64,000 nucleotides of DNA from Prevotella sp. Lineage in GTDB: Bacteria; Bacteroidota; Bacteroidia; Bacteroidales; Bacteroidaceae. This document shows positions 1-64,000 of this stretch, one piece after another. The notes beneath the pieces were generated by a model. It had not been told where the DNA came from. It saw only the letters and a program-made list of their open reading frames with translations, and did no database searches. The stretch spans positions 1-64,000 of the forward strand of contig JAKVJW010000006.1 in NCBI GenBank assembly GCA_022486815.1, read 5' to 3'. Numbering within the stretch: position 1 is the first letter of the stretch; every line of letters begins with the position of its first letter. Position numbers and translations under genes: made by a program.

Positions 1-78
1 AGATATCCTAATGTTTATCGTTATAAAACTTTGATAATCAGTTAATTAAATATAATGTCATCCTGCGACATTATGTGA

Positions 79-1782
79 CAAATAAATCTCATTCCATCAA
101 CTAAATTAAAGAAGAACCCCTTTTCATCGGATGGTAATATCCTGAATAATAGTACTTCCGGCAGCCGTGATAAGAATGTGGACTTATCCTTAACCCAGGC
201 TTACCGTCACCAAGGGCGGCTGAATTTTAGTACGGAGTTTTTCCTTAACTATGATCATCAGAAGGAAAATACACTGAGTACCGATTCGCTGTTCAGGAAC
301 CGTCTGATCAATCTTGATAATTATCTGTCAAAAAACAAGCATAAGGTGTTTGATACCCAGATTCATTTGCGTATGGTTTACCATTTACCATGGAGGCATT
401 ATCTTGGTCTAAATATAAAAGGCAGCTATACTGCCAACAAACCAAGTGACAGCTATACCAGCCAGACCATCTATTATGCAGGTAACGATCAATATAACCA
501 TCGGGAATATTCTAATGATAATTCCAGTCATAAGTATTCTTATTCGGCTGAATTAGCCTATAGCATAAACCTTCCTAAGGGCTGGTCGTTCGGTCCTTCG
601 TTTTCCTTTGGACAAAGTCAGAACAACTATAACAACAAGTATTCTTCCGGAAACTCCTCAGGATACAATGTTACCCCTGATAGTTACAGTTATCATTCTA
701 TCGTACAAAGTTACAGTACTGCATTGGATGTTGAGATGAACAGGACTCATGAAATGTTCTTATTGAAGATACCTGTAGAATGGAACAAAGAATGCATGTA
801 CTATCACCAGACAGTACTGGACACGCTGGCTCACCGCTCCAAGGTGTTATTTAATCCGTATTTCTGGTACGACCATTTTGGCAAGAATAAGCATTCTTTC
901 AGATATGATATGAATGTCGAGCAGCCGTCGTTTGCCCTTCTCATTCCCTATACCAACAGCGTCAATCCGTTGGCATTGGTCATTAATAATCCCAACCTGA
1001 AAAGTAGAATAACCCATGATTTTCAGGCGAGTGCCAATTTCCGTAATGACTCCATTGATTTGACCTGGTGGATCAAAGCGAGTGCGAGTTGTATCTGCCA
1101 CGAATGGGGGAATCGTATCAGTTATAATACGGCCACAGGTGGCTATACTTACAAGATGGATAATGTCTCGAAACCAAATTGGAAGAGCAGTCTGAGGTTA
1201 GGATTCGAGAAATACATTGGTAAGAAAAAACGTTTCAGTCTCGATATGGACGGAAGGGTTGACTATGATCACAATGTGGACTTTGATATTGCTTACGATC
1301 ATGCAGCAGCCGGTCTCAGTCTGGTGAAGACGCTTGGTACAGGATTGAATGCTAAATTGAGGTATCGTAACAGGTACTTTTCCGCAGGGATAACCGGAAA
1401 GGTATCCGGCAGGTTCTCAAGAAGTGACAGGACGGACTTTTCTGCCATCAATGTCTGTGATTTTCAATATGGAAGCAACCTGCAGTACACCATCCCAATC
1501 GTTAAACTTTCTTTGGCGACAGATGTCACGATGTATAGTCGGAGAGGCTATCATAGCAGTGTCATGAATACCAATGACCTGATATGGAATGCCCAGGTGA
1601 CCCATCCTTTCGCCAAGGGCAGGATCGTAGCGAAACTCCAGGCCTTCGACCTTCTCCACCAGTTGACGACGACCGGTTATTCAGTTAATGCGCAGGGAAG
1701 AACTGAAACATGGTATAATAGTGTTCCCCGCTATCTGATGTTCTCATTATCCTTTAATCTTATAAAAGGGAAGAATAAATAA
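79..1782 (+). pseudogene. 5'-truncated outer-membrane beta-barrel (TonB receptor-like) protein
   Basis: The frame encodes a long run of alternating aromatic and polar strands rich in Tyr, Asn, Asp and Ser, ending in '...SLSFNLIKGKNK'. This is typical of the C-terminal barrel half of Bacteroidota outer-membrane beta-barrel/TonB-dependent receptors. The track starts at a GTG (178), but the frame is open back to 79 and is then closed by in-frame TGA (76-78) and TAA (43-45). There is no ATG, signal peptide, regulatory-like domain or plug domain, although family members are usually 750-950 aa. A barrel cannot reach the outer membrane without an export signal, so I read this as a truncated remnant, or as a silent cassette needing rearrangement. 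Sequence left of the window could change this. The fold is fairly sure; the pseudogene status is inference. Confidence 0.6.
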
Positions 1783-1935
1783 ATGGGAGGATCTTCAAGA
1801 GGATTACTCTGTAGGATCGTTTATGTTACAAATACTTCTTTTTCCCAAGCATATAAATTCTTTTAGTACTTGTATATCAATGGCTTATGTCCATACTGGT
1901 CTTGCGGCAGATGTGAGAAAATATAGTACTTAAGG

Positions 1936-1967
1936 TTTGGCGTTTAGGATATTTCACAGTATCTTTG
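1936..1967 (+). promoter_or_regulatory. Bacteroidota-type promoter for the hydrolase
   Basis: The -33 box TTTG (1936-1939), a 20-nt spacer and the -7 box TATCTTTG (1960-1967) match the Bacteroidota consensus TTTG/TAnnTTTG. A start near 1974 would leave a leader of about 90 nt before the ATG at 2067. The rest of 1783-1935 shows nothing I recognise. Confidence 0.7.
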
Positions 1968-2066
1968 TTCTATTCGTAGAGAAATACCAATTGAAAACAG
2001 TTAATAACCGGCAATGAAATTTGATAAAGATTTAATTCTGATAACAAGTAATATAAAAATGTAGTT

Positions 2067-3302
2067 ATGATGAAAAGAATTTTTAGTTTATTAATCCTAC
2101 TATTCTTTATCGTAAACGGTTTTTCGCAAACGATCAGTGGTTCGTGGAAGGGTACATTGGCTTTTGGCCAACAGAAATTAGCTATAGTCTTGCATATCCA
2201 GACAGATCAGAATGGCAAGACCACTTGTCTGATGGATAGTCCGGACCAGAGTGCAAAAGGCATTCCAGTTGTTCTGGATACCCTCTCAAAAGATTCTATC
2301 AGTTTGAGTGTCCCCCAGATAGGAATGACTTATTCAGGGAGGATACATCAACAGCAGATAGACGGGACGTTCTCACAGAATGGCCTTACGGTTCCTCTTG
2401 TTTTCAAACCTGGGGTCATCGTCAGGAACCGTCCTCAAAATCCTACACCTCCTTATCCATATAAGACCCAAGATGTTTCATTTACCAACAGGAAGGCTCC
2501 TGCCGTACTGTCCGGTACACTGACTTATCCGATAGGTTATCGAAAGGGAAAGAAAGTCCCTGTCGTACTGATGGTAAGCGGAAGCGGGCTGGAAAACCGG
2601 AATGAGGAAATTTTCGACCATCAACCCTTCCTGGTCCTGGCTGACTATCTAGCCCGGAATGGCATAGCTTCTCTCCGTTATGATGACCGTAGTTATGGCA
2701 AATCTACCGGTGATGCGAGATCTGCTACCACAAAGGATTTTGCAGAAGATGCCCAGGCTGGAATAGAAATGCTGAGGAAGATGGGGAGATTCAACAAAGT
2801 AGGAGTACTTGGACACAGTGAGGGTGCTTCCATTGCTTTTATGTTAGGAGCCAGAAAACGGATAGATTTTGTCATTAGTCTTGCGGGTATAGGCGTAAAA
2901 GGGGATACTGCTCTGACAGCACAGGTCAACAGGATAACAGAACTGGAAGGTGTTCCTGCTCACGAAACCGTCGTTCAATATCGGGCAAATGCAGAGAAAC
3001 AGAATATCCCTTGGCTCAACTATTTCATCAATTATGATCCTTCTTCTGATATCAGAAATACCTATTGCCCGGTCATGGCAATTGACGGCAGTAAGGATAC
3101 TCAGGTGATCGCCTCTCTCAATTTGACGGCTATCCGAGGGTTACTGCCAACGAATAAGAAAAATCTCATAAAGGAATATCCTGGAATGAACCACATGTTC
3201 CAGCGCTGCAAAACAGGATTGAGTAATGAGTATGCGAATATCGACGAAACCATAGATCCTCTTGTATTGAAGGATATCGTGACTTGGGTCAGATCATTGT
3301 AG
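2067..3302 (+). CDS. Secreted alpha/beta hydrolase (S33-like peptidase/esterase)
   Basis: A signal peptide (about residues 1-20, ending 'NGFSQ') is followed by a small beta-rich domain (about 20-120) and a C-terminal alpha/beta hydrolase domain. The nucleophile elbow is visible as 'GHSEGAS', with the acid probably in 'DGSKDTQV' and the base in 'GMNHMFQ', so the catalytic triad looks complete. Proteins with this arrangement in Bacteroidota are annotated as serine aminopeptidase or acyl-hydrolase family members acting in the periplasm. The substrate cannot be told from sequence. The gene stands alone with its own promoter and converges on the next gene, with only 25 bp between the stop codons. 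Confidence 0.85.
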   Translation: MMKRIFSLLILLFFIVNGFSQTISGSWKGTLAFGQQKLAIVLHIQTDQNGKTTCLMDSPDQSAKGIPVVLDTLSKDSISLSVPQIGMTYSGRIHQQQIDGTFSQNGLTVPLVFKPGVIVRNRPQNPTPPYPYKTQDVSFTNRKAPAVLSGTLTYPIGYRKGKKVPVVLMVSGSGLENRNEEIFDHQPFLVLADYLARNGIASLRYDDRSYGKSTGDARSATTKDFAEDAQAGIEMLRKMGRFNKVGVLGHSEGASIAFMLGARKRIDFVISLAGIGVKGDTALTAQVNRITELEGVPAHETVVQYRANAEKQNIPWLNYFINYDPSSDIRNTYCPVMAIDGSKDTQVIASLNLTAIRGLLPTNKKNLIKEYPGMNHMFQRCKTGLSNEYANIDETIDPLVLKDIVTWVRSL

Positions 3303-3327
3303 TAAAGACTTTTCCCTGTGAGGAATA

Positions 3328-5028
3328 TCAGATGTCAATGCCCATAATATAATCATTCATAAAGAAGCCATGACCGATAGGGAAGTCGCCTTCACTGATT
3401 TTCTTCATGCCCATGTGCAGATAGAACCCTACTGCCTGATTTGACCGGTTGACGTTCAACTCTACCCGGCAGGGATCTTTATGGACGCTCTTGATATATT
3501 TCAGTGCTTCTGTGAAGAGTCGGCCACCTAAGTGAATGCCTTGATATTTGGGAAGGATATAGAGCTTCTGGAGATGATAAATGTTCTCTCCTTCGGGTTG
3601 GACAGATGCATAGCCAGCTGGCTCTCCCTTAATAGACAGGATAAGATAAGTATGTTGCTGCTCTGTCATCTGCCTGTATAGATTCGGAAGCGAATACATC
3701 CACTCCATCATATAAGCATTTTGTGTAGGGGAGAGGATGTCCTTATAAGTCTTGGGGAAAACTTGTTCTGCCATATTATGGATGAGTTGGCAGTCTTCGA
3801 CAGTAGCCTTTCTAATGGTATACTGCTCATCTTCCGGTTTCTCGATGCAGTTGTCCAAGGCTTGGATGATTGCTTTCCGGTCAAGATTCTGACCGATGAA
3901 AACCAGTTTCTCCATCCGGTCACCATATTTCTCATCCCAGTCACAGCGCAGGTTTTCATCCTCTTTCAACTGTTGTTGAAGTTCCTCTTGGGGCATTGTC
4001 GCATACCATTGACCCACATTCCTGAGCGTTATCTGTGATCCCGCCTGTTCAAAGACATAACAGTTGTCTGGTTCGTCATAAAACCAGCACATCCCTTTAC
4101 ACCGGATGACCTTCTTCATGGTCTCACTTGAAATAAATTCATCAAATTTCCCAAGATTGAAAGCGGGTCTGCGCTGGTAGACAAAGGTCGTGATATTATA
4201 TTCTTCCTTTTCTCCTTCCTCCTTGTTCAGAGTTTCCTGAAGAGGTTCAGAAGCAGTGTCGATGCTGTCTCCTTCGATAGCCTTGATCCAGGTGGCAGAA
4301 CTGGCAACCTTATCAAAATCAAATTGATGAGTATGGATCAGTTGGGAAAGGGGAATATCACAATAATCACATGGGATAATTTCTGCTTCCGGTTGAATGG
4401 AGTGAAGGATATCCTTGATGTGTTTCAAATGTTCGGGACTGATTTCCGAGGCTTTGTTGAGTAAGATAAGATTGCAGAATTCAATTTGTTGAATCACCAG
4501 ATTCTCTAGGTCATCTTCTGCAATATTCGTTTTCTGTAAATTGTTGCCATCATCAAATTCTTTCTGGAGTCTGATGGCATCAACGACAGATACAATACAA
4601 TCCAGAGTGGGTTTTGTCTTCTTGACCAATTCGGGTGCAATATCGGGAATGGAACAGATCGTCTGTGCGATTGGTGCCGGTTCACAGATGCCACTCGCCT
4701 CGATGACAATATAATCAAAGCGTTCTGTATTGGCAATATCGCAGAGTTGCTGGACGAGATCCATCCTTAATGTACAGCAGATACAACCGTTTTGCAGAGC
4801 GATGAGGCTTTTGTCGTCTTGTCCGACGATCCCACCATGCTGAATGAGATCAGCATCTATATTGACTTCGCCGATATCGTTGACGATGACAGCAAATTTG
4901 ATATCGTGCTTGTTTTTCAGAATGCGGTTGAGCAGAGTCGTTTTTCCACTACCCAAATATCCCGTTAGCAGTAAAACCGGAATATCCTTGACTCCCTGAC
5001 CAGATTGCGGCTTCTCTTTCCCTTCCAT
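3328..5028 (-). CDS. COG0523/CobW-type metallochaperone GTPase fused to a GNAT acetyltransferase
   Basis: The N-terminal part is a G3E-family GTPase: Walker A 'GYLGSGKTT' (about 23-31), the metal-binding 'NGCICC' (Cys83/85/86) and 'LNKASEI', which is the NKxD-like base-recognition region. A CobW C-terminal domain follows (about 275-395; 'TTFVYQRRPAF', 'RCKGMCWF'). From about residue 402 a complete GNAT domain appears ('YTIRKATVEDCQLI...'), with the acetyl-CoA-binding segment 'LPKYQGIHLGGRLF' and a typical end 'AVGFYLHMGMKKI'. COG0523 proteins usually deliver Zn or another metal; the acetyltransferase target is unknown. One uninterrupted frame covers both domains, so the fusion is not a frame artefact. 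The gene follows a small membrane-protein gene after 15 nt and is probably co-transcribed with it. Confidence 0.88.
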   Translation of the reverse strand: MEGKEKPQSGQGVKDIPVLLLTGYLGSGKTTLLNRILKNKHDIKFAVIVNDIGEVNIDADLIQHGGIVGQDDKSLIALQNGCICCTLRMDLVQQLCDIANTERFDYIVIEASGICEPAPIAQTICSIPDIAPELVKKTKPTLDCIVSVVDAIRLQKEFDDGNNLQKTNIAEDDLENLVIQQIEFCNLILLNKASEISPEHLKHIKDILHSIQPEAEIIPCDYCDIPLSQLIHTHQFDFDKVASSATWIKAIEGDSIDTASEPLQETLNKEEGEKEEYNITTFVYQRRPAFNLGKFDEFISSETMKKVIRCKGMCWFYDEPDNCYVFEQAGSQITLRNVGQWYATMPQEELQQQLKEDENLRCDWDEKYGDRMEKLVFIGQNLDRKAIIQALDNCIEKPEDEQYTIRKATVEDCQLIHNMAEQVFPKTYKDILSPTQNAYMMEWMYSLPNLYRQMTEQQHTYLILSIKGEPAGYASVQPEGENIYHLQKLYILPKYQGIHLGGRLFTEALKYIKSVHKDPCRVELNVNRSNQAVGFYLHMGMKKISEGDFPIGHGFFMNDYIMGIDI

Positions 5029-5043
5029 TTCTCAGAGTTCTTA

Positions 5044-5214
5044 TTATCTGGTCTTCAGATCTCTTTTCATCTTTTCCCGTCTTTCTTTGAGATCCAGTTC
5101 ACTCTGACGTTTATGTCTTTTGATATCGAGATAAGACTTCAGGCCGAACCAGACCAACCCAATGAACAGGACGATAAATATGGCGATAGTAAAATACAGT
5201 GTTGTTTTTGACAT
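5044..5214 (-). CDS. Small single-pass membrane protein (56 aa), not in the ORF track
   Basis: The minus strand reads ATG (5214-5212) to TAA (5046-5044) and encodes 56 residues. An N-terminal hydrophobic helix (about residues 5-24, 'LYFTIAIFIVLFIGLVWFGL') is followed by a strongly charged, probably helical tail ('KRHKRQSELDLKERREKMKRD'). The amphipathic organisation, A-rich upstream region and 15-nt spacing to the COG0523-GNAT gene argue that it is real. I do not recognise the family. The overlapping plus-strand ORF (5005-5211) is its shadow. Confidence 0.7.
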   Translation of the reverse strand: MSKTTLYFTIAIFIVLFIGLVWFGLKSYLDIKRHKRQSELDLKERREKMKRDLKTR

Positions 5215-5351
5215 TTTTATATTCAGTTATTAACCTAAATTTTATATGGGGGTGAATAGATAGAATGCATCGTAGGATGCTACTTGTTGCAAAGATACAA
5301 AAAAATCAATAATCAAGTTGGTTTAAAGGTTAAAAACACTCAAAAAATAAA

Positions 5352-5377
5352 GGGCACACGACTATAAGCGTGTGTCC
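5352..5377 (-). terminator. Terminator of the 2-oxoacid oxidoreductase operon
   Basis: GGGCACACG (5352-5360) pairs with CGTGTGTCC (5369-5377) in nine pairs including one G-U, with an 8-nt loop. On the minus strand it is followed by a T-rich tract (TTTATTTTTTG), as expected for a factor-independent terminator after the gamma-subunit gene. Confidence 0.75.
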
Positions 5378-5434
5378 TTTTCTGAGGCAGTAGTGAGAGA
5401 TTACTTCTCACGATGTCTTTTTCTTGTAAGGTAA

Positions 5435-5977
5435 TTACAATTTAGTGATGATTTTCTTGCCTTCTTCTACTGCTTCCATATTAAGAGGAATCAGATTATG
5501 ATGCCGCTCCGGGAGTGTTTTGAGTAGAGCCTTTCGGAGTCCTTCAGGTGTAACCAGTGGGCATACCTTGAGAAGACCGCCGAGTACAACCATATTGAAA
5601 ACATGCGCATTCTTCATTTCTGCAGCTTTATCCATAGCATTGATGCGGTATACGCTGATATCTTTCCGTGAAGGTGGAGTCATGATGCCATATCCGTCAT
5701 AGATGAGGATGCCACCAGGTTTCACCTTCGACTGAAATTTATCCAGTGAGGGTTGGTTCAGGACGATAGCGATGTCATAACGACTGAGAATAGGGGAGGA
5801 AATACGCTGGTCACTGACAATGACAGTTACGTTAGCTGTTCCTCCTCGTTGCTCAGGACCATAGGCAGGCATCCAAGTTACCTCTTTCCCTTCCATTAAT
5901 CCTGAATAAGCCAGTATCTTTCCCATAGAAAGAACTCCCTGACCACCGAATCCGCTTATAATGATTTCCTTTTTCAT
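5435..5977 (-). CDS. 2-oxoacid:ferredoxin oxidoreductase, gamma subunit
   Basis: The 180-aa protein begins 'MKKEIIISGFGGQGVLSMGKIL', the hallmark of the gamma (POR/KOR/VOR) subunit, and carries 'YGPEQRGGTANVTV', also family-typical. It completes the heteromeric enzyme that oxidatively decarboxylates a 2-oxoacid (2-oxoglutarate or a branched-chain 2-oxoacid) to the acyl-CoA, reducing ferredoxin in the cytoplasm. Length is normal. It is the last gene of the cluster and is separated from the beta-subunit gene by 94 bp that contain an inverted repeat. The terminator at 5352-5377 follows. Substrate specificity cannot be settled by reading alone. Confidence 0.9.
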   Translation of the reverse strand: MKKEIIISGFGGQGVLSMGKILAYSGLMEGKEVTWMPAYGPEQRGGTANVTVIVSDQRISSPILSRYDIAIVLNQPSLDKFQSKVKPGGILIYDGYGIMTPPSRKDISVYRINAMDKAAEMKNAHVFNMVVLGGLLKVCPLVTPEGLRKALLKTLPERHHNLIPLNMEAVEEGKKIITKL

Positions 5978-6015
5978 TTCATTTATCTGTCAATTATTCT
6001 TTTTGATAACGAAGC

Positions 6016-6057
6016 ATATCCGGTGACCTGATTTTAAGCAAGTCTCTATCCGGATAT
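6016..6057 (-). other. Inverted repeat in the beta-gamma subunit gap
   Basis: ATATCCGG (6016-6023) and CCGGATAT (6050-6057) form a perfect 8-bp stem with a 26-nt loop between the beta and gamma subunit genes. No T-tract follows on the minus strand, so it is more likely an mRNA-stability or processing element than a terminator. Its function is inferred only. Confidence 0.4.
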
Positions 6058-6071
6058 AAAAGAATAATACT

Positions 6072-6839
6072 TTATTTGTTTATCGTATCTTTTAGGTCAC
6101 CTTTTGGATAGAAAGGAAACATGTGCTCCTCCATCCATTTGTTAGCTTCGGCAGGTTTCAGTTTCCAGCCACTGCTACAGGTACTCACGATTTCTACCAG
6201 TGAAGAACCCTTCTTATTCATAGAAGCATCGAAGGCTTTGCGGATGGCTTTCTTGGCTTTGATGATAGCACCTGCAGTCTCTACACTCTGACGTGTGACA
6301 TAGCAAGTACCTTGCAGTTGGGCAGCCAGTTCGGTGATCTTCAATGGATAACCGTGCAATACCGGATCTCTTCCATAAGGACATGTAGAGGTCTTCTGTC
6401 CGATAAGGGTTGTCGGGGCCATCTGGCCGCCGGTCATTCCGTAGATAGCATTATTGATGAAGATAATCGTGATGTTCTCTCCACGGTTCAACGCATGTAA
6501 GGTCTCTGCCGTTCCGATACAAGCCAGGTCACCATCACCCTGATAAGTGAAAACCAGACGGTCAGGCCAAAGGCGTTTTACAGCAGTAGCCAGTGCTGGT
6601 GCTCTTCCGTGGGCAGCTTCCTGCCAGTCTATATCCAGGTAGCGATATGCAAATACGGCACATCCTACCGGGCAAATTCCCACCGTCTTTTCTTCCATGC
6701 CCATGTCTGCGATAACTTCAGCAACGAGTTTATGTACAACTCCATGAGAACACCCCGGGCAATAGTGCATCGTGGTGTCATTCATCAGTTTCGGTTTGGA
6801 ATAAACCAGATTCTCCGGTGATATGATTGATGTATCCAT
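6072..6839 (-). CDS. 2-oxoacid:ferredoxin oxidoreductase, beta (TPP-binding) subunit
   Basis: The 255-aa protein has the cluster-ligand motif 'YCPGCSHG' (Cys27/Cys30), a further conserved Cys-containing segment 'GICPVGC' (about 54-60), and the thiamine pyrophosphate motif 'GDGDLA...NN' (about 101-130). These define the beta subunit of the KOR/VOR type, which holds TPP and one 4Fe-4S cluster. It starts at an ATG one base downstream of the vorB stop, so translation is probably coupled. The neighbours are the alpha subunit upstream and the gamma subunit downstream. Confidence 0.92.
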   Translation of the reverse strand: MDTSIISPENLVYSKPKLMNDTTMHYCPGCSHGVVHKLVAEVIADMGMEEKTVGICPVGCAVFAYRYLDIDWQEAAHGRAPALATAVKRLWPDRLVFTYQGDGDLACIGTAETLHALNRGENITIIFINNAIYGMTGGQMAPTTLIGQKTSTCPYGRDPVLHGYPLKITELAAQLQGTCYVTRQSVETAGAIIKAKKAIRKAFDASMNKKGSSLVEIVSTCSSGWKLKPAEANKWMEEHMFPFYPKGDLKDTINK

Positions 6840-6840
6840 T

Positions 6841-7938
6841 TTATTTTTCTTTTTGAATCAATTGTGTTTTCAGAGCTTTTACGATCTCTTCCGGCTCCGG
6901 TACGATACCGCCTAATCTTCCGAAATGTTCTACTGGTAAAGCTCCATTGATAGCCAGGCGTACGTCTTGAACCATCTGCCCTGCATTAATCTCAGCTACG
7001 AGAATTCCCTTCTTGCCTACGGCTGCTTTTCGAAGTTGCTTTTCAGGGAAAGGCCATAAGGTTATCGGACGGAACAGTCCAACTTTAATACCCTGCTCTT
7101 TTGCCAGTTCTATTGCTTTCTCTGTAATTCTGGCTGCACTGCCGAAAGCTACGATAATATATTCGGCACCATCCATCTGTTGAGTATCGTAGCGGACCTC
7201 ACAGTCTTTTATGGTCTGGTATTTTCTTTGCATGGACAGGTTGCGTTGCTCCATGATTTCCGGTTTCAGTTCCAGAGAGGTAAGGATGTTCGGTTTCCGG
7301 TCAGGAGTCCTGCCTATCGTTGCCCAAGGACATTCTTTGCGGATCTGCTCTTCGGTCCTCCGAGGTTTGAGCGGCGGAAGGACGACTTTTTCCATCATCT
7401 GACCGATTACTCCATCACTGAGGATCATGGCCGGGTTACGATAGCGAAAAGCCAGTGTAAAAGCTAAATCTATAAAGTCTGCCATCTCCTGGACCGATGC
7501 AGGTGCGAGAACGATGGTATTGTAGTCACCATTACCTCCGCCTCTTGTAGCCTGAAAATAATCACTTTGAGAAGGTTGAATGGTTCCCAGTCCCGGGCCT
7601 CCGCGTTGAACGTTGACAAATACACCAGGTATCTCGGCTCCGGCCATATAGGCTATGCCTTCCTGCATCAAAGCTATACCGGGGCTTGAGGAGGTGGTCA
7701 TTACTCTTTTGCCTGAACCGGCTCCGCCATAGACCATGTTGATAGCTGCAACTTCGCTTTCGGCCTGAAGGACAACCATGCCTGTAGTTTCCCATGGCTT
7801 AAGTAGTGCCAGGGTTTCGATAATTTCACTTTGAGGTGTGATGGGATATCCAAAGAATCCATCTGCTCCGCAACGAATGGCGGCACGAGCTAAGGCCTCA
7901 TTCCCTTTCATCAGGGTTACTTCTTGCTTTTCTTCCAT
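6841..7938 (-). CDS. vorB: 2-oxoacid:ferredoxin oxidoreductase, alpha subunit (VorB-type)
   Basis: The 365-aa protein starts 'EVTLMKGNEALARAAIRCGADGFFGYPITPQSEI' and contains 'MTTSSSPGIALMQEGIAYMAGAEIPGVFVNVQRGGPGLG'. Both are diagnostic of the alpha subunit of KorA/VorB-type oxidoreductases. Bacteroidota proteins of this type are named VorB (3-methyl-2-oxobutanoate dehydrogenase), while the same architecture serves 2-oxoglutarate in others. The physiological role is anaerobic acyl-CoA formation or the reverse reductive carboxylation. The ferredoxin gene lies 3 bp upstream and the beta subunit 1 bp downstream, a tightly packed operon. The symbol follows family naming; the substrate is not proven. 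Confidence 0.9.
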   Translation of the reverse strand: MEEKQEVTLMKGNEALARAAIRCGADGFFGYPITPQSEIIETLALLKPWETTGMVVLQAESEVAAINMVYGGAGSGKRVMTTSSSPGIALMQEGIAYMAGAEIPGVFVNVQRGGPGLGTIQPSQSDYFQATRGGGNGDYNTIVLAPASVQEMADFIDLAFTLAFRYRNPAMILSDGVIGQMMEKVVLPPLKPRRTEEQIRKECPWATIGRTPDRKPNILTSLELKPEIMEQRNLSMQRKYQTIKDCEVRYDTQQMDGAEYIIVAFGSAARITEKAIELAKEQGIKVGLFRPITLWPFPEKQLRKAAVGKKGILVAEINAGQMVQDVRLAINGALPVEHFGRLGGIVPEPEEIVKALKTQLIQKEK

Positions 7939-7941
7939 TAT

Positions 7942-8172
7942 TTAAATCTCCACTTTTTTACGGTATACGGTGATGCAAGCATCTGGACATACAATAGCGC
8001 AACTGCTGCAACCGATGCAATCTTTGTCAAGTTGGGGTTCTACATAAGGATACCCGTGTGCATTAACTTTCTTTTTTACTAAGGCTAACACTCCGTTAGG
8101 ACAGGCTTGTACGCATAATGCACAACCTTTGCAACGGGCGGTGTCAACCACTACAGCTCCTTTAATTTTCAT
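7942..8172 (-). CDS. Ferredoxin-type 2x[4Fe-4S] delta subunit of the oxidoreductase
   Basis: Two clusters are visible, 'CKGCALCVQACP' and 'CIGCSSCAIVCP', each with the CxxCxxCxxxCP pattern, so the protein should bind two 4Fe-4S clusters and relay electrons from the TPP subunit. I choose the ATG at 8172 (76 aa, 'MKIKGAVVVDTARCKGC') instead of the track start at 8253. The extra 27 residues are not ferredoxin-like, and the internal ATG has an A/G-rich upstream stretch. It lies immediately before vorB in the same operon. Confidence 0.88.
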   Translation of the reverse strand: MKIKGAVVVDTARCKGCALCVQACPNGVLALVKKKVNAHGYPYVEPQLDKDCIGCSSCAIVCPDACITVYRKKVEI

Positions 8173-8358
8173 CTTTTTATTTTTTATTATTAGATGTGTT
8201 CTTTTTATTCGATAGCCATGAAAGCCTGTTGAAACCTTTAAAAATAGATACAAACAGATTTCTTCTTATCTTCAGAATTTAGGAAAACAAGGTATATCAT
8301 TTTAGGTGTATCTTGAAGATTCTTCAAAGTATCCGGATCGTCAGTAGAATTCTTCATA

Positions 8359-8538
8359 TTAAGGATTATAGCAATCCTTGCAATAGAAATTCAATATATT
8401 ATCCAGCATTTCCTTAGCATCTTTAGCAGGACTCCCCGGGTCTAACTCAATAGCTTCGAGGTAACAGTCTATGGCATGTTGCCAGTCCTGTTGCTTTCGA
8501 TAAAGATTGCCTTTTCGATACCATTCTTCACTAGTCAT
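8359..8538 (-). CDS. Small tetratricopeptide-repeat protein (59 aa)
   Basis: From the ATG at 8538 the product is 'MTSEEWYRKGNLYRKQQDWQHAIDCYLEAIELDPGSPAKDAK...', essentially one TPR unit followed by a capping helix and a Cys-containing tail ('FYCKDCYNP'). The track start at 8568 is a TTG lying inside the -7 box (8566-8573), so it cannot be transcribed and I reject it. Small TPR genes sit directly upstream of vorB clusters in other Bacteroidales, which suggests an assembly or scaffold role, but this is inference. A 186-bp gap separates it from the ferredoxin gene. Confidence 0.75.
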   Translation of the reverse strand: MTSEEWYRKGNLYRKQQDWQHAIDCYLEAIELDPGSPAKDAKEMLDNILNFYCKDCYNP

Positions 8539-8565
8539 AAATTCTGTTTTTGCTTTTGCTTGACG

Positions 8566-8595
8566 CAAAGTTAATTTGTCTGGACATAACTCAAT
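8566..8595 (-). promoter_or_regulatory. Promoter for the TPR/oxidoreductase operon
   Basis: On the minus strand the -7 box TAACTTTG (8566-8573) matches TAnnTTTG, with ATTG (8592-8595) at 18 nt as a weak -33 box. Transcription would start about 20 nt before the TPR ATG at 8538. Confidence 0.6.
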
Positions 8596-8642
8596 CTATT
8601 TCGCCTTTATATTAACAAAGTTTTTGACAATTTCACACGAAA

Positions 8643-8896
8643 GTTGCACACAATAAAATATTTGTGCAAAAAACGGAGGAAAGGGTTTCTTAAAAATGTA
8701 TTTATACCATTTGTGGCATAATGGTAAGAAGAATGAATGTATTATTGCGTTATTTCGGAACTTTATCTTTCATTTTGATAATTTAAACCCTGTTTTTAAT
8801 ACAAATAATCAAAAACTGTTATAATTCTAAACAGAACCTTTTATAGTCTATTTTTCGAAATCAGGAATGTTGCACAAAAATAAAATGAGTGCGCAA
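8643..8896. repeat. Pair of near-identical dyad motifs in a gene-free AT-rich stretch
   Basis: GTTGCACACAATAAAAT (8643-8659) and GTTGCACAAAAATAAAAT (8869-8886) are nearly identical. Each is closed by a complementary arm (TGTGCAA at 8663-8669; GTGCGCAA at 8889-8896), so both can form a stem. The rest of 8574-8965 is AT-rich with no convincing gene. They could be protein-binding sites or remnants of a small repeat. Confidence 0.4.
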
Positions 8897-8965
8897 TGAT
8901 TGAAATATTTTTTACAATTTAATATATCTGTCATAGGTTTTCTTTATAAGATGAAATGTGAAAAG

Positions 8966-9805
8966 TCAATAGATGCCATGAAGATTGAATGTTCTGTTAT
9001 TCCACCAATTGGGTATGGAGCAGTGAGTGATCTGATTATGCTTCTTTAATTTTGCAGCATGTACTATAGTTTGCAAGATGGACCAATTCGCATGGTTGTC
9101 AATGCATGCTGATTTCTGATTTTGGAAAAGGCTTTGTACGATTTTGTATTCACCACAGATATCAATGCCGATGACATGGTTGTGCGTCATGATGGATAAC
9201 AGAGACTGTTGTAATTCCTGCAATGTCAGAGTTCCCTGATCCCAGTTGGTTTCGGCGTATGCAGTGTTCAGCACGTCTTTATCGATCGAAATATAAATCG
9301 GCTCTTTCATTGTAAGTTGTTCTTGCGCTGAAAGCATCTGACGTATTTTCTCTCTGCTGAAAAGGTATACTTTCCTTCGGTATATATTTGGGATTTTTTC
9401 TTCTGTACCTTGTGGTGTACCTATAATAATGACCTGTCTTAGTCTTGGATCTTCATCAATGGCATCTTTTACCCAATCGCCGCAAGATAGTAATCCTGGA
9501 ATTCGGGAAGGCTGCATGTCGGTATGGTGATCAAAGAGAACCAATGAAAACGATTGATTCAATTTCTCCATCCAGAATTTCGTAATATAATGATAATCTC
9601 CATTATCGATAAAATGTATTCCTTCGGCGGAGTAGGGGGCAATGATATTCTTGATTTCTTTGCTTGCCTCTTGACTGCAATAGCAATCTGTTCCATTAAG
9701 GTGAGCGCAATTCAGATGAATGAAGTCCGGATTGTTGGCAAAAGGTTCATATTCATAGGCCCCAGAGAAATTCATGATAATAATAGGTTCCCTTTCAACT
9801 TTCAT
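8966..9805 (-). CDS. Arginase/agmatinase-superfamily ureohydrolase-like protein
   Basis: Metal-site motifs of the arginase fold are recognisable: 'FDHHTDMQP' (usually DAHxD), 'SIDKDVLN' (SxDxDxxDP) and 'IGIDICGEY' near the C-terminus, with 'DNGDYHY' where GGDH normally occurs. The aspartates and one histidine needed for a binuclear metal centre are therefore present, but several motifs differ from true arginases, so another C-N hydrolase activity is possible. I use the ATG at 9805 (279 aa), preceded by AGAAGAAGA on the coding strand; the track start at 9835 is a TTG. It is apparently monocistronic. Confidence 0.75.
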   Translation of the reverse strand: MKVEREPIIIMNFSGAYEYEPFANNPDFIHLNCAHLNGTDCYCSQEASKEIKNIIAPYSAEGIHFIDNGDYHYITKFWMEKLNQSFSLVLFDHHTDMQPSRIPGLLSCGDWVKDAIDEDPRLRQVIIIGTPQGTEEKIPNIYRRKVYLFSREKIRQMLSAQEQLTMKEPIYISIDKDVLNTAYAETNWDQGTLTLQELQQSLLSIMTHNHVIGIDICGEYKIVQSLFQNQKSACIDNHANWSILQTIVHAAKLKKHNQITHCSIPNWWNNRTFNLHGIY

Positions 9806-9919
9806 TCTTCTTCTATTTATTTTACTTATAGGCAATTCTTGTTTTATTTGTCCGACTTTTCACTATTATGACTTTTGCCTTCAAATGAAGAAAGTAGAAT
9901 AGTGAGAGGAAATAACGGC

Positions 9920-10726
9920 TTATTCCGGTTTGATCTGAATGTCTTTTTTGGCTACCTTAGCTTTAAGTATCCCCATATAATGAGGAGCAATTTCCAAGTC
10001 ATCATAAATGAAAATAATACTATCCTTTCCAATTATGAAGTTGTCCGGTATGTAGACTGAATCATCAGAAAACACATACAGACTATCATGCAACTGTTTG
10101 AAATTTTTCACGTTCAATTGCTTGATGAGGCTCTTAACGATTTCTTGTCTTGTTTTGCTCGGAGAAATCTGCTTTAAGAGTTTGTCTTTGGTGATGATCC
10201 CACCATTTTTCTTATCTATATTGATAGTAATGTTCGATGATATACCATGGGCACCACCTGTATAGACATATTTCTTAAATGTAAGGCAGGCATATTTTCC
10301 GTTGTTGATAACTTCGCCGTCTGATAGAAATTCATAGTTGCATGACATGGTTGTCTTGTCTTTTGCATAGATAGGGCCACACGTCTTTCTATATTCTTTG
10401 ATATATTCCTGTACGAATTTGCTGACGACTTCCTTTGGTGGCAAATTCTCCAGTGAATAAGTGCTTACCAAATCATTTCTGAAAGCATTGGAGGAAAGGA
10501 TATAATTGTTGATTTGCTTTACACTGTCTCCTTTGGCATAGGTATATATGAGGTTGATTTTAGCCTTAGGTGATGCGGAATCACCCGGAACTAAATCTAC
10601 TGTCGTATCTATTGCTACCTTATCAAACGAGACAAGAGTAGAGATGGCTTTATGGTGACAAGCACAGAAGGTCATGCTGATACCTGTTATTATAAGGCTT
10701 ATTCTTATCAGATGGATTTTCCTCAT
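9920..10726 (-). CDS. Lipoprotein with DUF4163/DUF3298-like (RsiV-type) domain
   Basis: A lipoprotein signal peptide ends at a lipobox ('MTFCACHHK', Cys about 23). The mature part contains 'CNYEFLSDGEVINNGKYACLTFKKYVYTGGAHG' and 'FIIGKDSIIFIYDDLEIAPHYMGI'. These segments are typical of the paired DUF4163 and DUF3298 domains also found in the lysozyme-binding anti-sigma factor RsiV. It is expected to be anchored in the envelope. There is no adjacent sigma factor here, so an anti-sigma role is not supported. It lies 36 bp downstream of the flavin reductase gene and may be co-transcribed. Confidence 0.75.
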   Translation of the reverse strand: MRKIHLIRISLIITGISMTFCACHHKAISTLVSFDKVAIDTTVDLVPGDSASPKAKINLIYTYAKGDSVKQINNYILSSNAFRNDLVSTYSLENLPPKEVVSKFVQEYIKEYRKTCGPIYAKDKTTMSCNYEFLSDGEVINNGKYACLTFKKYVYTGGAHGISSNITINIDKKNGGIITKDKLLKQISPSKTRQEIVKSLIKQLNVKNFKQLHDSLYVFSDDSVYIPDNFIIGKDSIIFIYDDLEIAPHYMGILKAKVAKKDIQIKPE

Positions 10727-10762
10727 TTTGATGATAGTCTGATTGCCGGTAATAAAGATGTA

Positions 10763-11329
10763 TTATTTGATTCGTTTGCCGTCAACAAATGCGTTGCCGA
10801 CTTTTTCACCGACGACACGATAGGCTGCAATGGAATCGTCCAGAAGGATAGGCTGGAGTTTGTCTATATCGATCTGACCTTTGCTATTGAGAACCTTATC
10901 ATCCGCAATGATATTGACCACTTCACCAACGACGCGGGCACCACCTTCTCCTTCATCTTTCATATCGATTACTTTGCATTCGAGCGTGACAGGGAGGTCC
11001 TCGAATACAGGGGCATCAACATAGGAAGACTTGGTAACTTTCCATCCCGTCTTTTTTATTTTGTCTGATTCTTTTCTTCCGGACACCAATCCGACAAAAT
11101 CTGCCTGTGCCTCGTTTTCCCGATTGGCATAGGCCAACGTGAAGGCTTTCTTGATCCTCAGATTATCTGTGGTTTGATGTGAACCTATATTAAGGGCGAC
11201 ATGCTTAGGCCCGCACTGTCCACCCCAGGCTACATTCATTGCATCCGGTACACCTGCTGAGTCGTAAGTACCGACAATTAACACTGGTAATGGTGTGAAA
11301 AACATCTTAGTTCCTAAATTCTTTTTCAT
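10763..11329 (-). CDS. Flavin reductase-like FMN-binding protein
   Basis: The 188-aa protein has the flavin reductase (split-barrel) layout: 'PLPVLIVGTYDSAGVPDAMNVAWGGQCGPKHVALNIGSHQTTDNL', then 'FTLAYANRENEAQADFVGLVSG' and 'DLPVTLECKVIDM...VVGEVVNII'. Such proteins bind FMN and transfer electrons from NAD(P)H to flavin, or act as small-molecule reductases. It is cytoplasmic with no signal peptide, normal in length, and has a good ATG at 11329. Confidence 0.85.
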   Translation of the reverse strand: MKKNLGTKMFFTPLPVLIVGTYDSAGVPDAMNVAWGGQCGPKHVALNIGSHQTTDNLRIKKAFTLAYANRENEAQADFVGLVSGRKESDKIKKTGWKVTKSSYVDAPVFEDLPVTLECKVIDMKDEGEGGARVVGEVVNIIADDKVLNSKGQIDIDKLQPILLDDSIAAYRVVGEKVGNAFVDGKRIK

Positions 11330-11443
11330 CTTATTTAGATTTTAGTTTTTTGCGCAATTGCGAAAAGCATCTGACACAAAGATAATAAAGAATTCATATT
11401 CTTGTTAATATGTCAACTGAATTTTAAGAAAAGATAACCATAG

Positions 11444-11593
11444 TTATTGAGATAGGTGTGTTGCCCCAGCTATCATGCTCTCATACGTAAGAGCATATAT
11501 ATCAACTTTGACAGCCCTGTCTGGAATTGATACCGTAACAGTACCAACATTGGCTATGACGCCTTTAGGTGAAAAAAGATTGTGATCGGTTTG
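11444..11593 (-). pseudogene. Orphan 49-codon open frame, possible gene-end remnant
   Basis: On the minus strand an open frame without ATG runs from just after a TAA (11596-11594) to a TAA at 11446-11444. It encodes 'NLFSPKGVIANVGTVTVSIP...' and later 'VDIYALTYESMIAGA', with protein-like composition. It lies between the tRNA-Arg terminator and the flavin reductase gene. I do not recognise the family. It may be the tail of a deleted gene or chance. The rest of 11330-11640 shows only a short hairpin (ATGCTCT/AGAGCAT). Confidence 0.25.
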
Positions 11594-11611
11594 TTACTTA
11601 TTATAAAAATG

Positions 11612-11640
11612 GCTAACTATTTTATAATTAAGTAGTTAGC
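11612..11640 (-). terminator. Terminator of tRNA-Arg(TCT)
   Basis: GCTAACTA (11612-11619) pairs with TAGTTAGC (11633-11640), and on the minus strand the stem is followed by ATTTTTATAA. It begins 12 nt beyond the mature tRNA 3' end. Confidence 0.65.
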
Positions 11641-11651
11641 TGTACTAAAAG

Positions 11652-11726
11652 TGATTCCGCTGGGATTCGAACCCAGGACCCACGGCTTAGAAGGCCGTTG
11701 CTCTAATCCAACTGAGCTACGGAACC
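11652..11726 (-). tRNA. tRNA-Arg (anticodon TCT)
   Basis: The minus strand folds as a cloverleaf: acceptor GGTTCCG/CGGAATC with discriminator A, D-arm GCTC, anticodon stem ACGGC/GCCGT with loop CTTCTAA (anticodon TCT), and T-loop GGTTCGAATC. CCA is not encoded. It reads AGA codons, and AGG by wobble. The overlapping ORF 'IPLGFEPRTHGLEGRCSNPTELR' is a common tRNA translation artefact. Confidence 0.95.
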
Positions 11727-11745
11727 GATTTGTTAATTCGCGATG

Positions 11746-11777
11746 CAAATGTACAGCTTTTTTAGTTTATTACCAAA
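11746..11777 (-). promoter_or_regulatory. Promoter of tRNA-Arg(TCT)
   Basis: On the minus strand, -33 TTTG (11774-11777), a 20-nt spacer and -7 TACATTTG (11746-11753) match the consensus exactly. The tRNA begins 19 nt downstream. The stretch 11778-11904 shows nothing else. Confidence 0.8.
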
Positions 11778-11904
11778 CTTTTCTATCATTATTTTGGGGT
11801 GATTGCAGAGAAGGAAAGGGAAGGAGAGAGCTGTCTCGCTTTTTGCTCTAATGATATTCAGTAGTCATTTATGGAGAGATTAACAAGTCTTTTCAAGATG
11901 ATAA

Positions 11905-11936
11905 AAGCGGTACTCAAATGAGATTGAATACCGCTT
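11905..11936 (-). terminator. Hairpin downstream of the protease-like TPR gene
   Basis: AAGCGGTA (11905-11912) pairs with TACCGCTT (11929-11936), a perfect 8-bp stem 48 nt past the stop codon. The following T-tract is weak, so this is only a likely terminator. Confidence 0.5.
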
Positions 11937-11984
11937 CTTATTAGTCAGTTCTGTTCCTAATAATGATCTAATTGAAACAGATGT

Positions 11985-13631
11985 CTATTTGTTCTTGTCA
12001 ATATACCCCTGTGCACGTGAATCACCAAGACTTTTAGCCTTTTCAAGATTTTGTAATCCCTCAGTCTTCTGTTTCTTTGCGATCTGTGCAAGACCCAACA
12101 ATAGATAGCCTTCCGCATATTCAGGAGCTAATTTTGTACATTGCGTAGCTGTACTGATCGCTTCGTCAAGACGATTAACCCTGAGGTCTAAAGAAGCCCA
12201 GTTGGCTAAATAAACAGGTTCCTTGGGATTCAGATAGCAGGCACGAGCAATGTCGAGTAAAGCTTGTTGCCACATCTTGGCGTTGATTTCGCACTGATAA
12301 CGCATATAGAAGAATGCCGGATCAAGCGTATGGCTCAACGAATCGTAAGCATAATAGTCTTTTATGGCGGGACGATATTGCTTGTTTACGTCAAAGAAAT
12401 GGCCTCGTGCCAGATAATACGGAGCAGCCATCCCTGTTTTTGATGATACATTGACAGCACTGTCAAGAAGAACCTTAATCTCCTGGTTAGGTGCTTTCAA
12501 CTGAGTCTTGCATTGGGCACACTCATACCACAGTTCACCGTTGTTGAGAGACGTTTTCGTCAATTCTTTGAACATATCATAGGCTTTCTGATATTGCCCC
12601 TGCGCATATATGATTTGTGCTTGCTGATGTTTATAAGCCGGGTCCGGTTTAATCTGATAAGCCGTAGTAGCCTCCTCCAATGCCTTGGCAAGTGTCCATT
12701 CCTTATAATCTTTTGGATGATAGATAGAGGTGTTATAAATCAGTGCTGAATAATTAGAATGGGCTTCGTCTTTTTGAGCAGCTTTCTTGATGCCTAGTTG
12801 CATTTCCTTGTCAGCGTCGTTGAAAAGACTGTCAGAAACATAGAGTTCGGCAAGTGATTTGTATCCCTGACTGGAACTTGGAAATTTCTCAATGAACTCA
12901 TGAGCATATTTATAGTTGTCTTTCTTTGAACGTTGACTGCGTGCCAGGAACATAGTAGTGATTGCATCCTTTTCTGTATCCGGTAATCCTGTTCTGATGC
13001 CGGTCTGTGTCAGTGTCTGACTGGTGAGGGCATTCACCTTCAACGCATTGATGTACTGAGCATCAATAATAGAGATGTTATTGGCATCAATGGACTTAAG
13101 CAAACCGATTACCTGACCTGAGCCATTGACGACAGGGCAGCCATAGTCTGTGTCCTGAGCAGAATATCCGGCTACATAATAATTATAGGAAGTGTGGAAC
13201 TTCTCGATGCGAGTGACTTTCGTACTTTTTATATCCGGCTTTTGATTGGAGTAGGCTACTATCCAGATAGTTGATCCGGCAGGAGACTCTTGTGCAGAGA
13301 TCTCTGCTCCTTTGCTGGCATGGTCTACCTTAAACTTGATCACATCATAGTTTTCGTCAGCTCCCATGATATAGTCTACAGGCATGGCCTCTCCATTCAC
13401 GTCTACTACGGTAGCACTGTCAGCCCCTACAAATGGAGCAAATGGTGCCAGGGCAGTTCCCTGATTGTCAATAAAGACTCCACGGCAAGAGGCTTTGATA
13501 GACCCGTCTTTGCTGAATGTTGTAAGCGTAAATACTGATTTTGCAACATTCTTTACTTTACCTGGTTGAGCATAAACTCCTACGGTAAGCATAAAGGCGA
13601 GAAGGAATGAGAATAACTTTATTCTTTTCAT
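11985..13631 (-). CDS. Secreted trypsin-like (apparently inactive) plus TPR protein
   Basis: A signal peptide (1-21, 'GVYAQ') precedes a trypsin/HtrA-like domain (about 25-180) and a TPR region (about 225-540). The protease domain keeps the framework ('CRGVFIDNQGTALAPF', 'YDVIKFKV', 'GCPVVNGSGQVIGLL'). The catalytic His segment has no His, and the GDSGGP position reads TDYGCP, with Tyr163 in place of Ser. It is therefore probably a non-catalytic binding domain joined to a periplasmic TPR scaffold. The TPR part has several canonical units ('AYQIKPDPAYKHQQAQIIYAQGQYQKAYDMF'). It follows recN by 97 bp. Confidence 0.78.
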   Translation of the reverse strand: MKRIKLFSFLLAFMLTVGVYAQPGKVKNVAKSVFTLTTFSKDGSIKASCRGVFIDNQGTALAPFAPFVGADSATVVDVNGEAMPVDYIMGADENYDVIKFKVDHASKGAEISAQESPAGSTIWIVAYSNQKPDIKSTKVTRIEKFHTSYNYYVAGYSAQDTDYGCPVVNGSGQVIGLLKSIDANNISIIDAQYINALKVNALTSQTLTQTGIRTGLPDTEKDAITTMFLARSQRSKKDNYKYAHEFIEKFPSSSQGYKSLAELYVSDSLFNDADKEMQLGIKKAAQKDEAHSNYSALIYNTSIYHPKDYKEWTLAKALEEATTAYQIKPDPAYKHQQAQIIYAQGQYQKAYDMFKELTKTSLNNGELWYECAQCKTQLKAPNQEIKVLLDSAVNVSSKTGMAAPYYLARGHFFDVNKQYRPAIKDYYAYDSLSHTLDPAFFYMRYQCEINAKMWQQALLDIARACYLNPKEPVYLANWASLDLRVNRLDEAISTATQCTKLAPEYAEGYLLLGLAQIAKKQKTEGLQNLEKAKSLGDSRAQGYIDKNK

Positions 13632-13728
13632 ATTCTGTTTGTAATCAATTAGTTATGTCTGTTTATCTGATGTTGAAATTAATATCTTATGATATGACCT
13701 ATATTTGCTGTGAGTGATAATTCTACTG

Positions 13729-15399
13729 TCAATTGATCTCTTTCGCCCTTTGCAGCAAATCTTGGGCATTAGCAAGCGCAGCACCGGTAATGGCACTTCC
13801 GCTTAGCATTTGAGCAATCTCCTGTACCCGCTGTTTGGATGAGAGGAGCAGCATCTGACTGACAGTGCCTCGCGGCGTTTCCTCTTTTACTACCTTATAG
13901 TGGGTAGAACCAAAGGCTGCAATCTGAGGAAGGTGAGTGATGGAAATAACTTGTCTGTTTTTCCCCATCTCTCGCATGATGAGAGCCATCTTCTCAGCTA
14001 TTTTCCCACTGACTCCTGTATCTATTTCGTCAAAGATGATGGTCGGGAGTTTGACTGCTCCACTGACCATTGCCTTCAGGGATAGCATGACACGGGCAAT
14101 TTCTCCCCCGGAGGCTACTTGGGCAACCGGTTGCATCGGTGTACTCTGATTGGCACTGAAGAGGAAGGAAACCTTATCACAGCCCTTTTCGCTTAACTGT
14201 TTTTCCTGAAACTGTACATGAAAACGAACATGGGGAATGCCCAGAGGAATCAGGCGTTTCTTCATTTCTGATTCTACCTTGATGGCAGCTCCCTTCCGAC
14301 TTTTTGTCAGTTGTGCAGCTTTATCCTGACACTCCGCAAGTTTACCATTAACCTGATCCTGGAGATCTTTGAGCTCTTCATCGCTATGGTCGATAGATGA
14401 TAATTCCTTCTTCAGATCATTGGCGATGGCCAAGAGTTCCTTTACACTATTCACATGAAATTTCTGTTCAAGTGAATAGAGCATGTCAAGTCGCTCATTA
14501 AGATTCTGCAGTTCTGCAGGGTCAAAGTCTACATTCTCAACTTCACTACTTATTTCCTGTCCTATATCCTTGAGGTCTATATAACCACTGTCAAGACGCG
14601 AAGCCAGTTTACCCGCATCAGGATAGAATTTCTCAACATTATGCAGTTGATCCGAAGCTTCCTTCAGTTGCTCCACAATTCCCTGTTCGTCTGCATTCAG
14701 CGTCTGGTCAGCAGCATATAGAGCTGATTTGATTTCCTCTGCATGACTCATTGTCTGAGTCTTCTGTTCGAGTTCGTCCTGTTCGCCTTCCTGTGGATTA
14801 ACTTTTTCTATCTCCTGATACTGAAAGCGCATGAATTCTTCATTTTGCCGAGCATTGGCAATAGAAGTCTTGAGTTCGTCCAGGTGTTTCTGCAAAAGAT
14901 GATATTTTGTGTAAGCAGTATGGTAGCCATCAAGCAATTTTTTATTGTCAGCGATAATATCGACAATACTTAACTGAAAGTCGTCTTTCTTGAGCAACAG
15001 GTTCTGATGTTGTGAATGAATATCAACAAGGTCCTCACCAAGTTCACGCATCAAGGCGAGTTGGACAGGTGTATCATTGATGAACGCCCGGCTTTTCCCG
15101 GAGTCAGTCAATTCTCTGCGGATGATGGTATCTTTAAAATCAACATCGATGTCATTCCGGAGGAAGAATTCTTTCAAGTCCGTATTGATCAGATCGAAGT
15201 GAGCCTCAATGATGCAATGACTCTGACCGGATTTGACCGCTTTGGAATCTGCCCGATTTCCCAACAGTAATCCGATGGCTCCAAGAATAATGGATTTACC
15301 TGCACCTGTTTCTCCGGTAATGACGGAAAAACCAGGATTGAACTTGATATTCAATTCATCGATAAGCGTAAAATTCTTGATATATAACTGTTTGAGCAT
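13729..15399 (-). CDS. recN: DNA repair ATPase RecN
   Basis: This SMC-like protein of normal length (556 aa) has Walker A 'ITGETGAGKSIILGAIGLLLG' (about 28-48), a central coiled coil, an ABC signature 'VASGGEIARVMLSLKAM' and Walker B 'IIFDEIDTGVSG'. RecN acts early in double-strand break repair. It belongs to the dnaN-exonuclease-coaBC-recN group, all on the minus strand, with a 135-bp gap after coaBC. Confidence 0.96.
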   Translation of the reverse strand: MLKQLYIKNFTLIDELNIKFNPGFSVITGETGAGKSIILGAIGLLLGNRADSKAVKSGQSHCIIEAHFDLINTDLKEFFLRNDIDVDFKDTIIRRELTDSGKSRAFINDTPVQLALMRELGEDLVDIHSQHQNLLLKKDDFQLSIVDIIADNKKLLDGYHTAYTKYHLLQKHLDELKTSIANARQNEEFMRFQYQEIEKVNPQEGEQDELEQKTQTMSHAEEIKSALYAADQTLNADEQGIVEQLKEASDQLHNVEKFYPDAGKLASRLDSGYIDLKDIGQEISSEVENVDFDPAELQNLNERLDMLYSLEQKFHVNSVKELLAIANDLKKELSSIDHSDEELKDLQDQVNGKLAECQDKAAQLTKSRKGAAIKVESEMKKRLIPLGIPHVRFHVQFQEKQLSEKGCDKVSFLFSANQSTPMQPVAQVASGGEIARVMLSLKAMVSGAVKLPTIIFDEIDTGVSGKIAEKMALIMREMGKNRQVISITHLPQIAAFGSTHYKVVKEETPRGTVSQMLLLSSKQRVQEIAQMLSGSAITGAALANAQDLLQRAKEIN

Positions 15400-15534
15400 T
15401 GTCGTTTAATCTTTTCCCAAGCGGTGTTCTGAATGATAGGGTTGTATATTACGAGCGTTCTCTATCTTTGGTACTTTTTCTTTTCAACTATTTTAGAGCC
15501 ATGATAAAAATGGAACAGAATATAGTTTATGTGT

Positions 15535-16728
15535 TTATAATAGTCTAGAAAGTTCGTCAATAATATCTGCTGCTACCTCCGTTTTTTTCTTGCGAGGGTA
15601 GTCTTTGCGACTTGAAGTTGTAAGGATGGAGATTTGATTTTCATCAAATCCGAAGGTCGTACCCGGATTCCGAGTTGAATTAAGGACGATGAAATCCGCA
15701 TTCTTCTTTGTCAGTTTCTCCTGTGCATGAATCTCCTCATGATCAGTCTCAAGAGCAAAGCAGACCAATTTCTGTCCGGTTTTCTTCATCCGTCCCAATG
15801 CAGCCGCAATGTCCTGAGTAGGCTTTAGGTGGAGGATCTTGGAATCTTCTCCCCGTTTGATCTTCGTATCCGCTACCGTCTCAGGTCTGAAATCAGCCAC
15901 AGCAGCACAGAGGATGGCCGCATTGCAATTAGGAAAACATTCTGTTGCTGCTTTGTACATCTCCTGGCAGTTTGTTACATCAATCCTATGAATCCCAGGG
16001 CGGCATGACCTCGATACAGGACCGGAGATCAATGTGACATCAGCACCTCTTGCATAACATTCTTCAGCAAGAGCAAATCCCATTTTACCGGAGGAATAGT
16101 TGCCGATGAAGCGAACCGGGTCAATATTCTCGTAAGTAGGTCCTGCCGTAATCAAGAGTTTTTTCCCTTTCAGTTCCTCTTTTTTCGCATAGAAGAAACG
16201 ATCCAGAATATCTGTAATGACATCCGGTTCTTCCATTCTCCCTTTACCTTCCAGTCCGGAGGCAAGGAAGCCCTTTCCGGGTTCGATGATATGGTTGCCG
16301 TAGTGCTTTAACATATTGATATTTTCCTGTGTAGCAGGGTGTCGATACATATCCAGGTCCATAGCCGGTGCAATAAATACAGGAGCTTTCATAGACAGAT
16401 AGGTGGTAATCAGCATGTTGTCAGCTATGCCGTGAGCCATCTTCCCCAGAGAAGAGGCCGTGCACGGAGCTATGACCATGGCATCCGCCCAAAGTCCCAG
16501 ATCCACATGAGAGTGCCATGTACCATCTCGTTGAGAGAAGAAGTCACTGATAACCGGTTTGTTAGTCAGGGCAGACAGCGTGATAGGAGTGATAAATTCT
16601 TTTCCGGAAGGAGTAATCACGATCTGGACTTCGGCGCCTTGTTTGATCAAGTCCCGTATGAGCAGGCAAGATTTATAGGCAGCAATGGACCCGGTAATGC
16701 CCAGAACGATCTTCTTTCCTTTTAGCAT
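15535..16728 (-). CDS. coaBC: Bifunctional phosphopantothenoylcysteine decarboxylase/phosphopantothenate-cysteine ligase
   Basis: The N-terminal flavoprotein decarboxylase domain (CoaC, about 1-180) shows 'KKIVLGITGSIAAYKSCLLIRDL', the substrate segment 'SSLGKMAHGIADNML' and 'APAMDLDMY'. The C-terminal ligase (CoaB, about 185-397) has 'GKKLLITAGPTYENIDPVRFIGNYSSGKMG' and 'AAVADFRP'. Together they convert 4'-phosphopantothenate plus cysteine to 4'-phosphopantetheine on the way to coenzyme A. The gene is 21 bp downstream of the exonuclease gene. Confidence 0.96.
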   Translation of the reverse strand: MLKGKKIVLGITGSIAAYKSCLLIRDLIKQGAEVQIVITPSGKEFITPITLSALTNKPVISDFFSQRDGTWHSHVDLGLWADAMVIAPCTASSLGKMAHGIADNMLITTYLSMKAPVFIAPAMDLDMYRHPATQENINMLKHYGNHIIEPGKGFLASGLEGKGRMEEPDVITDILDRFFYAKKEELKGKKLLITAGPTYENIDPVRFIGNYSSGKMGFALAEECYARGADVTLISGPVSRSCRPGIHRIDVTNCQEMYKAATECFPNCNAAILCAAVADFRPETVADTKIKRGEDSKILHLKPTQDIAAALGRMKKTGQKLVCFALETDHEEIHAQEKLTKKNADFIVLNSTRNPGTTFGFDENQISILTTSSRKDYPRKKKTEVAADIIDELSRLL

Positions 16729-16749
16729 GATAATACCCGAAATATTCTG

Positions 16750-17601
16750 TTAATGGTTGATCTCCCGTAGACGGATGCGAGTAAGTGCCTGTTTGGTGTT
16801 GAGGGTAAAGTCGCTGTTCAGAATCCATGAAAAATAACCTGGATCGCGGTTTAGTACGTCAGAGACTGCCCATCCACGGTATTTACCAAAGTTGAATACT
16901 TCATGTTTACGAGGGTGTCCTTCCTTATCGGTGAGGATATTGCCTTTCCCATCTTTCATGGGCTCCCAGATCATACGGCCTGCAAAGTCCACATTCTCGT
17001 TCCTACATGAAAATTCAGCTAATTCATCCATATCGTTGTGTAGCACGCGGTCAGGCTCTTCCTGCTTTCCGGGAGCGTACATATCCAACTCACCCTGAAG
17101 TACCCGATAAGTTGCTTCTGTATCCTGATCAGAGCGGTGGGCAACGAAGTCGTCTTCCATCTTGTGCCCGGTATAGAATTTATAGGCAGCGGCCAGATTA
17201 CGCTGTTCCATCTTATGATAGATGGTCTGAGCGTCTATCAGGCGGCATTTGGAAAAATCGAAGTCAATACCGGACCTCAGAAATTCCTCTGCCAGCAAAG
17301 GCACGTCAAAGCGATTTGAATTAAATCCTGCAAAGTCACAGCCTTTAAATGTATCAGCCAGTTTAGGCGCCAGTGCTTTAAAGACAGGCTTATCTTTTAC
17401 TTTCTCATCATCAATACCTGTCAGTTCAACAACTTCAGAAGGAATATGCTTTTCCGGATTTATGAGGTAATCACCTCGTTCTTCTTTGCCGTCCGGTTCA
17501 GCTTTGATAAAGGAAATTTGTATAATACGATCATGGATTAAATCCAGACCAGTAGATTCGAGATCAAAAACAATAAGGGGTTTGGTTAAATTGAGTTTCA
17601 T
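16750..17601 (-). CDS. 3'-5' exonuclease (DnaQ/DEDD-type)
   Basis: The exonuclease fold is shown by ExoI 'IVFDLESTGLDLIHDRIIQISFIK' (Asp/Glu ligands), ExoII 'FAGFNSNRFDVPLLAEEFLR' and ExoIII 'HRSDQDTEATYRVL', an HxxxxD arrangement of the DEDDh type. The C-terminal 80 residues form a small extra domain ('FNFGKYRGWAVSDVLNRDPGYFSWILNSDF') found in many Bacteroidota homologues. Placement 10 bp after dnaN suggests a role alongside replication or repair, but it is not necessarily the polymerase III proofreading subunit. Confidence 0.9.
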   Translation of the reverse strand: MKLNLTKPLIVFDLESTGLDLIHDRIIQISFIKAEPDGKEERGDYLINPEKHIPSEVVELTGIDDEKVKDKPVFKALAPKLADTFKGCDFAGFNSNRFDVPLLAEEFLRSGIDFDFSKCRLIDAQTIYHKMEQRNLAAAYKFYTGHKMEDDFVAHRSDQDTEATYRVLQGELDMYAPGKQEEPDRVLHNDMDELAEFSCRNENVDFAGRMIWEPMKDGKGNILTDKEGHPRKHEVFNFGKYRGWAVSDVLNRDPGYFSWILNSDFTLNTKQALTRIRLREINH

Positions 17602-17611
17602 TTTTCTATTT

Positions 17612-18739
17612 TTAGTCGTTCAGCAGCATTGGCATCAAGAGCATTAGTATTTCACTGTTTTCCGGTTGCGTAGCTGGATAGACTATACCTGCGCGGGAAG
17701 GATCAGCTAGTTCCATAATGATTTCATCACTCTCGAGGTTGGTCAGGATTTCCTGCAGGCTTGTACCTTTGAAACCGATGCTCATGCTTTGGCCACTGTA
17801 GTCACAAGATAACTGTTCTTTGGCTGAAGTAGCGAAATCCAGATCTTCTGAATTGAGTTCCAGTTTTCCATTTCCCAGTTGGAAACGAACGAGTTCACTA
17901 CTTTCACTGGCGAAAGGAATGACGCGACGCAGAGCACTAAGCAAACTCTTACGGTCTATAGTGAGTTTGTTAGGGTTGTCATTTGGAATAACAGAATTAT
18001 AATTTGGATAACGGCCTTCGATGAGACGGCAGTTTAAAATGCTGTTGTTGAATTTGATTTCTGAATTATGCCCGTTGAAGCGGATTGTCACATCACCGCT
18101 GTCGCGTCCCAGTATATTTTTCAGAAGGGTAGAAGGTTTCTTCGGCAGGATAAAAGCGCTTGGAGCATCACTCTTGATTCCATAGAATTTGTTGCGCACC
18201 AATTTATGTCCGTCACTGGATACAATATTCAGACTCTCTGCAGTGAGGTCAAAATAAACACCATTCATTACCGGACGCAGTTCGTCATCTGCTGTGGCGA
18301 AGAGAGACCGTGTAAGATTGTCCACCAGAATACCTGCATCAAGTGTTATGGTTGTCGTATCTTCACTATCTACTTTCTGGGCGTGGGGATATTCCTCGGC
18401 ACTCTGGGCAGTAAAACTGTATAGTCCGTTCAGATATGTAACCTTGATATTGAAAGTATCCATATCAATTTCAAAGTTGAGTGGTTGCTCCGGCAATTCT
18501 TTTACTGCATCAAGGATCGTGCGACTGGGAATAGCAAAGTTGCCATCACCTTCTGCACTGTCCAGCTTCAAAGTGCTCTGCATAATATTTTCACTATCAC
18601 TGGCTGTGATGGACAGCAGACCATCACTGACCTGAAAAAGAAAACAATCAAGGATTGGCAACGAATTCTTGCTGTTGATCACCCTGGAGAGCGTGTTAAG
18701 GCAACTACTCAGTGCCGTACTGGATAATGTAAATCTCAT
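17612..18739 (-). CDS. dnaN: DNA polymerase III beta subunit (sliding clamp)
   Basis: The 375-aa protein begins 'MRFTLSSTALSSCLNTLSRVINSKNSLPILDCFLFQV' and contains 'EYPHAQKV', 'RPVMNGVYFDL', 'IEGRYPNYNSVIP' and the C-terminal 'YPATQPENSEILMLLMPMLLND', all hallmarks of the three-domain clamp. It is the first gene of the dnaN-exo-coaBC-recN group and is transcribed divergently from the DUF3127 gene. Confidence 0.97.
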   Translation of the reverse strand: MRFTLSSTALSSCLNTLSRVINSKNSLPILDCFLFQVSDGLLSITASDSENIMQSTLKLDSAEGDGNFAIPSRTILDAVKELPEQPLNFEIDMDTFNIKVTYLNGLYSFTAQSAEEYPHAQKVDSEDTTTITLDAGILVDNLTRSLFATADDELRPVMNGVYFDLTAESLNIVSSDGHKLVRNKFYGIKSDAPSAFILPKKPSTLLKNILGRDSGDVTIRFNGHNSEIKFNNSILNCRLIEGRYPNYNSVIPNDNPNKLTIDRKSLLSALRRVIPFASESSELVRFQLGNGKLELNSEDLDFATSAKEQLSCDYSGQSMSIGFKGTSLQEILTNLESDEIIMELADPSRAGIVYPATQPENSEILMLLMPMLLND

Positions 18740-18803
18740 GAGTATGTATTTTTATGTTTTGTGCGAATATTATTCAGGATATTATCCTGCATCTTGTAAT
18801 GCA

Positions 18804-18835
18804 CAAAAATACGAAAATATGTGTAGATAAACAAA
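18804..18835 (-). promoter_or_regulatory. dnaN promoter
   Basis: On the minus strand, -33 TTTG (18832-18835), a 20-nt spacer and -7 TATTTTTG (18804-18811) match the consensus exactly. The leader to the dnaN ATG would be about 55-60 nt. Confidence 0.75.
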
Positions 18836-18850
18836 AATTAGCTTAGAAAA

Positions 18851-18882
18851 TTTCGGTTTTTAGAACTATTTTAGTAATTTCG
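18851..18882 (+). promoter_or_regulatory. Probable promoter of the DUF3127 gene
   Basis: TTTC (18851-18854), a 20-nt spacer and TAATTTCG (18875-18882) fit the consensus with one mismatch in each box, placed 33 nt before the ATG. Confidence 0.5.
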
Positions 18883-18915
18883 CAGTCTAACAATCAAATA
18901 TATAAAGTATACAAT

Positions 18916-19347
18916 ATGGAAATTCAAGGAAAGATTATTGCGGTTCTCCCAAAGCAGGGTGGTACATCAAAGCGAACGGGAAATCAGTGGGCATCGCAGG
19001 ATTATGTTATAGAAACTCATGAACAATATCCTCGTAAATGTGCTTTCCGGGTCTTCGGTGAAGATAAAATTAACCAGTTTGCTATCAAAAGTGGCGAAGA
19101 ATTAACAGTTTCTTTTGATATTGATGCCCATGAATACCAAGGCCGCTGGTTCAATAATATTACTGCCTGGCAGGTACAGCGTGTTGATCCTGCTGCTGTT
19201 CAGGCCAGTATGGAGGGCAGTCAGCCTCAGGACAATGCTGCTCCCTTTGCTGCAGGTGCTTCTCCTGCATCTGATAATGGTGCCCAGGCTCCATTCCCTC
19301 CTGCTCCAGAAGATGCAAATGGCAGTGCAGACGATTTACCTTTCTAA
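18916..19347 (+). CDS. DUF3127 (putative single-stranded DNA-binding) protein
   Basis: The N-terminal about 95 residues ('MEIQGKIIAVLPKQGGTSKRTGNQWASQDYVIETHEQYPRKCAFRVFG...WFNNITAWQVQRV') match the DUF3127 family, a Bacteroidota OB-fold-like domain. The C-terminal part is a low-complexity Ala/Pro/Ser/Gln-rich tail ending 'ANGSADDLPF', which strongly resembles the acidic 'DDLPF/DDDIPF' interaction tip of SSB proteins. That ending supports a role in DNA metabolism, perhaps as an accessory ssDNA-binding protein. It is divergent from dnaN. Confidence 0.88.
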   Translation: MEIQGKIIAVLPKQGGTSKRTGNQWASQDYVIETHEQYPRKCAFRVFGEDKINQFAIKSGEELTVSFDIDAHEYQGRWFNNITAWQVQRVDPAAVQASMEGSQPQDNAAPFAAGASPASDNGAQAPFPPAPEDANGSADDLPF

Positions 19348-19365
19348 GGTCATATTTTAAAGTAA

Positions 19366-19446
19366 CTCGTTAGCGGAATTCATTTAGTGCTATACCGATT
19401 ATCAGTACAGCACATGATCATTTCTCCCTGTTTGATTCCACTAACG
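19366..19446. repeat. Intergenic inverted-repeat element, copy 1 of a dispersed family
   Basis: CGTTAGCGGAAT (19368-19379) is mirrored by ATTCCACTAACG (19435-19446), 11 of 12 positions. Inside lies a second stem, GTGCTATAC (19387-19395) with GTACAGCAC (19405-19413). The left 27 nt (19366-19392) match 23 of 27 positions of the element at 40684. It sits between two convergent genes. The rest of 19447-19636 shows nothing I recognise. Confidence 0.55.
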
Positions 19447-19636
19447 GATATAAAAATAGTATTTAGTAGACGAAAGCGTGTTTCAGGATGAAATATATTC
19501 TTGAATATTTTACATCCTGATTTTGAATAGTAGAAAAAGCTGTTTTCAACTCCAACAAGACAAGGAAAGGAGTGAGAATGGCTTTTTCTTTTCTTCTTAT
19601 TATTGAAAATAGAGGATAGCAACCATTCGTTTGTTT

Positions 19637-21328
19637 TCAACGGATAGTAGCCTTTTGCAGGAATTTTTGATATTCTTGTTCGTAACCATTGAATACATTA
19701 ATGTCTACTTCTCCATGAATGCCTTGCACACGGCCATCAGGACACAACTGCCAGAAAGCCAACCTTATATCCGGTTTATATTCTCCGTAATGAGCAATCC
19801 AAATATAATAGTTTCGTTTAATGTCAGGAGCACTGTTCAGATATTTATTGACGAATATTTGGTTTATATACAAAATAGGTCTTGTTCCGGTATAGTGCTG
19901 TACGATTCCTAACCAAGTACGGACACGGCTGAAAAGAACTTTTGGTCCTCCCATTTTCCGGATTTGGCTCGGGTAAGGTTCTACATCAAGAACAGGTGGA
20001 AGATCTCCCTTCTCGAATCTTGACCGTTTTAGATAAAATCTCGCTTGCTCTGCCGGGCTGGTATGAATGGAGAAAAAATGGTATGTCCCCACATGGTATC
20101 CGTAGGCCTTAGCTTTTCGGTAGTCGCGGTAATAATACGGATTGAATACATTTATCCCTTCTGTGTTTTTGATGAAAATGAATTTTAGCGGATAGTTGAC
20201 CGTACCCGTTATGGCTTTCTTGCTTATATCGCCGAGATGAGTGATGTGCAGGTTTGCCCAGTCTATCGCATAGTAATGTTTGCGCCGGCGACCTTTGATA
20301 TGTTGATATTTGGAGATGTCAATGCCGTACACTCGATCGGAATTATAGACCAATCGTTCTCCCAGATAGATATTGTTTTTCCATTCGCCTATACGGAGTC
20401 TCTTTTTCCGAGATACGGAAAAGCCGAAACCATTGCGCTTGCCGTCAGTCCAGTGCCCTTCGTAATATGAACCGTCATTGTCCAGATGGGCACCTTGGCC
20501 GTTGGGGAGAAACTGATGGTCAAGTTCTCCTATATACACCCCTGCTGAATCCGGGCGTTCATTCCACTTGATGTGGTCTCTTATAGATTTGCTTGTGCCA
20601 AGGACAATGTATCGGGCTAAAGGTAAGGGTTGACTTATTATGCCTTTGGGTTTCTTTTTCAGGTCAGTTTGAATGATGAGGAAGTGATGGGGCAGAGTTT
20701 TGACAAGGTGACAGTTTTCTTCTATGGTGTCTCCTTTCGTGTTCTTGTATACAACTTTGAAATAGACCTTATACGCGATATGTAATCGGGCACTGTCCTT
20801 CTTCACTTTGTTAAGCGTATTCAACTCCTGTTCAATCTTCCGGTATTGCCTGACCTTCCGTATTCCGTAATCCGCAATCATTCCATATCCTACATCACGT
20901 ACATCGTGTACGTGGGCATAGTATCGGAGATCATCTACGATATTATGCAGACTAATGATCTGATTCTTAAGGGAATCCACGTGAATCTTCAAGAGCTTTT
21001 TTACCTCTTCAGAACTATATTTGTGTCGGACAAGAGAATTGTCGAAAACAGTGAGCAAATGTCCTCTACAGGAAGGAATTAAGGCCCATCGGTCAATCCA
21101 GCATGCAGCAGTATTGAGGGTATCTGTATTGAATGATAGAACAGGACGCCCTTTCAGCGTAAGTTCATAACATGAGATACACTTGACTTTAGCCTCACTT
21201 TTGTGAATTTCTTTATGGTCAACTCTATAAGTTGAAATGACAGCAATCAGGAGAGCTGCCAGTAAGAGTGAGAAACTGGCTATTCCAAGTTTTTTCTTAA
21301 CAGAAACAGGTTTAATCTTTTCTTGCAT
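19637..21328 (-). CDS. Membrane-anchored MORN-repeat GH25 lysozyme-like hydrolase
   Basis: The order is a basic N-terminus, a signal anchor (about 14-33), a region of unknown fold (about 40-255), two or so MORN repeats (about 264-320, 'GSYYEGHWTDGKRNGFGF') and a C-terminal GH25 domain (about 332-555). GH25 motifs are 'GIDISKYQ' (Asp337), 'FIKNTEGINVFNP', 'GTYHFFS' and 'PPVLDVEP' (Asp448/Glu450), so the acid catalysts appear present. GH25 enzymes cleave the MurNAc-GlcNAc bond. The MORN part may bind lipid or protein, or place the enzyme in the envelope. It diverges from the MaoC gene, with both promoters in the 116-bp gap. Confidence 0.85.
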   Translation of the reverse strand: MQEKIKPVSVKKKLGIASFSLLLAALLIAVISTYRVDHKEIHKSEAKVKCISCYELTLKGRPVLSFNTDTLNTAACWIDRWALIPSCRGHLLTVFDNSLVRHKYSSEEVKKLLKIHVDSLKNQIISLHNIVDDLRYYAHVHDVRDVGYGMIADYGIRKVRQYRKIEQELNTLNKVKKDSARLHIAYKVYFKVVYKNTKGDTIEENCHLVKTLPHHFLIIQTDLKKKPKGIISQPLPLARYIVLGTSKSIRDHIKWNERPDSAGVYIGELDHQFLPNGQGAHLDNDGSYYEGHWTDGKRNGFGFSVSRKKRLRIGEWKNNIYLGERLVYNSDRVYGIDISKYQHIKGRRRKHYYAIDWANLHITHLGDISKKAITGTVNYPLKFIFIKNTEGINVFNPYYYRDYRKAKAYGYHVGTYHFFSIHTSPAEQARFYLKRSRFEKGDLPPVLDVEPYPSQIRKMGGPKVLFSRVRTWLGIVQHYTGTRPILYINQIFVNKYLNSAPDIKRNYYIWIAHYGEYKPDIRLAFWQLCPDGRVQGIHGEVDINVFNGYEQEYQKFLQKATIR

Positions 21329-21335
21329 TTACACG

Positions 21336-21343
21336 CAAAAGTA
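21336..21343 (-). promoter_or_regulatory. -7 box for the MORN-GH25 gene
   Basis: The minus strand reads TACTTTTG, matching TAnnTTTG, 8 nt upstream of the ATG at 21328. No clear -33 TTTG is visible at 19-20 nt and the leader would be very short, so confidence is limited. Confidence 0.4.
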
Positions 21344-21387
21344 CATAAGATTTTTGGGATTCATTTATAAAATTCAGAATTTATTGT

Positions 21388-21395
21388 TAACTTTG
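21388..21395 (+). promoter_or_regulatory. -7 box for the MaoC gene
   Basis: TAACTTTG matches TAnnTTTG, with TTTA (21364-21367) 20 nt upstream in the -33 position. The ATG at 21445 lies 49 nt downstream. Confidence 0.6.
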
Positions 21396-21444
21396 CAAAA
21401 TCTGAAATCTTGCAACTACAAGTAATCGAATTTAAACATACGAT

Positions 21445-21909
21445 ATGGAAAAATTAGTCATCAATAGTTTTGAAGAATTCTCCGCTCACTTAGGCGAGCA
21501 ATTAGGTGTTTCTGATTGGGTGAAAATTGATCAGGATCGAATTAATCTTTTTGCAGATGCTACACTTGATCATCAGTGGATCCATGTTGATGTAGCCAAA
21601 GCTAAGGAGGAGAGTCCTTATAAGAGTACTATTGCTCATGGTTACCTGACACTTTCCCTTCTTCCTTATCTATGGGGGCAGATCATTCAGGTAAACAATC
21701 TTAAAATGATGGTTAACTATGGTATGGACAAGATGCGTTTCGGCTGTCCTGTTCTTTCCGGTTCCAGACTTAGACTGGTCACCAGTCTGTCTTCAATAGA
21801 GAATCTGAGAGGTATCTGCAAAGTTGTAATTGATTTTAAAATGGAAATAGAAGGGCAGAAGAAGCCTGCTTTGAAAGGGCTGGCGAGTTTCTTGTATTAT
21901 TTCAAGTAA
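21445..21909 (+). CDS. MaoC-family dehydratase ((R)-specific enoyl-CoA hydratase-like)
   Basis: This single hot-dog domain of 154 aa carries the hydratase-2 motif 'FADATLDHQWIHVDVAKAKEESPYKSTIAHGYLTLSLLP', including the catalytic Asp and His ('DATLDHQWIH'). 'NYGMDKMRFGCPVLSGSRLRL' is also typical. It should hydrate or dehydrate short or medium acyl-CoA esters in the cytoplasm. The biological substrate is unknown; a fatty-acid operon is not adjacent. Confidence 0.9.
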   Translation: MEKLVINSFEEFSAHLGEQLGVSDWVKIDQDRINLFADATLDHQWIHVDVAKAKEESPYKSTIAHGYLTLSLLPYLWGQIIQVNNLKMMVNYGMDKMRFGCPVLSGSRLRLVTSLSSIENLRGICKVVIDFKMEIEGQKKPALKGLASFLYYFK

Positions 21910-22017
21910 GGTTCTTATTTCCCAGACAGGTCAGGTTTGGAGACTGAATTTATAATCAGGTAATTCGCATCATTCATATTATATCCGTCTATCTTTCCAC
22001 CGTATGATATCTCTTAG

Positions 22018-22479
22018 ATGATTTATTTTGTAATTGCTGTTACTATTGTCTATATCATTTACATGACATATAAGAAAGGAGAGCCGCTGTCCAGTATCTC
22101 CGAGATTTCTTATGTGGCTAAGCATCATTGGGAATTTATAGCATATATGCTCTTTCTGGCTGTCTATGTCCTCCCGGTAATGTACAAGAAGAGTTCTCCC
22201 TGTACGCGTTTTCTGACCTATTTTACAGCATTGGGAATGCTTATGGCTATTATTACGCCAGTATTCCGTACGCATGGTGCCATTTTTCATGATGTGGGTG
22301 GAGTAATTACCTGTGTGGCCTGTCAAACTTGTATCCTGTTGAATCGTCCGATCTTCCTTTTAGCCTGGTTTCCCTATATTTTCTTTTTTCTTTTTATGAG
22401 AAAAGAAAATCATAGTCACCCGGTGTTTTGGGCAGAGATGACTGTCTTGGAAAATATGTTTATGTATAGTTTGATCTGA
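22018..22479 (+). CDS. Small polytopic membrane protein of unknown function
   Basis: The 153 residues form four or five hydrophobic segments ('MIYFVIAVTIVYIIYMTY', 'HHWEFIAYMLFLAVYVLPVMY', 'FLTYFTALGMLMAIITPVF', 'VGGVITCVACQTCILLNRPIFLLAWFPYIFFFLFM'). It starts at the ATG 22018, 108 bp after the MaoC gene. I do not recognise a family. The Cys-rich stretch 'TCVACQTC' inside a membrane segment is notable. The following 22480-22686 contains no gene I can support. Confidence 0.6.
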   Translation: MIYFVIAVTIVYIIYMTYKKGEPLSSISEISYVAKHHWEFIAYMLFLAVYVLPVMYKKSSPCTRFLTYFTALGMLMAIITPVFRTHGAIFHDVGGVITCVACQTCILLNRPIFLLAWFPYIFFFLFMRKENHSHPVFWAEMTVLENMFMYSLI

Positions 22480-22686
22480 TCAGACCATTTTATGCCGTTG
22501 GATGTCTATGGCTGACTTTTTACTCTTTGTATAAGTCTTTGTATGGATTGTCATAGACAGAAAGTCCCTTTCTTATAACGAATACTGGAAATTGCAAGAA
22601 AGGTAATCCTTATTACAATAACGGAGAATCGGCGATAGTTCTAGCTGGCAAATGTCCGGATTTACCCCCAAAGAAGATGAGAATAA

Positions 22687-22720
22687 AAAAGGGAAGTATC
22701 TTTAGTGATATTTCCCTTTT
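22687..22720 (-). terminator. Terminator of the tandem tRNA-Arg transcript
   Basis: On the minus strand AAAAGGGAA...TTCCCTTTT forms a long stem with an inner TATC/GATA extension, followed by TTTTTTATTC. It begins 2 nt after the second tRNA. Confidence 0.85.
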
Positions 22721-22721
22721 G

Positions 22722-22795
22722 TGACCCCGCAGGGATTCAAACCCTGAACCTTCTGATCCGTAGTCAGATACTCTATTCAGTTGAGCTACGGAGCC
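22722..22795 (-). tRNA. tRNA-Arg (anticodon ACG), downstream copy
   Basis: The minus strand folds with acceptor GGCTCCG/CGGGGTC (G2-U71 and U4-G69 wobbles), discriminator A, anticodon stem TCTGA/TCAGA, loop CTACGGA (anticodon ACG) and T-loop GGTTTGAATC. CCA is not encoded. The A34 would be expected to become inosine and read CGN codons. Confidence 0.93.
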
Positions 22796-22823
22796 TAATC
22801 ATTATGTTGCTATCCGGAAAATG

Positions 22824-22897
22824 TGACTCCGCAGGGATTCAAACCCTGAACCTTCTGATCCGTAGTCAGATACTCTATTCAGTTGAGCTACGGGGCC
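22824..22897 (-). tRNA. tRNA-Arg (anticodon ACG), upstream copy
   Basis: The body is identical to the other copy, but the acceptor is GGCCCCG/CGGAGTC. This gives a C4-A69 mismatch in addition to the G2-U71 wobble. Swapping the 3' halves of the two copies would give better pairing in both genes. This is the promoter-proximal copy of the pair. Confidence 0.9.
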
Positions 22898-22917
22898 TAT
22901 TTTCTTTTAAGCGATTG

Positions 22918-22949
22918 CAAAGGTACGGTTTTATTTTTTAAAAACCAAA
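22918..22949 (-). promoter_or_regulatory. Promoter of the tandem tRNA-Arg(ACG) genes
   Basis: On the minus strand, -33 TTTG (22946-22949), a 20-nt spacer and -7 TACCTTTG (22918-22925) are a perfect match. The first tRNA starts 21 nt downstream. Confidence 0.85.
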
Positions 22950-22968
22950 TCTTTTCAAAACTTTTTAT

Positions 22969-23009
22969 AACCACTTTTCCCTGTAGTATGGTCTCAGGAA
23001 AAAGTGGTT
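22969..23009 (-). terminator. Hairpin after htpG
   Basis: CCACTTTTCCCTG (22971-22983) and CAGGAAAAAGTGG (22995-23007) pair almost completely, and the flanking AA/TT extends the stem. It begins 10 nt after the htpG stop. The following tract is A-rich rather than T-rich, so termination is only probable. Confidence 0.5.
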
Positions 23010-23018
23010 GGATGTGGT

Positions 23019-25079
23019 TTAAACTTTGATCATCTCTACTGACCGTTTCATAAACTTATCTAAGGCTTCTCCTTTGAGCATGCCGTTCTGAAGAAGGGAC
23101 AGATCGATGAGTTGATGGACAACAGCATTGCCTGCAGCATAGTTATCCAGAATCTTATTTCTCTTTTCACGCTGGTCATTAACAGCCTTTTCGGTATTCT
23201 TGAGATCATCTTTTTCTGCATCCGTGATTTCCTCCGTTTTCTTTTTACTTTGCTCCTGATGGATAGCAGACAGACGAGCCTGACAACCTTTTAATTCACT
23301 AAGGATAGGTTTCAGAGCTGCTGCATTCTCGTTTTCTTCTTCATCAATGATTTTCTTAACCAGTGGATGATCACTATTGATGACCAAAACGTAACTGTCC
23401 GGCATTTCGTTGTAGAAACCCATACCCGGCTGGAAGTGACTCATGGTCTTCATCCGACGCATATATTCACTTTGTGTGATGACAATAGGCTGACTCTTTT
23501 CGCCGAGTGCCTGTACCTCAACCATAAATTGGGCCTTATCTATTTTTGGCATCTGAGAATGAAATACTTCTGTCAGATTGTCACTTTTATCTTTGTCCAG
23601 ATCTGATTCCTTAGGTGCATCCTTAACGATCAAACGGTCAACGACATCTGCATCAACCCTGCTGAATCGTGTCTTCTCAAGTTTCTGTTCCAGCATGCTC
23701 ACCATAGGCACATCCAGTTCGCCGTCCATAAGGAGTACACTGTAGCCTTTGTTCTTGGCAGCCTGGACAAAAGAATATTGTTCATCCTTGTTAGTCGCAT
23801 AAAGATAGATGAGATTACCGTCTTTGTCCGTCTGGTTCTCCTTGACCAAGGTCTTGTATTCATCGAAGGTGAAATGTTTGCCCTCGACATCTTTGAGGAG
23901 TGCAAAGTCTTTAGCGCGATCATAGAAATCTTCACGGGACAGCATTCCGTAGTTGATGAATATCTTGAGATCATCCCATTTCTTTTCATAGTCCTTACGG
24001 TCTGTTTTGAAAATCTCCTGGAGCCTGTCAGCTACTTTCTTCGTAATGTATACGGAAATCTTTTTCACGTTAGCATCACTCTGGAGATAACTGCGGCTTA
24101 CATTCAGAGGAATATCCGGTGAGTCTATCACACCATGGAGCAAGGTCAGGAAATCGGGTACGATTCCTTCGACATGATCTGTTACGAATACCTGATTACA
24201 ATAGAGTTGAATCTTATTGCGTTGTAAGTCTATATTGCTCTTAATACGTGGAAAGTAGAGGATACCTGTGAGTGTAAAGGGAAAGTCTACATTCAAGTGA
24301 ATCCAGAACAGGGGTTCATCTTCCATCGGATATAAAGCCTTATAGAACTTCTTGTAGTCATCGTCCTTCAGTGTTGAAGGCTTCTTGGTCCATAAGGGTT
24401 CGATGTCGTTGATGATGTTATTCTCATCCGTATCAACTTGTTTTCCGTCTTTCCATGTCGTTTTCTTGCCGAAAACGATGGGGACAGGCATAAATTTACA
24501 ATATTTGTTGAGGAGTTCAGTGATCTTTCCTTTTTCAAGGAATTCCTTGCAGTCATCACTGATATGAAGGATAACATCGGATCCCCGATCAGTCTTGTCT
24601 GCCTCTGATATTTCGAACGACGGACTACCATCACAACTCCATTTTACAGCTTTGGAGCCTTCCTTATAGCTTTTGGTTATAATTTCAACCTTGTCACTGA
24701 CCATAAAGGAAGAATAGAAACCTAATCCAAAATGTCCGATAATGGCATTTGCATTATCCTTGTATTTCGTCAGGAAATCACTAACTCCTGAGAAGGCAAT
24801 CTGATTGATATATTTATCAATTTCTTCTTCCGTCATGCCGATTCCCCGGTCACTGATGGTAATGGTTTTTGCTTTCTCATCCAACTTTATATTTACGGTC
24901 AGATCTCCGGCTTCTCCCTTGAAATCACCCTTTTCTGTGAGAGTTTTTATCTTTTGGGTCGCATCGACCGCATTGGATACCATCTCACGCAAGAAGATTT
25001 CATGATCAGAATATAAAAACTTTTTAATAACGGGGAAAATGTTTTCCGTAGTAACTCCAATATTACCTTTCTTTGCCAT
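23019..25079 (-). CDS. htpG: Molecular chaperone HtpG (Hsp90 family)
   Basis: The 686-aa protein has the GHKL ATPase N-domain ('EIFLREMVSNAVDA', 'ISDRGIGMTEEEI', 'IGHFGLGFYSSFMV', 'GSDVILHI'), the middle-domain signature 'LYFPRIKSNIDLQRNKIQLYCNQVFVTDHVEGIVPDFLTLLHGVIDSPDIPLNVSRS' and a C-terminal dimerisation part. It is an ATP-dependent cytoplasmic chaperone. Length is in the Bacteroidota range, slightly longer than in E. coli because of a charged insertion near the C-terminus ('QSKKKTEEITDAEKDDLKN'). Confidence 0.97.
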   Translation of the reverse strand: MAKKGNIGVTTENIFPVIKKFLYSDHEIFLREMVSNAVDATQKIKTLTEKGDFKGEAGDLTVNIKLDEKAKTITISDRGIGMTEEEIDKYINQIAFSGVSDFLTKYKDNANAIIGHFGLGFYSSFMVSDKVEIITKSYKEGSKAVKWSCDGSPSFEISEADKTDRGSDVILHISDDCKEFLEKGKITELLNKYCKFMPVPIVFGKKTTWKDGKQVDTDENNIINDIEPLWTKKPSTLKDDDYKKFYKALYPMEDEPLFWIHLNVDFPFTLTGILYFPRIKSNIDLQRNKIQLYCNQVFVTDHVEGIVPDFLTLLHGVIDSPDIPLNVSRSYLQSDANVKKISVYITKKVADRLQEIFKTDRKDYEKKWDDLKIFINYGMLSREDFYDRAKDFALLKDVEGKHFTFDEYKTLVKENQTDKDGNLIYLYATNKDEQYSFVQAAKNKGYSVLLMDGELDVPMVSMLEQKLEKTRFSRVDADVVDRLIVKDAPKESDLDKDKSDNLTEVFHSQMPKIDKAQFMVEVQALGEKSQPIVITQSEYMRRMKTMSHFQPGMGFYNEMPDSYVLVINSDHPLVKKIIDEEENENAAALKPILSELKGCQARLSAIHQEQSKKKTEEITDAEKDDLKNTEKAVNDQREKRNKILDNYAAGNAVVHQLIDLSLLQNGMLKGEALDKFMKRSVEMIKV

Positions 25080-25221
25080 ATAAATATGATGTTTTAATTA
25101 TGATTCTAATTTGTCTGTTCTGGTCCGTCTTAGGTGAAACCTGCTCTAAGGAGTTTTGATTGGTCTTTAGCGGGTAGTCTTAAGATGGATGACTCTCTAT
25201 TCACTATTGCAAAATATGTGC

Positions 25222-25229
25222 CAAAAATA
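25222..25229 (-). promoter_or_regulatory. Possible htpG promoter -7 box
   Basis: The minus strand reads TATTTTTG about 140 nt before the htpG ATG. No convincing -33 box lies at 19-20 nt. The 25080-25329 stretch otherwise looks like an untranslated leader, and I reject the plus-strand ORF inside it. Confidence 0.35.
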
Positions 25230-25329
25230 GTAAAGGATGTGGAATATTTTTTCATGGCAGGATTTAAGTGCTTTTTTGTTAACAAGCCTATTGAAGAAAA
25301 TGAAACTGGAAAATTGCTTATAAAAAAAT

Positions 25330-25356
25330 CAGGTTCCGACCAAAAGTCAGAACCTG
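25330..25356 (-). terminator. Terminator after the pepD-lipoprotein pair
   Basis: CAGGTTC (25330-25336) pairs with GAACCTG (25350-25356), with inner GAC/GTC pairing. On the minus strand it is followed by ATTTTTTTATAAG, a clear factor-independent terminator separating this unit from htpG. Confidence 0.8.
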
Positions 25357-25403
25357 TATTAAAGAATAAGGTTAGAATTTAGTAACCTTTATTATTAGCA
25401 AAC

Positions 25404-25781
25404 TCAGTTGTTTTTGAAAGCCACGATCTCTGTCAGATTCTTGTCCATATAAAAAGTCTGACGGTATTTTGATACCTTTCCGTCATTGAGGGTAATCTTA
25501 TACGTTACGGTGACAAACATCAATGTAGAGGTTGGGACACCATACTGAATGTGTGGATGAAACTCTGGCAATTGACGAGTGACCTCATGCATCTTTTCTA
25601 TACGGCCTTTTGTCACGAGAGAAGTCGAGTCCAGTTTGCCGTAACTATCATCGCTAATGTCTCCATAGACCAGATTCTCATTGAGAAAGTTTCTGATCAG
25701 GACCTTGCTCTGATGCTGTTGACCACATCCCGAAAAGAGGAGTAGGGACAGCGTTAGGATGAAAAAGACTCTTGCTTTCAT
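25404..25781 (-). CDS. Small lipoprotein of unknown function
   Basis: A lipoprotein signal peptide ends at 'LLFSGCGQQ' (Cys about 19). The mature about 105 residues contain 'VLIRNFLNENL' and the beta-rich 'VTVTYKITLNDGKVSKYRQTFYMDKNLTEIVAFKNN'. I do not recognise a named domain. It is expected to be anchored in the inner or outer membrane facing the periplasm. It lies 8 bp downstream of pepD and is probably co-transcribed. Confidence 0.75.
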   Translation of the reverse strand: MKARVFFILTLSLLLFSGCGQQHQSKVLIRNFLNENLVYGDISDDSYGKLDSTSLVTKGRIEKMHEVTRQLPEFHPHIQYGVPTSTLMFVTVTYKITLNDGKVSKYRQTFYMDKNLTEIVAFKNN

Positions 25782-25789
25782 CAGTCTTC

Positions 25790-27244
25790 TTAATTTTTCA
25801 GATTTTTCAAGATAAGGAGCAGATGATCCCAGACCATCTGGACAGTTGGGATATAGAGCATCTCATCCGGTGTATGAACATTCTTCAGGGTAGGGCCGAA
25901 ACTGACCATGTCCAGATAGGGATATTTCTCACTGAAGAGACCACATTCCAGACCGGCGTGTATGCCTCGTACCTTCGGCTCTTTATGGAAGAGTGTTTTA
26001 TATGCTTCAACAGCTACTTTGACAAGTTTGCTGTTCGGATTCATCTTCCAGGCAGGGTAACCGTCTGTCACTTCCACTTCAGCACCAGCCAACTGGAATA
26101 CGGCCTTGATGGAATTGGAAATGTTATCCAGATTGCTCATTACGTTAGAACGCTGGCTTGATACGATAACAACTTTGTCACTGTCAGTCTTTACGCTGGC
26201 TATATTGCTTGATGTTTCCACCATCCAGGAAAGTGCTTTATCCTGGCACATTGCAAAGACACCGTTATCCAAAGCCTGCAAAGCCCGTATCAGAGAGACT
26301 GAAACTTGTTGTGGCATGACAGCCTGGGCTTTGGTTTCTTCAAGATTCCAGACCATTGTAGTATCTGTGACATGAAATTCGTCCTCGACTTTTGCCGTAA
26401 ATTCTTTCCAGTCTGCTTTCACAGCTGTTTCCATGTCTGTAGGGATAGCAAATAGTGCTTTACCGTCACGAGGAATGGCATTGTGCATTTTTCCGGAATT
26501 GAATTGAGCCAGATACAATGTTCCCTTTTCTTGTTCAATAAAGAGGAAACGTGTCAGGATCTTAATTGCATTAGCGCGCTTCTTTTCAATATCGTCACCA
26601 GAATGGCCACCTTTGAGGCCTTTTACCGATGCTTCAAGAAAAGTGTAATTTTCCGGTGCGTTCTCAGTATGAAATTTGAAAGTTGCAATGGTACTTTTTC
26701 CACCGGCACAGGATACGAACAATTCACCCTCATCTTCTGAGTCCAGGTTGATCAAATATTTTCCGGTCATGAATCCTGGCTTCATCCCAATGGCACCTGT
26801 AAGTTGCGTTTCTTCATCGCGCGTGAATACACATTCTATAGGGCCATGTTCAATATCGTCGCTGTCAAGAATGGCTAATTCTATAGCATCACCAATACCA
26901 TCATCTGCACCTAAAGTTGTACCCTTGGCTTTGAGCCAATCACCATCTACATAAGTCTGGATAGTATCCTTGGAAAAATCGAAATCGACATCTACCAATT
27001 TGTCACAGACCATATCCATGTGACATTGCAGGATGACGGTAGGGTAATTCTCGAAACCTTTAGTGGCAGGTTTACGGATCAGTACGTTACCGGTTTCATC
27101 TACTCTTGTTTCCAGATGGTGCTTTTGTCCAAATGTTTTCAGATACTCAATCATTTTTTCCTCATGCTTTGAAGGACGAGGAATTTTATTGATTTCAGCA
27201 AATTGCTCAAAGACACGAGCCGGTTTAAGTTCACTCTTGTTCAT
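25790..27244 (-). CDS. pepD: Aminoacyl-histidine dipeptidase (PepD, M20)
   Basis: The 484-aa M20-family metallopeptidase has zinc-ligand motifs 'VILQCHMDMVCDK' and 'TTLGADDGIGDAIELAILD', the catalytic 'FTRDEETQLTGAIGM' and a final His-containing segment 'SFGPTLKNVHTPDEML'. PepD hydrolyses Xaa-His and other dipeptides in the cytoplasm. Length fits the family (about 485 aa). Its start is at 27244, divergent from the small membrane-protein gene. Confidence 0.95.
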   Translation of the reverse strand: MNKSELKPARVFEQFAEINKIPRPSKHEEKMIEYLKTFGQKHHLETRVDETGNVLIRKPATKGFENYPTVILQCHMDMVCDKLVDVDFDFSKDTIQTYVDGDWLKAKGTTLGADDGIGDAIELAILDSDDIEHGPIECVFTRDEETQLTGAIGMKPGFMTGKYLINLDSEDEGELFVSCAGGKSTIATFKFHTENAPENYTFLEASVKGLKGGHSGDDIEKKRANAIKILTRFLFIEQEKGTLYLAQFNSGKMHNAIPRDGKALFAIPTDMETAVKADWKEFTAKVEDEFHVTDTTMVWNLEETKAQAVMPQQVSVSLIRALQALDNGVFAMCQDKALSWMVETSSNIASVKTDSDKVVIVSSQRSNVMSNLDNISNSIKAVFQLAGAEVEVTDGYPAWKMNPNSKLVKVAVEAYKTLFHKEPKVRGIHAGLECGLFSEKYPYLDMVSFGPTLKNVHTPDEMLYIPTVQMVWDHLLLILKNLKN

Positions 27245-27290
27245 TTTGTTTTCTATTATTAAAAAAAACTTCTTTTTATCCCTTTTTTAT

Positions 27291-27321
27291 TTTGTCAATT
27301 ACTTCAAAACTATTATCTTTG
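27291..27321 (+). promoter_or_regulatory. Promoter of the small membrane-protein/OmpH unit
   Basis: -33 TTTG (27291-27294), a 19-nt spacer and -7 TATCTTTG (27314-27321) match the consensus. Transcription would start near 27328, too close to the ATG at 27336 for normal initiation, which favours the ATG at 27363. Confidence 0.8.
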
Positions 27322-27362
27322 TCATCGTTTTAGCCATGAAGTTAATTGCAAAAATAAGGAAA

Positions 27363-27545
27363 ATGATTGAAATATTACTATGCAGCGTGTTAATTATTGC
27401 TATCAGTTTTGCTTTGTTAGCGATTAAGTTACTTTTTAAGAAGAACGGAAAGTTTTCCTCTCCACATATTGAAGATAATCCAGCCCTGCGAAAACAAGGC
27501 ATACATTGTGTGCTTGAACAGGATCGTCAAGCTCAGCGTATCTGA
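27363..27545 (+). CDS. Small single-pass membrane protein (60 aa)
   Basis: From the ATG at 27363, preceded by AAGGAAA, the protein is 'MIEILLCSVLIIAISFALLAIKLLFKKNGKFSSPHIEDNPALRKQGIHCVLEQDRQAQ...'. One N-terminal membrane helix is followed by a short polar tail with one Cys. The ATG at 27336 would add nine basic residues and is the alternative. The pattern 'IKxLFKKNGxF....LRKxGI.C....D' looks like a conserved Bacteroidota small membrane protein, but I cannot name the family. The longer track ORF (27063) overlaps pepD and is not credible. Confidence 0.7.
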   Translation: MIEILLCSVLIIAISFALLAIKLLFKKNGKFSSPHIEDNPALRKQGIHCVLEQDRQAQRI

Positions 27546-27619
27546 TTATATATCTGGATAATAAGAAGTTAACTCTGAGAAGCTCGTTTTGAAAAACAAT
27601 AAGAATTAAAATAAAAGAA

Positions 27620-28219
27620 ATGAAAAAGAACATTTTGGGAACCCTGGCCGTAGCTGCGATTGCTGCTCTCGGTATGACATCTTGTAACAAACAGCAGCCT
27701 CAGGTAGAACCTGAATCTGAAAATTCTAAGGCTCCTGCAAGTCTTAAAGTAGCCTATGTAGAGGTTGACTCTATTATGACGCAATATACTTTTGCAAAGC
27801 AATTTTCTCAACTGCTGCAGAAGAAGAGTGTTAATATCCAGAATACCATTAATGCAAAGGGACAGCAGTTACAAGCTGCTGCAGCAAATTTCCAACAGAA
27901 AGTACAGCAGAATGCTTATACTCGTGATCAGGCACAGGCTATTCAGGAAGGACTTCAGCGCCAACAGGCAGATTTGCAGAGTTTGCAACAGCGTTTAGGG
28001 AGTGAGTTTCAAGCTGAGCAGAGCAAATATAATAAAGCTCTGCATGATTCAATCGCTCATTACCTGACCATATATAACAAAGATAAGAAATATTCCATCA
28101 TCTTCAGTAAGAGTGGTGACAATCTTCTGTATGCCAATAAGTCTTATGATATTACCAATGAAGTTATAGCTGGTTTGAATAAAGCTTATAAAGGTAATCT
28201 CAATAAAACAGAAAAATAA
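27620..28219 (+). CDS. OmpH/Skp-like periplasmic chaperone lipoprotein
   Basis: A lipoprotein signal ('GMTSCNKQQ', Cys about 22) precedes an OmpH/Skp-type domain. 'LKVAYVEVDSIMTQYTFAKQFSQLLQKKS' is the conserved N-terminal strand and helix, a long Gln-rich coiled coil follows (about 70-140), and the C-terminal 'YSIIFSKSGDNLLYANKSYDITNEVIAGLNKAY' closes the fold. Skp-family proteins hold outer-membrane proteins in the periplasm. A lipid anchor is common in Bacteroidota versions. It lies 74 bp downstream of the small membrane protein. Confidence 0.88.
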   Translation: MKKNILGTLAVAAIAALGMTSCNKQQPQVEPESENSKAPASLKVAYVEVDSIMTQYTFAKQFSQLLQKKSVNIQNTINAKGQQLQAAAANFQQKVQQNAYTRDQAQAIQEGLQRQQADLQSLQQRLGSEFQAEQSKYNKALHDSIAHYLTIYNKDKKYSIIFSKSGDNLLYANKSYDITNEVIAGLNKAYKGNLNKTEK

Positions 28220-28232
28220 GAGGTGAAGCAGG

Positions 28233-28886
28233 GTGACCAGAGAGGAACGTTATCATTATATTCTCAGTTACTTTAGAAGGACTGAGCCCCATGTAACCAC
28301 ACAATTGGCATTTGGGAGTGCTTTTCAGTTATTGGTAGCTACCTTATTGAGTGCCCAGTGTACGGATAAACGTATCAATGAGGTGACTCCTGAATTGTTT
28401 CGTCATTATCCGGATGCTCGTTCTATGGCAAAGGCTTCGCAAGAGGATATCCTGTCTTATGTCCATTCAGTTAGTTATCCGAATTCGAAGTCACGTCATT
28501 TGGTCGATTTGAGTCGTATGCTTGTTTCTGACTTTGGCGGGGAGGTCCCTTCAGAGCCGGAACAATTGATCAAGTTGCCAGGAGTAGGGCGTAAGACGGC
28601 TAATGTGTTACAGGCTGTCTGGTTTGGTAAAGCAGTGATGCCTGTTGATACACATGTCTATCGTGTCAGTCATCGGATGGGACTGGTTCCGAAGACTGCT
28701 GATACTCCTCGAAAGGTAGAAGATTACCTGACAGGGCATATCCCTTCTGCAGACTTGGCAAATGCTCATCATTGGCTGTTATTGCATGGTCGGTATATCT
28801 GTAAGAGTCAACGTCCTGAATGCGAGAAATGCTTTTTTGAAAAGTATTGCCCTAAACTTTTTGTAGGAAGTAAGTTGGATAAATAA
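28233..28886 (+). CDS. nth: Endonuclease III (DNA glycosylase/AP lyase)
   Basis: The helix-hairpin-helix 'LPGVGRKTANVL' carries the catalytic Lys (about 121), and 'MPVDTHVYRVSHRMGLV' carries the catalytic Asp (about 139). The C-terminal 4Fe-4S loop is 'CKSQRPECEKCFFEKYCP' with four Cys. It removes oxidised pyrimidines in base-excision repair. The start is GTG (28233), 13 nt after the OmpH-like stop, with GAGGTGAAGC upstream. Length 217 aa is typical. Confidence 0.95.
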   Translation: MTREERYHYILSYFRRTEPHVTTQLAFGSAFQLLVATLLSAQCTDKRINEVTPELFRHYPDARSMAKASQEDILSYVHSVSYPNSKSRHLVDLSRMLVSDFGGEVPSEPEQLIKLPGVGRKTANVLQAVWFGKAVMPVDTHVYRVSHRMGLVPKTADTPRKVEDYLTGHIPSADLANAHHWLLLHGRYICKSQRPECEKCFFEKYCPKLFVGSKLDK

Positions 28887-28922
28887 TTTGATTTGAAATA
28901 TTTTTTATAGAATTGATGATTT

Positions 28923-29639
28923 ATGCATATTCTTCCGATTGATCATTTTCTTAAGAGCATTGCCGCTCATAATGAACGAACTTGGTTTGCAGAACACAAG
29001 GACGAATTTATAGTCAGTAGAGACAATTTTGCGGAAGGTTTAGATCAGGCAATAGCAGCAATATCCAAGTTTGATCCTGAAATAGCCCATTTAACGGCGA
29101 AGGACTGTATGTATCGTTTTTACCGTGATACTCGTTTCTCTCCTGATAAATCTCCTTACAAGAACCACTTCGGAGGATTTATTTGTGCACATGGGAAAAA
29201 ATCTCTTCGATGTGGTTATTATATTCATATACAACCAGGGCATAGTTTTATTTCCCAAGGTTGTTATTGGTTGCCAACCAATATATTGACTTCTGTTAGA
29301 AATGAGATCATGGGTAACATTGATACGTGGAGAAAAGCTGTCGAAAATGGGAAATTTGTCGCTCTTTTCGGTTATCCGAATGAAGGGAAAATTGATGAGA
29401 ATGGTCTTGTAATTACCGATAAAGGATTTGGTTTTAGTCATTTAAAGACGGCACCTAAAGGCTTTCCGAAAGATTATCCTTTCATCCAATATTTAAGGAT
29501 GAAAGATTTTGCTACTTGGATTCGTGTCGATGATGATTTCTTTGAAGGAGATCAGTGGCTTGATAAGATTGTAGAAATCTTCAAGGTCGGTAAGCCTATG
29601 ATGGATTTTCTGAATGAGGTTATTGATGACTATGAATAG
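28923..29639 (+). CDS. DUF2461 domain protein (TIGR02453-like)
   Basis: The 238-aa cytoplasmic protein has the family motifs 'FLKSIAAHNERTWFAEHKDEF', 'RFYRDTRFSPDKSPYKNHFGGFI' and 'GYYIHIQPGHSFISQGCYWLP'. The biochemical function of this family is not established. It follows nth by 36 bp and ends just before a strong bidirectional terminator. Confidence 0.88.
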   Translation: MHILPIDHFLKSIAAHNERTWFAEHKDEFIVSRDNFAEGLDQAIAAISKFDPEIAHLTAKDCMYRFYRDTRFSPDKSPYKNHFGGFICAHGKKSLRCGYYIHIQPGHSFISQGCYWLPTNILTSVRNEIMGNIDTWRKAVENGKFVALFGYPNEGKIDENGLVITDKGFGFSHLKTAPKGFPKDYPFIQYLRMKDFATWIRVDDDFFEGDQWLDKIVEIFKVGKPMMDFLNEVIDDYE

Positions 29640-29681
29640 AATTCATAATTTATTAAACTCCAATTCTGGAATTGAGTTTAT

Positions 29682-29720
29682 AAAAATGCGGGCAGACTTA
29701 AAAAGTCTGCCCGCATTTTT
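29682..29720. terminator. Strong bidirectional terminator between convergent genes
   Basis: AAAAATGCGGGCAGACTT (29682-29699) is fully complementary to AAGTCTGCCCGCATTTTT (29703-29720). The A/T ends provide T-tracts in both directions, serving DUF2461 on plus and the GYF_2 gene on minus. A second smaller stem (AACTC/GAGTT) lies at about 29655-29679. Confidence 0.9.
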
Positions 29721-29766
29721 TATAAGATTCAGAAAAAATCAAATATTATTTTTATAATCTGTATTG

Positions 29767-30810
29767 TCAGTTGACACCGAATATATTCATGATCCGGTTG
29801 ATGACCCGGTCAATGGTTGTAGAATCGGTGACCTGATTGATTTCCTTCTCTATTTTATGTTCCACATTTTTCTGAACCTTATTACTGATCTGAGAAGCAA
29901 TACGGTCTGCAGTTTGATTCGCTGGCTGGTCAGGATTACTATTCTCTTTCTGGTCAGAATTCTGTTGCTCATCTTGCTGGTCAGCATCATCATCCTGTTG
30001 CAACTGGTCTTGATTCCGGGATTGAATATCCATTTGATTCGGGTTAGTTTTATCGAGGGCCTTCAGAATATCATCTTCATTGAGGGTATGTACCTTACCC
30101 AGAATACCGAAACTTACGGTGTGATCTCTACCATCAAAATGGACAGTTGTCTTTGAGAAAAGAAGATAATTATGATATTGCAACAAGTTGTCCATAGCCG
30201 TATCAAAGAATGTACCCGTAATCATACGTGTGAGCATACTGAATCCCTGAGTAAAGATGTCATCTGACTGTTCATTAGGATTATCATTGGAAGCTTTTTC
30301 TATGGCAGTAGTGAGTTCACTCTTGATGGCATTCTCATGATCTTGTTTGTTCGGATTTGTAAAGATAAAGAATAGTAAGGCAACAATGATTACTGCCGAG
30401 GCTATCAACCATGAGGTATGCTTTTTCTTTTTTTTATCTTCGTTGAGATGTTCATCTTGCGTTTCAGTTGGAGGAGTTGTGGCATATTCCTTTTCACCAT
30501 TGGTGTTTTCTTCTGATGCACCCATTCCGCCAGAGAGGTTATCAGTGGTATCCTGTGGGTTTTGATCAGTCTCTTGTCCTGCATCGGAATTAGGTAATAC
30601 CGGTGACTGATTTTCCGGAGAATAAGGAGGGGGTGTCTGCTGAGGACCTCCGGTGATAATGTATTTAAGTTGTTCTACCTGCCATGCAGGAGTCCAGTTT
30701 GACATACCTTCGGCCCACACAAGCGTCTCAGAAGTTATATGCCTTTGAGCGAGTTGATTAATGGTAAACGGACCTGTCTGTTTACCATTTTCAATCATGA
30801 AATATTCCAT
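29767..30810 (-). CDS. GYF_2-domain membrane protein
   Basis: The N-terminal domain 'MEYFMIENGKQTGPFTINQLAQRHITSETLVWAEGMSNWTPAWQV' is a GYF_2 (DUF4339) domain, thought to bind proline-rich or other peptides. A Pro/Thr/Glu/Asp-rich linker, a KKKKK stop and one membrane helix follow (about 133-151). The C-terminal 190 residues are polar with a Gln/Asp/Asn-rich stretch ('QDQLQQDDDADQQDEQQNSDQ'). The first domain should be cytoplasmic and the tail outside. It is the third gene of the valS-C11-GYF unit (29-bp gap). Confidence 0.8.
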   Translation of the reverse strand: MEYFMIENGKQTGPFTINQLAQRHITSETLVWAEGMSNWTPAWQVEQLKYIITGGPQQTPPPYSPENQSPVLPNSDAGQETDQNPQDTTDNLSGGMGASEENTNGEKEYATTPPTETQDEHLNEDKKKKKHTSWLIASAVIIVALLFFIFTNPNKQDHENAIKSELTTAIEKASNDNPNEQSDDIFTQGFSMLTRMITGTFFDTAMDNLLQYHNYLLFSKTTVHFDGRDHTVSFGILGKVHTLNEDDILKALDKTNPNQMDIQSRNQDQLQQDDDADQQDEQQNSDQKENSNPDQPANQTADRIASQISNKVQKNVEHKIEKEINQVTDSTTIDRVINRIMNIFGVN

Positions 30811-30839
30811 GCTTATATGCTAAATGATTAATATTAAAT

Positions 30840-32084
30840 TTAGTGTGTTGTTTTCCACCATTCAGTTTTTTCTTTTCCTTTCAGAGCCACACGATTGGTA
30901 CTTGGATCAGAAATGGCAATCCCACAATAATTTATGATAGGAATAAGATTATCATCACTTCTCAATGCCGTGTAGAGGGAACTCGTATGGGCTGTATGGC
31001 GTACAAGAGACTGGATAGTATCCTGAAAAGACTTTAAGAGTGCCTCATCTATCTTCTGATGGTTAGTGCCTGTAAGATGATTGACATAATCATAGAGGTC
31101 ATAAAAGATAGGAGAGTTGTATCCTCCAAGGATTTGGACTTTGCCTAAAGAGTCTTCTGAAAGAGAATAACTCTTGTTGATTTTCTTCATAATAGCTGCT
31201 AGTCCATCCAATTTTCTGCAGTCTATAGCCGAAAGAGCACCATAAGGATACTGGTAATTTTTATAGAAATCATAGAATTCACTTACCAATGAAGTATATG
31301 ATGGTGCTTGAGAACTCAAGTTGCCCCACATTTCTTTATAAGGCATTCCTATATCCATGACCTCACTGGTGGAGGCTAACAGAAAATTAGTAACATTACG
31401 TAAAGTGTATGCTGTTTCCACATTGGCCATATAACAGTCATCAAAGAGGATATACTGGAATTTAACTCTTGCACCAGCTATTCCTTCTGCAAGAGTGGGT
31501 ATATCTGTAGCATAATCTTTCAGATCGGTGACACTGCCGAAAAAGCGAGTTCTGATTAAATTCGTTATTTTGTAGAATGTGGCCATTGCCTCATACGGAT
31601 AGTGAGTCCAGTCATCCTTGTATGTCCATCCAGTCCCATGGCTACCTATAATCAATGCGTAGTTTAAAGCAGGAGCATTGGTTTTCACATCATTCAGGAT
31701 TTCAGTGATACCTGATGCAGAAGTATAAAAGTTGCCTGTGTAGTCCTTGATCGATTTATGTATGAAGTCACCCCGGTTGTAAATGATCTCATAGAGTTGA
31801 GAGTTAGCGGCAGAAGTGCTTAGAAATACCAATACCTTCTTATTGCTGAGGCCTCCGGCATTTTTGATGCCCTCCTGGATGCTGTCCAGATTCTGTAGGA
31901 AAATGGAGTAGAGTCCATTATCCGAATTAGAGCCTGTCCATGGCATATATACGAGAATGGTTTGTTGATTAATGCCACTATTGTCACCATCCGTAATTCC
32001 GTTTCCACTGCTACAACTACCTAAGGCAAGTAGCAGTAAGAAACAAGATAAAAATATAATGAAGCGTTTTTTCTTCGCCTTCAT
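30840..32084 (-). CDS. Clostripain-family (C11) cysteine protease lipoprotein
   Basis: A lipoprotein signal ends at 'LALGSCSSGNG' (Cys24). The C11 fold is shown by 'ILVYMPWTGSN', the catalytic His in 'YALIIGSHGTGW' (about H149) and the catalytic Cys in 'QYILFDDCYMANVETAYTLR' (about C217). The family typically cleaves after Arg or Lys and self-activates; Bacteroidota lipoprotein members act in the envelope. The ATG lies 1 bp from the valS stop, so translation may be coupled to valS. Confidence 0.9.
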   Translation of the reverse strand: MKAKKKRFIIFLSCFLLLLALGSCSSGNGITDGDNSGINQQTILVYMPWTGSNSDNGLYSIFLQNLDSIQEGIKNAGGLSNKKVLVFLSTSAANSQLYEIIYNRGDFIHKSIKDYTGNFYTSASGITEILNDVKTNAPALNYALIIGSHGTGWTYKDDWTHYPYEAMATFYKITNLIRTRFFGSVTDLKDYATDIPTLAEGIAGARVKFQYILFDDCYMANVETAYTLRNVTNFLLASTSEVMDIGMPYKEMWGNLSSQAPSYTSLVSEFYDFYKNYQYPYGALSAIDCRKLDGLAAIMKKINKSYSLSEDSLGKVQILGGYNSPIFYDLYDYVNHLTGTNHQKIDEALLKSFQDTIQSLVRHTAHTSSLYTALRSDDNLIPIINYCGIAISDPSTNRVALKGKEKTEWWKTTH

Positions 32085-32085
32085 A

Positions 32086-34773
32086 TTATTTGTTTTTCTC
32101 GAGCTCTGCTATAGTTTCGTTCAAGATCTGAATTTTCCCCTCTGCGTCGTCCTGTTTTTTGCGTTCACGATTTACGACGGCTTCAGGAGCATGTGATACA
32201 AAATTCTGATTACCGAGTTTGGCTTTTACTCCTTTCAGAAAACCTTCCAGATGTTGGAGTTGGGCCTTTGCTTTAGCTATTTCAGTATCAACATCAATCA
32301 AACTCCCGATAGGGACTGCAAATTCGTCTGTATCGACCATGAAGCCACTAGCATCTGCTGACTTTTCTGTAACAGTTGCTATCTCTGATAGATTAGCCAT
32401 TTTCAGGATGATAGCACTCCACGTATCAGCATGATGGTGATTGACCGACTGTAGTACAAGTTGTTCTTTCGGAGCAATATTTTTCTGATTACGAACAGTC
32501 CGGACGCCGCTCACCACCTGTTTTACTTGTTCTATCTGAGCACACATCTTCTTCTCAGCATCAGTAGGCAAAGCGATTTGAAGCGTTGAACTCATAATAC
32601 TTTCACCGTCTTTACGTGGATAGATATGCTGCCAGAGTTCTTCTGTGATAAATGGCATGAACGGATGTAACATCTTCAGGAGACTCTCGAAGAATTTCAG
32701 AGTAGCATCATAAGTCTTTTTATCAAGTGGTTTACCATATTCCGGTTTGATCATCTCCAGATACCAACCGGAGAATTCGTCCCAGAACAAACGGTATATA
32801 GTCATCAAGGCTTCAGAGATACGATATTCCTTGAATTGTGCATTCATTTCCGCATTGGTAACTTTCAAACGTGCATCAAACCATTTGACGGCAATTCTGC
32901 ACGCTTCTGATGGTTCGCTGTCATCTGTCTGCCATCCCTTTACCAGACGGAAAGCATTCCAGATTTTATTATTGAAGTTGCGGCCTTGTTCACACAGACT
33001 TTCATCGAATAGGATATCATTACCGGCTGGAGCACTCAGCATCATTCCCATACGTACCCCATCGGCACCATATTTATCAATCAGCGTGATCGGGTCAGGA
33101 GAGTTTCCCAGACTCTTACTCATCTTACGTCCCTGCTTATCTCTGACGATTCCAGTAAAATAGACATGCTTGAAAGGATAGGTACCCTTGTATTCATATC
33201 CAGCCATAATCATACGTGCTACCCAGAAGAAGATGATATCAGGACCTGTTACCAGATCATTTGTAGGATAGTAATATTTGATGTCATCATTATCAGGATG
33301 GTTGATGCCATCGAACACTGATATTGGCCAGAGCCATGAAGAAAACCAGGTATCCAGACAGTCACTTTCCTGTTCCATGTCTTCTGCTTTGACTGCCGGA
33401 TTCTTCTTTTGGGCCAGTTTTAAAGCTTCTTCTGCATTTTCTGCTACCACAAAGTCCTTATGTCCTTCTACGGTAGTATAGTAATAAGCCGGAATGCGAT
33501 GTCCCCACCATAGTTGACGACTGATGCACCAGTCTTTAATGTTTTCCAGCCAATGGCGATAAGTGTTCTTGTATTTCTTGGGATAGAACTCTATCGTATC
33601 ATCCATTACAGGAGGCAGAGCAATAGCTGCAAAGTGCTTCATGCTCAGAAACCATTGTGTGCTCAATTTCGGTTCTATAGGCACATTGGTACGTTCTGAA
33701 AATCCTACTTTGTTGTCATAGTCTTCTACCTTCTCCATCAGACCGGCCGCATCAAGGTCAATGGCAATCTGTTTCCTGACTTCCATACGATCCTGTCCTA
33801 TATACATGCCGGCTGCTTTGGAGATAGTTCCATTGTCATTGAAGATATCAATGGTTTCCAGATGATGCTTTAAGCCAAGGGCATGGTCATTTATGTCATG
33901 GGCAGGAGTGACTTTCAGACAGCCCGTACCGAATTCAATGTCTACGTAATCGTCTTCGATTACCGGAATTGACCGGTTGACGAGAGGTACGATGACATGC
34001 TTTCCTTTGAGCCAAGTGTTCTTCTTGTCTTTTGGATTGATGCACATTGCAGAGTCACCCATTATGGTTTCAGGACGAGTAGTTGCAACTACAGCGTAAA
34101 AACCCTTTTCATCTTGATGAATGACATTCTCTTTATCTTCACGTTTGCAATCTTGCTCTACAACACGATACTTCAAATAATAAAGTTTGGAATGTTCATT
34201 CTTGTAGATTACTTCCTCGTCAGAGAGAGCAGTCTGAGCCTTCGGGTCCCAGTTGACCATCCGTGCCCCGCGATAGATATACCCCTTGTGATATAGATCT
34301 ATGAAAACTTTTATGACTCCTTTGCTACGGGTCTCATCCATGGTAAAAGCAGTTCTGTCCCAGTCGCATGAGCATCCAAGCCGGCGCAACTGTTTCAGAA
34401 TAATACCTCCATGCTCCCGTGTCCATTTCCATGCTTCATCAAGGAATTGCTCCCGTGTCAGGTCAGATTTCTTGATACCTTTCTGAGCGAGCTTGTTGAC
34501 TACTTTAGCTTCGGTAGCGATGCTGGCATGATCGGTTCCGGGTACCCAACAAGCATTTTTTCCTTCCATGCGAGCATGTCGTACGAGAATATCCTGTATA
34601 GTATTATTCAGCATGTGCCCCATGTGCAGTACTCCTGTTACATTAGGAGGAGGAATGACGATGGTATAAGGTTCACGTCCGTCAGGATGAGAACTGAAGA
34701 GTTGATGCTCAATCCAGTATTGATACCATTTGGATTCCACTGTTTGTGGGTCATACTTACTTGCTAATTCCAT
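32086..34773 (-). CDS. valS: Valine-tRNA ligase
   Basis: The protein from the ATG at 34773 (895 aa) begins '[26 protein letters not shown]', the usual ValRS start. HIGH-like '[17 protein letters not shown]', '[13 protein letters not shown]', KMSKS '[14 protein letters not shown]' and a C-terminal coiled coil are present. The track start (34899) lies in the -7 box of the promoter at 34897-34904 and adds 42 non-homologous residues, so I reject it. The enzyme charges tRNA-Val and edits threonine. Confidence 0.97.
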
Positions 34774-34896
34774 TTTATATATTGATTTTAAATTCTTTTT
34801 GACTTTCTCCGGAGAACGTGATGAATTATCTTTATGTACCTTTTTATAATAAACAGGGTATCTGTTTCCCGTTCTCTTTATAGTAATATAATGGTG

Positions 34897-34928
34897 CAAA
34901 TTTACTAATTTTCTTTTTAAATAGTGAA
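34897..34928 (-). promoter_or_regulatory. valS promoter
   Basis: On the minus strand, TTTC (34925-34928), a 20-nt spacer and TAAATTTG (34897-34904) place the transcript start near 34890. That leaves a leader of about 115 nt before the ATG at 34773. Confidence 0.7.
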
Positions 34929-34977
34929 AAAATCAATGATTTAATATTTCGTTTTACGAAAATGTATGAATGTATAG

Positions 34978-35007
34978 GTTGCGTATTCTAATTATTTTGT
35001 ACCTTTG
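34978..35007 (+). promoter_or_regulatory. mazG operon promoter
   Basis: GTTG (34978-34981), an 18-nt spacer and -7 TACCTTTG (35000-35007) fit the consensus. The GTG start of mazG lies 31 nt downstream. Confidence 0.65.
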
Positions 35008-35038
35008 TGCATATAGAACGTAAGTTGAAATCTGTTAA

Positions 35039-36013
35039 GTGAAGAAAGTGCATAGTAGAGAAGAAAAGTTAGAGGCTTTCGGACGGTTGCTTGATGTACA
35101 GCATCGTCTGCGCAAGGAGTGTCCGTGGGATCGTAAGCAGACTTTTGAGAGTCTCCGGCCTAACACGATAGAAGAGGTATTTGAACTTTGTGATGCGGTG
35201 ATGAAGAAAGATTACCATAATATCATGAAGGAACTTGGTGATGTCATGGAACATATCATCTTCTATTGTCTGATGGGAGATGAAGATGAGGAGTTTGACA
35301 TAGCTGATGTCTGCAACCAGGAGGCTGACAAGCTGATGTTCCGTCATCCCTTTATCAACTGGCTGAAAGATACTTCAACTTCTTCGAAGGCCTGTCCGGG
35401 ATGGCGCGTAAGTAATCCTATGCTTAAAATCAATAAGCAAGGGCAGGTTGTCTATCGGGAGGATACCGAACGGTTGTCAGAGCGGAAATCTTCATTAGTC
35501 AGTACGGAAGATACTCAGAAATCCCAGTCGAATACCGATAGAATCCAACCTTCAACAGCGAAAGAGGTAGAATCTACCTGGGAGCAAATCAAGCAGAAAG
35601 AAAAAGATGGTAACAAAACGGTCTTAGGAGGTGTGCCGGACGCCTTACCTTCTCTTATCAAGGCGTATCGGATTCAGGATAAAGCCAGAAATGTAGGGTT
35701 TGACTGGAAAGAGAAAGAAGATGTGTGGGATAAGGTTAGAGAAGAATTAGGAGAACTGGAGGTTGAGTTTCGAAGAGAGGATCATAACCGGTCAACAAGA
35801 GAGTTGGGCGATTTCCTGTTTTCAGTCATCAATGCAGCAAGACTTTATCACCTTAATCCTGATAATGCATTGGAGCATACTAATCAGAAATTTATCAGAC
35901 GTTTCAATTACGTAGAGAAAAATATAGAAAAAGCTGGTAAGTCATTCAAGGATGTTACCTTAGAAGATATGGACAAACTTTGGAATGAAGCTAAAAAAGA
36001 GGAAAGATTATGA
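35039..36013 (+). CDS. mazG: Nucleoside triphosphate pyrophosphohydrolase MazG, with long interdomain insert
   Basis: The first MazG domain (about 10-107) has 'LRKECPWDRKQTFESLRPNTIEEVFELCDAV' and 'KELGDVMEHIIFYC' (EExxE and ExxD metal sites). The second begins at 'WEQIKQKEKDGNKTVLGGVPDALPSLIKAYRIQDKARNVGFDW'. Between them lie about 65 extra polar residues (about 108-175), making 324 aa against about 260 in most family members. The family hydrolyses dNTPs/NTPs to monophosphate plus pyrophosphate. The start is GTG at 35039. The stop overlaps the next gene by 4 nt (ATGA). Confidence 0.93.
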   Translation: MKKVHSREEKLEAFGRLLDVQHRLRKECPWDRKQTFESLRPNTIEEVFELCDAVMKKDYHNIMKELGDVMEHIIFYCLMGDEDEEFDIADVCNQEADKLMFRHPFINWLKDTSTSSKACPGWRVSNPMLKINKQGQVVYREDTERLSERKSSLVSTEDTQKSQSNTDRIQPSTAKEVESTWEQIKQKEKDGNKTVLGGVPDALPSLIKAYRIQDKARNVGFDWKEKEDVWDKVREELGELEVEFRREDHNRSTRELGDFLFSVINAARLYHLNPDNALEHTNQKFIRRFNYVEKNIEKAGKSFKDVTLEDMDKLWNEAKKEERL

Positions 36014-36570
36014 AGAAAAGCATTCTTTTTATAAGTATTGTTCTTGTGGGTGCTTTTGCATTTACAGGTTGCAAAAATAATAAACGTGCACATTCTGTGA
36101 AGTCGTCAAATGATTCCGCGGCCGTCTGTGGTACAGATTCTACAGTATATGGAGTTTGTGGAGATGGAACGGCTATGCATACGCTTGAACTTTTTACCGA
36201 TGCAGGGGATACGGTCAATTATCTTATTGATGACGAAGACACACAATCCGTTGTCAAGGGAGGACTTTTTGTAGGCGATCGTATGGCTGTGATAGGACAT
36301 AAAGGTGATGGGGAATGTATAGCGACAAATGTTATCAATCTTACTGCTTTGATGGGAAAGTGGACCAGCATTGACAAAAACTTTGAAATTCAGGAGGGTG
36401 GAACGGTGATCAATTATGTCAAAGCTGAGACTCATCCCTGGACATCGTGGAAAATCTGTAATGGGAAATTGGTCTTGAATAGAGATACATTCCTGGTAAA
36501 TAATTTAGGAGCAGACAGCCTTTATTTAGAGAATAAGGATGGTATCTTTGCTTTCAAACGTAAAAAATAG
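36010..36570 (+). CDS. Lipocalin-like lipoprotein
   Basis: A lipoprotein signal ends at 'AFTGCKNNK' (Cys about 21). The mature chain contains a short N-terminal beta region and a C-terminal 'LMGKWTSIDKNFEIQEGGTVINYVKAETHPWTSWKICNGKLVLN', resembling the lipocalin-like domain common in Bacteroidota lipoproteins. Ligand unknown. It overlaps mazG by 4 nt and precedes rnz by 4 nt, so the three are very probably one transcript. Confidence 0.78.
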   Translation: MKKSILFISIVLVGAFAFTGCKNNKRAHSVKSSNDSAAVCGTDSTVYGVCGDGTAMHTLELFTDAGDTVNYLIDDEDTQSVVKGGLFVGDRMAVIGHKGDGECIATNVINLTALMGKWTSIDKNFEIQEGGTVINYVKAETHPWTSWKICNGKLVLNRDTFLVNNLGADSLYLENKDGIFAFKRKK

Positions 36571-36574
36571 CAGA

Positions 36575-37498
36575 GTGGAACCTTTTAAAGTACATATAAT
36601 GGGATGTGGTTCGGCCATGCCCACCCTGAGGCACCATCCTTCTTCTCAGATTATAGAGATTCGTGGGAAGCTCTTTATGGTAGATTGTGGTGAGGGAACG
36701 CAAATCCAACTCCGTCGTTACAAAATCCGTTTTCCTAAAATCTCTGCGGTATTTATCTCCCATCTCCATGGGGACCATTGCTTCGGTCTGTTGGGAATGA
36801 TGAGTACTTTTGGAATGGTAGGAAGGACTGCTCCGTTGCATGTCTATGCACCAGCAGATTATGAATCGATGCTGACAAAAGAAATTGATTTCTTTTGTCA
36901 AAGGCTGGAATTTCAGATAGAATTTCATCCTATAGATACAACTTGCAGGAAGGTCATATATGAAGATCGGAGCCTGACGGTTGAGACCATTCCCTTGGAA
37001 CATCGCATACCCTGTTGCGGCTATCTTTTCAAAGAAAAGCCCACTCTTCCTCATATCTGCAGAGATATTATAGATTGTTATAATGTTCCGGTATCCCAGA
37101 TTAATAATATTAAGTTGGGTGCAGACTGGACTACAGAAGACGGGGAAGTGATTCCTAACAATCGTTTTGTGGTGCCTTCTGATCCACCACGTTCCTATGC
37201 TTATTGCAGTGATACCAGATATATGTCCGATTTGTATAAGATGGTCAAAGGTGTCAATTTGCTATATCACGAGTCGACATATATTGAGGTTGATGCAGAA
37301 AGAGCCAGAATGTTTTATCACAGTACAGCACGACAAGCTGCTCAGGTGGCGAAGGCTTCAGGAGTAGGAAAACTGTTACTGGGACATTATAGTGCACGCT
37401 ATGATGACGAAAAGATTATGCTCAGTGAGGCAAAGAAAGTATTTCCCAACAGTTATCTGACCCACGAGGGGGATACCTTCGATGTTAATAATCTTTAA
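36575..37498 (+). CDS. rnz: Ribonuclease Z (tRNA 3'-endonuclease)
   Basis: The metallo-beta-lactamase motif 'FISHLHGDHCFGLLG' supplies the zinc ligands. 'KVHIMGCGSAMPTLRHHPSSQIIEIRGKLFMVDCGEGTQIQLRRYKI' is the RNase Z N-terminus, and 'LYHESTY' and 'LLLGHYSARYDD' complete the active site. It trims tRNA 3' trailers, which fits the CCA-less tRNA genes in this window. I prefer the GTG at 36575 ('VEPFKVHIMG'), as family members start at this point. The track ATG at 36539 overlaps the lipoprotein gene. Confidence 0.94.
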   Translation: MEPFKVHIMGCGSAMPTLRHHPSSQIIEIRGKLFMVDCGEGTQIQLRRYKIRFPKISAVFISHLHGDHCFGLLGMMSTFGMVGRTAPLHVYAPADYESMLTKEIDFFCQRLEFQIEFHPIDTTCRKVIYEDRSLTVETIPLEHRIPCCGYLFKEKPTLPHICRDIIDCYNVPVSQINNIKLGADWTTEDGEVIPNNRFVVPSDPPRSYAYCSDTRYMSDLYKMVKGVNLLYHESTYIEVDAERARMFYHSTARQAAQVAKASGVGKLLLGHYSARYDDEKIMLSEAKKVFPNSYLTHEGDTFDVNNL

Positions 37499-37537
37499 TA
37501 TTTCAAGGTCCTTTCTCGATGGAATGTTGTGTTTTTC

Positions 37538-37545
37538 TATATTTG
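37538..37545 (+). promoter_or_regulatory. -7 box for the L,D-transpeptidase/sigma operon
   Basis: TATATTTG matches TAnnTTTG; TTTC at 37512-37515 may be the -33 box with a long 22-nt spacer. The leader to the TTG start at 37681 would be about 130 nt. Confidence 0.45.
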
Positions 37546-37680
37546 CATAGAATTATAATCGAAGCGAATCTCGGATAATTAAATATAGAGAGTATTTATC
37601 ATCTTAGTCTTGTCAGGCAGGTGCTATACTTAAAATAGGAAAGAGAGTATTCGCAGGGTTGTTATTAGTCCATATTTGTT

Positions 37681-39273
37681 TTGAAGTTTTTTAAGTTTCT
37701 GGTACCATTACTATGTTTGTTTTGTTGCTTGTCTGCATGTGAGAATAAAGTAGCAAATTCTAACACACGAATATCCTTAGATTCGTTCGAGGGGTTAAAG
37801 TCTGATCATTTCGCTTTGAATTCTTTTCGTATTAGAGCTGAGATTGACAGTTGTATGGCTAAAGATAAAGATTCTTTGACTACGGATTATTGGGTCCGGC
37901 GTTATTATCTTAATAAAAATGCTTTTATTTGGATTGATCGTCACGGACTTGATGCTCGAGCTGATACACTTCTATCCTGGTTAAGAGGAGTCAAGGAGAT
38001 AGGATTCTCACTCCGCAAGTTTCGTGTCAGGCAAATAGAACGTGACTTAGCGAGAGTGCGTCTTCTGCGCTTTGACAGCATCAATAACATCAATGTTGTC
38101 ATGGGCCGGTTGGAATATGATCTTACAAAAGGGTATTTCCGGTATGCAGTCGGGCAACGGTTTGGATTTATGAATCCGAAGTATGTGTTAAACCGTTTGG
38201 ATCCTATAGATACAACATTGTCAGATGATCCCTCTAAGATAAAATACTATCAACTCTTTGATATTCCAATGGAGCATGCTTCTAAGCGATTCTATGCTTT
38301 GGCTCTCCGTAAGGTGGCCCGGGATAGCGTGACTGAGTTCCTGCGAGAGATCCAACCGGCGAACCCGTTTTATAAGAAATTGCTTCATCTTTTGGGGCAA
38401 GTACGAAGAAAACGAGAGAGGAACCTGATACTTTGCAATATGGAAAGATGCCGATGGCGACTGCGGGATGATCCTCAACGACATCAGAAGTATATTGTTG
38501 TTAATATTCCATCATTCAAGCTTGATGCAGTAGATGGATCTTCTGATTTGACCATGCGCGTGGGGTGCGGAACGAGTGAGACAAAAACACCACTACTGAC
38601 GAGTTCCATCTATCGGATGGATATCAATCCCCAGTGGATTATCCCGAAGAGTATTATTAAGAAAAATGTGGCTCGGCATGCCGGTCAATATGCTTATTTT
38701 GAAAAGAAGCGATTTTTTATTGAGAAAGGAAATCAAGGTGAGTGTGTTGATCCTCGTCTTGTCAGCAAAGATATGTTGTTGAGCCCTGATTATAGTGTAA
38801 TCCAAGAGGGAGGAAAAGGAAACTCCTTGGGCAGAATTATTTTCCGATTCAGAAATAATTTTTCAATCTATCTTCATGATACCTCTTCTAAAGACTTCTT
38901 TTCCAAGGAGGATCGGGGCGTGAGTCATGGTTGTATCCGAGTACAGAAACCATTCGATCTGGCAGTCTTTCTTCTAGACAAAAAAGATTCTCATAAGATC
39001 GAGCAGATCAGCTATTCGATGTCTGCAGACGTATCTTCACTCCAGCATCATTTTGATGACCAGTCTGTTACAGACCAAAATGAGGAAAGGAATAAAAGAG
39101 AAAATTCTCTGGATCATAAACTGTATGTTCATTCAGTGAAAGTGAAGCCAGCTGTTCCTCTTTATATAATTTACTATACACTTTATCCTGCGAGAGATGG
39201 GCAGTTGGTTCGATATAATGATATTTACGGTTATGATGATGTGATTCTACGTTTCTTAAAAAACTATCAGTGA
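37681..39273 (+). CDS. L,D-transpeptidase (YkuD) lipoprotein
   Basis: A lipoprotein signal ends 'LFCCLSACENK' (Cys about 20). An N-terminal scaffold region (about 50-250) is followed by a YkuD domain with the catalytic 'DRGVSHGCIRVQKP' (His416, Cys418). This is the LdtD/WcfD-like layout that makes 3-3 peptidoglycan cross-links. The start is TTG at 37681. An upstream in-frame TAG (37666-37668) excludes a longer protein, and the first in-frame ATG comes after the signal peptide. The stop overlaps the ECF sigma gene by 4 nt. Confidence 0.88.
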   Translation: MKFFKFLVPLLCLFCCLSACENKVANSNTRISLDSFEGLKSDHFALNSFRIRAEIDSCMAKDKDSLTTDYWVRRYYLNKNAFIWIDRHGLDARADTLLSWLRGVKEIGFSLRKFRVRQIERDLARVRLLRFDSINNINVVMGRLEYDLTKGYFRYAVGQRFGFMNPKYVLNRLDPIDTTLSDDPSKIKYYQLFDIPMEHASKRFYALALRKVARDSVTEFLREIQPANPFYKKLLHLLGQVRRKRERNLILCNMERCRWRLRDDPQRHQKYIVVNIPSFKLDAVDGSSDLTMRVGCGTSETKTPLLTSSIYRMDINPQWIIPKSIIKKNVARHAGQYAYFEKKRFFIEKGNQGECVDPRLVSKDMLLSPDYSVIQEGGKGNSLGRIIFRFRNNFSIYLHDTSSKDFFSKEDRGVSHGCIRVQKPFDLAVFLLDKKDSHKIEQISYSMSADVSSLQHHFDDQSVTDQNEERNKRENSLDHKLYVHSVKVKPAVPLYIIYYTLYPARDGQLVRYNDIYGYDDVILRFLKNYQ

Positions 39274-39815
39274 ATAAAAACGATGCAGAAATTTTAGGTT
39301 TACTTGGATCTCCTGCTACATATAGGAAAGGATTTGAGCGACTTATAAAGGTGTACAGTGGACCATTGTACTGGAAGATTCGTCGCATCGTCTTGATTCA
39401 CGAAGATGCGGATGATGTCCTTCAGAATACCTTTCTTAAGATCTGGTCAAAGTGGTCACAATTTCAGGGTAAGTCCAATCTCTCTACATGGATTTATAGA
39501 ATAGCCATCAATGAAGCTATCGATTATCTGCGTCGCAAAAAGAATTTAATAGAAATAAGTCCTGATGATGACCTGAGTGTAGCTAATCATCTTTTAGCGG
39601 ATGACTACTTTGATGGTGATGAAGCAGAAGCATTGCTCCAGGAAGCTATTGCTCGTTTGCCCGAAGTGCAGCGTACAGTATTCAACCTTCGGTATTATAA
39701 TGATATGAAATATTCTGAGATAAGTCAAATATTAAATACTTCAGAAGGTTCTCTTAAAGCAAGTTATCATTTAGCGGTGCAAAAGATTACAAAATTTTTG
39801 AAGATAAATGATTAA
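39270..39815 (+). CDS. ECF-type RNA polymerase sigma factor
   Basis: Region 2 is visible as 'YSGPLYWKIRRIVLIHEDADDVLQNTFLKIWSKWSQFQGKSNLSTWIYRIAINEAIDYLRRKK'. Region 4 is 'LPEVQRTVFNLRYYNDMKYSEISQILNTSEGSLKASYHLAVQKI', a helix-turn-helix that reads -35-type DNA. The start is GTG, overlapping the stop of the transpeptidase gene, so expression is coupled. The two downstream genes look like its membrane regulator and a periplasmic partner. An envelope-stress role is inferred from these neighbours. Confidence 0.93.
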   Translation: MNKNDAEILGLLGSPATYRKGFERLIKVYSGPLYWKIRRIVLIHEDADDVLQNTFLKIWSKWSQFQGKSNLSTWIYRIAINEAIDYLRRKKNLIEISPDDDLSVANHLLADDYFDGDEAEALLQEAIARLPEVQRTVFNLRYYNDMKYSEISQILNTSEGSLKASYHLAVQKITKFLKIND

Positions 39816-39863
39816 ACTTTTTATTTTCATACGCGTCTAATTCATTAGGAAAGGAATACGAAT

Positions 39864-40244
39864 ATGAATAACAATGAATCATCTATTAAGAGGCAGTATG
39901 GCAAGCAGCAGCCTTTTAAGGTACCTGAGGGATATTTTGATGATTTCTCCAAGCGTCTTATGGCTCAGTTGCCAGCTCAGAAACAAAACATTTCCGTGTC
40001 CTATCCTTGTCTTTCAAGGGTACGGTTAGTGTTTAAATACCAAATATGGCGTATCAGCCTTATTGCTGCAAGTGTAGTTGCAGTCTTCTTTTCTTTGAAT
40101 TTTATCTTTTTCAAGAAAGATATACAACCGGATCAGACTGCACAAAAAACTGTTCAAAAGATTACAGTTGATCAGGCTGCTGATTATGCAATGATGGATA
40201 ATGAAGATATTTATGCGGATCTTGTAGATAATAATACTCATTAG
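39864..40244 (+). CDS. Single-pass membrane protein, putative anti-sigma factor
   Basis: The 126-aa protein begins with 'FKVPEGYFDDFSKRLMAQLP', a motif common in small Bacteroidota proteins encoded after ECF sigma genes. It has one membrane helix (about 63-83, 'ISLIAASVVAVFFSLNFIFF') and an acidic periplasmic tail. It is not a classical zinc-binding anti-sigma (no HxxxCxxC). The assignment rests on position, 48 bp after the sigma gene, and on topology. Confidence 0.6.
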   Translation: MNNNESSIKRQYGKQQPFKVPEGYFDDFSKRLMAQLPAQKQNISVSYPCLSRVRLVFKYQIWRISLIAASVVAVFFSLNFIFFKKDIQPDQTAQKTVQKITVDQAADYAMMDNEDIYADLVDNNTH

Positions 40245-40247
40245 TCA

Positions 40248-40679
40248 ATGAAAAGAATATTATTTTTATTTTTTATATTTGTGATAGGTGGATTGGTTCC
40301 TGTTTTTGGTCATGATGGCTTTAATCCTGAACGCTGGCAGGCGGAGATGGAACAATATATTGTAGCCAAAGCGGGTTTAACACCTTTGGAAGCATCTGAA
40401 TTCTTCCCTGTTTACAGGGAATGGAAAGAGAAGGAGAGGGGATATTTTGACCAACTCCGGTTTTATCGTCATATTAATGTCAATGATCCTCATGTTTGTG
40501 CAGAAGCTATATATAAGCGCGATGAGATTGATTTGAATATCAAGAAGTTACAACAGATCTATCATAAAAAATTCCTGAAAATCCTTCCTGCAACAAAGGT
40601 GTATCAAATTATTCGTGCTGAAGATGAATTTCATCGTCAATCTTTCAGAAAATTTATCTTTCAAGGTGGCGATAAATAA
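40248..40679 (+). CDS. CpxP/Spy-like periplasmic protein
   Basis: A signal peptide (1-22, 'VPVFGHDGF') precedes a mostly helical, charged domain: 'WQAEMEQYIVAKAGLTPLEASEFFPVYREWKEKERGYFDQL...'. The segment 'KAGLTPLEASEFFPVYREW' resembles the LTxxQ-type helix of CpxP/Spy proteins found with ECF sigma factors in Bacteroidota. A stress-sensing or chaperone role is plausible. It ends 4 bp before the dispersed repeat. Confidence 0.65.
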   Translation: MKRILFLFFIFVIGGLVPVFGHDGFNPERWQAEMEQYIVAKAGLTPLEASEFFPVYREWKEKERGYFDQLRFYRHINVNDPHVCAEAIYKRDEIDLNIKKLQQIYHKKFLKILPATKVYQIIRAEDEFHRQSFRKFIFQGGDK

Positions 40680-40683
40680 TTAA

Positions 40684-41029
40684 CCCGTTGACGGAATTAA
40701 TTTAGTGCTAACCTCATTACCGCAGTTTGGAAACCTCATTACCGTAGTTTGGAAACCTCATTACCACAGCTTGGAAACCTCATTACCACAGCTTGGAAAC
40801 CTCATTACCACAGCTTGGAAACCTCATTACCACAGCTTGGAAACCTCATTACCACAGCTTGGAAACCTCATTACCGCAGCTTGGAAACCTCATTACCACA
40901 GCTTGGAAACCTTATTACCACAGCTTGGTAATTACGGATTATGTATGGTTTAAAGGCTGAATGGTATAAGTCGCTTAAAATCAGATATATGTACAATTAG
41001 TTAGATCTGTTTTTCCTTCATGTTTAATT
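40684..41029. repeat. Dispersed intergenic repeat, copy 2, carrying a 22-bp tandem array
   Basis: The left end CCCGTTGACGGAATTAATTTAGTGCTA (40684-40710) matches 23 of 27 positions of the element at 19366 and 21 of 27 of that at 57254. The right end (40927-41029) shares ordered blocks with 57341-57446: GGTAATT-CG-ATTATGT, AAAAT-AGATATAT and TTCATGTTTAATT, at nearly equal overall length (103 vs 106 nt). The core is the tandem array described separately. Confidence 0.7.
40712..40931. repeat. Tandem array of ten 22-bp units
   Basis: Ten direct copies of CCTCATTACCACAGCTTGGAAA lie head to tail. Units 1, 2 and 8 carry point changes and unit 10 ends in TAA. There are no spacers, so this is not CRISPR. 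Each unit has an inverted CCA/TGG pair. 22 nt is not a multiple of 3, which makes open frames appear in several phases (the track ORFs at 40705 and 40749). Confidence 0.95.
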
Positions 41030-41082
41030 TAGTTCATTGCATGTTACTGGGTAAAAAACTTTTCAGTATTGATTGTTTTTTG

Positions 41083-41090
41083 TAACTTTG
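41083..41090 (+). promoter_or_regulatory. Isolated -7 promoter box downstream of the repeat
   Basis: TAACTTTG matches TAnnTTTG, with a T-run at 41060-41063 as a poor -33 box. A second box, TATCTTTG, occurs at 41264-41271. One of them may drive the TonB receptor operon; no long gene lies in 41091-41487. The stretch contains short broken frames such as 'MTEEEIGMLKNCYSIVSG*' only. Confidence 0.4.
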
Positions 41091-41487
41091 CCATTTTGTA
41101 TCTAAAAATCAATGGGTTCAGTATATCGGGGTTACCATAGCGAATGACAGAAGAGGAGATAGGGATGCTTAAAAACTGCTATTCTATCGTGTCTGGATAA
41201 CGTGTTTATAGATACGTCAATGGGGTTTATTGCTTTATAGTTACAAAAAACAATGTAAATGTTTATCTTTGTTAAAAATAATTTGAATAGATAGGGGTAT
41301 TTCAGGATTTCTTTGTTTTTATATATGAATAGTGAGTACATGCATCTTGAAGTGATTTGATTTAACCATGGCATATATTACTATGGCGGCGTGTAATCAA
41401 GGTGATAATCATTTTTACGGCCTCTTGTCTGTGAAGTGAATGAAGGCTAAACTTTTACGGTTGATTTTGGACAATTAAATTTTTAAA

Positions 41488-41656
41488 ATGAGAAAGTTGT
41501 TTTTTTGTATATTCCTTTTGTGCTGTGATTTATTTGTAAATGCACAAGGTAAGAAGTGTGGTGTTAATAGTAGCAATCAATTTAAGCAAACCTTCTGGTG
41601 ATATAGATGTCCAAGATGTCAAAAGGTTTTATCAAACATTAATGATTAAAGTATAG
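41488..41656 (+). pseudogene. Frameshifted remnant of a small secreted protein
   Basis: ATG 41488 opens 'MRKLFFCIFLLCCDLFVNAQGKK', a good signal peptide, and the frame stops at 41601. Shifting frame near 41557 gives 'VVLIVAINLSKPSGDIDVQDVKRFYQTLMIKV', which ends with TAG immediately before the ATG of the TonB receptor gene. This abutting stop/start suggests the intact ancestor was the first gene of that operon. The 'VLIVAIN...DVKRFYQTL' part is vaguely caspase-like, but that is a guess. Confidence 0.4.
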
Positions 41657-43810
41657 ATGAACGTAAAAAGATTGGTATTAGTATCTTATTGTATGTTACT
41701 AGTAGGTATCATGCCTAAGTTATATGCCCAAAAACAAAAAGAAAAGTTAGGGGTAGATTCTATTAGTAAGGTAAAAATCAAAAAGGATAAAAAGTATGCT
41801 AAAGAAGTACATATTTCTGAAGTCGTAGTTTCGTCGAAGAAAAAAAATGACAATGTTACCAGTACCGTTGTCGGATTGCAGAGCCTTACGGGAGATGAGA
41901 TCAATAAGGTCCCGGCACTGATGGGTGAAGTAGATGTGGTGAAAGCCATACAATTATTGCCTGGAGTGCAGGTGCCGTCTGAAGGGAGTTGTGGATTCAA
42001 TGTTCGTGGTGGTACGATAGACCAGAATCTGATCCTTCTCGATAATGTGAATATTTATAATGCATCTCACATGTTTGGTTTCTTTTCTGTGTTCAATAAT
42101 GATGCGGTTCAAAGTGCTGACTTGTATAAAGGAGATCTGCCTATAAAATATGGAGGGAGACTATCGTCATTGTTAGATGTTAAACTAAAAGATGATTCTC
42201 CGGAAAAGGTAACAGGGAAAGGAGGTATAGGCCTGATCTCAAGCAGAATCACTGTTGAAGGACCTTTAGGGGGGAAAACTTCGTGGCTTGTCAGTGCCAG
42301 ACGTAGTTATGCAGACCTGTTTCTTAGGATGTCGTCTGATCCGGATAAGAAGAATGAATATCTTTATTTTTATGATATTGATGCGAAAATGTCACATCGT
42401 TTTTCTTTAAGGGATAAGTTTTATCTGAATATTTATAATGGTTATGACAGGTTTATTTCTCCATTTGGGAAGATCGGTTATGGCAACTCTTTGATTTCGG
42501 GTTGTTGGAATCATATCTTTTCTGATCATCTGTTTTCGAAATTATCACTGAATTACAGTCGGTATAAGTATGATCTGGAATGGACTGTTACCGGAGCAAA
42601 GGTAGACTGGATGTCGGATATTCAGGATATGGAGTTACGCTGGGATTTCAGTCATGTTCTTTCTGATAAGATAAAGATGACTTATGGGATCTCTTCTGTT
42701 TTTCATTCGTTCAATCCCGCATATATCACGCGTCCGGGATATCCGGATTTCAGAATGCAGCGCTCTTACGCCCTTGAGCATAATTTGTATATAGGATTGG
42801 AACAAATGATCAACCAGCATCTCTCACTCAAATATGGTGCACGTCTGACGGCTTTCCGGAATATAGGGAAAGGCCTGGTTTATGACTATGATCAGAACTA
42901 TCAGGCAGTCGGATCTCATGAGTATAAGAGTGGAAAGATATACCATACTTATATACGTCCTGAGTTTAGGGCCAGTGCTGTATATCTGTTAGATGAGAAA
43001 TCTTCATTGAAAGCATGTTTCTCTCATAATGTACAGTTCTTGCAAATGGCAAATAATTCAGATTCGGGTTCACCTTTTGATTTATGGTTCCCTGCCAGTC
43101 CGAATATCAAACCGCAAGAGGCAAATCTTTATTCTTTTGGTTATTTCAGGAATTTTCATCATAATGCTATAGAAACTTCTGCAGAAGTGTATTATAAAAA
43201 GATGAGAAATGTAATTGATTTTAAGGATAATGCCCAATTACTCTTCAATGAAAAACTTGATGGTGAGGTTCGCACAGGGACTGGAAAATCGTATGGAATA
43301 GAACTGATGGTGAAGAAGAATACAGGGCGTCTGACCGGTTTCGTGAATTATACTCTGGCACGTACAGAGCGGACCATTCCCGGAATTAATAATGGAGAGA
43401 CCTATCTGGCTCCTTCAGACAAAACACATAGCGTGAATATTCTTGCTTCATACCAGTTGAATAAAAAATGGGATTTTTCTGCTGAATGGGTTTTTTCAAC
43501 AGGAACACCAGTGACATACCCTACAGGACGTTTTGAAATTAATGGTGAGTATTATCCGATATATTCCGGGCGTAGCAGAGAGCGGAAGAAACCATACCAC
43601 CGTCTGGATGTTTCTGCTACATACCATCCACACTCTGAATCTAAGAAGTGGAATCATGGAGAATGGGTCTTTTCTATATACAACATCTATTGGCACAAGA
43701 ACCCATGGATGACATATTATGATCAAAACACAAATGACGGATTTCCTCATGCTAAGATGATTTATCTTTTCGGGGCTGTTCCTTCAGTTACATATAATTT
43801 TAAGTTCTAA
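41657..43810 (+). CDS. TonB-dependent outer-membrane receptor
   Basis: A signal peptide (1-24, 'PKLYAQ') is followed by a basic linker, a plug domain ('VVVGLQ/GDEINKVPALMGEVDVVKAIQLLPGVQ', 'GFNVRGGTIDQNLILLDNVNIYN') and a barrel ending in an aromatic residue ('PSVTYNFKF'). The usual N-terminal carboxypeptidase-regulatory-like domain is absent, so it is shorter (717 aa) than many relatives. It pairs directly with a DUF4249 lipoprotein, with no bases between the stop and the next ATG. This arrangement is found in Bacteroidota uptake or export systems of unknown substrate. Confidence 0.9.
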   Translation: MNVKRLVLVSYCMLLVGIMPKLYAQKQKEKLGVDSISKVKIKKDKKYAKEVHISEVVVSSKKKNDNVTSTVVGLQSLTGDEINKVPALMGEVDVVKAIQLLPGVQVPSEGSCGFNVRGGTIDQNLILLDNVNIYNASHMFGFFSVFNNDAVQSADLYKGDLPIKYGGRLSSLLDVKLKDDSPEKVTGKGGIGLISSRITVEGPLGGKTSWLVSARRSYADLFLRMSSDPDKKNEYLYFYDIDAKMSHRFSLRDKFYLNIYNGYDRFISPFGKIGYGNSLISGCWNHIFSDHLFSKLSLNYSRYKYDLEWTVTGAKVDWMSDIQDMELRWDFSHVLSDKIKMTYGISSVFHSFNPAYITRPGYPDFRMQRSYALEHNLYIGLEQMINQHLSLKYGARLTAFRNIGKGLVYDYDQNYQAVGSHEYKSGKIYHTYIRPEFRASAVYLLDEKSSLKACFSHNVQFLQMANNSDSGSPFDLWFPASPNIKPQEANLYSFGYFRNFHHNAIETSAEVYYKKMRNVIDFKDNAQLLFNEKLDGEVRTGTGKSYGIELMVKKNTGRLTGFVNYTLARTERTIPGINNGETYLAPSDKTHSVNILASYQLNKKWDFSAEWVFSTGTPVTYPTGRFEINGEYYPIYSGRSRERKKPYHRLDVSATYHPHSESKKWNHGEWVFSIYNIYWHKNPWMTYYDQNTNDGFPHAKMIYLFGAVPSVTYNFKF

Positions 43811-44731
43811 ATGGTATCAAAGATGAAAACAAGGATAGTAAAATTCATATTAAAGACAATGATCGTATTTGTATCTATCATTTCATTGGATTCCTGCATA
43901 GAAGATACAACAATACCGACAACGGACTCTGCGTATGTACCGGTCATCTATGGTGCGATTACGGATCAGAATATCAGACAGGAGATACAGATTACCAGTT
44001 CAAGAGGATATTTTGATAAAAAGGAGAATGCCAGGATTTCTGATGCACATGTAGTTCTTAGTGAAGATAGTGCTGCCATACATCATACTTCCATTCTGCT
44101 TCAAGACTCTGTGGGTAGTGGTATTTATAAGACAAAAGACAAGATGCGAGGTAAACCCGGTTGGACCTATAGTCTTAAAGTTACAATGGATTTCAATCAT
44201 GATGGTAGTGTCAAAACGTATACAGCAGAGAGCAAAATGCCGAAGAAAGTGAATCTTGACTCTTTAGATATTAAAAAGATAAAAGAAGGCGACTATACGA
44301 TGTACACGGTGAACATCAGTGCAGTAGATCCTAAGGAAGACAATTATTATTTCGGGAAATATTATTTAAACGGGAAATACTATAATACGATAAGCAAATA
44401 TATCCTGTTTGATGATATGAGCCTTAATGGTCAGAATATACGAGATTTGTCAATAGATTATTTCTTTGACAAGACCAATAAGGATAAGTTTAGTGATGAT
44501 GATGCCAAGGATATGATTTTTATGTCATCTGGTGATAACCTTACACTCCAAGTCAGCAATGTCAATAAGGATTATTGGGATTTTATATCTGATTGTATTA
44601 ACCAGAAGAATGGTTCCAATCCTATGTTCGGAGGTCCGGCTACGAATATTTCAACTAATATTACGAATGGTGCACGTGGTTTCTTTACGGCTTATTGCAT
44701 ATCGTCTGCAAGTGCCGTTGCTCCAAACTGA
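43811..44731 (+). CDS. DUF4249 lipoprotein, partner of the TonB receptor
   Basis: A lipoprotein signal ends 'IISLDSCIEDT' (Cys about 29). The mature region starts with beta strands 'AYVPVIYGAITDQNIRQEIQITSSRGYFDKKENARISDAHVVL', characteristic of DUF4249, then 'SLKVTMDFNHDGSVKTYTAESKMPKKVNLDSLDI'. It probably sits on the outer membrane as a lid or accessory to the receptor. The ATG at 43823 is an alternative start. A strong terminator follows. Confidence 0.85.
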   Translation: MVSKMKTRIVKFILKTMIVFVSIISLDSCIEDTTIPTTDSAYVPVIYGAITDQNIRQEIQITSSRGYFDKKENARISDAHVVLSEDSAAIHHTSILLQDSVGSGIYKTKDKMRGKPGWTYSLKVTMDFNHDGSVKTYTAESKMPKKVNLDSLDIKKIKEGDYTMYTVNISAVDPKEDNYYFGKYYLNGKYYNTISKYILFDDMSLNGQNIRDLSIDYFFDKTNKDKFSDDDAKDMIFMSSGDNLTLQVSNVNKDYWDFISDCINQKNGSNPMFGGPATNISTNITNGARGFFTAYCISSASAVAPN

Positions 44732-44761
44732 TAGAATAAAATAGAAATCTTATTATACGAT

Positions 44762-44800
44762 ACGATAAAAGGATCCTGTTTCTGGGATCCTTTTTATCGT
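44762..44800. terminator. Terminator after the TonB receptor-DUF4249 operon
   Basis: ACGATAAAAGGATCC (44762-44776) and GGATCCTTTTTATCGT (44785-44800) form a 14- to 15-bp stem with an 8-nt loop and T-rich 3' arm. It could also serve the convergent permease gene on the minus strand. Confidence 0.85.
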
Positions 44801-44874
44801 TATATGCGTATATTTTATATAAGTCAGCAAGAACTGTTGACGGTTGTCTATATAAGCGTATAGTAAGAGTAAAA

Positions 44875-46176
44875 TTACTTGAATATAAAACTGAGAATAA
44901 AGATGAGGCTCAGAACAATCAGAGTTGGATTCAAGGCTTTATATTTACCGGTGCAGAGTTTGATGATTACATAACTAAGGATTCCAAGAGTGATGCCGTC
45001 AGCAATGGAATAGCAGAGAACCATTGTTATCATTGTTATAAATGCAGGAAAGGCTTCACTGACTTCGCTGAGATCAATCTTCTTCATACTGTCAAGCATC
45101 AAGACACCTACCAATACTAAAGCTCCACTGGTAGCTGCACTTGGGATAATCAGAAATATTGGACTTAAGAACAGACTGATTAGAAACAGAATGCCTACAA
45201 CAAAACTTGTAACACCACTTTTCCCGCCTTCAGCAATTCCACTTGCGCTTTCGATATAAGTCGTAATGGTCGAACATCCAAGAAATGATCCGCAGGTCGT
45301 ACCTATAGCGTCGCTCATCATAGCCTGTTTTACGTGTGGTATGGAACCGTCAGGTCTTACGATACCCGTCTTTTCTGCTAATCCGACTAAAGTACCAACG
45401 GTATCAAAGATATTAACGATAAGTAATGTGAAAACGGTAATGACGGTTTGGAAATTCATCAATCCGGAAAAATCAAATTTACAGAACACTGGAGCAAGAC
45501 TTTGAGGAGCACTCACTGGCAGCCAGTCTTTTGTAAAGGTAGTTACTCCAAAAGGTATACCTATGATTGTAGTAAGTATGATGCTGTAGAACAGAGAGCC
45601 CTTTACCTTTCTTGCCATCAAAACAGAACTTAGAAGTATAGCAATTACACCAAGTAACATCGGTTTGGTGAAATCTCCAAGTCCGACAAATGTACCCGGT
45701 TTGGCAACGATGATACCCGCATTTTTTAGACCGATGAAGGCTATGAACATACCTATACCCGTACTGATGGCATATCGCAGGTTTTGCGGTATAGAGTTTA
45801 ATATCAGTTCTCGGATATTAAGGAATGTGATCAGGAGGAAAATGATACCCTCGATAAGCATAATGGCAAGGGACTGTTGCCAAGTGTAACCGAGTGCCTG
45901 GCACATGGTATAGGCAAAGAAGGCATTCAGTCCCATCGATGGTGCCTGCGCAAAGGGCAGTTTAGCCATAAAGGCCAATAGAAGAGTGGCTATAGCAGCT
46001 GCAATGACTGTACCCGTAAAGAGTGCTGCTTTGTCCATGCCAGTGGTTGAGAGAATAGCCGGATTGACGGCCAGGATGTAACTCATTGTAAGGAAGGTCG
46101 TGGCACCGGCTACAACCTCGGTCTTCATGTTCATACTTTTGGGATCAAATCCCAAAGCCTTTTCGAAAAATTTCAT
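44875..46176 (-). CDS. NCS2-family purine permease (AzgA/PbuG-like)
   Basis: The 433-aa polytopic protein starts 'MKFFEKALGFDPKSMNMKTEVVAGATTFLTMSYILAVNPAILS' and has 'APSMGLNAFFAYTMCQALGYTWQQSLAIMLIEGI' and 'DTVGTLVGLAEKTGIVRPDGSIPHVKQAMMSDAIGTTCGSFLGCSTITTYIESASGIAEGGKSG'. All are diagnostic of the AzgA-type subgroup that imports adenine, guanine or hypoxanthine with protons. About 12-14 membrane segments. It is followed upstream by nudC and a 5'-nucleotidase on the same strand, suggesting nucleotide salvage. Confidence 0.93.
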   Translation of the reverse strand: MKFFEKALGFDPKSMNMKTEVVAGATTFLTMSYILAVNPAILSTTGMDKAALFTGTVIAAAIATLLLAFMAKLPFAQAPSMGLNAFFAYTMCQALGYTWQQSLAIMLIEGIIFLLITFLNIRELILNSIPQNLRYAISTGIGMFIAFIGLKNAGIIVAKPGTFVGLGDFTKPMLLGVIAILLSSVLMARKVKGSLFYSIILTTIIGIPFGVTTFTKDWLPVSAPQSLAPVFCKFDFSGLMNFQTVITVFTLLIVNIFDTVGTLVGLAEKTGIVRPDGSIPHVKQAMMSDAIGTTCGSFLGCSTITTYIESASGIAEGGKSGVTSFVVGILFLISLFLSPIFLIIPSAATSGALVLVGVLMLDSMKKIDLSEVSEAFPAFITMITMVLCYSIADGITLGILSYVIIKLCTGKYKALNPTLIVLSLIFILSFIFK

Positions 46177-46249
46177 TTGTTAAATATATTGCTGTAATTA
46201 TTAGGTGTTCAACAGGTTAAAAACTAATAGCATATTTCTGAAAAGTAAC

Positions 46250-47077
46250 TTATAAAACTTTGTCAACAGGAGTTTTCTCTTTCAGCCAGTCATCAAGGAT
46301 CTTGCGAGCAATGCTTAGTTTTTCGGGTATAGTCGGAAGATTGTCCTTTGAAAACCAGTTGCCATAATTCAGTTCTTCTTTTTGCAGATGAATATCTCCA
46401 CTTACGTAATCAGCATTGTATCCTACCATTAATCCACAAGGGTAGGGCCACGGCTGTGATCCGAAATAACGAAGATTTGTGATTTTTAAAGAAGTCTCTT
46501 CTTTTACTTCCCGATAGACTGCATCTTCAAGGGTTTCTCCGGTTTCCACGAAACCGGCTACTAATCCGTAAAAGTTAGTCCTGAAATTGCGGGCCTGAAC
46601 CAAAAGGACTTTATCATCACGATGGATAAGTACTATGACTGCAGTAGCTAACTGTGGCCATACTTCCTTACCGCAATTCGTACATCTTTTACTAATATTA
46701 GTATGCATTTTCATCGGGGAGCCGCAAACGCCACAGAATTGTGTGTTCTTATCCCAATATAGGAGTTCACTACATTTTCCGGCTTCCATATACAAGTCAA
46801 GAGGTATCTTATAATAACTTGACCGTAGGCCACACATTTCGTAATGTGTATCATTGGTTATGGAACGATTGGGAAATTCTCGCAGCATGGTCTTGGAAGG
46901 GTCATCAATGCTGAAGGTCTTGATTTCCGTGCCATCACTCATTGGAGCAATATTCATGATGTGAGTCCATGGCTTAGTAAGTACCGGTGATTCTTCAGAA
47001 CAGGGAATGGTATAGTGACCATCTGCATATTTCTCAAGTAGGATATCACTTTTACAAAATATGAACCAGTATTTCAT
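46250..47077 (-). CDS. nudC: NADH pyrophosphatase/NAD-cap hydrolase NudC
   Basis: A four-Cys zinc ribbon ('FCGVCGSP...KRCTNCGKEVWPQ') precedes the Nudix box 'GFVETGETLEDAVYREVKEETSLKI'. The NudC-specific 'SQPWPYPCGLMVGY' follows. The last Gly of the classical Nudix consensus is Ser here (EETS), which is tolerated in the subfamily. It cleaves NAD(H) to NMN(H) plus AMP and can remove NAD caps from RNA. Spacing to the 5'-nucleotidase gene is 47 bp. Confidence 0.93.
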   Translation of the reverse strand: MKYWFIFCKSDILLEKYADGHYTIPCSEESPVLTKPWTHIMNIAPMSDGTEIKTFSIDDPSKTMLREFPNRSITNDTHYEMCGLRSSYYKIPLDLYMEAGKCSELLYWDKNTQFCGVCGSPMKMHTNISKRCTNCGKEVWPQLATAVIVLIHRDDKVLLVQARNFRTNFYGLVAGFVETGETLEDAVYREVKEETSLKITNLRYFGSQPWPYPCGLMVGYNADYVSGDIHLQKEELNYGNWFSKDNLPTIPEKLSIARKILDDWLKEKTPVDKVL

Positions 47078-47124
47078 TTCTGATATATTTTATTTAGAAA
47101 AAATTCCTTGATGAATTGAAAATT

Positions 47125-48891
47125 TTATTTTTCTTCTGCAGCTGTAAGAGGTTTTCCAAAAAGCAGAGCCTTATCACGGGCAATAGCTGGTTTTACCCAG
47201 TTCTCAGGGATAAAACGCCAATTATCATGTGCCTTGGGGTCTAAGGTCCCGGCCTTTTCGATTTCCTTCATCAGATAGTACCGTTGATCTTCTTTACTTT
47301 GAAAAATAATACGTCCTTTCAGTTCTTTATGAGGTATTCCAGCACCCTTAGTCAGAAGTTCACCACCTCCGTTTCCCCGGTAACTGTTCATGGCTACTTT
47401 ATACCATTTTTTCAAGTTAAAAGGTTGTCCGTTACTCATCTGGAGAATATGGACTTTCTGTCCGTTCGGTTTGGTTACGTCCACTGTATAATCGATGCCC
47501 ACGGCTGAATCGAAATTGAAGGCCAGATTCTTGAACAAGTATCTTTCGGCGCCATTATCATGGTGATCACTGAGAAGCATGATATGGTCATCAGGACTTT
47601 TCATCGTGTTAGCCCAGAGGTCATAGCTCATTTCCAGGTATTTGCGGATTTCATTACCTGTCATGCGAACCGTATAAATCTGATTTTCGTATCGGTATAG
47701 GTTAAAGAGATCACTTACATGAATATCTCCTTTCCGGATGCTTGTATCGAAAGATAATGGGGCGTTGAAGGAGATGTCTGCGCCTGTAATCTTCAACTGT
47801 AAATCCTGAATAAAGTCAGAGAAGGGTGCGCTTCCAAAATAGCAGTCACGAGTATATATACTATGTGCAAAGGTGCCGATTTTCCGGTCTACAAATTTCT
47901 TTACACTGTCTATATCCGGTTGGAAATGCCGGATAAAATCGGCGTCCGTTTTTTCATTACAAACATTGACCAACTGACCTGTCACCTTTGTGTTTAGTGT
48001 TGTTGGGTTTGTTTCGTCTGAAACAGTAACAGAAATCTGTGCATCACTCACATAGAGGGCATTGCAACTTGGATCCAGACAAAGCACGTTTTTACCTGTA
48101 ATGGCATTTTTGACAATATCCTGATGCAGAGTATGGTCATGACCATAGAGGATAAGATCAAACCCAGGGACTTTTCGGGCTACTTCCATAGATGCATTTT
48201 CATCAAATTTCTCGTTTTGTATTCCTCCTTCTTTTCCACTGTGGAAAAGACCGATAATCAGATTGGGATGTTCGTGGGTTTGCAGATAATTTATCCAGTA
48301 GCGGCAGGATTTTACCATATTATCAAAGCGTAGTCCACTCCATAAATGCTCATTAAGCCAATTGGGAATTGCATCTGTCAGCATGCCTAGGACTGCGATC
48401 TTTATTCCGTTGCGCTTGATAATAGTATAAGGATGGACATAAGGCTGTGCAGTCTTTGTAGAGACAATATTTGCTCCGAGGATCGGGCATTTTACTTCTC
48501 TGAACCATTTATCATAGACAGCATGTCCTGTTTCTATATCATGGTTACCCACAGTTTCCGCATCATAATGCATATAGTTTACTACACTGGCAGCAATATT
48601 CGGAACTTCAGTTTTGACATAGTTGTAATAGTAGCAAATAGGTTGACCTTGAAGAATATCACCGTTATCCAATAGGATAAGGCGGTTGCCATATATGGCC
48701 CTCAAAGAATCCACATAAGTAATAACCCGGGCTAATGAGCCTTCTTTTGGCTTATGGTTGGTAAAATCGTAGGGGAAGAAACTTCCATGAACATCACTTG
48801 TCTCAATAATTCGCAGACTGACAGTCTTCGTTTGTGCCATAGTTGGTATACTTAGTAGGATTGCCAGAAAGCCAATAATCATCTTTTTCAT
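47125..48891 (-). CDS. Secreted bifunctional metallophosphatase/5'-nucleotidase
   Basis: A signal peptide (1-19, 'PTMAQ') precedes a calcineurin-like phosphoesterase domain with 'IIETSDVHGSFFPYDF', 'RLILLDNGDILQG', 'AETVGNHDIETG', 'IGLFHSG' and 'LILYGHDHTL' (metal ligands). A C-terminal 5'-nucleotidase domain follows ('RYENQIYTVRMTGNEIRKYLEMSYDLW', 'AMNSYRGNGGG'). It should dephosphorylate nucleotides or 2',3'-cyclic nucleotides in the periplasm, feeding the purine permease encoded two genes away. It diverges from the DnaJ-like gene. Confidence 0.93.
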   Translation of the reverse strand: MKKMIIGFLAILLSIPTMAQTKTVSLRIIETSDVHGSFFPYDFTNHKPKEGSLARVITYVDSLRAIYGNRLILLDNGDILQGQPICYYYNYVKTEVPNIAASVVNYMHYDAETVGNHDIETGHAVYDKWFREVKCPILGANIVSTKTAQPYVHPYTIIKRNGIKIAVLGMLTDAIPNWLNEHLWSGLRFDNMVKSCRYWINYLQTHEHPNLIIGLFHSGKEGGIQNEKFDENASMEVARKVPGFDLILYGHDHTLHQDIVKNAITGKNVLCLDPSCNALYVSDAQISVTVSDETNPTTLNTKVTGQLVNVCNEKTDADFIRHFQPDIDSVKKFVDRKIGTFAHSIYTRDCYFGSAPFSDFIQDLQLKITGADISFNAPLSFDTSIRKGDIHVSDLFNLYRYENQIYTVRMTGNEIRKYLEMSYDLWANTMKSPDDHIMLLSDHHDNGAERYLFKNLAFNFDSAVGIDYTVDVTKPNGQKVHILQMSNGQPFNLKKWYKVAMNSYRGNGGGELLTKGAGIPHKELKGRIIFQSKEDQRYYLMKEIEKAGTLDPKAHDNWRFIPENWVKPAIARDKALLFGKPLTAAEEK

Positions 48892-48913
48892 CTGACATTT
48901 TTTGATTACTCTG

Positions 48914-48921
48914 CAAAAGTA
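48914..48921 (-). promoter_or_regulatory. -7 box for the 5'-nucleotidase gene
   Basis: The minus strand reads TACTTTTG, 22 nt before the ATG. No TTTG lies at the usual -33 distance, so it is a partial match. Confidence 0.4.
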
Positions 48922-48990
48922 CTAAATATTGTTGGATTTGGTATACTTTTTGTAGGATATATTATCGTAATTTAAGGAGGATATCAGAAG

Positions 48991-49722
48991 ATGGCATTTA
49001 TAGATTATTATAAGATTTTGGGAGTCAGCAAGAGCATTCCTCAAAAGGATGTTCGTGAGGCTTACTTGAAAAGAGTGAAACAATTTCATCCGGATCTGCA
49101 TCCGGATGATCCTAAGGCAAAAGCCAAGTTTCAAGCTTTGAATGAAGCCTATGAGGTTATTTCTGATCCCAAAAAGCGTACTAAATACGATAAGTACGGC
49201 GAGCAGTGGCGTAATGCAGATGCTTTCGACCAAACTGGTAGTACAAGTGGTTTTGGTCAAGGTTCTTCGGGGGCTAATCCTTTTGAAGGATTTGACTTTA
49301 ACAGTTTTGGTGGCGGTAACGGTTTTTCTGATTTCTTTGAGGATCTATTTGGTGGAGGCGGACGGCATGCACGATTCCATACTTCAAATGGCTTTAATGA
49401 GAGATTTGACGGATTTGGAAATGCCGGTTTTGGCAGTACACGACAAAGTTCAGGTGAGATGAATGCGAAGGTCAATATAGACCTATATACAGCTTTATTG
49501 GGTGGTGAGATTCTTATCCAGTTGAGTAATGGTCATAAGATAAAACTCAGAATCAAGCCGGAGACGCAGAATGGTGCAAAGGTGCGTGTGCGTGGAAAGG
49601 GATATGATCGAGGAGATGGTACATACGGAGATTTGATCATTACGTACAATGTAAAGCTTCCGGTACATCTGACAGAACATCAGAAGATGTTACTTAGACA
49701 GATGCAACAGGGTAAAGTCTGA
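48991..49722 (+). CDS. DnaJ-class (CbpA-like) co-chaperone without zinc fingers
   Basis: The J domain 'DYYKILGVSKSIPQKDVREAYLKRVKQFHPDLHPDD...NEAYEVISDPKKRTKYDKYG' has the HPD tripeptide. A Gly/Phe/Asn-rich linker (about 75-150) leads to a single substrate-binding domain ('VNIDLYTALLGGEILIQLSNGHKIKLRIKPETQNGAKVRVRGKGYDRGDGTYGDLIITYNVKLP'). The Cys-rich zinc region of DnaJ is missing and the C-terminal part is shorter than in CbpA (243 vs about 305 aa). It should stimulate DnaK. Confidence 0.92.
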   Translation: MAFIDYYKILGVSKSIPQKDVREAYLKRVKQFHPDLHPDDPKAKAKFQALNEAYEVISDPKKRTKYDKYGEQWRNADAFDQTGSTSGFGQGSSGANPFEGFDFNSFGGGNGFSDFFEDLFGGGGRHARFHTSNGFNERFDGFGNAGFGSTRQSSGEMNAKVNIDLYTALLGGEILIQLSNGHKIKLRIKPETQNGAKVRVRGKGYDRGDGTYGDLIITYNVKLPVHLTEHQKMLLRQMQQGKV

Positions 49723-49754
49723 GTGGGGTTCATGCGAAATGTCATCTGCTATGG

Positions 49755-50193
49755 CCTGCTATGATTTATCTGGATACGAATAGAACTTGGACTTATAATA
49801 ATGATCTTAACAGGAATTGTAATTGTTTGACGAATGCTTGCTTTGGTTAATGACGGCCTTAAAAAGGGGGATGTGATCATGATTCAATTACTTAATTGTC
49901 CGGAATTTGTCTTTACCTATATTGCTGCACATAAGACACATACCGTAAGTTGTCTAGTTAATTATCGTCTTAGTTCAGGTTTAGAGGACAGTTGGTTATA
50001 GCTTATGTGGTCAAGAACGAAGATACTCTGACTGCGGAAAAGCTTGATACCTATTGTAAGGAAAGCCCTGATATCGCAAATTTTAAACGCCCTAGATTCT
50101 ATCCTTTTAATGCGACCGGGAAGAAACTTTATGTTTAAGGTCAGGGAAGTTGCCAGTGAAGATTTGAAGAACGGACTTCTTTATCGGGTATGA
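49755..50193 (+). pseudogene. Decayed, internally deleted acyl-CoA synthetase (AMP-forming)
   Basis: Three frames must be joined. 'PAMIYLDTNRTWTYNNDLNRN' and, after a frameshift near 49835, 'ALVNDGLKKGDVIMIQLLNCPEFVFTYIAAHK...VNYRLSSG' are the N-terminal AMP-ligase region. A second shift near 49995 gives 'VIAYVVKNEDTLTAEKLDTYCKESPDIANFKRPRFYPFNATGKKLYV', then TAA and 'FKVREVASEDLKNGLLYRV', the C-terminal A10-type region with its GKK lysine. The central about 300-350 residues are gone. The former enzyme would have activated a fatty or carboxylic acid. Confidence 0.8.
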
Positions 50194-50278
50194 TGAGAAG
50201 TTGAAAATGAGATTCGAGAAAAACAGTTATATGGGTACTTTTGATGCATCGAATAGCAGTTTTAAACAGGTCAAAAGA

Positions 50279-50316
50279 GAAAGGCATATCAAAAGTGAAT
50301 TTCCGATATGCCCTTC
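50279..50316. terminator. Terminator between the pseudogene and the zinc-ribbon gene
   Basis: GAAAGGCATATC (50279-50290) pairs with GATATGCCCTTC (50305-50316) with one mismatch. On plus it is followed by a run of T; on minus it lies 20 nt past the stop of the zinc-ribbon gene. Confidence 0.7.
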
Positions 50317-50335
50317 TTTTTTGTTTATTTGTAAA

Positions 50336-51586
50336 TCATAAAATAATTCTTATCATATTAAATGAACTGATTTTGTTATTCTCAGAAACAGTAGCATTGA
50401 TGCGGTATTGTGATTGTGTTGGTTGTGACGGATCAGTACTGCTGACATTCTGCCGTACAGAAAACTGTACCTGATATTCATATTTGTCGTCACCAACTTT
50501 ATGTTTCTTTATATTATAGTCATTGTTAATCCTCCAGTTCATATTGGTGATATTGTTCTTCCATATCTTATGAATAAAACTGGCAACATCTTCTTTAGTA
50601 GCATTGGCCTTTCCTAAGAATGATGACATTACATTCTCTGCCAGATCGGCAGCCTGACTTTCATCTTTAGAGTTGATGCTTTGGAAGAATGTCCTGAAAA
50701 GTGTACTGATCATCTGTCTCTCTTCTGGTTGGAGTACTTTTTGCTGAACTTCTTTCATACCCTCCTGCGCTAAATCCGCAAAAGCACCCTGAGGATGAGC
50801 TTTTAAGTATTCCTGATAACTTTCGGGAGTATTTTCGTTATGAGCATCTCTCCAGTCCAAGGAGTCAATCTTATTACGAGCTTCAGCGGCATGTATGGAA
50901 TGAGGGTAATTCTGTAGATAATCTTCCAGTGCACCCTTTGAGCCTCTCATTACAGCATTGGTCCATTCTTGATTATTTTGCTTAATCTTCATCAGATGGT
51001 TTTGTACAGAATCGCGATGGGCTTCCGGAGCATCCTGGTATGTGTCCAAATAACTTTGTAAGACTGTGGGATCAGAACTTTTCATTACAATCTCATAGTC
51101 TTGTTCCTCTTTATCATTCTTGGCAGTTGAATAGAAATGATACATTATTCCTACAGCAATAATTGCGATAATAATGCCCACAATGAGTGGAACGTAATTC
51201 CGTTTCTTCTTTTTTGTTGAAGAAGAACCGTTCCCGGAATGATCTCCTGGTGGCATTGATCCTTTGGAAGGGTTTTGACTTGATGCTGCAGAATGGTCTT
51301 GCGTATTTTCAGTAGTACTTGGGGGAAGAACGCGATCCTCAGAAGTTGTAAACGGTACATCTGTTGTATCAGTTGGTGCCTTTTGAATAGGGGGTGTATG
51401 AGAGGAAGTCATATTTGATTTTGTAGGGCGATGGCAATTAGGGCACATCTCCTCATTGGCAAAATATACTTCCCCACAGTTAGGGCAGCGAATAATCTTT
51501 CCTGCAATCTCTACTCCGCAATTTGGGCAAACGGGTGCTTTGTCACTAATCTGATGACCACACTCCGGGCATTTGATAATAGCCAT
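50336..51586 (-). CDS. Double zinc-ribbon membrane protein
   Basis: Two N-terminal zinc ribbons ('CPECGHQISDKAPVCPNCG' and 'CPNCGEVYFANEEMCPNCH', residues 6-51) are followed by a Ser/Thr/Pro linker, KKKK and one membrane helix (about 131-151). A 260-residue extracytoplasmic part contains helical repeats ('LQSYLDTYQDAPEAHRDSVQNHLMKI', 'LEDYLQNYPHSIHAAEARNKI', 'YQEYLKAHPQGAFADLAQEGM') and a C-terminal NTF2-like segment. Function unknown. The overall plan resembles the GYF_2 protein at 29767. It follows the GH25 gene by 48 bp. Confidence 0.82.
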   Translation of the reverse strand: MAIIKCPECGHQISDKAPVCPNCGVEIAGKIIRCPNCGEVYFANEEMCPNCHRPTKSNMTSSHTPPIQKAPTDTTDVPFTTSEDRVLPPSTTENTQDHSAASSQNPSKGSMPPGDHSGNGSSSTKKKKRNYVPLIVGIIIAIIAVGIMYHFYSTAKNDKEEQDYEIVMKSSDPTVLQSYLDTYQDAPEAHRDSVQNHLMKIKQNNQEWTNAVMRGSKGALEDYLQNYPHSIHAAEARNKIDSLDWRDAHNENTPESYQEYLKAHPQGAFADLAQEGMKEVQQKVLQPEERQMISTLFRTFFQSINSKDESQAADLAENVMSSFLGKANATKEDVASFIHKIWKNNITNMNWRINNDYNIKKHKVGDDKYEYQVQFSVRQNVSSTDPSQPTQSQYRINATVSENNKISSFNMIRIIL

Positions 51587-51634
51587 ATCTTCTTATTATA
51601 AAATTCTAAAATTCAGATTCGTTCACAATTATCA

Positions 51635-52327
51635 TTATCGGTGTCGAAATCTAATCTCACGCAATTTATGACGTCCCATCAGACGACTCTTGTCCACATA
51701 ACCATTGATGCCATCAAGATGTCCTCTACCTGTATATTGCCATAATTCATAATCATGGCCGTCTGTAAGAATAGGTTCTGATTTTGTATATTTGGCAATC
51801 ATCAATTTATAATTATCAATTTTTCCAGCTAAGTTCTGATTATAAAAATTCGCGCCGGTATAAATGAGTGGTTTTTGCCGATAGGTCCGCTCAATGAGTC
51901 GGAGAAATTTAAAAAGGCTATCACAAAATTCTTCTTCTGATAATCCGCTTCTTGTTTCTATATCAACCATTGGAATCAGGTCCTGGTCTCCGGGGCGGCA
52001 TTGTGATAAAAAGTTATTCAATTGTTGCAGTTGGGAATATCGTGGGCGATAGAAGTGATAGGAACCTACTTTTAAACCATATTGATGAGCCATATCAATA
52101 TTATCCTGATACTTGCTGTCTATTCTGGATCCGCCTTCAGTAGCTTTAAGATAGACGTATGCCATATTTGCATTCTCTCCTACAGTCTTCCAGAATACAG
52201 TCCCCTGATAGTGGCTGAGGTCTATTCCTTGAATATAGTGACATGTATCATTACTTGCCACTTCCTGGGCTTGTGATGATAATAATAAAGTAAATATGCT
52301 GATTACTAATAAAAAAATCCGTTTCAT
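51635..52327 (-). CDS. Secreted GH25 lysozyme
   Basis: A signal peptide (1-20, 'LLLSSQAQ') leads into a single GH25 domain: 'GIDLSHYQGTVFWKTV' (Asp36), 'YVYLKATEGGSRIDSKYQDN', 'GSYHFYRPRYS', 'LIPMVDIETRSG' (Asp122, Glu124) and 'YELWQYTGRGHLDGINGYVD'. All catalytic positions appear intact. It cleaves peptidoglycan glycan strands. This is the second GH25 in the window, without the MORN part of the one at 19637. Confidence 0.92.
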   Translation of the reverse strand: MKRIFLLVISIFTLLLSSQAQEVASNDTCHYIQGIDLSHYQGTVFWKTVGENANMAYVYLKATEGGSRIDSKYQDNIDMAHQYGLKVGSYHFYRPRYSQLQQLNNFLSQCRPGDQDLIPMVDIETRSGLSEEEFCDSLFKFLRLIERTYRQKPLIYTGANFYNQNLAGKIDNYKLMIAKYTKSEPILTDGHDYELWQYTGRGHLDGINGYVDKSRLMGRHKLREIRFRHR

Positions 52328-52344
52328 AAACGCAAAGATACTAA

Positions 52345-53046
52345 CTATTCTTCAATTTCTGATAAGGAACGTGCAAAATTATGTAAAAAGTTGAATAGAG
52401 TCTCAATTGGCGCATATATGAAATACCGCATACTCTGTCGGAGATTACGCCATAATACTTTATTGTTGTTATGTACAAATCCAGTACTTCCCTGGCGAAA
52501 ATGCCACTCTTTGGTAAGATCTTCCCATGTATTGCATAAAGAGCGGATAGTCAGTCCGTTCGCTCCTTTTTCAATATGGTGGACAAAAGGCACTTCTTCT
52601 TCTTCGAAATGGAAGAACTGGATAAGTATACTTCCTTCAAGTTGAGACATACGTACAATATGGAGCTTGTTCAGCCACTTGTCAAGTTTTAACCAGTCTA
52701 CTTTTCCCCCCTTAGGACTCCGAAGATATTCTCCTAGTTGGATGATTCCTTTAAGGCTGACTCCGTAGTTGAGCATTGCATTAATATTCGAGACAATGAT
52801 ATGAAGCAGTTCGATGGTCTCCAGATTAGTATCAATAGCATGATGTTCTGTCTGTTCTATATTCCTCAGTTTTCTTTTCAGATAAGGTGTAGTCAAAGTG
52901 ACGTGTCCTTCCTTTGACTCTGTCACATTATCCAATAAAGCTTCAAGTTTCTGACGTTTAAAATTGGTCATAGGTTCCAGCGTTTCGTCAGATTGGAAAT
53001 ATTCCGAACGTAACTTCTTAAAAACATTTCTTTGTATAAAATTCAT
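52345..53046 (-). CDS. Conserved-looking cytoplasmic protein, family not recognised
   Basis: The 233 residues are mainly helical with no signal peptide or membrane segment ('MNFIQRNVFKKLRSEYFQSDETLEPMTNFKRQKLEALLDNV...'). The centre has 'LLHIIVSNINAMLNYGVSLKGIIQLGEYLRSPKGGKVDWLKLDKWLNKLHI' and the end 'SMRYFIYAPIETLFNFLHNFARSLSEIEE'. Charged helices and paired Trp/Phe suggest a folded domain, but I can assign no function. It lies between the NhaC antiporter (34 bp) and the GH25 gene (17 bp), probably co-transcribed. Confidence 0.7.
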   Translation of the reverse strand: MNFIQRNVFKKLRSEYFQSDETLEPMTNFKRQKLEALLDNVTESKEGHVTLTTPYLKRKLRNIEQTEHHAIDTNLETIELLHIIVSNINAMLNYGVSLKGIIQLGEYLRSPKGGKVDWLKLDKWLNKLHIVRMSQLEGSILIQFFHFEEEEVPFVHHIEKGANGLTIRSLCNTWEDLTKEWHFRQGSTGFVHNNNKVLWRNLRQSMRYFIYAPIETLFNFLHNFARSLSEIEE

Positions 53047-53080
53047 GATTTTTCCGGATTTAAGTTCAGATAATTATTGT

Positions 53081-54373
53081 TCAACTGTATTTTTTCGGAT
53101 AACGTAAGAAGATAGCCAGTAGGGCTGCTACGCCTATAGCCATAGGATAAAACAGATAGGGGATGATCTGCATGGGATTCACATGGGCTAATCCTGCAGC
53201 CAGCAATATCTGTACTCCATAGGGGAGAATACCTTGTATACAACACGAAAAAGTATCCAGAATACTTGCGGCCTTCCGATTGTCTACACCGAATTTGTCT
53301 CCTATACGTTTAGAGATATCTCCTACTGTCAGAATAGCAATGGTATTATTGGCTGTACAAATATTTACCAGAGACACCAGGGCAGCAATGGACAGTTCTG
53401 CACCTCTCTTGTTTTTAACGTGGGCAGTAAGTCGATTGATAATATAATCAATTCCTCCGTTCGTCCGGATAATTTCGAGCATACCCCCTGCCATCATTGC
53501 AATCATAACCAGTTCTCCCATGTTCAGAACTCCATTACCAATAGCACTGAACCACCCATAAATGGAATAGTCACCGTCTGCCATTCCTATAATACCGCAA
53601 AGGATAAGTCCCAAAGTGAGAACTGCCATGACATTCATTCTCGCAACTGCTGCAATCAATACGACAAGATAGGGGATGACTTTGATATATTCGACAGAAG
53701 GGACATATTTTGGAGCTTGTGTATCAGTACCCAGGATCGTATAGATAATCAGAATGATGACGGCTACAGGCATGACAATTTGACTATTGACTCGAAACTT
53801 ATCACTCATGTTACACCCTTGTGTCTGGGTGGCAACGACTGTAGTATCGGATATGAAAGAAAGATTATCTCCGAAATATGCTCCGCCTACGATAATAGCA
53901 GTGATCATAGGGATATTGGCTCCTATAGAATGAGCAATATCTGCAGCTATAGGAACCAATGCTACCACTGTACCAACGCTGGTGCCGATAGAGATAGAAA
54001 TGAAACATGCAGCGAGGAAAAGACCTGGCAGCAACATCTTGGCTGGTAGATAATAGAGGGCTAGATTTACCGTTGCATCAATGGATCCCATGCCCTTAGC
54101 CGAAGCTGCAAAAGCACCGGCCAGAACATATATCCATAACATCAGCATGATATTACTCGATCCGGCCCCTTTGCTATAGGTGTCAATTCTTGCCCTTATT
54201 GGCATACCGCCGGTAATCATAATCGCATATATACTTGATATCAGGAAAGCGACAGACATTGAGAGATTGGGCTCACTATCCCTCTTATCTACTGAATAAC
54301 GAGTGAAAAGGATAATGAGAATAATCAAGATGATCAATGGCGAGAGTGCCCGCAATCCACGTTTGTTGCTCAC
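53081..54373 (-). CDS. NhaC-family Na+/H+ antiporter
   Basis: The 430-aa protein has about 11-12 hydrophobic segments with NhaC-type motifs: 'GTSVGTVVALVPIAADIAHSIGANIPMITAIIVGGAYFGDNLSFISDTTVVATQTQGCNMSDKFRVN' and 'CTANNTIAILTVGDISKRIGDKFGVDNRKAASILDTFSCCIQGILPYG'. It should exchange Na+ (or another ion or organic acid) for protons across the inner membrane. The start is GTG at 54373. A terminator separates it from uxaA, so it is probably not part of the hexuronate operon. Confidence 0.88.
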   Translation of the reverse strand: MSNKRGLRALSPLIILIILIILFTRYSVDKRDSEPNLSMSVAFLISSIYAIMITGGMPIRARIDTYSKGAGSSNIMLMLWIYVLAGAFAASAKGMGSIDATVNLALYYLPAKMLLPGLFLAACFISISIGTSVGTVVALVPIAADIAHSIGANIPMITAIIVGGAYFGDNLSFISDTTVVATQTQGCNMSDKFRVNSQIVMPVAVIILIIYTILGTDTQAPKYVPSVEYIKVIPYLVVLIAAVARMNVMAVLTLGLILCGIIGMADGDYSIYGWFSAIGNGVLNMGELVMIAMMAGGMLEIIRTNGGIDYIINRLTAHVKNKRGAELSIAALVSLVNICTANNTIAILTVGDISKRIGDKFGVDNRKAASILDTFSCCIQGILPYGVQILLAAGLAHVNPMQIIPYLFYPMAIGVAALLAIFLRYPKKYS

Positions 54374-54426
54374 TGTTTTTTCTATTTGTATTTTATGGAC
54401 AAGATCTTATAAAACTGAAGAAAAAG

Positions 54427-54480
54427 CTGATTCTCGAAATACGTTAAGCGATAGAACTTTTAGTATCTCTTAAGAATCAG
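54427..54480 (-). terminator. Terminator of the lacI-uxaA transcript
   Basis: CTGATTCT (54427-54434) pairs with AGAATCAG (54473-54480) around a 38-nt loop. On the minus strand it is followed by CTTTTTCTTC. Confidence 0.6.
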
Positions 54481-54501
54481 CCTGAACTGTTGATATGATT
54501 T

Positions 54502-55998
54502 TTACAGTGTTACTCCATTCTTGAAAATAGCGATTCCCTGATAATCATTTATTTCATTTTTACACTGTTCGCCGCTTGCAATGGCAATGACTTTATCGAT
54601 GAACTGAGTTGCCAATGTTGCCATGTCCGTACCTTCGGTAAGAATTCCTGCGTTAAAGTCTAACCAATTTGGCTTATTTTGATAAAGTGTACTGTTAGAA
54701 GCAATTTTTATAGTAGGAACAAAAGTCCCGAAAGGCGTACCTCTTCCCGTAGTAAAGAGAACCATCTGACAACCGGATGCGGCCAGTGCCGTTGCTGCAA
54801 CCAGGTCGTTGCCAGGTGCAGACAGAAGGTTGAGCCCGTTGTTTTGTAAACGCTCACCGTACTTGAGCACTCCACTTATCAAAGCTTTACCACACTTCTG
54901 GGTACATCCTAAAGCTTTGTCCTCCAAGGTAGAAATACCTCCTGCTTTATTTCCAGGTGACGGGTTTTCACCTACAGGTTGGCCATTGGAAAGGTAATAT
55001 TCTTTGAAGCCGTTGATCATGGCTACAGTCTTATTGAAAAGCTCTGTCGTTTTGCAGCGATTCATCAGTATTGTTTCTGCACCGAACATTTCAGGTACTT
55101 CCGTCAGAATTGTTGTGCCTCCCTGAGCTACAAGATAATCAGAAAATTCGCCTACGAGAGGATTTGCTGTTATACCACTGAAGCCATCTGATCCACCACA
55201 TTTCAAACCAATGCGTAATTTGCTTATAGGCATTTCAGTACGTTTATCCTGTCGTGCTTTATGATAAAGTTGTCGGAGAATATTCATACCTTCTTCTATT
55301 TCGTCACCTTTTACCTGTTGAGTGACTAAGAGTTTGATTCGATCATGGTCATAGTCTCCCAATGTTTCCATGAATGGACCAGGCTGATTGTTTTCACATC
55401 CAAGGGAGAGAACCAATACGCCTCCAGCATTAGGGTGAAGGCAGAGGTCGTGGAGAATCTTACGTGTGTTTTCATGATCATCTCCAAGCTGGGAGCAACC
55501 ATAGTTGTGAGTCCATGCATGAATAGCATCAATGCCCTCAAGATGTGTTTCTTCTTTCAATTGTTGTGCGAGGCGCTGTGCAATTCCGTTTACACATCCT
55601 ACCGTGGGCACAATCCAAATCTCGTTACGTGTACCCACTTCACCATTATGACGCAAATATCCTTGAAAGGTCCGATGATCTTGTGACATTTCTACGGAGT
55701 CCTTTACCGGTTTATAAGTGTATTCAAGTGTCCCGGAAAGATTAGTCTTCAAGTTATATTCATTGATCCATTGTCCCTTTTTCAGGTCAGTTTTGGCATG
55801 TCCGATGGGATAACCATATTTTATAATACTGGTACCGCTGGACACATCTTTAATCAGAACCTTATGTCCTGCCGGAGTATCTTGCAGTAATGTAATGGCT
55901 TGACCGTCTATCTCAAAAGTTTCTCCTTTTTTGAAAGGTCGTAGACAAACCACTACGTTGTCAGCAGAGTTGATTTTAATAAAGTTTGATAGTTTCAT
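54502..55998 (-). CDS. uxaA: Altronate dehydratase (UxaA family)
   Basis: The N-terminal SAF domain (about 1-95; 'DNVVVCLRPFKKGETFEIDGQAITLLQDTPAGHKVLIKDV') is followed by the UxaA catalytic domain: 'GYLRHNGEVGTRNEIWIVPTVGCVN', 'CSQLGDDHENT', 'LKCGGSDGFSGITANPLVG' and 'VLFTTGRGTPFGTFVPTIKIASNS'. It dehydrates D-altronate to 2-keto-3-deoxygluconate in galacturonate breakdown. The product is the substrate of KdgK, encoded divergently. It starts 18 bp after the regulator gene. Confidence 0.93.
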   Translation of the reverse strand: MKLSNFIKINSADNVVVCLRPFKKGETFEIDGQAITLLQDTPAGHKVLIKDVSSGTSIIKYGYPIGHAKTDLKKGQWINEYNLKTNLSGTLEYTYKPVKDSVEMSQDHRTFQGYLRHNGEVGTRNEIWIVPTVGCVNGIAQRLAQQLKEETHLEGIDAIHAWTHNYGCSQLGDDHENTRKILHDLCLHPNAGGVLVLSLGCENNQPGPFMETLGDYDHDRIKLLVTQQVKGDEIEEGMNILRQLYHKARQDKRTEMPISKLRIGLKCGGSDGFSGITANPLVGEFSDYLVAQGGTTILTEVPEMFGAETILMNRCKTTELFNKTVAMINGFKEYYLSNGQPVGENPSPGNKAGGISTLEDKALGCTQKCGKALISGVLKYGERLQNNGLNLLSAPGNDLVAATALAASGCQMVLFTTGRGTPFGTFVPTIKIASNSTLYQNKPNWLDFNAGILTEGTDMATLATQFIDKVIAIASGEQCKNEINDYQGIAIFKNGVTL

Positions 55999-56016
55999 TT
56001 TGTAGTTTGTTTTTTA

Positions 56017-57081
56017 TTATAGTTGCGTTCTTTTATAAAAATCCACATTCTCCTTGGTCAAAAGTTCGATAGGCATGTAGTTGACAGGCTGAACTTTTTT
56101 CTTGAGTACTGTAGCTCTGAAGAGAGCATCAACACAGTAGAATCCCTGCATATAGGCATGTTGGGCAATCAGGAAGGAGATGCTTCCCAGTTTGAGGCAT
56201 CTGGCATTCTTTCCTACCATATCATATCCCATTATTTGTATGTCACGTCTATTAGTCGCCAATAGAAAATCCCCGACGATATGAGCTTTTGAACTTAATG
56301 TGATACAATGGTGTATATTGGGATGGTTGGTGAAAAACTTTTCCAGTATTTGATGGTATTCTTTTCGTGTATTGCTCATAGGAAGTTGCAATTCGGTGAT
56401 ACTGATATTCGGATAGTGATCATGCATATAATGTCTGAATCCTACTTCTCGATTATCTTGTTGTTTACTGACTACTTGACCGTTTTCAGTCAATTTCATC
56501 AGCATAATTTCGGATTCCTTAAAGGCAATGAGCATTAGCATTTTAGCAGCGAAATATCCGCTACTGAAAGAATCCTGACCGTAGAAAGCCAATGGCTTGA
56601 GATCGGGCATGTAGGAATCAAGGAATATAAATGGAATGTTATTTTCATGCAACTTATCCGTAAAAAGACGTGTGACGTCGAGTTTGGTAGGAACGATGAT
56701 TACTCCGTCTGGTTTTTTTTCAAAAACCCGCTCACATTGATCAGTGAAAGAAGCATCATCATAACGATTATAGTGTACAATCTCGACATTGATATGGAAA
56801 TCGCGCCGAAGTTCTTCGCATTTCTTAGCTCCGTCTTCTATTTCTGCCCAATAGGCCTCATATTCGTGTTCGGGGATCAGTAAGAAAAACGCATATTCTT
56901 TGTTGTAGGCTAATGCACTGGCATACATATTAGGCTGATAATTCATCTCTTTCAAAGCCTGTTCAACTTTTATTCTCGCCGGTTTCGATACATTAGGCCG
57001 ATCGTGTAACACTCTGTCTACTGTGCCTACAGAAACTCCAGCTCTTTCGGCGATATCCTTGATTCTGATTTTTACGGACAT
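56017..57081 (-). CDS. LacI-family regulator of the hexuronate locus
   Basis: The N-terminal helix-turn-helix and hinge 'IRIKDIAERAGVSVGTVDRVLHDRPNVSKPARIKVEQALKEMNYQPNMYASALA' is a classical LacI DNA-binding domain. The remainder is a periplasmic-binding-protein-like effector domain ('FVLLIPEHEYEAYWAEIEDGAKKCEEL', 'KPDGVIIVPTK'). It is first in the lacI-uxaA transcript. Two perfect palindromes cover its promoter, so autoregulation and control of uxaA are likely. The inducer is probably a hexuronate or KDG. Confidence 0.92.
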   Translation of the reverse strand: MSVKIRIKDIAERAGVSVGTVDRVLHDRPNVSKPARIKVEQALKEMNYQPNMYASALAYNKEYAFFLLIPEHEYEAYWAEIEDGAKKCEELRRDFHINVEIVHYNRYDDASFTDQCERVFEKKPDGVIIVPTKLDVTRLFTDKLHENNIPFIFLDSYMPDLKPLAFYGQDSFSSGYFAAKMLMLIAFKESEIMLMKLTENGQVVSKQQDNREVGFRHYMHDHYPNISITELQLPMSNTRKEYHQILEKFFTNHPNIHHCITLSSKAHIVGDFLLATNRRDIQIMGYDMVGKNARCLKLGSISFLIAQHAYMQGFYCVDALFRATVLKKKVQPVNYMPIELLTKENVDFYKRTQL

Positions 57082-57168
57082 GATAATAGTAAATGAGTTA
57101 ATATTTTGGCAAAATGGTTGTTTTAAGTATCATATGAAAATAATATCCTGCCAATGGGTTTAAAAACC

Positions 57169-57184
57169 GTGTACAAATGTACAC
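57169..57184. promoter_or_regulatory. Palindromic operator overlapping the -7 box
   Basis: GTGTACA-AA-TGTACAC is a perfect 16-bp palindrome. It contains the minus-strand -7 box TACATTTG of the lacI promoter, so bound repressor would block initiation. Confidence 0.75.
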
Positions 57185-57205
57185 ATTTCATTTTAATTGT
57201 GCGAA
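57174..57205 (-). promoter_or_regulatory. lacI-uxaA promoter
   Basis: The minus strand reads TTCG (57202-57205, -33 with one mismatch), a 20-nt spacer and TACATTTG (57174-57181, -7). The leader to the ATG at 57081 would be about 85 nt. Confidence 0.65.
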
Positions 57206-57212
57206 CGCACAA
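57197..57212. promoter_or_regulatory. Palindromic operator centred on the -33 box
   Basis: TTGTGCG-AA-CGCACAA is a perfect 16-bp palindrome, centred 28 bp from the first. It has a CG-centred half-site style common to LacI-family operators and lies over the -33 position. Confidence 0.75.
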
Positions 57213-57253
57213 CCTGAAAATTTAAAAAAATGTGTTTTTTACGATTATGTTTA

Positions 57254-57446
57254 CCCGTTGGTGGAATTAATTTTCATCTAATATCACCACTAAATGGTAT
57301 GCTCATTTCCATAGTACTGGAAGGCACATTTCCATAGCACGGTAATTTCGTATTATGTGGTAATTTAAATAATAAACAGCGGAAATGATTGAAAATTAGA
57401 TATATATATACGAATTGTTGTTTTACTTCTTGCTTCATGTTTAATT
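57254..57446. repeat. Dispersed intergenic repeat, copy 3
   Basis: The left end CCCGTTGGTGGAATTAATTTTCATCTA (57254-57280) matches the copy at 40684 in 21 of 27 positions, and the right part (57341-57446) is co-linear with 40927-41029. The core has only two diverged units (CATTTCCATAGTACTGGAAGG / CATTTCCATAGCACGGTAA). The rest of 57082-57662 holds the lacI promoter and operators and the kdgK promoter. Confidence 0.6.
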
Positions 57447-57574
57447 ACTTCAATCGGTTATATTTATAAAGTAGTGAAGGTTTGCGGGAAAAACATATTT
57501 TTGAAATACTAATTGGGTTATGTGTTAGAATTTTTATCGTTCATCCTTAAAAAGGAAAGATTTTTTTATTTTTA

Positions 57575-57606
57575 TTTCGAAATATAAGAATTATTCATTA
57601 TATTTG
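57575..57606 (+). promoter_or_regulatory. kdgK-kdgA promoter
   Basis: TTTC (57575-57578), a 20-nt spacer and TATATTTG (57599-57606) fit the consensus. The ATG of kdgK lies 56 nt downstream. No copy of the lacI palindromes is seen here. Confidence 0.65.
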
Positions 57607-57662
57607 CCCTATGAGAACAAACATACTCAAGATCTAAGTAAACTATCAACAAAAATTAGAAA

Positions 57663-58685
57663 ATGGCTAAAGTTGTTACATTAGGCGAGATTATGCTCCG
57701 CCTGTCACCGGAAGCTAATGACCGCTTTATTCAGACGGATACGTTCCGTATTATCCCAGGTGGGGGTGAAGCAAATGTTTCGGTCAGTCTGGCAAATTAT
57801 GGGCATGAGACCTATTTCGTGACGGAACTTCCGAAACATGAAATTGGACAGATTGCAGTCAATGCGTTGCGTCGTTATGGAGTTCATACTGATTTTATTG
57901 TCCGCGGAGGAGATAGAGTAGGACTTTATTATGCCGAAACCGGAGCTTCTATGCGTCCTTCAAAAGTTATTTATGACCGTGCACATAGTGCTATAGCTGA
58001 GGCAGAACCTTCCGATTTTGATTTTGATAAAATCATGGAAGGGGCACAATGGTTTCATTGGACAGGTATTACTCCTGCTATCAGTGATAAGGCTGCAAAA
58101 CTGACACAGTTGGCTTGTGAGGCTGCAAAGCGTCATGGAGTGATGGTCTCTGTGGACCTTAACTTCCGTAAGAAGTTATGGACTTCAGAAAAGGCGATCT
58201 CTGTGATGCGTCCTTTGATGAAATACGTGGATGTATGTATCGGTAATGAAGAGGATGCTCAGTTGTGTCTGGGATTTAAGCCGGATGCTGATGTGGAAGC
58301 TGGAAAAACGGAAGCAAAAGGTTATTATCATATATTTGAAGGTATGATGAAAGAATTTGGTTTCAAATATGTTGTTTCGACACTTCGTGAATCCATATCT
58401 GCCAGCCATAATGGGTGGAAAGCCCTTATTTATGATGGCAAGGAGTTTTATGAGAGTAAGCATTATGACATTATGCCGATCATTGATCGTGTAGGTGGCG
58501 GTGACTCTTTCGCAGGTGGTCTCATTCATGGTTTGTTAACTAAACCTAATCCTCATGATGCCCTGGAGTTTGCTGTTGCTGCATCAGCCTTAAAGCATAC
58601 TATTCCAGGTGATTTCAACCTCGTAAGTGCAGAAGAAGTAGAAAGTCTGGCCGGAGGAAATGCCAGTGGGCGTGTGCAACGTTGA
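57663..58685 (+). CDS. kdgK: 2-keto-3-deoxygluconate kinase (PfkB family)
   Basis: The N-terminal 'VVTLGEIMLRLSPEANDRFIQTDTFRIIPGGGEANVSVSLANYGHET' and the C-terminal PfkB signature 'IIDRVGGGDSFAGGLIHGLL' (catalytic Asp in GGGD) identify a ribokinase-type sugar kinase of the KdgK subgroup. It phosphorylates KDG to KDPG, which KdgA then splits. Length 340 aa is normal. It leads the two-gene kdgK-kdgA unit. Confidence 0.92.
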   Translation: MAKVVTLGEIMLRLSPEANDRFIQTDTFRIIPGGGEANVSVSLANYGHETYFVTELPKHEIGQIAVNALRRYGVHTDFIVRGGDRVGLYYAETGASMRPSKVIYDRAHSAIAEAEPSDFDFDKIMEGAQWFHWTGITPAISDKAAKLTQLACEAAKRHGVMVSVDLNFRKKLWTSEKAISVMRPLMKYVDVCIGNEEDAQLCLGFKPDADVEAGKTEAKGYYHIFEGMMKEFGFKYVVSTLRESISASHNGWKALIYDGKEFYESKHYDIMPIIDRVGGGDSFAGGLIHGLLTKPNPHDALEFAVAASALKHTIPGDFNLVSAEEVESLAGGNASGRVQR

Positions 58686-58700
58686 TTAATCTTAAGTGAT

Positions 58701-58721
58701 GGCTGTCCAATGGGGATAGCT
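58701..58721 (+). other. Weak hairpin between kdgK and kdgA
   Basis: GGCTGTCC (58701-58708) can pair with GGATAGCT (58714-58721) using two G-U pairs, followed by GTCCTTTTATATT. It could attenuate or process the transcript. Confidence 0.3.
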
Positions 58722-58762
58722 GTCCTTTTATATTATAAAAATAAAAGAAAGATAGGAAAGAT

Positions 58763-59434
58763 ATGTCAAGATTCAATAAAATGCAAGTGTTGACAGCTAT
58801 GGGGAAGACAGGTATGGTTCCTGTATTTTTCAATAGTGATGTAGAAATCTGCAAACATGTGGTTAAAGCTTGTTACGATGGTGGAGTAAGGGTATTTGAA
58901 TTTACTAACCGGGGAGACTTTGCTCATGAGATATTTGGAGAATTGATAAAATGGGCTGCTTCTGAATGTCCGGAATTGATTCTGGGGGCCGGTACTGTAA
59001 TTGATGCACCTACAGCTGCACTTTATATTCAACTTGGTGCTAACTTTATCGTTGGACCTAATTTAAATCCTGAGATTGCACCAGTTTGTAATCGTCGTCT
59101 GGTTCCTTATGCTCCGGGTTGTGGTTCAGTCACGGAGGTTTCAACCGCTCAGTCTCTGGGATGTGATGTGACTAAGGTTTTTCCAGCTGGTAATGTAGGC
59201 GGACCATCTTTCGTGAAAAATATTCTTGGTCCTCTTCGTTGGAGCAATATCATGGTGACAGGTGCTGTAGCACCAGATAAAGAAAATCTTACTGCATGGG
59301 TGAAAGCCGGTGTGTTCTGTGTAGGTATGGGATCAAAACTTTTCCCAAAAGATGATATAGCCGCAGGAAACTGGAAGGCTATTGCTCAAAGGTGTGTTCA
59401 GGCTTTGGCATATATACAAGATGCCCGTTCTTGA
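58763..59434 (+). CDS. kdgA: KDPG/KHG aldolase
   Basis: The 223-aa class I aldolase contains 'GGVRVFEFTNRGDFA' (Glu), 'ELILGAGTVIDAPTAALYIQLGANFIVGPNLNPEIAPVCNRRLVPYAPGCGSVTEVSTAQSLGCDVTKVFPAGNVGGPSFVKNILGPLRWSNIMVTGAV', including the Schiff-base Lys in 'VTKVFPA'. It splits 2-keto-3-deoxy-6-phosphogluconate into pyruvate and glyceraldehyde 3-phosphate, closing the hexuronate route from UxaA and KdgK. Confidence 0.93.
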   Translation: MSRFNKMQVLTAMGKTGMVPVFFNSDVEICKHVVKACYDGGVRVFEFTNRGDFAHEIFGELIKWAASECPELILGAGTVIDAPTAALYIQLGANFIVGPNLNPEIAPVCNRRLVPYAPGCGSVTEVSTAQSLGCDVTKVFPAGNVGGPSFVKNILGPLRWSNIMVTGAVAPDKENLTAWVKAGVFCVGMGSKLFPKDDIAAGNWKAIAQRCVQALAYIQDARS

Positions 59435-59473
59435 ACAAGTTGTTGTGAATTTCTAATAAAACTTATTTGTTTT

Positions 59474-59504
59474 CAGGGACAGGTCTTATGAGGCTTTGTC
59501 CCTG
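59474..59504 (+). terminator. Terminator of kdgK-kdgA
   Basis: CAGGGAC (59474-59480) pairs with GTCCCTG (59498-59504), followed by TGTCTTCTT. It overlaps the track start of the next gene, which argues for a later start there. Confidence 0.6.
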
Positions 59505-59516
59505 TGTCTTCTTATA

Positions 59517-62500
59517 TTGAAGGATATTTATGAATTTATAAGACCTATTATAAGAACCTCATTTTTTTTATTGGTTCTTGTATTTTCAGCATGTACTCCC
59601 TCTCATCAAAATGAGGTAGATAAGCTGAATGATAAAGCATATTCTTTTCATTATAGGAATATTGACTCGACAAAAATATTCGCCCAAAAGGCATTGGCCC
59701 TTTCTTCAAATTATGATGCCGGTCAGGCAGAAGCTCTTAATAATCTAGCTTTTGTAAGTTTGGTAAGAATGGACTACAAGCAGGCTTCCCTGCTTCTTGA
59801 TAATGCTATCTCTGCCAGTGATAATCAAATAGAATTGTTGGTTGCATATATCCAGCAGATGCGGTTATGTCAACGTCAATCACAAAATAAAAATTTCTAT
59901 GATTGTCAGGAACGGGCATTAAATTGTCTGCATCGTATAGATGAAAGTAGTACGGATTTATCTGATCGGGAACGCTTAAGAATGGTATATGCTCGTTCCG
60001 AATTCAATATCGTCAGTTCGACCTATTACTATTATACAGGACAAAATCATTTATTTATCAAAGCGCTGGAGCGTATTGATGTTAATGAATGCGAAGTTGA
60101 TACGGCCCAATATTTAAAATATCTCTATAATATCGGAGAAGGTGGGGCTATAACTCATGGATCCTCAGAGCAAATTGCCGAAACGGAATTGAACTATCTG
60201 ATCCGTTGTTTTTATATTGCTACAGTTTTCCGAAGTCCATATTGGATAGCCAATTCTCTAGAGGCTATCAGTGAGCACATGCAGGATCCACGAATATACA
60301 AGTTTTTGATTAGAAATAATCAGGCGGCTATAGAACTGGTGAATACTGATAATATGCCTTATCGACTCTTGGCAGGAAATCTGGCACAGCGTTCATTGCA
60401 ACTTTTTATACGCTATGGAGATATTTATCAAATTGCCGGAGCTTATCGTACACTGGGACGAAATTATTGGGCTATTGGGGATTATCGTTCAGCTTTGATC
60501 TGCCTGAATCATGCCTTGCGTGATAAAAGGATATTTCAGGCACCGGATATGGTGGCGTCTATCCGTGAACAATTGAGTCTGGCATATTCTGCAGTCAATG
60601 ATAAGCAGGCTAGTGATTATAATCGGAATATCTATCTTGATTTGCAGGAGCAGACCAGGCAGGACCGGCTTATGGAGGCTAGAGCATCTGAACTGGATAA
60701 GAATGCTACCCAACTGAATGCGATGATTCTGGCTGTTGTCCTGATGATTATATTCTTTATAGGTCTTCTCTTTGTCTTTGACTGGATGCGGCGGAAAAGT
60801 GATAGAGGAAATTCTGCTGACAAACTGCTGCAACCATTATGGCAATGGAAGAAGGAGACAGACTTGTATATCAATAATTTAAGTGATAAATATGAGGAGA
60901 TACAGGAAGAAACACGTATTACACAAATCCATATTCTCAAAAGTAAACAGAAAAATTTAGAACAACGGGCTAAGGTTCAATTGGTTATCAGTATTATTCC
61001 TTTTATTGATCGGATTATAAATGAGATACATAGGCTTCAAGAAGGTAAGGATAATGCGGAGATGCGAAAATTGCGTTATCAATATATCAGTGAACTTACG
61101 AATCAGATTAATCAGGATAATACTGTCCTTACCCGTTGGATTCAACTCCGCCAAGGTCAGTTAAGTCTGCACATTGAGAGTTTCCCGGTTGAGACTATTT
61201 TTGAAGTTGTCAGAAAGGGGAATATGGCTTTCTTGTTACGCGGCATAACATTTAATGTGGAAAAGACCGATGCGATAGTGAAAGCAGATCGTACGCTCAC
61301 TCTGTTTATGGTTAATACGATGGCAGATAATGCGCGGAGATATGTTCAGAGAGGTGGAACTGTAACTATTTCAGCCTGTGAAGGTGTGGATTATGTTGAA
61401 ATCAGTGTTTCTGATACAGGAAGAGGCATGACTCAGGATCAGGTGGAACATATTTTTGATCATAAAGCAATCTTAGGTGATGAGCAGGCTGCCCCAAACG
61501 TGGAAAAAAGACATAGTCATGGATTTGGATTACTGAACTGTAAAGGAATTATTGAGAAATATAAGAAGACAAGTAGTCTATTTCGTGTTTGTAGTATTTC
61601 TGCTAAAAGTGAATTAGGGAAAGGTTCCCGTTTTTCATTCCGGTTACCTAAGGGGATATCACATCTGAGCATGTTATTCTTTCCTGTCTTTATTTTTTTG
61701 TTTCTTCATACAGGAATGATTTCTGCAGCGAATAATTTTCATTCAAAAGGGAAGCAGGCTGTTCTCTCCTCCAAGTCCGTTTCTCATGCTTCACCTCATA
61801 GATTGAGAGTCTTATTATCCCATAAAGCCTCTCAATATGCTGATAGTGTGTATTTCTCTAATATTTATGGTCATTATCGTAAAGCCTTGGTTTTTGCAGA
61901 TAGCACACGTCATTATTTAAATGCTGTTTATCAGCTGTTGGTTCCTCATGGTAAGGTATTAATGAAGCCTATGGGAGGGGAGTTGGTTCCTCCTGAAATA
62001 CAATGGTTTCGGGATAATCTGGATATTAACTATATTGTGATTCTTGATATGAGGAATGAAAGTGCGATAGCTTGTCTGGCTTTGCATGACTGGCCTCGAT
62101 ATACTTATAATAATACGGTATACACACAACTCTTCCGTGAAGTTTCTGCTGATCAGTCACTTGATGATTATGTACAGACCATGCAGAAATCTGAAAATTC
62201 CAAGACTGTGGCCATTGTCCTTCTTGTCTTATTACTCCTGTCTATCTTTCCAGCTTACTATTTTCTTTATTATCGCCATAGAGTGTTTTATCGATTCTGT
62301 GTGGAACGTATTGAAGATATCAATCAGATTTTGCTTAGCAATCTTCCTGACCGGGAAAAGCTTCATGAGATTAATCAACTTTGGGATGAACGGGTAAAGA
62401 AAGGGATACAATTCCATTCTTTCGGATTCCATTCCAATGATGTCATAAATCAATTGAATCAACTGGTAGAACAGATATGCACAGCATTACGCAAAAGTAT

Positions 62501-63113
62501 ATCGGTGTATCATAACCATCAGTTAAATATTGAGTTGGCTCAGGATGAACTTTCCCGTGCCCATTATGAAGATGCCCGTTTACATGTATCTAATGCTGTT
62601 TTGGATAATTGTCTTAGTACCCTTAAGCATGAAACCATGTATTATCCATCACGTATCAAACAACTTATTGATGGTTCAGACCGGAATCTTGAGGTCATTA
62701 GTGAACTGGCAGGTTATTATAAAGAACTTTATTCTCTTCTGTCAGCTCAAGCACTAAGACAGGTTGTTGGGCAGATCAGATTGGATCCTGATCTCTTGGA
62801 TTATCTTTTCGAAATTCTTCAGAAGAAAAGTGGAGAGAAGAAAATCATACCGGAGGTTCGTGATAAGGGTGAATCCTATGTCGTTATTCGTATTCCTCTG
62901 GAAAAAATGAATCTTACAGAAGTTGAATGTCGGCAACTTTTTACTCCGTTGACAAAAGATCTTGATTTTCTCCTTTGTAAACAGATTGTAAGAGAAGTAG
63001 GAAACTTGACAGACCTTAGAAGTTGCGGTATTAAAGCAATACCAAATCCGGTAATGGCCGGAATAATCATAGAAATGGTTTTACCTAAAAAGATATGGAA
63101 AAATTTAAAGTAA
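59517..63113 (+). CDS. DUF5112/DUF5113-type sensor histidine kinase with two kinase-like modules
   Basis: Track numbering is used below. A lipobox-like signal ('LVFSACTPS') is followed by TPR-like helical repeats (about 40-400), a membrane helix (about 408-428), a coiled coil and a GHKL ATPase with N-box 'VNTMADNARRY' (N612), G1 'DTGRGM' (D640) and G2 'HGFGLLNCKG' (about 675). This module has no obvious H-box. A second hydrophobic segment (about 725-745) and another helix (about 902-925) follow. Then come the H-box-like 'STLKHETMYYPSRI' (His about 1045) and a degenerate ATPase ending '...IIIEMVLPK'. The start is uncertain: the track TTG (59496) lies within a terminator hairpin, so I use the TTG at 59517. 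The response-regulator gene overlaps the 3' end by 19 nt. Confidence 0.8.
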   Translation: MKDIYEFIRPIIRTSFFLLVLVFSACTPSHQNEVDKLNDKAYSFHYRNIDSTKIFAQKALALSSNYDAGQAEALNNLAFVSLVRMDYKQASLLLDNAISASDNQIELLVAYIQQMRLCQRQSQNKNFYDCQERALNCLHRIDESSTDLSDRERLRMVYARSEFNIVSSTYYYYTGQNHLFIKALERIDVNECEVDTAQYLKYLYNIGEGGAITHGSSEQIAETELNYLIRCFYIATVFRSPYWIANSLEAISEHMQDPRIYKFLIRNNQAAIELVNTDNMPYRLLAGNLAQRSLQLFIRYGDIYQIAGAYRTLGRNYWAIGDYRSALICLNHALRDKRIFQAPDMVASIREQLSLAYSAVNDKQASDYNRNIYLDLQEQTRQDRLMEARASELDKNATQLNAMILAVVLMIIFFIGLLFVFDWMRRKSDRGNSADKLLQPLWQWKKETDLYINNLSDKYEEIQEETRITQIHILKSKQKNLEQRAKVQLVISIIPFIDRIINEIHRLQEGKDNAEMRKLRYQYISELTNQINQDNTVLTRWIQLRQGQLSLHIESFPVETIFEVVRKGNMAFLLRGITFNVEKTDAIVKADRTLTLFMVNTMADNARRYVQRGGTVTISACEGVDYVEISVSDTGRGMTQDQVEHIFDHKAILGDEQAAPNVEKRHSHGFGLLNCKGIIEKYKKTSSLFRVCSISAKSELGKGSRFSFRLPKGISHLSMLFFPVFIFLFLHTGMISAANNFHSKGKQAVLSSKSVSHASPHRLRVLLSHKASQYADSVYFSNIYGHYRKALVFADSTRHYLNAVYQLLVPHGKVLMKPMGGELVPPEIQWFRDNLDINYIVILDMRNESAIACLALHDWPRYTYNNTVYTQLFREVSADQSLDDYVQTMQKSENSKTVAIVLLVLLLLSIFPAYYFLYYRHRVFYRFCVERIEDINQILLSNLPDREKLHEINQLWDERVKKGIQFHSFGFHSNDVINQLNQLVEQICTALRKSISVYHNHQLNIELAQDELSRAHYEDARLHVSNAVLDNCLSTLKHETMYYPSRIKQLIDGSDRNLEVISELAGYYKELYSLLSAQALRQVVGQIRLDPDLLDYLFEILQKKSGEKKIIPEVRDKGESYVVIRIPLEKMNLTEVECRQLFTPLTKDLDFLLCKQIVREVGNLTDLRSCGIKAIPNPVMAGIIIEMVLPKKIWKNLK

Positions 63114-63820
63114 TTATAGTAGAAGATGTGCCTTTGGAACTCAGAGGGACGGAGGGAATCTTTCACAATGATATCCCTGAAGCTCAAATTATAGGAACTG
63201 CTGATAGTGAACCTGTATATTGGAAACTGCTCAAACAACAATTACCTGATCTTATACTGCTTGACCTTGGGCTAGGCGGCAGTACAACTGTCGGTGTTGA
63301 AATTTGCCGGCAAACTAAAGAAATGTACCCGAAAGTGAAGGTTCTTATATTTACCGGTGAGATACTCAATGAAAAATTATGGGTGGATGTTCTTGATGCG
63401 GGATGTGACGGAATCATTCTTAAGAGTGGAGAATTACTTACGCGTGATGATGTCGCTGCTTGTATGTCTGGTAAGAAGATGGTTTTTAATCAACCTATAC
63501 TGGAAAAGATTGTAGATCGCTTTAAAAAAAGTGTTACTCATGAAATAACCCGACAGGAAGCATTGGTGAATTATGAAATAGATGAATATGATGAACGCTT
63601 CCTGAGACACTTGGCTTTAGGTTATACAAAAGAACAGATTACGAATCTTCGTGGAATGCCTTTTGGAGTAAAAAGCCTGGAAAAACGTCAAAATGAATTG
63701 GTACAAAAACTTTTCCCTAATGGAAACGGAGGAGTCAATGTCAATGCGACTCGTCTTGTTGTGCGTGCACTTCAATTGAGAATTATAGATCTTGATGACT
63801 TACATCCTGATGAAGAATGA
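63095..63820 (+). CDS. Response regulator with REC domain and C-terminal output domain
   Basis: The receiver domain is complete: E10/D11, phosphoacceptor D57 ('LILLDLGLGG'), T87 and K110 ('GIILKSGEL'). The C-terminal part (about 150-235), 'YDERFLRHLALGYTKEQITNLRGMPFGVKSLEKRQNELVQKLF', looks like a helix-turn-helix of the LuxR/NarL style and corresponds to the DUF5932-type output found with these kinases. It is probably a DNA-binding regulator. It overlaps the kinase gene by 19 nt, so the pair is translationally coupled. Confidence 0.88.
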   Translation: MEKFKVIIVEDVPLELRGTEGIFHNDIPEAQIIGTADSEPVYWKLLKQQLPDLILLDLGLGGSTTVGVEICRQTKEMYPKVKVLIFTGEILNEKLWVDVLDAGCDGIILKSGELLTRDDVAACMSGKKMVFNQPILEKIVDRFKKSVTHEITRQEALVNYEIDEYDERFLRHLALGYTKEQITNLRGMPFGVKSLEKRQNELVQKLFPNGNGGVNVNATRLVVRALQLRIIDLDDLHPDEE

Positions 63821-64000
63821 GTTATTGTCAAAAGTGAAACGTCCTAAACAATGGAAGAATATAATCGGAAGATTGATCTTTATTTTGATCATCATCCAGA
63901 TGATACTTATTCTTTTGTCATGGCTTCTAACGGCAGCTGATCCTGATAGTCCTGTGCGCTCTTTGCTAAGTAGTGAAGGGATCAGATGGTTTATAGGTAA
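63810..64000 (+). CDS. Start of a probable AbgT-family transporter (partial)
   Basis: From the ATG at 63810, overlapping the regulator stop by 11 nt, the frame stays open to the window edge: 'MKNELLSKVKRPKQWKN', then a membrane helix 'LIFILIIIQMILILLSWLL', then 'DPDSPVRSLLSSEGIRWFIG'. A short basic N-terminus, one helix and 'SLLSSEGIRW' resemble the beginning of AbgT-type (p-aminobenzoyl-glutamate) transporters. The call rests on little sequence. The overlap suggests co-expression with the two-component system. Confidence 0.5.
   Translation, partial: MKNELLSKVKRPKQWKNIIGRLIFILIIIQMILILLSWLLTAADPDSPVRSLLSSEGIRWFIG

Follow-up and report, generated by a model that had tools for sequence, protein, structure and literature searches.

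RESULTS

Organization of the locus

The window that we analysed is a stretch of 64,000 nucleotides from a Prevotella genome. Near its end lies an open reading frame (59496/59517-63113, +) that is uninterrupted and encodes a sensor kinase. Its 3' end is overlapped by the gene of a response regulator (63095-63820), and a third gene of the operon runs off the window. The features are:

59517-63113 (+): kinase gene of the DUF5112/DUF5113 family, 1198 aa from TTG 59517 or 1205 aa from TTG 59496; 114 homologues aligned
59559-59594 (+): lipoprotein-type signal peptide at the N-terminus of half A, lipobox Cys26 at 59592-59594
59616-60407 (+): DUF5112, TPR-like, predicted periplasmic sensor, residues 34-297 (Pfam E 6e-100)
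60414-60776 (+): first DUF5113 copy, a remnant seen as two partial profile matches within the kinase frame
60723-60788 (+): membrane helix TM1, residues 403-424, out-to-in, 20-aa hydrophobic core, about 4 K/R after it and <1 before
60957-61151 (+): DHp1-like helices without phosphoacceptor His, residues 481-545
61164-61652 (+): CA1, intact GHKL ATPase by Pfam and by its N, G1 and G2 residues (114/114), residues 550-712
61329-61331, 61413-61415, 61521-61523 (+): CA1 active-site codons N605, D633 and G669
61656-61727 (+): internal signal-peptide-like segment, residues 714-737, ending GMISA/AN (slash, predicted signal peptidase site)
61821-62276 (+): second DUF5113 copy, predicted periplasmic, residues 769-920 with TM3 included (Pfam E 6e-62)
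62205-62270 (+): membrane helix TM3, residues 897-918, out-to-in, by hydropathy; helix 882-908 in the model
62529-62771 (+): DHp2 with H-box, residues 1005-1085, H1038 at 62628-62630 (114/114)
62778-63110 (+): CA2, degenerate GHKL domain, residues 1088-1198, lacking the N, G1 and G2 motifs, with a fold match to histidine kinases
63095-63820 (+): cognate response regulator, receiver (D57 at 63263-63265) and DUF5932 output domain
63792-64000 (+): third operon gene, shortened AbgT-family protein of 222 aa (PF03806, E 1.6e-10), running off the window (G000:C6:63792-64460, L191)

Residues are counted from TTG 59517; the original prediction had counted from TTG 59496, and its residue numbers are 7 higher. 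Both Pfam assignments of the kinase lie above the gathering score (PF17139, 334 bits; PF17140, 209 bits), and its nearest homologue match is from Prevotella cerevisiae (74% identity). Identity to the window kinase is about 46-74% in Prevotellaceae and 30-41% in Bacteroides-type members. For the alignment (n = 114) we combined the window kinase with 80 Prevotellaceae sequences found by sequence and 33 Bacteroides-type sequences picked by DUF5113 alone; about 125 sequences were read among the 260 genomes that carry the gene.

The lipobox Cys26 is kept in 97% of 101 sequences, and the lipobox pattern was found in 69 of 74 Prevotella members. In the full-length AlphaFold2 model (pLDDT 81) the DUF5112 region is all-helical and mostly above pLDDT 90, CA1 and CA2 form separate domains, and residues 723-758 are of low confidence. 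The first DUF5113 copy, a remnant in the window kinase, is of full length in Bacteroides-type members. A linker lies between TM3 and DHp2. Bacteroides-type kinases (L119-L138) carry about 70-160 extra residues between membrane helix and DHp in both halves; this segment aligns between the halves, is largely lost in Prevotella and may be a sensor domain.

Complementary losses in the two halves

CA1 matches HATPase_c at 598-712 (E 3e-15), and N605, D633, G635, G637, G669 and G671 are each found in 114/114 aligned sequences. The well-formed ATPase that the original prediction had described (as N612, D640 and G676) is hence confirmed at N605, D633 and G669. At the DHp1 position directly before CA1, where the prediction had noted the lack of a phosphoacceptor His, we found no conserved His in the 114 homologues but N, T, S or G instead. 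The invariant P495 of the DHp1 helix sits where an H-box would carry its Pro, and the best-kept His of the DHp1 coil is H472 (91/114).

Half B presents the opposite picture. H1038, which lies in the motif KHETxYYP (KHETMYYPSRI in the window) and corresponds to the predicted His1045, is invariant in all 114 homologues, unlike every other His of the protein; for the 80 Prevotella loci, whose seeds included KHETMYYP, this conservation is partly ascertained. Free of this seed bias are the set selected by DUF5113 and a genome-wide scan with a DNA pattern (see below). The ATPase that follows is degenerate, as had been noted for the window: the N, G1 and G2 motifs are lost across the family. In Bacteroides-type members the positions aligned to the three boxes are mostly E, D-R-E and T/Y, with the N-box Asn replaced by E, A or D in 33/33; in Prevotella these positions have diverged more, and nearly all sequences have lost the G1/G2 glycines. 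The HATPase_c profile still matches CA2 in Bacteroides relatives (E 1e-8 to 1e-6) and gives no match to the window's own CA2. Mean pairwise identity is 0.87 in the H-box block (1026-1047) versus 0.34 in CA2, so H1038 is under strong constraint within a fast-evolving half B.

The fold of this half is nevertheless that of a kinase module. An AlphaFold model of residues 925-1198, built from 81 sequences, shows DHp-like helices and a CA-like alpha/beta domain (pLDDT 86.5), and its best PDB neighbours in Foldseek are histidine kinases such as CpxA (the top match) and KdpD, with low whole-chain TM-scores (~0.3), so that the match to the histidine kinase fold comes mainly through single domains. By HisKA-type criteria, a GHKL ATPase with N, G1 and G2 boxes is present in CA1 only, and the His is absent from the DHp that precedes it. 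Active-site residues in half A only and the His in half B only match the complementary modules of a split histidine kinase. Judged by its sequence, the gene looks like one that encodes duplicated sensor kinase halves degenerated in opposite directions, a split histidine kinase in one open reading frame.

Homology of the halves and one-module relatives

Comparison of half A with half B by hhalign gave E 8.8e-13 for the DHp-CA regions and 6.7e-16 with the linker; DHp1 aligns to DHp2, and the His position is gapped in DHp1. Bacteroides-type members carry two full DUF5113 domains about 1.7-1.9 kb apart in one frame, and in most genomes a half-B profile detects half A of the same protein. One DUF5113 match (in G120) was rejected as a kinase and is a TPR protein.

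Outside the family, both halves are closest to two one-module kinases of another Bacteroidales group at family rank, L164 and L167, which score 71-72 bits against half A and 47-50 bits against half B, level with or ahead of every other histidine kinase scored. The first of them is:

9730-11862 (L164): one-module kinase from another Bacteroidales family, with a DUF5932-type regulator at 8894-9745

L164 resembles the window kinase in having a lipoprotein signal, a helical sensor, a membrane helix, a DHp with a related H-box (CLSIFRHDMSPYI) and a CA domain, and in the regulator beside it, which matches DUF5932 weakly. It differs in that its single module holds both the His and an intact, active-type CA, and in that DUF5113 was not detected. 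In a tree of DHp-CA sequences the halves and L164/L167 form one group against 15 other histidine kinases (support 99/94); within it half A, half B and L164 sit on long branches, and alternative branching orders have p-AU values of 0.5 and 0.4. The family of L164 holds a further kinase in a frame of 1473 aa (L168, G1039:C19:915-1625) with a 37% match to the L164 kinase.

Since the halves are homologous and a cousin of the L164 type keeps both functions in one module, the simple reading of these sequences is that a complete ancestral kinase was duplicated internally, and that copy A then lost its His and copy B its ATP-binding residues, a direction of change that we infer.

The junction between the halves

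The original prediction placed two membrane segments between the modules. One of them, 897-918, looks like a normal membrane helix; the other, 714-737, looks like a signal peptide and not like a plain membrane span. It has 12-13 hydrophobic residues versus 20 in TM1. Its hydrophobicity (best 10-mer/19-mer) is 2.70/1.70, compared with 2.63/1.76 for the N-terminal signal, and is unlike that of TM1 (3.62/3.19) and TM3 (3.76/2.65). Among 81 Prevotella members an AxA motif occurs at the junction in 68, at TM1 in 5 and at TM3 in 1, and AxA followed directly by Q (AxA/Q) in 27, with none at TM1 or TM3. Q after AxA marks signal peptidase I substrates in Bacteroidetes (Q-rule; PMC5837995). In Bacteroides-type members the junction carries instead a lipobox Cys in a single column (32/33, versus 1/81 in Prevotella). 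Clear junction sites are also found in nine genomes from three further genera, eight of them with Q at the predicted +1 position.

The sequence of the junction is only 0.16 identical, yet its pattern of R/K, hydrophobic run and AxA is kept. Across the family the segment shows n-h-c organization with an AxA or lipobox site, more weakly in the window's copy: its site GMISA/AN fits the rule but is less typical than those of relatives, and that of the nearest relative, L004 (MQA/D), is weaker still. Going by these motifs, signal peptidase I probably cuts the junction in Prevotella and others, and signal peptidase II in Bacteroides-type members; a signal anchor that stays uncut would share some of these features. 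As the type of peptidase changes at the same place, the sequences suggest that cutting itself is the conserved property, and because the junction resembles a signal peptide the halves may be separate chains.

In every relative examined the kinase is one open reading frame, save for frameshifts and contig ends, and none was found split at the junction. Candidate two-gene versions were rejected: frameshifts or insertions outside the junction interrupt the frame in G526, G577 and G579, G499 consists of two contig ends, and G527 matched in one piece. Searches of the literature for a bacterial membrane kinase divided by an internal signal peptide returned nothing.

Regulator and neighbouring genes

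In all 100 fetched loci the regulator lies downstream of the kinase and its D57 is invariant. It is probably DNA-binding, since NarL/FixJ-type regulators make up several of its best matches in the library. Its identity to relatives, 76-94% in Prevotellaceae and 67-74% in Bacteroides-type members, is far above that of the kinase.

An AbgT-type gene occupies the third position of the operon in 97 of the 100 loci, and from this arrangement the transporter gene is the first candidate target of the regulator. The protein is of full length (about 485-506 aa) in the Bacteroides-type genome that we opened (L134 5582-7102), and only ~220 aa, with part of the profile kept, in the opened Prevotella genomes (window, L004, L028). 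As the gene is retained in Prevotella, its shortened product may serve a new function.

The region upstream of the kinase (54502-59434) encodes an altronate-dehydratase-like enzyme, a LacI-type regulator, a KDG-kinase-like sugar kinase of the pfkB type and a KDPG/KHG aldolase. Their relatives lie upstream of the kinase in 34 to 57 of the Prevotella loci and in 0 Bacteroides-type loci; being present in only a part of the loci, these sugar-acid genes are not fixed partners of the kinase.

Distribution in the Bacteroidaceae

The DUF5113 gene was found in 260 of 299 Bacteroidaceae genomes. The exact DNA pattern for KHExxYYP, scanned for separately from the collection of loci, has matches in 251 of the 299. 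In nine genomes with the gene but without the exact pattern that we opened, KHET was kept in all nine (KHETLSYP, KHETVWYP, KHETVFYP, KHETMYFP), and the change affects one of the two Tyr positions. In four genera (g144, g148, g149 and g152) both the DUF5113 gene and the H-box pattern are missing from all listed genomes; there the system was lost or never present.

DUF5112 (PF17139), DUF5113 (PF17140) and DUF5932 (PF19355) are catalogued in Pfam as families of unassigned function. The window proteins are plain members of them, and the entries make no mention of a duplication, a split or an internal signal. We found no papers on the three domains in the searchable literature, as far as which shows the two-half kinase system is unstudied.

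DISCUSSION

In this study we describe a kinase whose two halves each lack, across the family, what the other has kept. We propose, with a probability of roughly 0.6, that it is a split kinase that arose by internal duplication, that its precursor is cut in two, and that phosphate passes from CA1 to H1038 to D57. Computation shows the two modules and how they are conserved, their duplication, the losses that complement each other and the likeness of the junction to a signal peptide; cleavage, heterodimer, phosphotransfer and target genes are inferred parts of the proposal. In this scheme a unit of lipoprotein-type sensor, membrane helix, DHp and CA would have been duplicated within one open reading frame. 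Copy A (DUF5112-TM-DHp1-CA1) would have kept the ATPase and lost the phosphoacceptor His, and copy B (DUF5113-TM-DHp2-CA2) would have kept H1038 and lost the ATPase. As copy B would start with a signal peptide of its own, signal peptidase I or II would probably cut there and release two membrane subunits in equal amounts. These would pair through DHp1 and DHp2, with CA1 phosphorylating H1038 in trans and H1038 handing the phosphate to D57 of the adjacent regulator. Taken by itself, the notion of a polyprotein sensor kinase, in which an internal signal (signal peptidase I or II by genus) is cut to give an obligate heterodimeric kinase with kinase and phosphoacceptor apart, appears to us slightly better than an even bet.

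It might also be possible that the chain stays uncut, the junction serving as an anchor and DHp1 and DHp2 forming a pseudo-dimer, either within one molecule or swapped between two, in which CA1 phosphorylates H1038. We consider this unlikely, at odds of about one to four. It would agree with a frame that is never split at the junction, the breaks in relatives being frameshifts or contig ends elsewhere. The balance of charges, too, yields the right topology without any cutting. The length and hydrophobicity of the junction are nevertheless those of a signal peptide, signal peptidase I or II motifs are present in nearly all members, and an anchor would not need the lipobox Cys of the Bacteroides-type kinases.

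Still less probable is it that the halves work in different pathways, CA1 targeting another His while H1038 is fed by another kinase or serves mainly to dephosphorylate the regulator. The link from CA1 to H1038 is a proposed one, and H472, ahead of CA1, is conserved rather well, both of which leave some room for such a division. The halves are fused, though, they are co-inherited with a single regulator and look like one complete kinase of the single-module type, and among the conserved neighbours we recognised neither a second histidine kinase nor an Hpt gene.

Since half B has a signal of its own and looks like a whole lipoprotein or a secreted membrane protein, its translation might in addition begin internally, at the second signal peptide. 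This we regard as very improbable: a conserved start codon at the junction was looked for and rejected, no column near the junction having one in more than 37 of 114 sequences. That CA2 is an active, unusual ATPase that phosphorylates H1038, with CA1 in a regulatory role, is hardly credible, for despite its GHKL-like structure and the HATPase_c matches in some Bacteroides-type members the domain evolves fast, has its N-box Asn replaced in every Bacteroides-type sequence and has mostly lost the G1/G2 glycines.

How does the proposed split kinase relate to known systems? A characterised split histidine kinase is CheA3/CheA4 of Rhodobacter sphaeroides (PMC3591291). As in that pair, kinase domain and phosphoacceptor His of the window kinase would reside on complementary modules, neither of which should autophosphorylate alone. 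CheA3 and CheA4 are, however, of the chemotaxis CheA type and encoded by two genes, whereas the window kinase consists of duplicated HisKA-like membrane sensors in one open reading frame, which are predicted to mature by proteolysis and still carry a pseudo-CA and a pseudo-DHp. TodS/TmoS likewise have two transmitter modules in one polypeptide, but those of TodS are both active autokinases joined by a receiver in a His-Asp-His-Asp relay (PMC4321377); in the window kinase each module lacks half the activity, and no receiver domain was matched by Pfam within its frame. DivL of Caulobacter (PMC4211667) and RcsD (PMC3762810) are similar in being histidine kinase-like proteins that became partners or sensors through partial loss of activity, yet they are encoded by separate genes beside another complete kinase, while here neither half is complete.

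The original prediction had suggested that the halves complement each other in a layout unlike ordinary histidine kinases. The first part is strengthened by a complementary loss fixed throughout the family, by the duplicate nature of the halves and by a one-module relative with both functions. Neither result that would have spoken against the prediction turned up: a conserved His is missing ahead of CA1, and the charge distribution puts both DHp-CA modules inside, where the prediction required them. The second needs to be narrowed: the functional kind, a split histidine kinase, is already known, and what is new is its genetic form, duplicated in one open reading frame with a signal-peptide-like junction.

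Trans-phosphorylation across a kinase dimer was shown classically by mixing an ATP-site mutant with a His mutant. Such a pair of mutants appears here to be fixed as the normal state of one gene in a dominant gut and oral family. As such it would form an obligate heterodimer in nature, in which phosphorylation has a strict direction, and it would illustrate clearly how the copies of a duplication can degenerate in complementary ways within one open reading frame. If the junction is indeed cut, the kinase would be an example of a signalling polyprotein in bacteria whose maturation depends on signal peptidase.
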